Of a stretch of 35,460 nt of DNA, positions 1 to 35,460 are shown in pieces. The notes below the pieces were generated by a model. The model was not told where the DNA came from. It saw nothing but the letters and a program-made list of their open reading frames with translations, and did not search any database. The number at the start of each line of letters is the position of its first letter. Position 1 is the stretch's first letter. The stretch comes from a virus. A program made the position numbers and the translations under genes. Where the stretch lies: positions 1 to 35,460 of IMG/VR virus record IMGVR_UViG_3300047476_001355, one strand, 5' to 3'.

Positions 1-25
1 TTTCTAGCTTTAACTCTTTTGTTGT

Positions 26-51
26 GGGCTTTTTTGCCCCCTCTTTTTTTT
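26..51 (+). terminator. Putative rho-independent terminator (plus strand)
   Basis: GGGC and GCCC (26-29 and 36-39) flank a six-T loop and are followed by a T-rich run at about 43-51. The polarity suits a plus-strand gene ending left of the window. The stem is only 4 bp, so support is modest. The rest of 1-109 is AT-rich and I see no gene in it. Confidence 0.4.
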
Positions 52-109
52 GATTGTGGCATAATTTATTTTTTATTTTAAATTTAATGATTATTTTCAA
101 TTAAGTCAA

Positions 110-463
110 TTAAGGTCTTGTTGGTCTGTTTTCTTCGAACCACTCAACCATCGCATTTATTGCCCAAACCGCACCTGATGATACTACACCATCAAAAAAC
201 CATGAAATATATTCGTGGGTTTGGAATAATTCATGAGTTGGTGAAAATATAAAAAATCCTAAGAAAAACCCTCCCCAAGTACTAAAACACATAGGACAAG
301 ATAAAATACCTGATATAAACTCACCTAGATGTCGGAAAGGTGCGTACGGATTTTGTCCCCACTTTTGGAAAAAGTCTCTGAGTCCTTGGAATATACTTCC
401 GTAAACCATAATGTTCATTAGTCCGTAACTTAAAATGAACCAAGCTAAAATTTGGATTGTCAT
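110..463 (-). CDS. Small membrane protein with CPMC motif (DUF1360-like)
   Basis: 117 aa. An N-terminal hydrophobic segment (about residues 3-25) is followed by an amphipathic stretch, then ILSCPMCFSTWGGFFLGF (about 53-70), which forms a second membrane segment, and a weaker hydrophobic stretch near 85-107. A short Cys-Pro-x-Cys followed by an aromatic/glycine-rich helix resembles the DUF1360 family of small membrane proteins found in phages and bacteria; that family assignment is from memory of its motif. It is probably in the host inner membrane. It is the last gene of the minus-strand replication block and starts just after the stop of the coiled-coil gene upstream. Its function is unknown; the two cysteines could be redox-active or bind metal. 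Confidence 0.75.
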   Translation of the reverse strand: MTIQILAWFILSYGLMNIMVYGSIFQGLRDFFQKWGQNPYAPFRHLGEFISGILSCPMCFSTWGGFFLGFFIFSPTHELFQTHEYISWFFDGVVSSGAVWAINAMVEWFEENRPTRP

Positions 464-464
464 A

Positions 465-1226
465 TTATAAATTATTAGTTAAGTTGGACCCGTTCATATA
501 TACGGCCCCTTTGTTTATGTTATTTTCAATATTATTGATTTTATTGGTTAATTCTTCAATTAATTTATCTTTTTCAATAATATCTTTTCTTAATTTAAGT
601 AATGTTTCTTGTAACATCAATGATTTGTCGTTATTTGTCGTCGGAATTGGTGAAGTTCGTTTAATCTCATCAATCTCCTCATTTTTTTTAGATATTTCAT
701 TTTGGAAAATATTTTCCATTTCTGTCGTTTTAGTGGAAAATAATTGTTTTTCTTCCTCTAATTCTTGGGTTAAGTGGAAAATTTTTTCCTCCAACTGTTC
801 GATTTTTTCGATTAGTTCATTTTCACTAGTTTTGTCACTAATATATTCTATTTTTGTGACAACTTTTTCTATTGGTATTTCTTTAATAACCTCAATAGGT
901 ACTTCAACTATTTTCTCAACTTCCTTAACCACCTCAACAATTCTATCTACAGGAACTTCAATAATTTTCTCAACCTCTTTAATGATTTCGACAGGAACTT
1001 CCACACGTTTTTCTCGGATTACCTCGATTTCCACTTGTTTTTCTTGAAACCCGTCTATTTTTAAGTGTTTTTCACCTTCATTAAGTGTTTCTCCTAAAAG
1101 CCCGTATCTTTTAATATCAAAACCTTGTTTAAAACAATCTTGGATAAATTTATTAATATCTGTAATTCCGTTAACCATACAGAAGTCATAAATCTCCTTA
1201 TTATTTTTAATTTCGACTGAATACAT
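465..1226 (-). CDS. Coiled-coil protein with VEVP-type charged repeats
   Basis: 253 aa with three visible parts. Residues 1-60 are a compact N-terminal region (KEIYDFCMVNGITDINKFIQ at 10-29). Residues 64-128 are a charged valine-proline repeat built on units such as VEVPVEIIKEVEKI and IEVPVDRIVEVVKEVEKIVE. Residues 135-190 and 202-238 are Glu/Lys-rich heptads predicted to form coiled coils, and a short Asn-rich tail follows. No catalytic motif is visible. It sits 3 nt downstream of the Mre11-like phosphatase gene and just before the small membrane protein, so it belongs to the replication-side operon. A scaffolding or filament-forming role is possible from the repeats but is inference. Confidence 0.8.
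   Translation of the reverse strand: MYSVEIKNNKEIYDFCMVNGITDINKFIQDCFKQGFDIKRYGLLGETLNEGEKHLKIDGFQEKQVEIEVIREKRVEVPVEIIKEVEKIIEVPVDRIVEVVKEVEKIVEVPIEVIKEIPIEKVVTKIEYISDKTSENELIEKIEQLEEKIFHLTQELEEEKQLFSTKTTEMENIFQNEISKKNEEIDEIKRTSPIPTTNNDKSLMLQETLLKLRKDIIEKDKLIEELTNKINNIENNINKGAVYMNGSNLTNNL
843..1037 (-). repeat. EVP-type charged protein repeat (coding)
   Basis: This DNA encodes residues 64-128 of the coiled-coil protein, where degenerate units of about 10-14 residues alternate V/I-E-V-P with K-E-V-E-K-I. The pattern resembles the EKIVEVPV-type repeats of alveolins and charged repeat motif proteins of protists; similarity is in pattern only and does not establish homology. Confidence 0.6.
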
Positions 1227-1229
1227 TGG

Positions 1230-2009
1230 TTATGCGTTAGTGAGTTTTTCCGTGCCGTTTTCAATATCTTCGAATGATTTAATTGAAAACTTTAGAAATG
1301 GTTTTGGGTTAACTAAGTCAGTGTACTTATATGCGTCAGTTCCGACATCGTAAATTCCGAAACCATGGTTTCTGATAGTTTCCCCATAGTTTTGTTGTAT
1401 AGTTGAGCCGACCATATATGCCTTTTTTCCACCAGGGATATTAAAAGTTTGTCGTTTATGTATATCACCACACAACACTAAATCGCATCCTGCGAATTTA
1501 TCTGTTTCAAACCCTGATTCAAACTTATACCCAATATCCGTTGTTAAACCTTGTACAGGTCCATGGAATAAACCTATTTTTACTCTTTCCGATTTTTCAA
1601 TATCAGGTGGAATATTGTGGTCCATTAACGAATACACTACCCAATCAACATTTTCATCTTCATAAACACCTCTATTTTTATAATAAACAATGTTCTCATT
1701 TTTTAATGATTCGATGATTGGAGTTAGAGCATCTAATCTTGACATATTGTTTTCAAGGAAATCATGGTTACCAATTATAAGAACCGTTTTTGCTATTTTA
1801 GAACATTCGGTCAATACCCATGAAACCATATCAATTAATTCAGGGGTCATTTGATTTTTTGAATGTACTAAATCACCTGTAAAAACAATTCTATCAGGTT
1901 TTTCGTTTTCAAACTGTGATAACATCTCTTTTACAATCTCTCGATATAAATCGTGGTCTTTAAAGAGTCTTATGTGTAAATCTGAAAAGTGTACTAGTTT
2001 ATTAATCAT
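1230..2009 (-). CDS. Mre11/SbcD-like metallophosphatase (T4 gp47-type)
   Basis: 259 aa calcineurin-like phosphoesterase. Metal-binding motifs appear in canonical order: D10-x-H12 (FSDLHI), G45-D46, G80-N81-H82-D83, H149 (LFHGP) and G181-D182-x-H184 (CGDIHK). GSTIQQNYGE (201-210) matches the GSxxQQxxGE element typical of Mre11/SbcD nucleases. In T4 the equivalent is gp47, partner of the Rad50-like ATPase gp46 in recombination and DNA-end processing; no gp46 homologue is in this window. The protein is shorter than T4 gp47 (339 aa), lacking most of the C-terminal region. It starts in a TAATG overlap with the 81-aa gene upstream, suggesting translational coupling. The phosphoesterase fold is secure; the recombination role is inferred from family and neighbours. 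Confidence 0.9.
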   Translation of the reverse strand: MINKLVHFSDLHIRLFKDHDLYREIVKEMLSQFENEKPDRIVFTGDLVHSKNQMTPELIDMVSWVLTECSKIAKTVLIIGNHDFLENNMSRLDALTPIIESLKNENIVYYKNRGVYEDENVDWVVYSLMDHNIPPDIEKSERVKIGLFHGPVQGLTTDIGYKFESGFETDKFAGCDLVLCGDIHKRQTFNIPGGKKAYMVGSTIQQNYGETIRNHGFGIYDVGTDAYKYTDLVNPKPFLKFSIKSFEDIENGTEKLTNA

Positions 2010-2254
2010 TACATTACTATTTTATTTGGGAGTCCTAACTCATCGTCGTCAACATTAGGTCGATATTCAGGTGTTATTAATTGATTACCTCTCTTACCTA
2101 AATGTTTAAATTTCTCAATGTCAAACACTGGACTATCATCTTTAACTTCCTTCATTTTATTTTGGATTGTTTCAATATCCGATTGTTGTATTACTGTCCA
2201 TGACCTATTAGTCATAAACCCGTCAATCCATATGTAAAATTCTTTATAGGTCAT
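2009..2254 (-). CDS. Small phage protein of unknown function (MTYKEFYIWIDGF start)
   Basis: 81 aa from the ATG at 2254. The open frame extends upstream to another ATG at 2275, but that would overlap the zinc-ribbon gene by 20 nt, whereas 2254 lies one base after that gene's stop. The protein then begins MTYKEFYIWIDGF, which looks like the KEFxxWxxGF opening common in small phage proteins. An acidic C-terminal region (VDDDELGLPN) follows. There are no catalytic motifs. It is coupled to the Mre11-like gene by TAATG. I do not recognise a function. Confidence 0.75.
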   Translation of the reverse strand: MTYKEFYIWIDGFMTNRSWTVIQQSDIETIQNKMKEVKDDSPVFDIEKFKHLGKRGNQLITPEYRPNVDDDELGLPNKIVM

Positions 2255-2255
2255 C

Positions 2256-2471
2256 TTACTTATTGAACAATTCAAAATCTTTATTTACATGTCCGCAACT
2301 GTCGCACATATATGTTGGGAACGGTACTAAGGTGTCCTCAGAACTACCCGTTAGTAATTTAGGAACTTTTTTAATCAAAACAATTTCTTTAAAGTATATT
2401 GATTTACACTTCTCACACTCAACTGTTTCTTGTTGTTTCAAATCAATTTTTGGTCTAATAATTTCATCCAT
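2256..2471 (-). CDS. Small zinc-ribbon protein
   Basis: 71 aa with paired cysteine knuckles C19-x-x-C22 (CEKC) and C56-x-x-C59 (CDSC), a four-Cys zinc-ribbon arrangement, separated by a 33-residue loop. The knuckle spacing suits a structural zinc site. It is the first gene after the 98-nt gap below the RecB-like nuclease and may have its own promoter (see 2522-2536). Such small zinc ribbons in phages may bind nucleic acid or host polymerase, but nothing here decides its role. An opposite-strand frame over 2263-2514 is its shadow. Confidence 0.75.
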   Translation of the reverse strand: MDEIIRPKIDLKQQETVECEKCKSIYFKEIVLIKKVPKLLTGSSEDTLVPFPTYMCDSCGHVNKDFELFNK

Positions 2472-2521
2472 CTTATTTAATGATATAATTTATGTTTATT
2501 TTTATGTTTTCTGAATCCCAT

Positions 2522-2536
2522 GTGGTATTATACCAC
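2522..2536 (-). promoter_or_regulatory. Palindrome overlapping a TATAAT box before the zinc-ribbon gene
   Basis: GTGGTATTATACCAC is a near-perfect inverted repeat with 7-bp arms around one base. On the minus strand it reads GTGGTATAATACCAC, placing a TATAAT -10-like hexamer in its middle, about 50 nt upstream of the zinc-ribbon start at 2471. No clear -35 element is seen and no T tract follows, so an operator or promoter is favoured over a terminator. The rest of the 2472-2569 gap is AT-rich with nothing else recognisable. Confidence 0.35.
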
Positions 2537-2569
2537 CAATTTAAAGTTATTTCCATATAATATAGTTTA

Positions 2570-3433
2570 TTAAATTTTATTAGTCAAATAGTTTTCCATG
2601 CCCATATCCATGACTGTAGTTATTACTTCTTTAGGTACTCTAAACTCCTCATAATCACCATTTTCTTTTAGAAGAACAACAATACATCCTAATAATTTAA
2701 TATTCTCGTATTTGGACCCTTCTAACATTTTCTTCAATAACTTACCATATAAAGGTAACTGAACAAAGTAGTGACCGAGAGCGTTATTAGGTTGTTTGGT
2801 AAATGGATATTTCATAGGTTTGGTAAATTGATTACTTTCGAAATTTTTTGGTTTGTTAGTTTTCCAATCGGTAATTATTAACCCAATCTCACCATCTTTA
2901 CCAATGATTAACCAAACTTTATCAGGTTGTCCTGTGTATCCTAATTCGGGATGACCTAAAACAATTTCAGTGTCGAGTAAAACCGCACCTCGTTCAATCA
3001 TAAGTTGGAGGTAGTCTTTACCCGCAACAATCATACTGTCACTCTTTAGTATTTGAGTAAAGTCACATTCAAATATTGGTTCACGGACACTTTTGTAATC
3101 ACCAAATAATTTAATAGTTTCCTTCTCCAAAAAAAAGTGAGTTCTACTACCCATGTTTGTTGAGTAGGTACCCGCAAGGGCCCATTCTTTTATTAGTTGT
3201 TCTTTAAGTTCGGGGTCACCTTTAGCCTTTCTTTCCGCCGCCTCTTCAGTAGGGAATTCTGTGTAAAATTTCTTTAGTACTTTTGATACCGATGGAAAGT
3301 CATTTCTTAATTTTCCATCTTTATCTTTCATAAAATAAATGTGGTCTTCCTCAATAAAAGAAAGTCCTAGTTCTTCTCGTTTTTTTTCTAAAATATCTCG
3401 TATTTCAATTGCAATTTCTTTTAAATCTATCAT
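2570..3433 (-). CDS. RecB/Cas4-like PD-(D/E)XK nuclease
   Basis: 287 aa with motifs of the RecB-type nuclease family in order: H99 within GSRTHFFLE, then E156 in TEIVLGHPELG, D171 in GYTGQPDKVW, D189-x-K191 in IITDWKTNK (the [D/E]xK catalytic pair) and Q225-xxx-Y229 in VQLPLYGKLL. The spacing and QxxxY motif are those of RecB, AddB and Cas4-like exonucleases. It probably acts as a metal-dependent 5'-3' or flap exonuclease in phage recombination or DNA processing. No four-cysteine iron-sulphur signature is present, so it is not a typical Cas4. The ATG overlaps the primase stop by 4 nt (ATGA), implying coupled translation. Confidence 0.85.
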   Translation of the reverse strand: MIDLKEIAIEIRDILEKKREELGLSFIEEDHIYFMKDKDGKLRNDFPSVSKVLKKFYTEFPTEEAAERKAKGDPELKEQLIKEWALAGTYSTNMGSRTHFFLEKETIKLFGDYKSVREPIFECDFTQILKSDSMIVAGKDYLQLMIERGAVLLDTEIVLGHPELGYTGQPDKVWLIIGKDGEIGLIITDWKTNKPKNFESNQFTKPMKYPFTKQPNNALGHYFVQLPLYGKLLKKMLEGSKYENIKLLGCIVVLLKENGDYEEFRVPKEVITTVMDMGMENYLTNKI

Positions 3434-4329
3434 CTCATATTATAGTAATATTCATTAATCTGTCCCTGTAAATCACAGACATCTTTATCTTTTGGTAGTT
3501 TTACTATTTTTACTCTACCATATAATTCACCACCATTTAATTCGTGGTATAATTTAATCGCATCATCCCAAGCATCACCATCTAACGATATTATTATATT
3601 TTTTTTAGCCTTTTTATATACAGTTTCAAAAAGTAATTGTGACATGTGTTTACCCAACATAGGTAAACTGTTGGTTAAGAAGAATCCATCAAATACTCCC
3701 TCCACCAAATAAATGTCTTTCTTCCAATCAATTAAATGTTCGTTAAATATTATTTTATCTTTTTCGGCTTCGGGATTCTTATATTTCGCTTTGGTATTGG
3801 GTATCCAACTTCTAGCAATATAATAATTTAACTCTCCGTTTTTATCGTATGATGGTACTATAATTCTATTAGCGTGACTACCTGTATCGCAAAAACCAAT
3901 ACCATATTTTTCAATAATGTCATCAGTAATTCCTCTATTTTTAAGATAGTTGTAAGCTTGTCTTCTAATTGGATATACGACTGATGAGTCTTTAAATGTT
4001 GTGAAATTTGGTGGTAGTTTTAATTTTTTTATTTTTTTTTCTTTAGGTTTAAACTCCTCAGGTTGTAGTACATTATAAACTTTTTTTTGTTTTTTATTCC
4101 CATATTTGTCAAATAATTTACCTAAAGGTCCGTGGGTGTCGTTCACATCACCACATGACCAGCACTTATATACATGGGAAAAATAATTTACTTCAAGATT
4201 ACCTTTGTCCCTATCTTCGTCGCAAACAGGACAATTAAAGGCGATTTGACCTTTATTTTCATAATGTTGTTTTTCATCACCAAGTACTTCCCTTAATAAC
4301 TCAACTAATATTTCCGCATCATCTGACAT
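3430..4329 (-). CDS. DnaG-type DNA primase (zinc ribbon plus Toprim)
   Basis: 299 aa. An N-terminal zinc ribbon has C33-x-x-C36 (CPVC) and C56-x-x-C59 (CWSC). A middle region contains YLKNRGITDDIIEKYGIGF (128-146), the usual linker helix of DnaG-type primases, with a following RIIVPSYD strand. The Toprim core shows the glutamate E210 in YLVEGVFDGF and D250-x-D252 in SLDGDAWDDA. There is no helicase domain, so the phage helicase must be encoded elsewhere. It would synthesise RNA primers at the phage fork. It is the first gene of the minus-strand block and diverges from the fibre block across 79 nt. The start ATG is preceded by TATTTTTA with a 4-nt gap. Confidence 0.92.
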   Translation of the reverse strand: MSDDAEILVELLREVLGDEKQHYENKGQIAFNCPVCDEDRDKGNLEVNYFSHVYKCWSCGDVNDTHGPLGKLFDKYGNKKQKKVYNVLQPEEFKPKEKKIKKLKLPPNFTTFKDSSVVYPIRRQAYNYLKNRGITDDIIEKYGIGFCDTGSHANRIIVPSYDKNGELNYYIARSWIPNTKAKYKNPEAEKDKIIFNEHLIDWKKDIYLVEGVFDGFFLTNSLPMLGKHMSQLLFETVYKKAKKNIIISLDGDAWDDAIKLYHELNGGELYGRVKIVKLPKDKDVCDLQGQINEYYYNMR

Positions 4330-4333
4330 TACC

Positions 4334-4341
4334 TAAAAATA
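4334..4341 (-). promoter_or_regulatory. TATTTTTA box 4 nt before the primase ATG
   Basis: On the minus strand this reads TATTTTTA-GGTA-ATG. It differs by one base from the TATTTATA box found at other transcription-unit starts and has the same 4-nt spacing as three of them. It could be a promoter -10 element giving a nearly leaderless transcript. A single AT-rich variant alone would be weak evidence. Confidence 0.35.
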
Positions 4342-4390
4342 AGAAATATTATTAAAATAATCAATCTTCACAAGTTTCTTAGTCACATTA

Positions 4391-4398
4391 TATTTATC
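4391..4398 (+). promoter_or_regulatory. TATTTATC promoter-like box before the fibre block
   Basis: TATTTATC lies 10 nt upstream of the first plus-strand ATG (4409) in the divergent intergenic region. It is a one-base variant of the TATTTATA box seen before other first genes. Confidence 0.45.
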
Positions 4399-4408
4399 TA
4401 AAAAATAG

Positions 4409-4624
4409 ATGCCAACACAAATAACTATAAATGATGTAACTGGTGTAACTCCATATAACGTTTATCTATGTGATGAACCAATAACTACTTGTGTTTATAT
4501 TGATACCGTAAATTCATTACCTTACGATTTTATGATTCCGTCTCCACTAGATGGTCAGTTGAGTTACAATATAAAAATTATTGATGGTAATGAGTGTGAA
4601 ATAATAAAAAATTTAACTTTATAA
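4409..4624 (+). CDS. Small virion-associated protein, paralogue of the gene at 6256
   Basis: 71 aa. The central pattern VTPYNVYLCDEPITTCVYID matches YPYEVYVCNSYGGDCVYVST in the protein at 6256-6570: Y-x-V-Y-[LV]-C, six residues, C-V-Y. Both probably form a small beta domain, possibly held by a disulphide between the two cysteines. It starts the plus-strand fibre block and is separated from the 542-aa gene by 3 nt. No signal peptide is evident. A role as a fibre-associated or decoration module is inferred from location only. Confidence 0.65.
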   Translation: MPTQITINDVTGVTPYNVYLCDEPITTCVYIDTVNSLPYDFMIPSPLDGQLSYNIKIIDGNECEIIKNLTL

Positions 4625-4627
4625 AAG

Positions 4628-6256
4628 ATGCCAGTATATCAAATACAAAATACAGGTCTTTCAACATATGTAGGTTTTAGTTTTACAGATATTCTTTTAT
4701 CTCCAAAAGTTTTTGATTTACAACCATCGGTTTATTATTACATAAATGCGGCTGGGTCGGTTACTTCACCGTCACCAGATGTTGTAGTGACTTACGTTGA
4801 GAAAGAATTATCAGTTTTTGAATTTTCGGGGTGTTGTAATGGTGAAAGATTTGCAATAGTTTTTAGCGTTGAAAACTTTAACGATTTTTCGATAGGTGAC
4901 ACTTTATATTTTAACGAATTAATTTCATCTTTAAACCCAAATCAAGAACTTAATGGTTGTTTTCAAATTATTAATTCAGGCAGTACATCGGCGTTACCTT
5001 ATTTTACGATTTTATCATCCGATAATTACAGATTAAGTACATCATATACTAATTGCACTAATTGTTTGACATCGTTTCCGTGTTCATCAGGGTCATCTTG
5101 TGAGGAAACTTATTGTCTTAGTGGCACCGATACATCATTCGATGATTTATACTATAGTGCGGGTACATATAATTCTCAATTATATTGGTCAGGTAGTTCT
5201 AACGGAATGTTTATCTATTATTCTACAAGTTTTAGTCAATGGTGTTTATCAACAACTTTAGGCGGTTCTTGTTTATTGTCAGGTAAATCACCTTGTTTTT
5301 CTAATTGTCCCGATTTATGTAGTGAATATTTTAATTCAGGTATATGTCCAACACCAACACCGACTCCAACTCAACATTGTGATGTTTTTGATTTTAGTGC
5401 GTTGTTTGAATGCGAGGTTAGCGTAACTTCAACCCCCACCCCAACTCCAACTTCAACACCAACCCCCACTCCAACTACCGTAATTAATCTATGTGAAAAT
5501 TTAGATATTGATGCAACCATAGAAGGTATTACCAGTACTCCTACGCCAACCCCTACACCAACTCCAACACCTACTTCGGTTATTACAAGACCTTGTAGTA
5601 TTTTGGGTGATGTAAAATTTACAACAATAAATGGTGACATTTCTTGTCCTGTTAGTAAAAAATTTCAAGATTGTATAAATGGAATGTTTTATTATACTTC
5701 AGAATCGGTTCCAACACCAATGGGTTCTCCTTTAGAAGAATTTATGATTTTCAAATCTGTAGTTGATGGTGAATCTAGATGTATTTCATTTGTTGGTATT
5801 GTAACTGAAATTATTGGTGTTAATGATATTACTTTAGTAGAAGGTCCTTTGGGTTATTCAAACCAAGGTCAGTGTGTCGAATGTGTCCCTGATTACACTC
5901 CAACACCTACACCTAGTTTGACTCCAACATTAACCCCTACATACACTCCGACCCCAACTCCGTCATTACATCAACAATTTTATGTTTACCTTGATTGTGA
6001 AAAAATAAAGACTATAGGTAAAACAGGGACTATCGAGGTTTCTAAATTTTTAATTCAAACATATCCAGGACCTACTTTAACTTCAAATCAAATATTTTAT
6101 GATGGTTCATGTTGGTCTTTCTACGGTATTTACCCGACTTATCCATCATTACCTCCAGGGTCTTCAATAATAAATTATACAGGTAACTATTTTTCTTCGT
6201 TAACGAATCCAACATTCTACAGTGACTGTAAAACTTGTTTAAATAATTATTATTAA
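4628..6256 (+). CDS. Modular Thr-Pro-rich tail fibre/adhesin-like protein
   Basis: 542 aa. Globular beta-rich segments are separated by four Thr-Pro tracts at residues 241-248, 268-284, 303-317 and 423-445. Cysteines are frequent between tracts. Residues about 161-218 form a module with a YYSAGTYNSQLYWSG start, a FIYYSTSFSQWCLS core and a GGSC end; it is similar in layout to residues 285-345 of the 638-aa protein. No enzymatic motif is visible. The tracts probably act as extended, possibly glycosylated linkers between binding domains, as in mucin-like stalks. Context (fibre block, coupled TAATG to the next gene) suggests a virion surface or tail-fibre component. The exact role is inferred. 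Confidence 0.75.
   Translation: MPVYQIQNTGLSTYVGFSFTDILLSPKVFDLQPSVYYYINAAGSVTSPSPDVVVTYVEKELSVFEFSGCCNGERFAIVFSVENFNDFSIGDTLYFNELISSLNPNQELNGCFQIINSGSTSALPYFTILSSDNYRLSTSYTNCTNCLTSFPCSSGSSCEETYCLSGTDTSFDDLYYSAGTYNSQLYWSGSSNGMFIYYSTSFSQWCLSTTLGGSCLLSGKSPCFSNCPDLCSEYFNSGICPTPTPTPTQHCDVFDFSALFECEVSVTSTPTPTPTSTPTPTPTTVINLCENLDIDATIEGITSTPTPTPTPTPTPTSVITRPCSILGDVKFTTINGDISCPVSKKFQDCINGMFYYTSESVPTPMGSPLEEFMIFKSVVDGESRCISFVGIVTEIIGVNDITLVEGPLGYSNQGQCVECVPDYTPTPTPSLTPTLTPTYTPTPTPSLHQQFYVYLDCEKIKTIGKTGTIEVSKFLIQTYPGPTLTSNQIFYDGSCWSFYGIYPTYPSLPPGSSIINYTGNYFSSLTNPTFYSDCKTCLNNYY
5348..5578 (+). repeat. Three Thr-Pro repeat tracts (542-aa protein)
   Basis: Hexanucleotide-like repeats of the ACNCCN type encode alternating Thr-Pro at 5348-5371, 5429-5479 and 5534-5578. 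Codon third positions vary, indicating protein-level selection with some DNA-level slippage potential. Confidence 0.85.
5894..5962 (+). repeat. Fourth Thr-Pro tract (542-aa protein)
   Basis: Encodes residues 423-445 with the pattern TPTPTPSLTPTLTPTYTPTP, a Thr-Pro tract interrupted by Ser-Leu and Tyr. Confidence 0.8.
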
Positions 6257-6570
6257 TGACAGGTATTGATATAACATCGATAATTGGCTCTGACTATCCA
6301 TATGAAGTTTACGTATGTAATTCTTATGGTGGTGATTGTGTTTATGTATCAACGATAAACACAACAGTTGCCCCACCTGTCATAATATCTCCGTTACCGA
6401 TTGTATTCAATAACATTCCTAAAATAGGAATAATGATTAAATCATTATCAACAGGTTGTATGACATTTAAATCGATTACCTGTGAATCTATTAAAGTTGA
6501 TGATAAGGAATTTCAAGATGGTGAATTATTTTCATTTATGGATTCAATCCCATATGATTTCCAAACTTAA
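6256..6570 (+). CDS. Small virion-associated protein, paralogue of the gene at 4409
   Basis: 104 aa. It shares the YxVY[LV]C...CVY[IV]xT[IV]N core with the 71-aa protein at 4409 and extends it with a hydrophobic proline-rich stretch (VAPPVIISPLPIVF) and an acidic C-terminal tail (DDKEFQDGELFSFMDS). The ATG overlaps the upstream stop in TAATG, so it is translated with the 542-aa protein. The two paralogues flank the 542-aa gene, which suggests duplication of a module that works with it. Function unknown. Confidence 0.65.
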   Translation: MTGIDITSIIGSDYPYEVYVCNSYGGDCVYVSTINTTVAPPVIISPLPIVFNNIPKIGIMIKSLSTGCMTFKSITCESIKVDDKEFQDGELFSFMDSIPYDFQT

Positions 6571-6578
6571 TAACCAAG

Positions 6579-6586
6579 TATTTATT
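6579..6586 (+). promoter_or_regulatory. TATTTATT promoter-like box
   Basis: One-base variant of TATTTATA, 13 nt upstream of the ATG at 6600, in the 29-nt gap after the 104-aa gene. Confidence 0.35.
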
Positions 6587-6599
6587 ATAAAAAAACAAA

Positions 6600-7454
6600 A
6601 TGGGTTTTCTTACTGACAGAGCATGGATTACGGGTATTACTAAAACTAATTTATTTCACGTTGTTGATGTGAATGACACATCTCAAGGTAATCCAGATGG
6701 TTCATCATATAAGGGTTCTGTAGACCAATTTATAGTATTGTTAAATACAGAATTTGTAAAATTAACAGGTGATACAATGACAGGTCCTTTGTCATTACCA
6801 AGTTTAACCGCAAATACCGCTCATACAGGGACGTTGGTTATTACCTCAACACCATCTACTGATACTCAATTAGGTACGGAATATTTAACAAGAGATTCTT
6901 TAACAGGTGAGGTTAAAATTAAACAAATTCCAGGTCCAACGGTATACGGTTTATTCGCACAAACAGGTAATAGTGCCGTTGTTAGTGCAACAACAGTTGA
7001 ATCTTCCATAATTGATGGGGGTGTTGGTACCTTAACGGTACCCTCAAATGGATTTACTGTTGGGGATAGTTTCAGAGCGGATTTTGGTGGTCTTCTTTCA
7101 GTTAAAGGTGGTGGTGATACTCTTAGGGTTAAAATTAAATCGGGTAGTGTTATTTTATCTGATTCTGGAATAATATCAGTGAATTCGGTAACGGATGGTG
7201 TATGGCAAATGAATATTAATTTTACAATTAGACAAATTGGTGGTGCGGGTGTTGCGTCAATTGTAACATTGGGAAATTTTCATAATATGCAAACTTCAGG
7301 GGGGTCTCAAGAAGGGTTTGGGTTTAACACTGTTAATAATACTACTTTTGACACAACTTCACCTAACGTTTTGGACGTTACAGTTCAATGGGGAAGTACT
7401 AGTGCGGCTAATAAAATATATTCAGATATATTTATTTTAAACAAAATATTTTAA
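6600..7454 (+). CDS. Tail-fibre-like protein with GDTMTG motif
   Basis: 284 aa. VKLTGDTMTGPLSLPSL (53-69) is the GDTMTGxL element common in phage tail fibres, where it marks a fibre repeat or trimeric shaft. The N-terminal MGFLTDRAWITGITKTNLFHVVDV may attach it to the virion. From about residue 115 the sequence is glycine- and beta-rich and ends KIYSDIFILNKIF, consistent with a C-terminal jelly-roll type receptor-binding or capping domain (fold is inference). It has no Thr-Pro tract. Its stop codon overlaps that of the convergent minus-strand gene in a TTAA. Confidence 0.75.
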   Translation: MGFLTDRAWITGITKTNLFHVVDVNDTSQGNPDGSSYKGSVDQFIVLLNTEFVKLTGDTMTGPLSLPSLTANTAHTGTLVITSTPSTDTQLGTEYLTRDSLTGEVKIKQIPGPTVYGLFAQTGNSAVVSATTVESSIIDGGVGTLTVPSNGFTVGDSFRADFGGLLSVKGGGDTLRVKIKSGSVILSDSGIISVNSVTDGVWQMNINFTIRQIGGAGVASIVTLGNFHNMQTSGGSQEGFGFNTVNNTTFDTTSPNVLDVTVQWGSTSAANKIYSDIFILNKIF

Positions 7455-7627
7455 TCTTTAGGATTGGTTTTTCCTACGTTATCGTATAATTTCATAAGTC
7501 TTCTAGTTTCTCTTAGATTCTTTTCAAGTCTATCTAACTCCTTCTCACTCACACCTTTTTCACATGCTTCATCATAAGCTTTTTGTGATTCAACGACTAA
7601 TTTTGAAATTGTTTTAAGTAGTTTCAT
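7451..7627 (-). CDS. Small helical protein, unknown function
   Basis: 58 aa from the ATG at 7627. The frame can be extended to a TTG at 7648, but the ATG is preferred because an exact TATTTATA box lies 5 nt upstream, as at other unit starts. The protein is charged and helical (KLVVESQKAYDEACEKGVSE, then EKELDRLEKNLRETRRLMKL), likely a short coiled coil. It is the only minus-strand gene inside the fibre block. It could be a regulator or assembly factor; nothing decides this. Confidence 0.55.
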   Translation of the reverse strand: MKLLKTISKLVVESQKAYDEACEKGVSEKELDRLEKNLRETRRLMKLYDNVGKTNPKD

Positions 7628-7632
7628 ACATC

Positions 7633-7640
7633 TATAAATA
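7633..7640 (-). promoter_or_regulatory. TATTTATA box 5 nt before the 58-aa gene
   Basis: Minus-strand reading TATTTATA-GATGT-ATG. On the plus strand the same bases read TATAAATA, identical to the T4 late promoter core; that orientation would fire toward the glycosyltransferase gene at 7701, so a role in either direction cannot be excluded. Confidence 0.5.
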
Positions 7641-7700
7641 TATCCCAAAACACCATTTATTACAAATGTTTCTTTTCTATATTTAATTTTATATAGTATT

Positions 7701-8681
7701 ATGGAGGAAAAATTATTATTTGTTACCGCTCAACCTGATGTACCATATTTTCATTGGCAGGTTAGGGTTTATGTTCAGAATTTTACAGATTTAGGTATTA
7801 ACCCTAAAAATATACATGTTATTTTTGGGATGGTTCAAGGTAATTCTGAACCAACTAAAGAATCATTAGAATTAAAGGATTTGGGTATAAATGTTCATCA
7901 TTATTTAGATGATAGAAAAGAAAAAAAATATATCCCGAGTATTAAACCTTTTTTAGTTTATAAATGGTTAGAAGAATTCCCTGAAAATGGTAAATTATTT
8001 TTCTTACATGACGCGGATATTATTTTTAGGGAATTACCTGACTTTAATAAATTAATTAATGATGACATAATTTATGTGTCTGATACAATAGGTTACATTG
8101 GTTACGATTATATCATGGACTGTTGTAATAGATATGAAACTAATCATCCATCATCAAATAAAGGTCAATTGATTGAAGAAATGTCAGAAGTCATTGGGTT
8201 ATCGGTCGATACTATTAAAGAAAATCAAAATAACTCAGGCGGGGGTCAATATATTATAAAAAACACCCCATGGGAATTGTGGTTTAAAATCTATTATGAC
8301 TGTGTTCCATTATACAATCAAATGTTAGATTATCATAAAAGATTTCCAATAAGTCCAGGTGAGATACAATTTTGGACCGCGGAAATGTGGTCATTATTAT
8401 GGAATCTTTGGTTTTTTGGTTTTGAAACTAAAATATCTGATGAGTTAGATTTTTCTTGGGCGACGGATACTATTAAAATATACGAACAAAGACCTATATT
8501 ACATATGGCAGGAGTTACTCAAGATTTAAAAGATAAAAAATTTTTCAAAGGAGATTATATTAATGTAAACCCATTGGGAAAATTAAAGGAGGATATTAAC
8601 TTTTTCGAATACATTGATGAGAATAGTGCAACAAGAAAATACATTGATGTGATGAAAAAAATAATAAAATTTCAGTCGTAA
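7701..8681 (+). CDS. Putative GT-A-type glycosyltransferase
   Basis: 326 aa. The protein opens with a Rossmann-like strand (KLLFVTAQPDVPYFHWQVRV), continues through NIHVIFGM, and carries a DxD signature D104-A-D106 in KLFFLHDADIIFR, the metal/nucleotide-sugar site of GT-A enzymes. Further elements are NNSGGGQYIIKNTPWELWFK (about 176-195) and a late RPILHMAGV segment, which together resemble the peptidyl Ser/hydroxyproline glycosyltransferase-like group (SERGT/HPAT type) in motif order; that subgroup is tentative. It has no membrane segment, so it would act in the host cytoplasm. Placement between genes for Thr-Pro-rich fibre proteins suggests those proteins as substrates; host surface glycans or phage DNA are alternatives. 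Confidence 0.65.
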   Translation: MEEKLLFVTAQPDVPYFHWQVRVYVQNFTDLGINPKNIHVIFGMVQGNSEPTKESLELKDLGINVHHYLDDRKEKKYIPSIKPFLVYKWLEEFPENGKLFFLHDADIIFRELPDFNKLINDDIIYVSDTIGYIGYDYIMDCCNRYETNHPSSNKGQLIEEMSEVIGLSVDTIKENQNNSGGGQYIIKNTPWELWFKIYYDCVPLYNQMLDYHKRFPISPGEIQFWTAEMWSLLWNLWFFGFETKISDELDFSWATDTIKIYEQRPILHMAGVTQDLKDKKFFKGDYINVNPLGKLKEDINFFEYIDENSATRKYIDVMKKIIKFQS

Positions 8682-8683
8682 TG

Positions 8684-8691
8684 TATTTATA
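8684..8691 (+). promoter_or_regulatory. TATTTATA box 4 nt before the 638-aa gene
   Basis: Exact TATTTATA followed by ATAA and the ATG at 8696. The gap of four bases is the same as at 10639, 32734 and (variant box) 4329. If it is a -10 element the transcript would be leaderless or nearly so. Confidence 0.55.
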
Positions 8692-8695
8692 ATAA

Positions 8696-10612
8696 ATGGC
8701 TTGTTCAATATATCAACTTTCTTTCGGTGTATCACCGTCATCAACATATTCATTTGTTGATTGTTTTTCTAATACAATAACTTTTTCACCTGTACCTAGT
8801 AGTACATATATGTGTTGGGCAGACGATTCAACCCCTCCACCACCATCTACCGATTTAAATATTTATCAAGGTACTTTAAATTCCCCATCATATTTAAGAT
8901 TCGATGATTGTTGTGGTAAATTTTCAGGTTTAATTTATTTAGATAATATTGTATCATACCCTTATGTTTTTAGTAGTGATTTAATAATTACAACGAATGG
9001 TCAAATTATTAGTGAAACTAGTGACATTTGTCTTTCATGGAACAATACAGGTTCAACGTCAGGAATAGAATACATTAGTCTATATAAATTACCTTCAGAT
9101 TACTACGAAGGTAATTCATGTTCTGAATGTATATCCGACCAACCATGTGTTACACCAACACCGACACCGACTCTTACACCAACTCCAACCCCAACACCAA
9201 CACCGACACCATTTCCACCTATAAGACCATCATTCAACAATGAATGTGACCCTATAACATTATTCCCTATGGGTGTGTCTTGTTCTGTAGTTCATCCTTC
9301 ACCTTATTCATCTGATGGTGTTGCGTCTTTAATTATTACAGGAGGTACACCACCTTACTTTATAAGTTGGGAAAATGGTAATATATCTCCAATTATTTAT
9401 AATTTAAGTGCAGGTTCTTATGGTGCAACTATAATAGACTCTTATGGTGATTTTACCGCAAATACTACTTGTGTATTAACAGGTTCAACACCAACACCTA
9501 GTATGACACCAACACCAACACCAACACCTCCATATTTAGAATATGACTTATGTATGGTTACTAACTTGTTAACTCACGGTTCATATACTGAAACACAAAC
9601 TGATTTTTATCCAAATGGTTTAGTTAATTCAAGACCATCATGGATTTCTGACGATTCAAGTCAATTGATATATTGGGATAACGTAATATCTCAATGGAAA
9701 GTGTCGGCATCAACTCCTACAACATATGTGATAACTAACTCAAATCCAACTTATCCACCAATTTATGGTGGTTGGTTTATTATTGGTGGAACAGGTAGTG
9801 TGATTGTTTACGAAGGTCCATGTAATGAAGGTTTAATTTCCGAAATGAAGTTCTCTGAATCATCACCTTTTAGTATTGAGAATCCTCAACCATTAGTTAT
9901 AACCACAACTAAAAATCAAACAATATGTGGTTGTGATGGTGGTATAACAGTTTCTGCAAAAGGTGGTACTCCTCCTTATTCATATTCAATAAATGGGGGG
10001 TTAACCTTTAGAAATATTCCAATTTTTACTAATTTATGTTCAGGTACATATAATTTAATTGTGAGTGATTATGAGGGTAAAATTGTTAGTGAAAATATTG
10101 TATTAAATCCTCCGTCATCACCGACAACTTATAATGTGAAATTAGTTACAATACCAACAACTATAGAAGCTAATTCAGAAGTATTAACTAAAGAATATGT
10201 TACAACTTTATCTATAAGTCCTCAATTACCAGATGGTGCAAATATTTCGTTTAACTTGAATCATTTAAACTTATCCAAGAGTTCACCTAATAAAGATTCA
10301 TCATCAACTAAGGTAAATTCCATTTTAATTGTAGATGATGTTGAGTATAAAATTACGTCATCAAACGAATCTAATGATAGGGTAATTAACACTATTGCAG
10401 GTTGTCAATCGGAATATATTTATACAACTTCATTATCCGAATATTGGGGTCCGATTGTAATTAATAATACCTCAACTTTAAAATTAGTAACATACACTAG
10501 TGTTATAAGGAATGAGTCGGTAAACTGTTATGTGGGTACTAGTGATGACACATACACAATAACTAATTTAAAAATAACAGGTTGTAATTGTTGTTCAGTA
10601 ATACAATCATAA
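8696..10612 (+). CDS. Thr-Pro-rich fibre/adhesin-like protein with SprB-type repeats
   Basis: 638 aa. Order of parts: Cys-containing N-terminal beta region (1-150), Thr-Pro tract (153-172), an SprB-like repeat (about 195-262, ITGGTPPYFISWENG then LSAGSYGATIIDSYGD), a second Thr-Pro tract (264-278), a module shared with the 542-aa protein (285-345, SSQLIYWDNVISQWKVS), a second SprB-like repeat (about 400-472, GGTPPYSYSINGG then CSGTYNLIVSDYEGK), and a beta-rich C-terminal domain ending in CNCCSVIQS. SprB repeats are known from the Flavobacterium gliding adhesin. The combination suggests an extended virion surface adhesin or receptor-binding fibre. Function is inferred from domains and context. 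Confidence 0.75.
   Translation: MACSIYQLSFGVSPSSTYSFVDCFSNTITFSPVPSSTYMCWADDSTPPPPSTDLNIYQGTLNSPSYLRFDDCCGKFSGLIYLDNIVSYPYVFSSDLIITTNGQIISETSDICLSWNNTGSTSGIEYISLYKLPSDYYEGNSCSECISDQPCVTPTPTPTLTPTPTPTPTPTPFPPIRPSFNNECDPITLFPMGVSCSVVHPSPYSSDGVASLIITGGTPPYFISWENGNISPIIYNLSAGSYGATIIDSYGDFTANTTCVLTGSTPTPSMTPTPTPTPPYLEYDLCMVTNLLTHGSYTETQTDFYPNGLVNSRPSWISDDSSQLIYWDNVISQWKVSASTPTTYVITNSNPTYPPIYGGWFIIGGTGSVIVYEGPCNEGLISEMKFSESSPFSIENPQPLVITTTKNQTICGCDGGITVSAKGGTPPYSYSINGGLTFRNIPIFTNLCSGTYNLIVSDYEGKIVSENIVLNPPSSPTTYNVKLVTIPTTIEANSEVLTKEYVTTLSISPQLPDGANISFNLNHLNLSKSSPNKDSSSTKVNSILIVDDVEYKITSSNESNDRVINTIAGCQSEYIYTTSLSEYWGPIVINNTSTLKLVTYTSVIRNESVNCYVGTSDDTYTITNLKITGCNCCSVIQS
9149..9211 (+). repeat. Thr-Pro tract (638-aa protein, first)
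   Basis: ACNCCN-type repeats encoding almost pure alternating Thr-Pro over residues 152-172. Confidence 0.85.
9485..9529 (+). repeat. Thr-Pro tract (638-aa protein, second)
   Basis: Encodes residues 264-278 (STPTPSMTPTPTPTP), directly after the first SprB-like repeat. Confidence 0.8.
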
Positions 10613-10626
10613 AAATTAAAAACGAA

Positions 10627-10634
10627 TATTTATA
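10627..10634 (+). promoter_or_regulatory. TATTTATA box 4 nt before the 844-aa gene
   Basis: Exact TATTTATA followed by GTCA and the ATG at 10639, the same spacing as at 8696 and 32734. Confidence 0.55.
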
Positions 10635-10638
10635 GTCA

Positions 10639-13173
10639 ATGGGTTATATAATTAAAAATACTTCAGGGTTAATAAACACAAGATTAACCGACACTGGAAG
10701 ACAAAAATTGTCTCAAGGTAATTTTAATATTTCTTATTTCCAAGTAGGTGATAGTGAAGTATCGTATAATACTTTACCAACATCCTATAATCAATTTGAT
10801 ACTATGATACTTGAGCCTGATTTTAACGCTCAAAATTCAAGTGGGGCCCCTCAGTCAAATAAAGAAAATGTAAAATACCCATATTATGTAGACGGTTTAA
10901 CAGGTAATACCTATGGAGTTCCTTTTATGGATTCGATTGTTAGTCCTGTTTATAATAGAGCCGTAATGAGAGGTTTTTTCACTGGAAACACAAGTGCAAG
11001 TACTATTAATTGGAGCGCGATGACGAATAACTTTTACGCAATAAATGCGGATTATGTTATTAAAATGAATACTTTAAATGGTACTTCAACTATACCTCCT
11101 TTACTATCACCTTCAACAACTAATCCTGTTAGAGAACCATCAGTAGGTGATATAGTTACCATATATTTTGATGGTAAAGGTATGTATAATAATTCTTGTT
11201 CAAATCTACCTTCACCAACACCTACCCCAACTTCAACAGTTACTCCTTCGGTAAGTTCAAGTTCAGGGTCAAATCCGACTCCAACACCAACACCTTCGGC
11301 AACATTTACTTGTGAAACACCAACTCCAACACCAACACCTTCGGCAACATTTTGTCCAACACCAACACCTAGTAGAGCTTGTCCTCCTCCACCTCCTCCG
11401 AATTGTTTAATGTCATTAAACAGTTGTTATTCAGTTTTAACTTATAGAATAACCTCGGTATGTTTAGGTGAGATTACTTTAGACAGACCAACACCTGATT
11501 TTAGTAATTTATCTTACGAATGTTATGCTAGAATGATTGTTTATCCACCTAATATGCAAACCATTTATGATAGTATTACTCCAAGTCGTCATTGGAATGA
11601 TAATGTTATTAACTTCGAATCAGTTTGTTACACAGATGAATTTGATGTTAAAGTTTGGAATATGAATATTCCGTGGTCTGAAAATCCAGCAGGGTTGTAT
11701 TCGTCAGTAAGTAAGGATTACACTAATTTTGGTTCAAAACAATATTTAGGGAGTAAAGAATATTTTGGTTACGCCTCAAGTAGTGGTCAAACCGATACTA
11801 GTTCGACTTACTATAATAACTCATTCGGTGATGTAGTTACTGTAACACCTGAAGAACAAAAAGCAATCGCTATTATTCATTATACCAACCAAACAGTTGA
11901 TTTATTCTACGGTGAAAAATTTGCGTTAGAACCTTTTGATGAATCAAATCCTTCAGATACTACAGGTCAAGCAAGAAATTTTAAATTACACATTCCTTGG
12001 TTAATGTGGCATAAAAATCCTGAATGTTGTTTTGGTGAAACATTTTGGGTTGACCCTCCTGAATTTGAGGACCTTGACCTATTTAAGGTTCATTATCTTC
12101 AATCAACTAAAAATAGTGACATGAATTCACCAGGGATTCGTTATTACCATCTATGGGATACTCATAGAAATGTTAATAATATACCAAGTAGAATTGGTAA
12201 GGTATTCCCTGATTCTAAAATAGTAATCATTGATGATGAAGAGATTATTGCTTCAATGTCATATAAATCAAATAGGAACTGGACTTTACCCGCTCCAAGG
12301 GTGTCTTTAGTTACTCCTAACACTTGTGGTAATGATAATACATCGGTATCAGGTGTTTTAACAGGGGCGTCTCAATATATGCACGTAACTTATAGATTAT
12401 CAAATACCTCTACATTTACGAATTCTTTACATTGTAACTATTATTCAGTAATACAAGGACCTAATATTGAGTGTTTACCTTTAACTTCTCAAAATGTTGC
12501 GGTTAGATTTGGTGGTGATTTTAGTTGTTTGAGACCTACGTATAGTCCAACAACAACAACTACCACATATATACCATATACTACAACAACAACATCTACA
12601 TACGAACCAATTGTTGGTACAACAACAACAATATGTCCTGATGTGTGTGATGTAGTCTCAGGATTTTATGCTGATAAATTTGAGGTAATCTGTCAGAAAG
12701 TTGATGGTAATGGTAGACCTAATTCATCTGAGTGGAAGATAATAGATTTTACTGACCAAATTTCAAATCTATTAGTAAATGGTTATATAACTGAAGAAGC
12801 TATTACAGGGTCAACATTTGTAATTACAGATGAAGAATATGAAAATGCCCCATCATATAATTTAAACGATTATATTCCATTAACACCAGCAGGTTATACA
12901 GGGTCGTCTTTAAATTTTGGTGATGAGTATTATTTCTACGGTTCATTAGAAACTGATATTGAAGCAACTATTTACGAAATGAGGTATAAAATTAATTTAA
13001 GTCAAGCAGAATTCTTATCATCCTCAAATCCGTCATGGACTCCAGGTACCTCATCATACGTTTCTGAAATTGGTCTTTACGATTCCAATAAAAATCTTAT
13101 GATTATATCAAAAATGCAGTCACCTGTATTAAGACAAGGTATTCAGCAATTTTTGATTAAATTCGATTTATAA
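10639..13173 (+). CDS. Large modular tail-fibre-like structural protein
   Basis: 844 aa. The N-terminus (IINTRLTDTGRQKLSQGNFN-type segment, residues 11-30, then ISYFQVGDSEVSY) looks like a conserved virion-attachment domain: the phrase TGRxKLSQGNxxISYFxxGDSE recurs, from memory, in phages of Bacteroidetes. A Thr-Pro/Ser and poly-Pro linker spans residues 191-257, and a poly-Thr linker lies at about 635-665 (runs of five or six Thr). Between them is a large domain rich in Trp and Tyr (about 260-630). The C-terminal 150 residues end IRQGIQQFLIKFDL-like. It is probably a long tail fibre or baseplate-attached collar protein. No enzyme motif is seen. Confidence 0.7.
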   Translation: MGYIIKNTSGLINTRLTDTGRQKLSQGNFNISYFQVGDSEVSYNTLPTSYNQFDTMILEPDFNAQNSSGAPQSNKENVKYPYYVDGLTGNTYGVPFMDSIVSPVYNRAVMRGFFTGNTSASTINWSAMTNNFYAINADYVIKMNTLNGTSTIPPLLSPSTTNPVREPSVGDIVTIYFDGKGMYNNSCSNLPSPTPTPTSTVTPSVSSSSGSNPTPTPTPSATFTCETPTPTPTPSATFCPTPTPSRACPPPPPPNCLMSLNSCYSVLTYRITSVCLGEITLDRPTPDFSNLSYECYARMIVYPPNMQTIYDSITPSRHWNDNVINFESVCYTDEFDVKVWNMNIPWSENPAGLYSSVSKDYTNFGSKQYLGSKEYFGYASSSGQTDTSSTYYNNSFGDVVTVTPEEQKAIAIIHYTNQTVDLFYGEKFALEPFDESNPSDTTGQARNFKLHIPWLMWHKNPECCFGETFWVDPPEFEDLDLFKVHYLQSTKNSDMNSPGIRYYHLWDTHRNVNNIPSRIGKVFPDSKIVIIDDEEIIASMSYKSNRNWTLPAPRVSLVTPNTCGNDNTSVSGVLTGASQYMHVTYRLSNTSTFTNSLHCNYYSVIQGPNIECLPLTSQNVAVRFGGDFSCLRPTYSPTTTTTTYIPYTTTTTSTYEPIVGTTTTICPDVCDVVSGFYADKFEVICQKVDGNGRPNSSEWKIIDFTDQISNLLVNGYITEEAITGSTFVITDEEYENAPSYNLNDYIPLTPAGYTGSSLNFGDEYYFYGSLETDIEATIYEMRYKINLSQAEFLSSSNPSWTPGTSSYVSEIGLYDSNKNLMIISKMQSPVLRQGIQQFLIKFDL
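11209..11409 (+). repeat. Thr-Pro/Ser and poly-Pro linker (844-aa protein)
   Basis: Encodes residues 191-257. Thr-Pro tracts alternate with Ser-rich spacers and end in a run of prolines (PPPPPP). It contains the exact direct repeat listed separately. Confidence 0.8.
11278..11352 (+). repeat. Exact 30-bp direct repeat, 45-bp period
   Basis: Copy 1 at 11278-11307 and copy 2 at 11323-11352 are identical (starting ACTCCAACACCAACACC and ending GGCAACATTT). The 45-bp offset equals 15 codons, so gain or loss of a unit stays in frame. Confidence 0.9.
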
Positions 13174-13175
13174 TT

Positions 13176-13775
13176 ATGAAAAAAAATATTAAGGAAAGCC
13201 CTAAGGTTTTAGGGTTAGATGTGTCAACTAAAACTATTGGGTGGGCGTTATTTGATATCGAAACTCAAGAGTTATTAGAATTAACACATGTTTCACCTGT
13301 TCCTAAACCTAAAGAGGAAAATAAGATAAAAGAGTTGATTCTAAAAAGTGGTATTTTTAGAAGTAAGTTAATTCAATACAAAGATTTGGGCATTACCAAA
13401 GTGATAATTGAGGAACCGTTATTAAATAGTAATAATATTTATACTATCCAAACATTAATGAGGTATAACACACTAATAACTAAGGAAATTTACGATGTTT
13501 TAGGTATTGTTCCTGATTATATCTCAACATACAATTCAAGAAAACTTGGGTTCCCTCATTTGGTTCAACAAAACGATAAAGGTAAATTTGTATTATTTGG
13601 TGGTTACCCTAAAGATTGTGATAAAAAACAAATCATATGGGAATTAGTCGCTAAAAGAGAACCTCAAATTACTTGGGCTTATACAAGAAATAATACCCTT
13701 AAAAAAGAAAATTTTGATATGACCGATGCTTATTGTTGTGTGTTAGGTTATATGAAACAAGAAAATATTTGGTAA
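13176..13775 (+). CDS. RuvC-fold Holliday junction resolvase-like nuclease
   Basis: 199 aa. RNase H-fold catalytic acidic residues are in RuvC order: D15 in VLGLDVSTKTIGWAL, E79/E80 in KVIIEEPLL, and D181/D184 in NFDMTDAYCCVLGY. The length fits RuvC-type resolvases. It would resolve branched replicative DNA before packaging, a job done in T4 by the unrelated endonuclease VII. It follows the 844-aa gene by 2 nt and ends the plus-strand block at a shared hairpin terminator, so it would be expressed with the late fibre genes, consistent with a packaging-linked role. The fold is well supported; resolvase specificity versus another RNase H-like activity is inferred. Confidence 0.8.
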   Translation: MKKNIKESPKVLGLDVSTKTIGWALFDIETQELLELTHVSPVPKPKEENKIKELILKSGIFRSKLIQYKDLGITKVIIEEPLLNSNNIYTIQTLMRYNTLITKEIYDVLGIVPDYISTYNSRKLGFPHLVQQNDKGKFVLFGGYPKDCDKKQIIWELVAKREPQITWAYTRNNTLKKENFDMTDAYCCVLGYMKQENIW

Positions 13776-13799
13776 TATCGTTTAATATACCGATAATAT

Positions 13800-13827
13800 A
13801 AAATATCGTCTTTTTAGACGATATTTT
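13800..13827. terminator. Bidirectional hairpin terminator between convergent operons
   Basis: A perfect 12-bp stem (13800-13811 with 13816-13827, core ATATCGTCT / AGACGATAT) encloses a TTTT loop. On the plus strand it runs into a T tract through 13833. On the minus strand it is followed by TTTT and AT-rich sequence. It lies between the stops of the resolvase (13775) and the SprB-repeat gene (13832). Confidence 0.88.
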
Positions 13828-13831
13828 TTTT

Positions 13832-16800
13832 TTATGTAGGATATTGCCAATTGAAGTATGGTTTATATGAACCTATAAATAATTCATTTTCATTACAACC
13901 AATAAAGACCCCTGTTTCAAGTAAGTTTAAGAATATTTCACCAATTTCTTGTTTAGTGTATGGTAGTGATTCTAATGAGTTAAACATACCACATAATGGA
14001 CTATTCCCATTTATTGTTGAGATTTCCATTAATCCTCCTAACTCAGCTAATGTATAATATAGACGAATGTCAATATATTTACTTTTTTCTAAAAATGGAT
14101 TAGGTGGTGGGGTTAATGAAAACATGGTGTTGGTTAAGTCAATAGTTTTAAATTCAAAATTAATAGTACTTGTAATTCCTGTATATCCACCAATATATTC
14201 ATAAAAATTCTCAATACATGGTTCAAAACTATCACAACATGCTTTAGGTAAAAAATCAATACCTAAATTAGTTAATTCAACATAAGCACCATATGAGTTT
14301 ATATCAAAGACATGATTTATACAACAGTCAGGTAAACCTAATACTTTAATTAAAAGACTAAAAGTTTTTAGATACCCTAAAAAATAAAAATTAGTATCAT
14401 AACAAGTAGTTGGGCAACAAAAAGTAAAATCCTCGTTAACAATGTCCATTATTAATCCATTATTTAATGTGGTAACCATATTTTTGATATAGTCGTTAAC
14501 ATCTAAATAAACAGGTAAAGTATTAAAGAAATACTCTAACGGATTTGTACATGCAGTGTATTCACATATATTGTCAATACATTCACTAACTTCAGTTACA
14601 GTTATACCACTACAATCTGCAATAGGTAAATCACCTCTATTTGTATAATCAATATATGAATAAAGTGACTTAACCGACCCTATATATACAGTATCGTTTT
14701 TACATTTTGATGTTAACCCAGAATTTAATAAGTAAACTAATATATCATACATATCAGTAGTAGTAATCCCAAAATTGGTTTGTGCATAATTTAAAGAATC
14801 AACTAAAGAACAAATATAACTAATATTAGTTTTTGTTGGGTTTTCCCCAAAACCATATAAGGTATACAAGTTGTTAAAATTAACTGTACCTATTAAATTT
14901 TCTAAATCTATTAAACAATTAATAAAATCACTTTCACAATTTTGGGGTATTTGACCAAAATCATTAATCATGTTTGTTATAAAATTATTATATGTTAGAG
15001 TACTTCCTGTATAATTATTACAACAAGATGGGAACTCACCTAATGTAAAATATATTCCGTGTAATGAACGTAGTGACATTAACCCATAAAAATTAGTTAT
15101 ATTTTTGTCATCGTCACATTCAGAACAACAAACTTTATTTGTTGCGTTTGTAACAACTATACCTCTTGTTAATAAGTCTTCTAAGTTGTCATAATAAGAC
15201 CCCATTGGGTTTTCGATATATTCAGAATTTAAGACTTTAAAGAAATAAGAAATAGGGTCGGTACAATCTTCATAACATGATGTTTCAATAATACTTCTAC
15301 CACAAATTTTATAATTTTGGGTACCATCTAAAGTTAAACTGTCAATATCTCCATTGCAGTCTTTATAAGTTACCACACAACCTTTAGGTCCTGACACATC
15401 ATAACAATAGCAAAAATCATCACAACTTTCACAATTTATATCGTATGATATATTTAATTCAACCTTAACATTGGCGTCTAACAAATATAAATTCGCTTCA
15501 CAACTACTGTTAATTATTAGTGTGTTCTTTATCGCATCGACAATAACTTCACCTATACCATCATAACTTAATAATAATTCTTCAACTACATTATAAAATT
15601 CATTGTCAGAAGGGAATTGTGTTAAAGTGTTACCAGTATAAAAATTTTGACTTTTTACAATACCATTTACCGTTGTAATAACTGTGAATATTGATTGATT
15701 TAAAATACAATTAGTGTCTCCTAATGTTAAATCATGGAACCCTTCAATCAACATTTGTTGAGGTCCTTTCTTATCCGTTTGGCCTGTTATTTCAAAATCA
15801 TCGTTACATATATTATAAACTTCATATGACGATAATTGATTAAATCCATTTATGGTTACTGTTCTTGTTTTAGTACATCCATTATCATCAACTACCATTA
15901 GACTATATGTCCCCGCACTTAAATTGTTAACGGTTAATCCTGTTTGTCCGTTGACATTAGGACTCCAAGTTAATGTAAATGGAGGTGTTCCATTGGTTAT
16001 AAGTGCAGTAATTGAGCCGTTGGTACCATTTAATGAATCAGTCCCAATTAAGACAAAATCAACTTCACTACTACTTGTGATAGTAAAAGGTAATACTTGT
16101 TGACAATAATTAGAATCTGTTACGGTTGCAACATAACTTCCAGGTGTTAAATTTTCAAATAGGTATTCAAAGTCGTTTGAAAAAACAGAATACCCGTCTA
16201 TTTCATAATGGAATGGAGGTGTACCACCAGGTGTAATGGTTAACATAACCGAACCTGTTGATTCATTACAAGTTGTACCTGTCGTCTCAACACTCAATTC
16301 AAATAATTCATTATTTTCAACAACATAAGTATTTTCAAAGACACAAGGACCGTTATCCGATATTTTTAAAGTGTATGTATCAGAAAATAAACCTGAAAAA
16401 GTCCAATTAGTAAATGACCCTGTAACAATTGTCTCATTACCTAAAGAGTCAGTTAAAGTATAAGTGTATAAAGGAGTTCCTCCTAATATTGTAACATCAA
16501 TAACCCCGCCATTTCCGCTACACGTTGAGTTAGTTACGTTAACTGACGTAACCGATAACCCTCCATCACTTAATAATGTTGTTGTAGCACTAAAGGTACA
16601 ATTACCCGCGTCGGTTACTACCACAGTAAAAAATCCTGCAGGTAAATTATAAAAAGTATTTGTATTACTAAATGTCGTATCGATGTGACCATTAGAACCC
16701 GCGTATTGGTACGGTGGTGTTCCTCCTGAAACGTTCACAGTTACGGTTCCGTCCGAACTAAAACAAGTTGGGTTAGTGTATGTTATATTTTCTAATCCTA

Positions 16801-17557
16801 TTAATGGTGCTGCGGTTATTGTAACACCAGAACTCTGTATACATCCTTGTCCGTCGGTTACCGTTATTGTATAATTACCAACTGTCAATCCCGTAATAGA
16901 TGTAGTTGTTTGTCCTCCTGGTGACCAAAGATAGCTATATGGTGGTGTTCCTGTAACTCCTGTTACATAAATTGCGCCTATATTTGGTTTACAAGACGAA
17001 GTAGGAACGGTAAATAACCCTATTGTAACCTCTTCAGAATCTTTTATTAAACATGTTTCAGTTTTTCCTGTACAACCTCCTCCATCGTCCGCAATAATAT
17101 AATATGTTCCTGTTGGTAAATTATCAAAGGGGTAAAAATTATTAAATGTCTCGCCTGAAGTAATAAACCCTAAATCATTTTCATATAGATAAAATTTCGC
17201 AACATTATATAAATTAGATGTTGTTGCAGTTATTCCTCCATTATCTAAACCACATGAAGTGTTCATCATAGACGTAACACTTACACAAGTTCCTGATGAA
17301 ATATTAACATTAACAGTTTGTATAGTATTAGACGGTGTACAACTATCAATAACATTAAAAGTATAAGTACCCGCACTTAATGAATCTATAGTGTATCCAT
17401 CAACACCAGGTCCTAACGGTATCGTTCCGTAAAGAGGATTAATCCAATCAACAGTATAATCAGGTGCGGTACCGTCAATAAAAATGGTAAATGCACCTGA
17501 GGATGTATTATAACAATCCCCTGTTATTCCTGCTATTGTCACATTTAATTCACACAT
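13832..17557 (-). CDS. Giant SprB-repeat virion/adhesin protein with duplicated Cys-rich module
   Basis: 1241 aa. Residues 1-570 hold about seven SprB-like beta repeats of 70-90 residues (about 1-90, 91-180, 183-250, 255-330, 335-415, 420-495, 497-570), with signatures GTPPYSYLWSPGG, LPAGFFTVVVTDAGNC and LSAGTYSLMVVDDNGC. Residues 575-760 form a linker domain. Residues about 765-970 and 1003-1236 are two diverged copies of a Cys-rich alpha/beta module: SYFFKVL/EYFFNTL, FPSCCNN/LPDCCIN and VYIGSVKSLYSYID/LFIGSYKPYFNWQY. No signal peptide is visible, so it is not a normal secreted protein. It is the last gene of the tail operon, coupled by TAATG to the 1006-aa gene. A tail-tip or fibre adhesin is most likely (inference). 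Confidence 0.8.
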   Translation of the reverse strand: MCELNVTIAGITGDCYNTSSGAFTIFIDGTAPDYTVDWINPLYGTIPLGPGVDGYTIDSLSAGTYTFNVIDSCTPSNTIQTVNVNISSGTCVSVTSMMNTSCGLDNGGITATTSNLYNVAKFYLYENDLGFITSGETFNNFYPFDNLPTGTYYIIADDGGGCTGKTETCLIKDSEEVTIGLFTVPTSSCKPNIGAIYVTGVTGTPPYSYLWSPGGQTTTSITGLTVGNYTITVTDGQGCIQSSGVTITAAPLIGLENITYTNPTCFSSDGTVTVNVSGGTPPYQYAGSNGHIDTTFSNTNTFYNLPAGFFTVVVTDAGNCTFSATTTLLSDGGLSVTSVNVTNSTCSGNGGVIDVTILGGTPLYTYTLTDSLGNETIVTGSFTNWTFSGLFSDTYTLKISDNGPCVFENTYVVENNELFELSVETTGTTCNESTGSVMLTITPGGTPPFHYEIDGYSVFSNDFEYLFENLTPGSYVATVTDSNYCQQVLPFTITSSSEVDFVLIGTDSLNGTNGSITALITNGTPPFTLTWSPNVNGQTGLTVNNLSAGTYSLMVVDDNGCTKTRTVTINGFNQLSSYEVYNICNDDFEITGQTDKKGPQQMLIEGFHDLTLGDTNCILNQSIFTVITTVNGIVKSQNFYTGNTLTQFPSDNEFYNVVEELLLSYDGIGEVIVDAIKNTLIINSSCEANLYLLDANVKVELNISYDINCESCDDFCYCYDVSGPKGCVVTYKDCNGDIDSLTLDGTQNYKICGRSIIETSCYEDCTDPISYFFKVLNSEYIENPMGSYYDNLEDLLTRGIVVTNATNKVCCSECDDDKNITNFYGLMSLRSLHGIYFTLGEFPSCCNNYTGSTLTYNNFITNMINDFGQIPQNCESDFINCLIDLENLIGTVNFNNLYTLYGFGENPTKTNISYICSLVDSLNYAQTNFGITTTDMYDILVYLLNSGLTSKCKNDTVYIGSVKSLYSYIDYTNRGDLPIADCSGITVTEVSECIDNICEYTACTNPLEYFFNTLPVYLDVNDYIKNMVTTLNNGLIMDIVNEDFTFCCPTTCYDTNFYFLGYLKTFSLLIKVLGLPDCCINHVFDINSYGAYVELTNLGIDFLPKACCDSFEPCIENFYEYIGGYTGITSTINFEFKTIDLTNTMFSLTPPPNPFLEKSKYIDIRLYYTLAELGGLMEISTINGNSPLCGMFNSLESLPYTKQEIGEIFLNLLETGVFIGCNENELFIGSYKPYFNWQYPT
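13850..15265 (-). repeat. Tandem duplicated Cys-rich module (coding)
   Basis: Encodes two diverged copies of about 205-235 residues (copy A near 14648-15265, copy B near 13850-14553) recognised by aligned CC pairs, a YFF start and an [YF]IGS[VY]K end. The copies are visible only at protein level. Confidence 0.7.
15848..17557 (-). repeat. SprB-type repeat array (coding)
   Basis: Encodes about seven repeats sharing [GT]G.PPY.Y near the start and AG.[YF]..VVTD..NC at the end. The repeats are strongly diverged from each other, so this is an old array rather than recent DNA amplification. Confidence 0.75.
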
Positions 17558-20500
17558 TAACTACACAAAATTTCAAAGTTTATTCCTATATTTAATTTAA
17601 AGTTAATTCCTTGTTCCGAAACTGAGCACACTTGATTATATACTATAACAGTATCATCTTCTGTTAAATAATAATCATAACCGTAATCTTTTAAACTCTC
17701 TAAAGAAATTAATAAAGCATCATCCCAATTTTCAACACTAGGAGAGCTTAATGTTGGGTTATTATATCCTATACCACTAAAAAATGGGTAACTAACTACG
17801 ACAGAATCGTCAATTCTAATGTCCACAAACCATTGAGTACTCATCCCTGCAAAGTCACAATCATTAAGAGTATAACCATTGTTGGTTAAGTAAGAATTTA
17901 ATACATTACCTAAAACACCGTTTAAACTTTGTATTTGAGGATTAACTGACCATGGGTAAATAGGACATTCCACACTTTCAATTGGGCAGTCGTATGTAAA
18001 TATGTTAGAGATTAGTGAACATGGTTTACATGGTGTAGGAATAAGTTCACAACCTTCCTGTCTTCTCCATACAAACTTTTGTCTATGGAAAATTGAATTT
18101 TCTAACTTGATTCCTGTATTCCATATTGTTGTTGCTGGAACCATTTGTTCAATTAGTCTAATCCAATAATCACCTAAACCATTAACATATTCTAACATTG
18201 TTTTATATGTAAAATTATCATTAGGTATGTTGATAGTTTCATTAGACTCTAAATATCTCCAAAAAATTGACTCTAATGTCGGATAACCTCCTGTTTTACC
18301 GTTTGATGAATATTGTCTATTTCTAACATTAATCATATTCAACCAAAAAGTTTGTGCAAACTCAAAAAATGTTTTTCTTTTTGGTAATGGTACGATTTCA
18401 GTCCAGTCAACACCTCCTCGACTAGGATATGGACTATACGGTTTTGGGTCACAATAAGTTGGTTGGACATAATTCATACCTTGATTAGGTATTGGGTAAT
18501 TGTATTTTCTAGACATTGACCAAACATCATATGACAATCCTTGTGCGGGATTTAAGAAAATATCAACATTTTTAACGTTTAATACTAATTTATCATCTTC
18601 GGTAAAATATCTAGCATTAATATTACCATCTAAATTAACTCTTAACCCGACCTCATTATCAACCCAACTTTTATTATTATCAATGGTTGGGGTTAACTGA
18701 TATCCTAAGTTCATGAATGGGAACTTTCTAAATCTATTAAGATATTCCTGTCCGTATGAATACGGTACTAATACTGTTTGATAATTAGGGTTTGAGCCTG
18801 TAAAAACACTATTAGTTAAATTCACCTCTTCAGGGGCTCTATGTTGTGGTGTTTGTTCAAACCATCCGCTTCCCTTTTGGAAAAAATAACTTTCAGAATT
18901 TATTGGAGCCATTGGGTATCCTTCTTCATCCATAGGATAATCATCAATAGTTACATTAACGTCTTTAATAGTGTAACTAGTTGTAAATCCTGTATATGGA
19001 ACACCGAAAATTGAATATATGTCTGTAGGGTCAAGTATTGGTGTTTGTTCAACATAAGTACCTCCTGAAATTTGGACGAATTGTTCGTTAAATTGGGATA
19101 GATTTATTCTTTGGTCTGCAAGGTAGACATATTCATTAAATTCAATCAGTGCTTCGGGAGCTCCGATTAATCTTAATAATGATTCAATTGATTTTCTTGT
19201 CCCTTTGGATTTAAACAAGTACGCAGAATTTAAAATTAAGTTTCTAAAGTACTGATAGTTTAATTCATCAGGTGTTTGTGATTGTGAGATACCCGCAAAA
19301 CTAGATTTATTTTGTTCGGTAGTACCAAACACCGAAGATAATAACTCTTCATTAGAAATTGGGGATATGTTTGTTTTCCACCCTAATGTTTGTGCTAAAT
19401 TTTTAAGTAACTGTGATGGTATATCATTACCAACATTGTAATTTACCGAAGTCATAAATGAAAGAGCCGTGATGTATTTTTTAGTTTCATCAAAACTTCT
19501 TCCATATAATTGTAATACTTTTTCTGTTTTTTGACCGACAGTGTCAAATTCTTTAAAGGCTCCTGTAGTTAAAAATCTAGATATTAAGTTTGTTTTATAA
19601 CCATCAAATGATTCACTTATATCATTTAATGTCGTTATATACGTTTCAAATGATTTAGTTAAAATATCAATATTCCATTTACCATAAAGTGGCCATGTTA
19701 ATGTTTGGTTTTGTATATAGTAAGTTCCATCTTCGGCTTCTCTAGGAATTTTAAAAGTCGATGTATAAATTGGTGCTATATCTCGATTTAATAAAAATTG
19801 TTCAACCTCATCTAAATCTTCATTAAAAACTCTATTAACCTCTAAATCGTTAGGCCTAATAATTAAATCTTGGAATGTAATTGTTTGCCCTGAAAAGGGG
19901 TCCCCATTTACAGTTATTGTTAATGTACCACTACTCAAGCTATTAGTAGGTTCAATATTTTTTAATCTGTATTCATTTCCATTAAGGAATAATGAATATT
20001 TGGCGTATTGTATTGTCATGTCCCTTAATGGTGACACTTCAATCTCCTTTAACTCTAAATTTCTAGTTGAGTTGTTTGTAAAATCAATATCAAATGGATT
20101 TCTAATCCTACTAACATCTAAACTAAATTTAGTTTCATTAGGGATTTGATTATAGATTATATTATCAGCGGTAACCCCTGTTACATAATTTATCCCCATG
20201 AATGTTGATTCTATAGCCGCTGGAAAAAAACTAATGATTTCAGTAATTGAAGCTGACATTCTTTTAACCATTGACCCATATAGTGTAAAGTTACTAACTT
20301 GGGTTAAGTCAAAATTAGGATAAACTTTAAAATTATTTTCAAGTATTGATTTTGATTGTTCAATACTACTCAACCCCATTGTTTCTAAATTTATGGGGTC
20401 TGAAAAAGAACCAGTAATAAAACTTCGATTTGTTTTTTCAGTTGTTGAAGTGACGAACTCAAAATTACCTTGCGTTAAACCACCTCCAGCAACTAACTGA

Positions 20501-20577
20501 AAACCTACTAAATCATCTGAAAAAGTTCCCGAACCTGTTGCAGATTGTGGGGGACAAGTATATTTTTTATTTGCCAT
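17557..20577 (-). CDS. Large tail/baseplate structural protein
   Basis: 1006 aa. AYLFKSKGTRKSIESLLRLI followed by GAPEALIEFNEYVY (middle of the protein) resembles the KSKGT...I...L/I element of P2 gpI-like baseplate or tail-formation proteins. The C-terminal half has many Trp/Tyr residues, WLNMINVRNRQYSSNGKTGG and WRRQEGCELIPTPCKPC. There are no enzyme motifs. It is joined on both sides by TAATG junctions to the 301-aa and SprB-repeat genes, so the three are made together. A baseplate-periphery or fibre-connecting role is inferred from operon position downstream of gp25 and gp6. Confidence 0.65.
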   Translation of the reverse strand: MANKKYTCPPQSATGSGTFSDDLVGFQLVAGGGLTQGNFEFVTSTTEKTNRSFITGSFSDPINLETMGLSSIEQSKSILENNFKVYPNFDLTQVSNFTLYGSMVKRMSASITEIISFFPAAIESTFMGINYVTGVTADNIIYNQIPNETKFSLDVSRIRNPFDIDFTNNSTRNLELKEIEVSPLRDMTIQYAKYSLFLNGNEYRLKNIEPTNSLSSGTLTITVNGDPFSGQTITFQDLIIRPNDLEVNRVFNEDLDEVEQFLLNRDIAPIYTSTFKIPREAEDGTYYIQNQTLTWPLYGKWNIDILTKSFETYITTLNDISESFDGYKTNLISRFLTTGAFKEFDTVGQKTEKVLQLYGRSFDETKKYITALSFMTSVNYNVGNDIPSQLLKNLAQTLGWKTNISPISNEELLSSVFGTTEQNKSSFAGISQSQTPDELNYQYFRNLILNSAYLFKSKGTRKSIESLLRLIGAPEALIEFNEYVYLADQRINLSQFNEQFVQISGGTYVEQTPILDPTDIYSIFGVPYTGFTTSYTIKDVNVTIDDYPMDEEGYPMAPINSESYFFQKGSGWFEQTPQHRAPEEVNLTNSVFTGSNPNYQTVLVPYSYGQEYLNRFRKFPFMNLGYQLTPTIDNNKSWVDNEVGLRVNLDGNINARYFTEDDKLVLNVKNVDIFLNPAQGLSYDVWSMSRKYNYPIPNQGMNYVQPTYCDPKPYSPYPSRGGVDWTEIVPLPKRKTFFEFAQTFWLNMINVRNRQYSSNGKTGGYPTLESIFWRYLESNETINIPNDNFTYKTMLEYVNGLGDYWIRLIEQMVPATTIWNTGIKLENSIFHRQKFVWRRQEGCELIPTPCKPCSLISNIFTYDCPIESVECPIYPWSVNPQIQSLNGVLGNVLNSYLTNNGYTLNDCDFAGMSTQWFVDIRIDDSVVVSYPFFSGIGYNNPTLSSPSVENWDDALLISLESLKDYGYDYYLTEDDTVIVYNQVCSVSEQGINFKLNIGINFEILCS

Positions 20578-21482
20578 TACTGGGTTATGTTTGTAAAGTT
20601 TTTACTAAAATCAATATTATCACCTCTATCTTGTCTAACCTCATATAACAATTCATTAAATTGGTCTCTAATTTCATAAAGGTTATATTGTTTGTATATG
20701 TTATTTTGAGTGTCGTACATTGTATAAATCCCATCATCAATTGATTTAGTTTGATTACCAAACAATGCAATCGCTAATGTTGAGAAATCGTGTTCAGCGA
20801 TTTCAACATCTAATGTAATCGGGTTAAAGAAGGTATTAGTAACTATAATATCTTGGTTAGGTTGTCCTATAAATGGAACCGCATTTGGTTTATTAGTAGG
20901 TGCGGATGACGGTGATAAAGTACAAAAAATTAAATTAGTATTATTCTCTGTATATCTATATCGAATCGCCTTTTGTGATGTATTTGTTAAATTTTGTACT
21001 ATTGGTTCACAAAAAAATGATGAGGTTATTAATCTGAAAAAATTAGGTATTTTAGTTCCATCATTATTCAAGTATTCAATTCTAAAACCAACAAGTCCCT
21101 GATTAATAAATTTATTTCTGTAATCAGATGGTACCGAATTTAAATCAATTACTAATCCTCTAACATTTGGTAATGAAGAAAGTACACCACAATCAAGAAT
21201 TTTAGTTCGTATTTGAGCGGGTCTTAGATATAGAGTATATATACCTATCTTATTAAATTGTTCTGCAGGTAACGTTAGATTATATAAACCACCTAAAACT
21301 TCAACACTTGAACCTCCTGTATTAGTATTATTAAAATAAGGTCTTAAAATAGTTTTAGCGTCTAGTTTTGTTAAAACAAAATTATTTGTTTCATCTCTTG
21401 ATGGTGTATAATTTAAGATAATCTCCACATCTTCAGGTGAGACATCTGCGGGTCTTATCGTTCCATAGGTTCCTGTTGCCAT
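20577..21482 (-). CDS. Tail-operon protein of unknown function
   Basis: 301 aa, mostly beta-strand-like with polar loops. The N-terminus MATGTYGTIRPADVSPEDVE and a central GLYNLTLPAEQFNKIGIYTL stretch look like a structural rather than enzymatic protein. No membrane segment, signal peptide or catalytic motif is visible. A TATTTATA box lies 19 nt upstream, and the stop overlaps the next ATG in TAATG. It probably forms part of the baseplate or fibre attachment apparatus. I do not recognise a family. Confidence 0.6.
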   Translation of the reverse strand: MATGTYGTIRPADVSPEDVEIILNYTPSRDETNNFVLTKLDAKTILRPYFNNTNTGGSSVEVLGGLYNLTLPAEQFNKIGIYTLYLRPAQIRTKILDCGVLSSLPNVRGLVIDLNSVPSDYRNKFINQGLVGFRIEYLNNDGTKIPNFFRLITSSFFCEPIVQNLTNTSQKAIRYRYTENNTNLIFCTLSPSSAPTNKPNAVPFIGQPNQDIIVTNTFFNPITLDVEIAEHDFSTLAIALFGNQTKSIDDGIYTMYDTQNNIYKQYNLYEIRDQFNELLYEVRQDRGDNIDFSKNFTNITQ

Positions 21483-21501
21483 ATTATTTAATCACTTTTT
21501 T

Positions 21502-21509
21502 TATAAATA
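21502..21509 (-). promoter_or_regulatory. TATTTATA box before the 301-aa gene
   Basis: Exact octamer on the minus strand, 19 nt before the ATG at 21482, in the 33-nt gap after the PKD-domain gene. It may be an internal promoter for the distal part of the tail operon. Confidence 0.45.
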
Positions 21510-21515
21510 TCATTT

Positions 21516-22700
21516 TTATGTTTTTATTACATTAAAAAACTTATATCCGTATTTTTCAAGGTCACCAACGTTATCCACCTCTCCAAGTCTTTGTATTCTT
21601 TCTAACGCAGAATTTTTACCTCTTTCAACATACACATTTGTTTGAACTTCGGGTTCATCAATAACATTTAATAATACCTCATTTTTAGTTATCGCTGAAC
21701 AGACCATCATATCAGGTGTCATACCTGATGAATATGTCATAAATACAGTTGTACCATCTTCATAATCATAATAATCAATGTCATTAATTGTATAGGCCGT
21801 GTATGTATTATCTGATGAAGGACCCCAAAAAGTACCAATACTTCCTGATGTTCCTGTAACCTGAACTCCGATTTTATATTTTCCACCATACATTAGTGGG
21901 TTGTACTTACTACCATATTGTTCTAAATCAGTTACTGTTGATTTAGTGTATCCCGTAATTAAAAATGGTACTGTGGTATAGTTATAACTTGATTGGTCAT
22001 ACACATCACAATTAGAATCCCCAGTGAATATATAATCATACATTAATGGAGTACCCGACCAACTACCACCCGCAGGTATAAAATAGGCAGTACCATTAGG
22101 GTTTGGTACTGTAACGCCTGTGAATGGTAGATATACCGTTTTTTCAACAACATTAGTCCCCCAAGGGCTCATACCTGAAAAAGTTATTGTAAATTCACCG
22201 TCTTGAGAATAAGTATGGGAATAAAAATTAGGTGCCGTGGATGTTATTAATTCAATTGGCGTTCCATCCCCCCAGTCCACTTCATACGTTGAGAATTGTA
22301 AATATTTTTTAAATTCAGTGTCTGAAGTATTATAAAAATAATAAGTATACGGTGAGAAGGTTGACGCTGAGAATAAAAAATTAGTCATCGTATCTTTTTG
22401 TAAAACCATACCATCAAACACAGAATAATATCCTATATCAACTGTTGTTTCGTCTAAAAATATTGGGATAGTTAACCCTGTTAATATCGAATACCCGTCA
22501 GTACCTCCACTTAATATTTGGGTCATAGACGAGTATGAATAAGTGTATCCTGTATATTGTTCAGTTGTTGTGGTAGTTGTTAACTCACAACAAGTATCGT
22601 CAAATATGGGTACTGAATTACCCGCGTTATACGGATGTACAAATAAATCATTACTTATAACTTCAGGCGATATTTTTATACTGTAGTATCTTTGTTCCAT
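21516..22700 (-). CDS. Tail-associated protein with a PKD-like domain
   Basis: 394 aa. A PKD-type beta-sandwich signature lies at about 137-195: YEVDWGDGTP (139-148), then FYSHTYSQDGEFTITFSG (159-176), matching the WxDG...HxY...GxYxVxL pattern. A poly-Thr stretch (41-46) acts as a linker near the N-terminus. The C-terminal VEQ/LERIQRLGEVDNVGDLEKYGYKFF region (about 368-390) is helical and may attach it to neighbours. PKD domains in phages usually decorate virions and bind glycans or proteins. It is coupled to the 267-aa gene by TAATG. Confidence 0.65.
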   Translation of the reverse strand: MEQRYYSIKISPEVISNDLFVHPYNAGNSVPIFDDTCCELTTTTTTEQYTGYTYSYSSMTQILSGGTDGYSILTGLTIPIFLDETTVDIGYYSVFDGMVLQKDTMTNFLFSASTFSPYTYYFYNTSDTEFKKYLQFSTYEVDWGDGTPIELITSTAPNFYSHTYSQDGEFTITFSGMSPWGTNVVEKTVYLPFTGVTVPNPNGTAYFIPAGGSWSGTPLMYDYIFTGDSNCDVYDQSSYNYTTVPFLITGYTKSTVTDLEQYGSKYNPLMYGGKYKIGVQVTGTSGSIGTFWGPSSDNTYTAYTINDIDYYDYEDGTTVFMTYSSGMTPDMMVCSAITKNEVLLNVIDEPEVQTNVYVERGKNSALERIQRLGEVDNVGDLEKYGYKFFNVIKT

Positions 22701-23503
22701 TAAGGGTTAATATATTCATACCATTTTATTGGTGTACCCGCACCTATACGGTTATCTAAATAATCAAATATTTCATAAGTTTTATTATTGTAATCCAAGA
22801 CCACCTTATTGAAAAAATAACGGGAATTATCAAATACAAACTTATTAGGTAATGAGGATTGCGGTTCGTTCATCATTTTAACAAAAGCACCTAATCTACC
22901 GTCAAAAAACTTTGCAGACATATAAAATGTGTTAATATCTAAAAACCCTTTTGATGCTAACCAATACAAGAAGAAACCTTCTTTATCACCAACAAAATCC
23001 AATAAGAAATTAGGTATTTTAATATTAACATTTGGTATTAGTGGTGATATACTAGCACTTTCAGTACCACCCTGTTGTACAGGTATAATAACACTAAAAT
23101 AATTTTTCTGTGTTACAGTATCGTTAGTATCATAAAAATCCAATTTAAAAAATGACTTTGTAAATGGTTTAGTGTAATAGTATATTTCATCAGTTGTAAA
23201 TCCTTCAGGTATATAACTATTACCCCAATCTGTTACAGTTGATGTTAAAACTGTCTGATTAACAGGGGTCAATCCACTATAGAAATAAAATTCATAATTT
23301 AATCTAGTTTCATTATTGTTACCATATGGTGAATGTGAAAATCTAACAACTTCAAAGTCATCAGCAACTCCTATGATAGTAGTTAGAACTTCATCTTCAT
23401 ATAATTCAATACTATCAGTCCTACCATAGAAATCCCATTTCATTTCAATTGGGATTTGTAGTCCTTTAGTATCAGTTGTTGTAAAAAGGAATTTATTACT
23501 CAC
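22700..23503 (-). CDS. Tail-operon protein of unknown function (GTG start)
   Basis: 267 aa. It starts at a GTG that overlaps the last 8 nt of the 595-aa gene (GTGAGTAA). The sequence is beta-rich and aromatic, with DFLLDFVGDKEGFFLYWLA-like hydrophobic patches near residue 170 that may pack in a larger assembly. No known domain is recognised. Tight overlaps on both sides suggest stoichiometric production with the neighbouring tail proteins. Confidence 0.6.
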   Translation of the reverse strand: MSNKFLFTTTDTKGLQIPIEMKWDFYGRTDSIELYEDEVLTTIIGVADDFEVVRFSHSPYGNNNETRLNYEFYFYSGLTPVNQTVLTSTVTDWGNSYIPEGFTTDEIYYYTKPFTKSFFKLDFYDTNDTVTQKNYFSVIIPVQQGGTESASISPLIPNVNIKIPNFLLDFVGDKEGFFLYWLASKGFLDINTFYMSAKFFDGRLGAFVKMMNEPQSSLPNKFVFDNSRYFFNKVVLDYNNKTYEIFDYLDNRIGAGTPIKWYEYINP

Positions 23504-25283
23504 AATCGTCTGTTAATGGGTCTGCTATTATGGTCTGTTCACTATAATTAGTGCCTTCAGGAATTATTCTAAAAATAACACCTTCGTAAGGATAATGAAC
23601 CCCGTTTATAAATGGATAATTTACTCCGTTAAATGAACTATCAATATACCCATAAGGATATAAGTCTCTCCAAATAAACAAATTTTTAGTTGTTGAGAAA
23701 TATGCGTAATCAGGTATTCCAACTACATTATTTGCATCACCTTCCTCAATGTAATCAGAAAAAACTCTTATTTTAACACTATGGTGAGGTTGGTAATAAT
23801 ACCCTAATGGATTTGAGGTGTTTCCCCCAATTGAAAACACAAATGGGTTGAATTTTATTTTATGGTATATATTAGATATTACTCTTTCGTTTTGTTCGTA
23901 ATTATTCCACTCACAAACATCACCATCTAATACATCCCCTTCTTTTAAAGATTCTATATAAGTAAACCCTCCAAAAGATGGTGACACATTTGGTGCAACC
24001 CCTTGGGATGTGTTATAAACTCCAACAGGGAAATTTGTGTTCGAATCTGAATTAGAATTACTCCACCAACTATTAGGTTGATTTGATGAATTTAGTGGTA
24101 AATTAAACTCCCACCCTTCTTTCAGTCCGTTAAATCCTCCACTACCATTTGGTATTCCAAAGGTCCAACCAAAATAACCTTTCCAAATAACTGTTAAAAA
24201 TAATTCGGTTAATGGTCTTTTTTGGTTATCGATTAATGGATTAATTTGTATGTCTTTATTAAAAGATAGAGTGTATGATTGAGAACCTTCTTTAATAGAC
24301 ACTCTTGCAGTTTGGTTTGGTGTGAACCCACTACTTTCATATTTTTTACTTTCACCAAATATACTTTGTTCAAAACCTGCATTTACTAATACCGCGTTTT
24401 CGGAATCAGTAAGAATCTTATGTTTTCTAACGTAATATTCGGAAATGGTATCTGATTCATTATCGGTTAATATAACTTTTTTAGCGGTTCCTGTTGTGTT
24501 ATTTACAAATACCCCAATAAACCCAACATCGATAATGTTAAATACATAATCCTCACTACCATATGCCCCGTCACCTAATGACGAAACTTGGAATTTATCT
24601 GTCCCGTTATATGTTAAACTCAGTTTAGCAAAATCACCAACAGATAATCCATGTTTTACAGGACATCTAAATGAAACATAACCTAAACCTCCGTTATCAA
24701 CTCTTTCAATAATAAAAGGAATACCATCCCCGACTATCCAGTTTAATGTAATATTGGTCTTTTTGTCTATCGCTTGTAGTTGTTTAGTGTAATCATTTTC
24801 ATAAGGGTAAGACACAAAAAAATTCCAATTATATGATGACGCACTCTTGGATGTAAAGATTAAATGCTCGTTAGGTGGTTGAGTATACCCCATGACATTA
24901 TAATCATTCCTAATAAAATCAAACTCATTGTATTGTGGTAATCCTGACCAAGTTATTGCACTTGGGTTAGCACCTCCACATGCAGCAATTGCCGAAACTT
25001 CCGCATTTAAATAATAAAGATTGTTTTCAAATGGTGGGTAATTTGTAAAACCTGAATATGAATTTTTAAACAAGATTGAAAATTTACCTGTTGGTCTAAA
25101 CGTATCTGAAATTTGTCTTTCATTTAAAAATACTTGTTCTAAATCAACATCAATACTTCTATCAAATTCGACATTTTCCTTTTCAGTTTGTTTTAATGGG
25201 ACTTGTAAAAATACATTAGTATTAGGTGCGGACTTATATCTCAAAGACCCTAAAACAACTCTTAAATCATTCCTATTACCCAT
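23496..25283 (-). CDS. Tail-operon structural protein of unknown function
   Basis: 595 aa. It begins MGNRNDLRVVLGSLRYKSAP and includes VSFRCPVKHGLSVGDFAKLS (about 223-242), then long Asn/Ser/Gly-rich and aromatic stretches typical of beta-structured virion proteins. No catalytic or membrane motif is present. It starts one base after the stop of the 1690-aa gene (TAATATG). Position suggests a baseplate component near the 1690-aa protein; no homologue is recognised. Confidence 0.6.
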   Translation of the reverse strand: MGNRNDLRVVLGSLRYKSAPNTNVFLQVPLKQTEKENVEFDRSIDVDLEQVFLNERQISDTFRPTGKFSILFKNSYSGFTNYPPFENNLYYLNAEVSAIAACGGANPSAITWSGLPQYNEFDFIRNDYNVMGYTQPPNEHLIFTSKSASSYNWNFFVSYPYENDYTKQLQAIDKKTNITLNWIVGDGIPFIIERVDNGGLGYVSFRCPVKHGLSVGDFAKLSLTYNGTDKFQVSSLGDGAYGSEDYVFNIIDVGFIGVFVNNTTGTAKKVILTDNESDTISEYYVRKHKILTDSENAVLVNAGFEQSIFGESKKYESSGFTPNQTARVSIKEGSQSYTLSFNKDIQINPLIDNQKRPLTELFLTVIWKGYFGWTFGIPNGSGGFNGLKEGWEFNLPLNSSNQPNSWWSNSNSDSNTNFPVGVYNTSQGVAPNVSPSFGGFTYIESLKEGDVLDGDVCEWNNYEQNERVISNIYHKIKFNPFVFSIGGNTSNPLGYYYQPHHSVKIRVFSDYIEEGDANNVVGIPDYAYFSTTKNLFIWRDLYPYGYIDSSFNGVNYPFINGVHYPYEGVIFRIIPEGTNYSEQTIIADPLTDDCE

Positions 25284-25284
25284 A

Positions 25285-28200
25285 TTAATCTGTTATTACA
25301 TCCGTTTTAATCCATTTTATTGTAAACCTATCAAAAGCAGTTTTACCTTTCTTAAGTCCAAAATAAAAATGAAAAGGTGCTCCTACAGTAAATATCCTTG
25401 GGCCAGGATTATTAGGTATGGTTGAGTTAGCATTTGGATTATACCCAGGTACACAACCTGGAGGTGCACTTGTATTGTAAGAATATATATACCCTTTAAA
25501 GTCTCTTATTAAGGTACTAGTGTTAGTTCTCATATAACGAGACGAACCTAATATTCTATCCATAGACTGATATCTACTCGAATGGAAACCATTACCAATT
25601 AATGATGAGGTATACCACTCATTGGTTTGAGAGCCAAAAATACTATCAGCATTACCTTGATTTATTTTCCATTGATAAAATGGTACATTTTGAGAGAAAA
25701 CTTTAAAATAACTAAATGCACAACTATTTGTAGGTACCGTATTCTCATCGATAATTGTTCTTTTTGGAGTTATATAGTCTCTTACTTGAGTATCGGATGA
25801 AAAAAAGATTCCGAATACACCGTCAGATGAATTAGCCCCATTAAAATAAACAGGGTCCTGTCCATTTGGTATTTGAGGGTAGCTATCCGCATCAAATTCT
25901 GCGACACCTAATTCAGAACTAATTGACACCATTTGAGCATAATCTCCGTCCACCATTCTCTTAGTTCTACCATTAAAGTATGATGTAATATTAGCCCCTG
26001 ATGTTCCAAATAATTGACTTAAAAAACTAGTGTTCGCCAAACGACTAATAATAAATAAATTTAAAATGTCCGAAATATCGGTAAAGGTTGTTGACCCTAA
26101 TTTATTTGCAACATACCCATCATAATCATCAGACATGACAAGTTCCTGTATATAGTTTGTCCTCGGTCCCATATCTAACATAGTAGTTGGGAATTTTAGG
26201 TTTTTATCGTTACCCCCAAATGAACCAAAAAATCCGTTATCGGGGTCAGAACCTATAAAATCATTACCATCCCAAGGACTACTTCTATAATAAAAATTAT
26301 TGGTGGTTGGGTGTAAAAATAAAGTGTCTCTACAGTATCTACTGTATGGTGAGTTTGGTGGTGTATCAGTTGGCCCTGTAAAAAATCTATCGTTTTTAAA
26401 TGCAAAAGCGTAAAGAGTTCCATTTATCCAATTGTTTGTAAACATTTGTGACCACACATTTCTACACGCCCCAAATGTTATTAACAATCTTGAGGACCAT
26501 TCAGTTAGTATTTCAAAATCTTTAGGTAAAGACATAAATATTTCAGTAATAGTGACGTAACAACCGTTCTTCATTATTAACTCACCATTAGTACCGTTTT
26601 CATAACAACCATCACCAACAGGTTTTATACCTATTTCAGTAGGACTAGCAGAACATGGACTACCAGGTACTGATTGATAACAACCAAGAGGTACCATGTC
26701 CCCACATTTAAACGAATCAATTACTTGATTACTTATATTACTCTGTGGTGGTTCACTATCTAAAGCGTTACCATATGAACCAACATTTTGAGTTCCAGTA
26801 TCTTCTGAATTTACAACACCATCATCCGAAAATAAAAACACACTGAAATCAGGGTTTAATTGTAATGAAAAACTATTTCCCGAAGTTTCTTTTGTACTTG
26901 TTGATGTTGGTAGTCTATCGGACCTCATGATTATTTGATTACCGCTAACCCCTAAAGTATATGTATAAGGTGATGTTGGGTATTTAGGTGAGTATGTATA
27001 ACCGTCTGCGTATGATGTTGTTGTAAGTGGGGGTAATGAAATGATTTGCATCATTACTGAACCTCCTTCTACAATCTCATTATCAAAATAACCTCTATTA
27101 TCAACCGAATATATATTTTGATAAGGTGCTTTTATAGTACAAGGAACTGTTGTTACAGTATCCCACTCTACTTGGAATCCATTTCTATCAGTAACAAACG
27201 ATTTTACGGATGCCGCATTAAAGACTCCTGAGTCACAGGCATTAGACAAAGCATAACCACCTGTAGGTGTGAATGTTAAATTAGTTAAATCAAGACTCGA
27301 ATAATAACTAGGTAACGTTGATGTAAAACCTGTAAATCCTGCACTTGCTGGATTTATTTCAGGTACAAAATGGAATGAATCATAGTATAAATTATATCCT
27401 AAAGCATCTGTATTTGTCGTATCAGATACCATAGTATGTCTAACAGAATTAACTCCTCCTTTAATCGGATGATTAAGTTTATATTCCCCTGTAATTGTTA
27501 ATCCTGGGATTCCCCAAGTATTATACCCAAATATTCTACTTAAATCATAACTATTAGTTTTTCTAGTACTATAAGGGTCAACACCTCTAACTAAAAAGAC
27601 TAATACTTGATTTTCATAGTCATCATATGAAGTTAAAGGATTCTCGGGATAAGTACCGTTCCAACAATTATCATAATTGATGTATTCAATTTTCATAGTG
27701 TTATTTAGGTACCTATCATTTAATGATAAAGGGTTAGATGTACATAACAAATCAAAAGAATTATAAGTCATTGCCGTAACCACCTGAAAATATTCGATGT
27801 CCATTGGGAATTTAGCATATGTTGCATCATCAGGGGTTTGTGTAATTGAGTATATGGTGCTTTGTAGCGGTAATCCATTTGCCGATGATGGGTTAGAATA
27901 TGTAACATTAATGGTCGACCCTGGGTTGTCATTTATAGATGTTCCTGTAATACTAGTTGTTGCAAATTGATTTAATTGTGTAAAACCTGTTAAATTAACA
28001 TCTTGTGATAATGTTGGGTCTTGAAAAGATATTATTTGCCCTGCTTGGAAATTAGACAACTTACTAGCCTTACACATTATCGTAATAACGTTGTCATAAT
28101 GATATTTTGTTGTTGAGTTATTTAATGTGGTATCAAAAGTTACTTTAATTCGGTTACTTCCACCGCCAGGATTAGTACCTCCAAAATCATCAAAATATTT

Positions 28201-30357
28201 TGCTTTATTATTAAATAAGTTTATTCTTTCTGTTATTGGGATACTACTTGTGAAAATATTTCTATCATTACCACTACCATCTTCGCCATATTTAGTCATT
28301 TGAGGAGCATATGTTTTTGGTCCTGAACCTGTGAATCCCGCTCCTGCCATCAAGGTTTGGAATGCGGAAGGGTAAGTATATGATGGGTTAATATTGTATT
28401 TAGTATTATCCGTAAAATTAGTTAGATAGGAATTACCTCCTGAGGTTTGTATAATCTCTTCGGTATTAACACCAACAGGGTTAACACCAGGTGCGTTTAA
28501 TTCAACTGATTGTGGGTCATCACATGCACATAGTTCGCAGTCATCATAACTTAAGTTAGGTAAATTTAATCTTACAAAATATGTCCAAAGATTTAACATT
28601 TGGTCAATTAAACTTTGCATATCTTCAAAATTAGGACAATCTAATTCATTGACATCAGCGAATAAATTTATAACCCAAATTATCCCATTAATAAATTCAC
28701 ATATGATAATAATAATAGTGAAGACTATCGCAACAACAACCGCCAATATAGGTCCGAGTATATATTTCAGTAAAAATGCTAATATGTGTGAAATAACCAA
28801 TAATAGATAGATAATTGGTTTGAATATAAACATCATTATAGTGAATAATATGTAAATTATATCAAACCTAAGGAACGCATCATTGGTTGGGAATTTAACA
28901 TTTTCACTTTCACAAACATCGTCTAAAATATGTTTAACCGCGATTATTCTATTCGCGGCATAACCATTTCTATATTGGTCAATTAATTGTGAAACAGTAT
29001 AAACTTTATTATACTGCATATCATAAAATGTGTCTTCACAATCTATTGCGGACTGTATGTCTGAGTAATCATCCCAATCTAAACTAAATGAATATGATTT
29101 AATGGCATCGGAAACATTAGAAGGGTTTGCTAATGGGTTAATCAATGGGTCAATTCTATTTCCTCCACCATCAATCTCCCATCCGTGTTCTTTAACATTA
29201 GGTACTAAAAAATAACCTCTTTTAACATTCTCAGAAAGACTTGGTGATTGGTTCCATTTAACTTTAAATCTATATTTACCTCTTGTCGGAACACCTTTTT
29301 TAGGGTCATTAGATAAAACTTTTTCACCAAATTCATTAGTGACGTAGTAATCCATATTCATAGGTACATCGATTAACCATGTACCGTTTTCATCAATAAC
29401 CTGACCTCCACTCTCTAACTGAAATTCTTCAAGAACGGGTCTACCATTTATATCCTGTTGGATTGTTTGTCTAATTGCCAGAATTTCTCCAGGTCCTGCA
29501 ACTAAATTACATAAATTACCTTTACCTATTTTTGGTTTACAATTTTTCTTTTGAGTATATTTGTCAGCATCTGAAATTATTGACCCCATAAAAATTGCGG
29601 TTGGGGTTATGTCGATATTTGCTTCAGATGTTAAATCAAAATCGGTTCTTGTAATCCCTAAATTGCAAATTTCAGGTTGACCCCATAAAGGTTCAACTTC
29701 TATAACTCTATTTATACTGATTATTTGTGGTAATGAATTTAAGTTAGATGAGCTTTTAAATGTTGTTCCCGCAACTTGTGATTCAGTTGCACTACCTGTT
29801 CTAACTAAATCTTGTGGTGAAAGTGAAAATTCTCCTATATCTGATAAATCAACATCTACGTGTACAGTTTGTTCTCCCACAGGGACTCCAAATATCATAA
29901 AGTCACCACTGTCATTAGTTTTTGCAGTGTACTTATAATATTTGTCATACACTTCAATAAGTGTCGGGTCAACCAATACATCCATTCTATCAAAAAATGT
30001 ACCTGTAGGATTATGTCCACTGTGTTGTTGGGTGTACGGTAATAGATTGTACCTATAACCATCCTCATTAGTGTCTGTTAAAGTTTTATACGGATATAAT
30101 TCAGAAATTATTGGGTTATTTTCATCTTCGCTAGACAAAGGGATGAAAACAGAAACCTTAGCGTTAGGTATTCCAAAACCATTGTTTGCGGTAACCCTAC
30201 CTATAATAACCCCATAGTCAGCACATTGTCTTGTGTAAATTTGACTTTGTAATACTTTTAAAGATAAAATTTCTAAGTACTCAAACTCTTGGTCAAGTAA
30301 AATTTTTAATGATTTATCTACACCTACTTCGGTTCTTATTCTATATGAATTTGACAT
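25285..30357 (-). CDS. Very large baseplate/tail protein with carboxypeptidase-regulatory-like domain and hydrophobic core
   Basis: 1690 aa. Residues about 41-170 hold a transthyretin/carboxypeptidase regulatory-like beta domain (YGVIIGRVTANNGFGIPNAK, and later TNDSGDFMIFGVPVGEQTV). Residues 499-567 are almost entirely hydrophobic (IYILFTIMMFIF through IIIIICEFINGIIWVINLF), long enough for two to three membrane passes. The remainder is beta-rich, with a Cys-rich patch (CELCACDD) near 607-614. In T4 the gene after 6 is the large wedge protein gp7; position and size suggest an analogue, but I see no sequence match. The hydrophobic segment could insert into the host envelope during infection. 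Both proposals are inference. Confidence 0.65.
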   Translation of the reverse strand: MSNSYRIRTEVGVDKSLKILLDQEFEYLEILSLKVLQSQIYTRQCADYGVIIGRVTANNGFGIPNAKVSVFIPLSSEDENNPIISELYPYKTLTDTNEDGYRYNLLPYTQQHSGHNPTGTFFDRMDVLVDPTLIEVYDKYYKYTAKTNDSGDFMIFGVPVGEQTVHVDVDLSDIGEFSLSPQDLVRTGSATESQVAGTTFKSSSNLNSLPQIISINRVIEVEPLWGQPEICNLGITRTDFDLTSEANIDITPTAIFMGSIISDADKYTQKKNCKPKIGKGNLCNLVAGPGEILAIRQTIQQDINGRPVLEEFQLESGGQVIDENGTWLIDVPMNMDYYVTNEFGEKVLSNDPKKGVPTRGKYRFKVKWNQSPSLSENVKRGYFLVPNVKEHGWEIDGGGNRIDPLINPLANPSNVSDAIKSYSFSLDWDDYSDIQSAIDCEDTFYDMQYNKVYTVSQLIDQYRNGYAANRIIAVKHILDDVCESENVKFPTNDAFLRFDIIYILFTIMMFIFKPIIYLLLVISHILAFLLKYILGPILAVVVAIVFTIIIIICEFINGIIWVINLFADVNELDCPNFEDMQSLIDQMLNLWTYFVRLNLPNLSYDDCELCACDDPQSVELNAPGVNPVGVNTEEIIQTSGGNSYLTNFTDNTKYNINPSYTYPSAFQTLMAGAGFTGSGPKTYAPQMTKYGEDGSGNDRNIFTSSIPITERINLFNNKAKYFDDFGGTNPGGGSNRIKVTFDTTLNNSTTKYHYDNVITIMCKASKLSNFQAGQIISFQDPTLSQDVNLTGFTQLNQFATTSITGTSINDNPGSTINVTYSNPSSANGLPLQSTIYSITQTPDDATYAKFPMDIEYFQVVTAMTYNSFDLLCTSNPLSLNDRYLNNTMKIEYINYDNCWNGTYPENPLTSYDDYENQVLVFLVRGVDPYSTRKTNSYDLSRIFGYNTWGIPGLTITGEYKLNHPIKGGVNSVRHTMVSDTTNTDALGYNLYYDSFHFVPEINPASAGFTGFTSTLPSYYSSLDLTNLTFTPTGGYALSNACDSGVFNAASVKSFVTDRNGFQVEWDTVTTVPCTIKAPYQNIYSVDNRGYFDNEIVEGGSVMMQIISLPPLTTTSYADGYTYSPKYPTSPYTYTLGVSGNQIIMRSDRLPTSTSTKETSGNSFSLQLNPDFSVFLFSDDGVVNSEDTGTQNVGSYGNALDSEPPQSNISNQVIDSFKCGDMVPLGCYQSVPGSPCSASPTEIGIKPVGDGCYENGTNGELIMKNGCYVTITEIFMSLPKDFEILTEWSSRLLITFGACRNVWSQMFTNNWINGTLYAFAFKNDRFFTGPTDTPPNSPYSRYCRDTLFLHPTTNNFYYRSSPWDGNDFIGSDPDNGFFGSFGGNDKNLKFPTTMLDMGPRTNYIQELVMSDDYDGYVANKLGSTTFTDISDILNLFIISRLANTSFLSQLFGTSGANITSYFNGRTKRMVDGDYAQMVSISSELGVAEFDADSYPQIPNGQDPVYFNGANSSDGVFGIFFSSDTQVRDYITPKRTIIDENTVPTNSCAFSYFKVFSQNVPFYQWKINQGNADSIFGSQTNEWYTSSLIGNGFHSSRYQSMDRILGSSRYMRTNTSTLIRDFKGYIYSYNTSAPPGCVPGYNPNANSTIPNNPGPRIFTVGAPFHFYFGLKKGKTAFDRFTIKWIKTDVITD

Positions 30358-30371
30358 TCTTAATCTTTTTT

Positions 30372-30379
30372 GATAAATA
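30372..30379 (-). promoter_or_regulatory. TATTTATC promoter-like box before the 1690-aa gene
   Basis: Minus-strand TATTTATC, 14 nt before the ATG at 30357, in the 73-nt gap after the gp6-like gene. One-base variant of TATTTATA. Confidence 0.4.
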
Positions 30380-30430
30380 GTTTATATACCATTTTCAAAA
30401 AGATAATCCATATTTAAATAAAATAAATTA

Positions 30431-32269
30431 TCAAGAGAAATTAACCGTGGATAGGTTTTTAACTCTAACATTAATGTCTTTACTAGGGTACCTAACTTGA
30501 TAAGTCTGACTTGGTTCCGCAAAAATTGTATCGTCAATTAAACCTATTTGTCGGGTCTCATTATCAACATACCCTTGAGATGTTTGTGAAGAAGAATATT
30601 GTCCTCCTACTTTATTAAAGACTTGTATATCGGATACAGAAATAACTCCATTTTGTGATTGTATTTGTCGTCTAATTTCTGATATATAAACATTTTCACC
30701 CATCTGACGATTACTAGATGAAAAATATGTAGTAACTAAATTAACTATTTGGGCGATTAACGCTCCCTGTGTCTGACTACTATCTAACACAACATCAATA
30801 TTTAATGATAAATCAATTACATTAGCACTTTCAACTGAAATATAATCATTAATCATTCTATAATTAGAAAGATAGTTCGCAATATTGTTTTTCAACGTGT
30901 TTGAGACAATTTCTGTTAAATTACCTGACTCATCATAAGATAACATTTTTATCTTAATTTTATTATTCTCTTCAGTTATAGCAACTTTAGCAGGTGCTCC
31001 AAATTGTGACGGCATTGTTCGTATTATTGAATCGTAGTCGTTAACTGTAACCGCTCTATTTTGAGCCGCAAAATTAAATGTAACTAAATTTCTAACCTCT
31101 TCCGTAGTTGGTGATGGTGCTCCTCCAATAGCTGCCGTGACATTATTACATGATAATGAATTAACTACTGATGTGTTTACTGATGCGGAAGGACCGTTAA
31201 CAAAAAACGAAACAGTTCCAACTTGAGTAATTACATTAACTCCCAAATTACTACTTGACCCTCCTCCTATTCTGTACTGTACAAATAAGGTCGTGTTCGC
31301 CTTTAAAGTACTTCCTAAAGAAAAATTGTTAGAATATTTATATAAATCCAATTTATATCCATTTCTTGCAAATTCTCTTAATTGTTCATCCGCAGATTGA
31401 CTACCACCCCCAAACGTCATTTTTAAAAACCCTTCAGGTGTGTATTCGGTTATGAATTTACTACTTGTTTGTATATATTTACCAACTTTAATCCCTGGTT
31501 GGTCTGACACTTTTGTTGGGTCCTCAACAAAAACTCTATCTTCTATTAATGCCTTAACTTCATACCATCTATTATCAAGACCTAAAAATTCTTGTGGTGA
31601 TGGTACATTTGCATATTGAGTCCCGTCTTTAAGTAAAACACTAGTGACCCCTAAAACATTTTTTTCAGGTAAAAATAACTCAAAAAACGGCTTAACGTCA
31701 TTTGCGGTTATTGTTCTTTTAAACACTTTAGTTATACCATTAACAACTGTTTCTCTTTTTACAATTGTATAATTTAATAACTTATTATTTGAATCGAAAT
31801 TAGGTATTTTCAATCTATTTGGATAGCCTTCCGCATTATTCGGTGATGCGAAGTCAATGTCATATACTGTTTCAAATACTTGACCCGCACCATTAACCTG
31901 TGCTCCTCTCCTTAATATACCACAATAACGTAAATCTTCTTTATCTCCAAATGCGGGTACCGTAATTGAGAAGTCAACTAACGCAACTGATGGTCGTTGA
32001 CCTGGTATTTTTAATCCGTAAGTTCTCGCAATATTAAATATGGACGACCTCTGTTGAGCGTATTGTAACACTGTTTCTTGGATACTTCTATCAATATTAA
32101 ATTGTAAATTATCGGTTACCGCAGCGTTTAAATCTAACAACGCAGAGAATACTGACGCGTCGTTAAAATTTTCAATAAGTTCAGGATAATAAGTTTTTGT
32201 AAAATTAATTAATTCAGTTCTTATTTGCTGAAAATCTCTAGTAGTATATGATATCTTTTTATTTGCCAT
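30431..32269 (-). CDS. gp6: Baseplate wedge protein, T4 gp6-like
   Basis: 612 aa. The N-terminus (SYTTRDFQQIRTELINFTKT, then FNDASVFSALLDLNAAVTDN and LQFNIDRSIQETVLQYAQQR) is the typical start of T4 gp6/baseplate J-like wedge proteins. A later stretch with AQNRAVTVNDYDSIIRTMPS (about 404-423) matches the conserved phage baseplate J-type element, and the C-terminal half has VVTTYFSSSNRQMGENVYIS-like sequence where gp6-type proteins contact neighbours. Length is close to T4 gp6 (660 aa). It follows the gp25-like gene by 6 nt, the same order as T4 25-6. It builds the ring of the baseplate around the hub. Confidence 0.9.
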   Translation of the reverse strand: MANKKISYTTRDFQQIRTELINFTKTYYPELIENFNDASVFSALLDLNAAVTDNLQFNIDRSIQETVLQYAQQRSSIFNIARTYGLKIPGQRPSVALVDFSITVPAFGDKEDLRYCGILRRGAQVNGAGQVFETVYDIDFASPNNAEGYPNRLKIPNFDSNNKLLNYTIVKRETVVNGITKVFKRTITANDVKPFFELFLPEKNVLGVTSVLLKDGTQYANVPSPQEFLGLDNRWYEVKALIEDRVFVEDPTKVSDQPGIKVGKYIQTSSKFITEYTPEGFLKMTFGGGSQSADEQLREFARNGYKLDLYKYSNNFSLGSTLKANTTLFVQYRIGGGSSSNLGVNVITQVGTVSFFVNGPSASVNTSVVNSLSCNNVTAAIGGAPSPTTEEVRNLVTFNFAAQNRAVTVNDYDSIIRTMPSQFGAPAKVAITEENNKIKIKMLSYDESGNLTEIVSNTLKNNIANYLSNYRMINDYISVESANVIDLSLNIDVVLDSSQTQGALIAQIVNLVTTYFSSSNRQMGENVYISEIRRQIQSQNGVISVSDIQVFNKVGGQYSSSQTSQGYVDNETRQIGLIDDTIFAEPSQTYQVRYPSKDINVRVKNLSTVNFS

Positions 32270-32275
32270 GTTAAA

Positions 32276-32734
32276 TTATATATTAATGATTACAAAATCA
32301 CTCGGATTAAAAGCGGAATCCGATATTAAATAATCTATTTTAATTTTAGCCGTATGTTCTTTTTCACTAATACCAGGTACTCTATATACTCTCTCGTCTT
32401 CATTACTTATGTAAGTACCTTTATCTTCTTCACCATCAGATGCTGCGGTTATACTAATATTAGTGATAGTTATGTTTGGTATGTATTCTGTAACAGATTC
32501 TCTTATTTCCGATTCAATGTCTGAAAAAGTAGGTCCGTCCATTGGTTCAAAAATATATTCGTAAAGTCTCGTACCAAAATCAGGTAAATAATATCTAGTA
32601 CCTTTTCTAGTTAACAATAAGTGAATTAAACTACTTCTAATTTCCTCATCATTAAATTCAGATAACTCAAGATAAGTACCTTTTGATGAATCTCTAAAAG
32701 GGAAATTTATACCATATGTTCTTCCATCTGCCAT
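32276..32734 (-). CDS. gp25: Baseplate wedge protein, T4 gp25-like
   Basis: 152 aa. Residues about 30-95 form the gp25/GPW domain: IRSSLIHLLLTRKGTRYYLP (32-51), then DFGTRLYEYIFEP (52-64) and an IESEIRESVTEYIPNITI helix-strand (73-90). T4 gp25 (132 aa) sits at the inner baseplate, linking the wedge to the sheath. The protein has a small C-terminal extension with a charged loop (about 98-120). It is the first gene of the tail operon, with a TATTTATA box 4 nt before its ATG and a terminator upstream isolating it from nrdA. Confidence 0.92.
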   Translation of the reverse strand: MADGRTYGINFPFRDSSKGTYLELSEFNDEEIRSSLIHLLLTRKGTRYYLPDFGTRLYEYIFEPMDGPTFSDIESEIRESVTEYIPNITITNISITAASDGEEDKGTYISNEDERVYRVPGISEKEHTAKIKIDYLISDSAFNPSDFVIINI

Positions 32735-32738
32735 TAAC

Positions 32739-32746
32739 TATAAATA
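32739..32746 (-). promoter_or_regulatory. TATTTATA box 4 nt before the gp25-like gene
   Basis: Minus-strand TATTTATA-GTTA-ATG. It lies just downstream of the nrdA terminator and at the head of the baseplate operon, the best positional support for a promoter role. Confidence 0.6.
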
Positions 32747-32786
32747 TACTACGTGATAATTTTCTTTAAATACTGTTTAAAATAAA

Positions 32787-32808
32787 AAATCCCGATTAAT
32801 CGGGATTT
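32787..32808 (-). terminator. Palindromic terminator after nrdA
   Basis: A perfect inverted repeat (AAATCCCGATT / AATCGGGATTT) lies 5 nt beyond the nrdA stop. On the minus strand it is followed by a T-rich run (ATTTTTTATTTT). It separates nrdA from the baseplate operon. Confidence 0.85.
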
Positions 32809-32812
32809 ATTT

Positions 32813-35245
32813 TTAAGATGAACAACCAAAACAATCAAATTGACTGTCTACTGGTTTTTCAGGTAAATTCATATTATTAAAATCAACCTTAGGTGTCTCA
32901 ACTATTGGTTTTGGTCTTTCAATCTTTGAGATATCAACTGCCAAATGTTTAGCACCTGTTGATATTGCTTTGGTCCTAACATAATAACAAAGTGTTTTCA
33001 ATCCTTTTTCCCAAGAATGGAAGTGTGATGAAGTAATCTTTGATAACGTTGGGTTCGCCATATAGATATTCATCGACTGTGATTGGTCAATGAATGGTGC
33101 TCTATCTGCCGCCATATCAATAAGTTCTCTTTGCGAAATTTCCCAAATTGTTTTATATTTTTGAATTAGGTGTTCAATTCTTTTAACTTTAAAGTTGTAA
33201 CGTTTGTCTTCTAAATCAAGGTAATTATTAAAGTTTACATTTTGGATTGACCCTTCATTAAGAATGATTTCATTCTTTAAATCTTCACACCATATACCAA
33301 TTTTTTCAAAGTCACTAATTAAGTATTTATTAACAATCATAATTTCACCACCAACGACTCTTCTATTAAATAATGCGGAGTGAGCGGGTTCTGTCATTTC
33401 AAACGAACCTGTGATTTTTGCTGATGATGCAACAGGCATCTGAGCGGTGAATAAAGAATTACAAACACCATGATTTGAAACTTCTAATTTAAGACTTTCC
33501 CAATCCCACATTCTACCTAATCCTTCGTAGTCAAGACCCCACATATCAAATTGGAAAACTCCTTTTGACATTGGAGAACCTTCGAAATGAGCATATGGTT
33601 TGTATTCTCCTGACTTACACAATTCCATACTTTCAGTAATCGCTGCAAAATAAATAGTTTCGAAAATGTTCTTGTTTAATTGTTTCGCATCTTCCGAAGT
33701 GAAGATATAATCCATTAAATAAAACACATCCGCTAATCCTTGGGTCCCAATAGCAATTGCTCTTTGTTCAAGACCTCCTTTACGTCCTTTCTCGGTTGAG
33801 TAGTTATTAATATCTACCACTTTATTTAATGCTCGAACCACTTTTCTTACTTCAGAATAAAGTAGTTTAAAATCGAATTTACCATCAATAATAAAGTTCT
33901 TTAATACCATTGATGAAAGTGTACATATCGCAGTAGTCTCTTCATCGGTGTATTGATAAATCTCATTACAAAGGTTCGATTGTTTAATTACACCAATATT
34001 TTGGTGATTAGTCTTTCTATTCGCACTATCCTTAGAACATAAATAAGGAACGCCTGTTTCAACTTGTGATTCAATAATTTTTGTCCAAATATCTTGAGCT
34101 TTAACCTTTTTACCGATACCAAGACTAACTGCCTTATTATATTCTTCTTCATATTCTTGTCCGTAACATTCTTGTAACGGTTTTAAACCCGCTCTTTTAA
34201 TATCATTAGGACAGAATAGATACCAATCGCTATTTGATTTAACCGCCCTCATGAAATTATCAGGTATCCATAAAGCAGTGAATAAATCACGAGCTCTTAG
34301 TTCCTCAGCACCTGTGTTTTTCTTGATATCTAATAAGTCAAAAATATCTTTATGCCAAGGTTCAAGATAAATTGCCGCACTACCTGGTCTCCTACCTTGT
34401 TGGTTGAAGAATCTAAGTGATTCGTTAACAATCTTAAGATACTTTAATAATCCTCCCGCGAAACCTCCTGATGAAGAAATCCTACTTTCTTTACTTCTAA
34501 TATTTGACATCGATAATCCAATCCCTGCAGCATCTGATGAGTACGTCGAGATGTCGTTTAACGTATTTAATAATCCGTTACGAGAATCTGAATTGTTATA
34601 ATGTAAAACACAAGACGCTAATTGCGGTACTTTGGTACCTGCGTTAATCATGATTGGTGTTGCTGGTGAAATCAACTGATTAGATAATGATTTATAATAC
34701 TCAACCGCTTGTTCAAATGATTTAGTCACCCAAATGGCAACTCTCATATACATGTGTTGAGGTCTTTCAATTACCTTACCGTTTGATAATTTTAATAAGT
34801 ACATTTCTTGTAGAGACCTCCAAGCAAAATAATCAAAATTATAATCATTGTCGTGATTAATTACTTCGTCAATTTTCTCAGGACCATACTTTTCAATCAT
34901 ATTCATAAATTCATCATTAACGATTCCTTCATCGTGTAACATGTGCATAGTATTCGAGAAACTACTATCGGTTTCCTTATGATATGAAGAAATCGCAACT
35001 GAAGAAGCTAAACGAGAATAATCATGATGACTACCTGTAAAAGCCGCAGCAATTTCATAAATAAGTTTATCTAACTCTTTAGTCGTAATCAATCCTTCGG
35101 TAGGTACTGAAGTGATTACTTTTATAAAAATCTCATCTGAATTAACGTTCAATCCTTTAGATGCTCGTTTAATTCGATTATAGATTTTCTGTGGATTAAA
35201 CGACGCGTCGTCTCCACTTCGTTTTTTAATTCTAAGTGACATCAT
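32813..35245 (-). CDS. nrdA: Class Ia ribonucleoside-diphosphate reductase, alpha subunit
   Basis: 810 aa. An N-terminal ATP-cone domain (about 3-90) is followed by the barrel. Catalytic residues are visible: C212 (ASCVLHY) and C441 (AICTLSS) as the redox pair, N424-x-C426-x-E428 (SNLCNEI) as the active-site triad, a YY pair in LKTLCYYVRT for radical transfer, and C805-x-x-C808 in the FDCFGCSS tail that is re-reduced by thioredoxin or glutaredoxin. All key residues are intact, so the enzyme should reduce NDPs to dNDPs to supply phage DNA synthesis. Two adjacent ATGs open the frame. It follows nrdB by 18 nt and ends at a strong palindromic terminator. Confidence 0.97.
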   Translation of the reverse strand: MMSLRIKKRSGDDASFNPQKIYNRIKRASKGLNVNSDEIFIKVITSVPTEGLITTKELDKLIYEIAAAFTGSHHDYSRLASSVAISSYHKETDSSFSNTMHMLHDEGIVNDEFMNMIEKYGPEKIDEVINHDNDYNFDYFAWRSLQEMYLLKLSNGKVIERPQHMYMRVAIWVTKSFEQAVEYYKSLSNQLISPATPIMINAGTKVPQLASCVLHYNNSDSRNGLLNTLNDISTYSSDAAGIGLSMSNIRSKESRISSSGGFAGGLLKYLKIVNESLRFFNQQGRRPGSAAIYLEPWHKDIFDLLDIKKNTGAEELRARDLFTALWIPDNFMRAVKSNSDWYLFCPNDIKRAGLKPLQECYGQEYEEEYNKAVSLGIGKKVKAQDIWTKIIESQVETGVPYLCSKDSANRKTNHQNIGVIKQSNLCNEIYQYTDEETTAICTLSSMVLKNFIIDGKFDFKLLYSEVRKVVRALNKVVDINNYSTEKGRKGGLEQRAIAIGTQGLADVFYLMDYIFTSEDAKQLNKNIFETIYFAAITESMELCKSGEYKPYAHFEGSPMSKGVFQFDMWGLDYEGLGRMWDWESLKLEVSNHGVCNSLFTAQMPVASSAKITGSFEMTEPAHSALFNRRVVGGEIMIVNKYLISDFEKIGIWCEDLKNEIILNEGSIQNVNFNNYLDLEDKRYNFKVKRIEHLIQKYKTIWEISQRELIDMAADRAPFIDQSQSMNIYMANPTLSKITSSHFHSWEKGLKTLCYYVRTKAISTGAKHLAVDISKIERPKPIVETPKVDFNNMNLPEKPVDSQFDCFGCSS

Positions 35246-35263
35246 ATTGTAATAAATTTTTAA

Positions 35264-35460
35264 TTAAAAATCATCAGTAAAAGAAATTGTTTCATTCAAT
35301 TTCGCTTTCTGATATTCAACAGTTCTAGATTCGAAAAAATTACCTTTAGTTTCAACCGCAATTTGTTCCATAAATTTAAATGGTTGTTCAACATTGAAGT
35401 GTTTTTTACATCCTAATTTAATTAGTAATCCATCAACCACAAATTCAAGATATTGTTTCA
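35264..35460 (-). CDS. nrdB: Ribonucleoside-diphosphate reductase beta subunit, 3' end (partial)
   Basis: Only the last 65 codons are inside the window; the 5' part lies beyond position 35460. My translation reads KQYLEFVVDGLLIKLGCKKH, then FNVEQPFKFMEQIAVETKGN, FFESRTVEYQKAKLNE and a TISFTDDF end. This matches the C-terminal region of class Ia NrdB, including the NFFExRxxEYQKA element and an acidic/aromatic tail that docks on NrdA. The metal-ligand residues lie in the missing part. The stop is TAA at 35264-35266, 18 nt before nrdA. Confidence 0.9.
   Translation of the reverse strand, partial: KQYLEFVVDGLLIKLGCKKHFNVEQPFKFMEQIAVETKGNFFESRTVEYQKAKLNETISFTDDF

Follow-up and report, generated by a model that had tools for sequence, protein, structure and literature searches.

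What does a glycosyltransferase encoded among threonine-rich proteins in a phage genome modify? The question is raised by the window, by which we mean the whole stretch of DNA analyzed here, a linear IMG/VR fragment of 35,460 bases. To judge from its primase, SbcD-like, baseplate-wedge, and ribonucleotide reductase homologs, the window comes from a T4-like myovirus, and the SprB repeats found in its proteins suggest a Bacteroidota host. The whole analysis is one of sequence and predicted structure, and some of the records analyzed are fragments.

The glycosyltransferase and its threonine-rich neighbors

A plus-strand block spanning positions 4409 to 13775 holds ORFs of 542, 638, and 844 amino acids (aa), with the glycosyltransferase (GT) ORF sitting between them. 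An earlier note had described these three as fiber proteins with Thr-Pro tracts, encoded in the same block as a DxD-type GT-A glycosyltransferase, and both the tracts and the enzyme are borne out. We counted 12 Thr-Pro runs (TP repeated three or more times). Six lie in the 542-aa ORF (4628 to 6256, plus strand), at 5348 to 5371, 5432 to 5452, 5456 to 5476, 5537 to 5575, 5897 to 5914, and 5945 to 5962. Three lie in the 638-aa ORF directly 3′ of the GT gene (8696 to 10612, plus strand), which also has SprB repeats, at 9152 to 9172, 9176 to 9211, and 9506 to 9529. The remaining three are found between 11215 and 11340 in the 844-aa virion-type protein (10639 to 13173, plus strand). Apart from SprB/Ig-like repeats, the family matches of the three ORFs are weak or of unknown function, and the label "fiber protein" is unproven for them.

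The same block also contains oligo-Thr runs, which the earlier note passed over and which turned out to be the informative tracts. They form the segment PTTTTTTYIPYTTTTTSTYEPIVGTTTT of the 844-aa protein (12550 to 12630, plus strand), made up of TTTTTT at 12550 to 12567, TTTTT at 12580 to 12594, and TTTT at 12619 to 12630. On the basis of the association tests described below, we propose that these runs are glycosylation tags and that the 844-aa protein is the main GT substrate encoded in the window. A minus-strand ORF of 394 aa (21516 to 22700) carries an N-terminal TTTTTT (22563 to 22580) and is a possible second substrate. The tags of the window sit between domains, unlike the C-terminal tags of the Firmicutes phages described below.

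Two neighboring ORFs were noted in passing. Directly 3′ of the 844-aa ORF lies a RuvC-like Holliday junction resolvase (13176 to 13775; weak match, E = 1.7e-5), and this pair of ORFs is also kept in relatives that lack the GT. Beyond it, a minus-strand ORF of 1,241 aa (13832 to 17557), with a Hoc-like match and SprB repeats (PF13573, E = 2e-18), probably encodes an adhesin or decoration protein of the Ig-like type.

The GT itself (7701 to 8681, plus strand; 326 aa) matches the profile of phrog_4417 over its full length (E = 9.8e-76, residues 7 to 321 of 326), a family annotated there as being of unknown function, with no proposed substrate. Its AlphaFold2 model (pLDDT 96.9, pTM 0.93) has a GT-A (Rossmann-like) fold. 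In an alignment of 73 homologs that are 28 to 79% identical to the window GT, the DxD motif (D104xD106) is invariant, as are Q183, H268, G271, and K283. When the model was compared with 1,000 PDB chains by VIA, 790 scored a Z of at least 8, and the best listed were all glycosyltransferases, the closest folds being glycogenin (Z = 15.4; 3.5 Å over 227 residues), LgtC (14.3), UGGT (14.0), and LARGE1 (13.5). GT8/GT24-type enzymes such as these four are retaining, and several act on proteins. They share with the window GT the GT-A fold, the DxD motif, and a C-terminal HxxG with a downstream Lys, a likeness that extends over 225 to 245 residues at Z scores of 13.5 to 15.4 and at only 7 to 11% sequence identity.

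Profile searches placed the enzyme less closely. No member of the 73-protein family matched PF01501 (GT8) at an E value of 0.01, one homolog matched the Nucleotid_trans profile (E of about 0.006), a search of NCBIfam profiles returned nothing useful, and no solved relative was found by sequence search; a phmmer match to 8vd6, a "CAP repeat" entry, was rejected as covering 22 residues. The kinship with peptidyl Ser/hydroxyproline glycosyltransferases suggested in the earlier note survives as a trace, a weak match to PF23452 (HPAT) in 1 of the 73 homologs (E = 0.006) and none in the window GT, while the fold points to GT8/GT24-type retaining enzymes instead. By profile and model, the window protein is thus classed as a predicted GT-A enzyme of its own family, placed in no curated family, and it is probably retaining and GT8-like, with the Z scores of GT8 glycogenin and GT24 UGGT lying within about 1 of each other. 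The Bacillaceae members of the family have an additional C-terminal segment of about 50 to 60 residues (ending in KKVSEERLKELSSSNNKAGRPLIKKVD; L240:8001-9077 and L229:8001-9080) that is missing from the window GT.

Threonine runs in phages with and without the glycosyltransferase

In 80 IMG/VR relatives of the window, the GT nearly always adjoins an ORF with Thr-Pro runs. As controls, we took loci picked via the 844-aa protein rather than via the GT, obtaining 20 GT-positive and 12 dereplicated GT-negative loci; the GT was absent from the whole records behind the latter. Thr-Pro runs were as common without the GT (11/12 loci) as with it (18/20; P = 1). Runs of at least five Thr residues (T5+; usually six or seven) were found in 19 of the 20 GT-positive loci versus 2 of the 12 GT-negative ones (P = 1e-5), and inside the 844-aa homolog proper the counts were 15/20 and 0/12. 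A T6 DNA pattern occurred in all 18 GT-positive whole records (157 hits in 2.29 Mb) versus 3 of 15 GT-negative records (4 hits in 2.32 Mb), and the reversed control pattern gave 115 and 73 hits, respectively; this ratio is indicative only, because the pattern disregards reading frame and some records are near-identical copies. A crude DxD motif scan revealed no substitute GT beside the 844-aa homolog in the GT-negative relatives.

Some relatives depart from the usual arrangement. In one environmental clade (L253, L254, L255, and L265), the GT lies more than 8 kb from any tract, which speaks against the pairing; these apparent counterexamples nevertheless proved to hold T6 to T7 tracts elsewhere in their records. 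In this clade, the GT is followed by a group of ORFs, mostly on the minus strand (L254:9141-16862), that by appearance resemble sugar/surface-metabolism genes. Four other loci (L266 to L269) have TTVKPTTVAPTT-like repeats in place of pure Thr runs, and a GT-less T4-like relative (L218:3-1517) encodes a long PSITATPSITATP repeat protein.

Members of the GT family, at 30 to 40% identity, also turn up in 31 Firmicutes genomes, every one of which encodes a T5+ protein near the GT, and in phages of Enterococcus, Lactococcus, Lactobacillus, Staphylococcus, and Chryseobacterium. In Firmicutes phages, the GT adjoins poly-Thr tags and not Thr-Pro fibers; occurrence without such fibers in relatives is what the earlier note had named as grounds for refuting its proposal. 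The tags are runs of six to nine Thr residues at the C terminus of the major tail protein and often also of the capsid and connector proteins. The major tail protein is the upstream neighbor of the GT in phages phiFL1A, 1706, and SA2, where it ends in TTTTTSTTTTTTSSTTTTTTTQASSK, TTTTTTTTTTHHD, and STTTTTTTTP, respectively; that of Enterococcus phage VPE25 ends in TTTDTTTTTTTTTTAGK. In Lactococcus phage 1706, the GT gene is orf14 and the tail protein is the product of orf13; the GT of phiFL1A is gp51. A Thr tag is likewise found at the end of the major capsid protein in Bacillaceae prophages, and often at that of a connector of about 105 aa.

Close relatives that differ in the GT differ in the tag as well. 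Among 16 homologous Bacillaceae regions, all seven with the GT have tags on two or three of the major capsid, connector, and major tail proteins, and all nine without it lack any T5+ ORF; relative to the tagged query, identity in these GT-negative homologs reaches 90% for the capsid proteins and 69% for the tail proteins. Staphylococcus phages SA2 and RQ1 and TPWB06, which is listed under Arcanobacterium, have both the GT and a poly-Thr major tail protein; SEP9, 6ec, and CF9, whose major tail protein core is 88% identical to that of SA2, have neither. Lacticaseibacillus phage R3.3 has GT and tag, and Lactobacillus phage Bassarid lacks both.

Two further features of these tail and capsid C termini were seen. 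In GT-positive Sextaecvirus-type phages, whose tail protein ends in TTTTTTTTP followed by a stop codon, an overlapping frame runs on for about 50 to 60 Thr-rich residues (L086:6117-6930, L704:2951-3653, and L705:2501-3263), an arrangement suggestive of extension by programmed frameshifting. In GT-less Bacillaceae prophages (L330 to L338), a different short C-terminal motif (such as GGVEG, EPEGA, or PAGV) is common to the capsid and tail proteins of a given phage, as though another shared tag had taken the place of the Thr run.

We mapped the GT and the tag onto trees of the tail proteins. In a tree of 33 proteins, the GT state changes seven times and the tag eight times, with 31 of the 33 rows concordant; in the two discordant rows, a T-rich protein of 113 to 119 aa adjoins the GT instead. 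In a second tree, of 23 proteins, each changes five times and all 23 rows are concordant. To judge from these trees, GT and tags are gained and lost together. Independent GT/tag pairs number four plus two on well-supported (starred) branches and seven plus five on all branches, with none opposed; the starred count is too small for significance inside one tree, and what carries the case is the repetition across groups.

The association was also approached from the side of the tracts, by scanning viral fragments for DNA patterns alone. The GT was present in 12 of 84 fragments with a T7+ pattern, 3 of 109 with (TP)4 (P = 0.005 versus T7+), and none of 53 with S7+ (P = 0.003 versus T7+). The enrichment among fragments picked by pattern indicates that the association is independent of the GT-based choice of loci and is specific to Thr runs. 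The other 72 T7+ fragments do not contain this particular GT within the fragment, and thus Thr runs by themselves do not predict the GT. The GT-less T7+ proteins may be served by other glycosyltransferases or be unmodified; other GT families were rare near these ORFs (GT25 once and TOD1/MUCI70 once). Seen from the GT, a T5+ ORF lies within 2.6 kb in 90 of 98 dereplicated loci, and the share of ORFs with T5+ falls with distance, from 31% within 300 bases to 21% up to 2.5 kb, 3% up to 5 kb, and 1.4% beyond 5 kb. Tract lengths in GT-positive loci peak at six.

What the enzyme would act on

That the phage's own GT modifies virion proteins, as the earlier note had supposed, is strongly supported by linkage and covariation in several unrelated phage groups; the part of that proposal that did not hold up is Thr-Pro as the substrate. 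We consider it very likely, from these associations and the modeled fold, that the GT-A enzyme O-glycosylates oligo-Thr tags on the phage's own virion proteins. It would move sugar onto the Thr hydroxyls of the tags during virion protein synthesis or assembly; both the activity and the acceptor hydroxyls are what we infer from sequence and model. In T4-like environmental phages, the tags, mostly of five to seven Thr residues, would link the domains of large fiber- or adhesin-type proteins; in Firmicutes phages, they would form the C-terminal ends of the major tail, major capsid, and connector proteins. The glycan would decorate the exterior of the particle, a role that Ig-like domains or other extensions at the C terminus may have in related phages, and the gain might be hydration, protease resistance, fiber spacing, or masking.

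The evidence for this is association, and it could also be read as GT and tags forming one module in which the GT acts elsewhere than on Thr side chains, either extending a glycan that a host enzyme has primed with the first sugar or modifying a neighboring residue. We regard this as unlikely, since the pairing is shared by Bacillota phages and by T4-like phages whose SprB repeats are of the Bacteroidota type, and both would then need a common host priming enzyme.

Glycosylation of the Thr-Pro tracts, with the oligo-Thr runs incidental, draws on the Thr-Pro ORFs found on either side of the GT, both in the window and in most close relatives. It is quite improbable given that such tracts are just as frequent in loci without the GT, that Firmicutes GT loci adjoin oligo-Thr tags, and that the pattern scan favors T7+ over (TP)4. 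Thr residues within Thr-Pro may be modified in addition.

Phage glycosyltransferases that act on host surface glycans or on phage DNA are common, and the enzyme might be one of these (for instance, in receptor or serotype conversion), its adjacency to tagged structural genes being a coincidence or the result of a shared mosaic module. We think this very unlikely, as it accounts neither for the presence of one and the same tag on three different virion proteins only where the GT is encoded nor for the recurrence of the pairing across unrelated phage groups.

Finally, although the tags are of low complexity and often directly beside the GT gene, we give almost no credence to the idea that they arose by DNA repeat expansion or as recombination scars and travel with it: at least two Thr codons are used in 537 of 538 tracts in GT-positive loci, and adjacent codons are identical at a rate of 0.317, versus 0.339 in within-tract shuffles, so that the mixed codons rule out a DNA microsatellite origin, and in Bacillaceae tags are also present some 2 kb from the GT gene, on the genes for capsid and connector.

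Returning to O-glycosylation of oligo-Thr tags, we think it likely that oligo-Thr serves as a portable sequon. On this reading, a single widespread family of phage GTs would recognize runs of about six Thr residues whether on capsid, tail tube, connector, or fiber linker, unrelated phages of Bacillota and Bacteroidota-type hosts would share the module, and virion glycosylation would be far commoner than the mycobacteriophage cases suggest.

Implications and known systems

To our knowledge, glycosylated phage virions have so far been recorded mainly in mycobacteriophages, and a limited literature search found no paper linking a phage GT with threonine runs, which does not in itself prove novelty. 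A readable tag tied to a so far unannotated GT family would make virion glycosylation predictable from the sequences of hundreds of phages, among them isolated phages of Enterococcus, Lactococcus, Lactobacillus, and Staphylococcus. The distribution of GT and tag supplies natural phage pairs with and without the system, and phrog_4417 would gain a testable function. A run of about six Thr residues and a soluble GT would also be a candidate minimal sequon and enzyme for bacterial protein glycosylation.

Several known systems invite comparison. The plant hydroxyproline/serine peptidyl glycosyltransferases HPAT and SERGT have an analogous task, glycosylating Ser/Thr/Hyp-rich tracts, whereas the proposed substrate tracts of the window system are Thr runs. 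Some phage tail and capsid proteins have a C-terminal extension, such as an Ig-like (BIG2) domain, which on the major tail protein occupies the position of the Thr tag (for instance, in the GT-less L308); it is a folded domain, in contrast to the oligo-Thr tail of GT-positive phages.

The nearest parallel is the O-glycosylation of the virions of mycobacteriophages Che8 and Rita, where phage-encoded glycosyltransferases and glycans at the C termini of capsid and tail-tube proteins are reported (Freeman et al. 2023, as described in PMC12619734 and PMC11256854). Modification has been shown experimentally in Che8 and Rita, whereas the phrog_4417 system is known here from sequence and predicted structure. 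Of the 74 hits that a tblastn search with the GT (E value of 1e-5) returned from 50,697 phage records, Che8 included, none was listed under Mycobacterium, and the Che8 major capsid and major tail proteins end in NKTGS and YSDGS, without a Thr run. Both systems have a phage-encoded GT. C-terminal oligo-Thr tags on major capsid and major tail proteins are seen in the Firmicutes relatives and are absent from Che8, and the tags of the window are interdomain. As judged from sequence, the phrog_4417 system differs from the mycobacteriophage one in GT family, in tag, and in spread.
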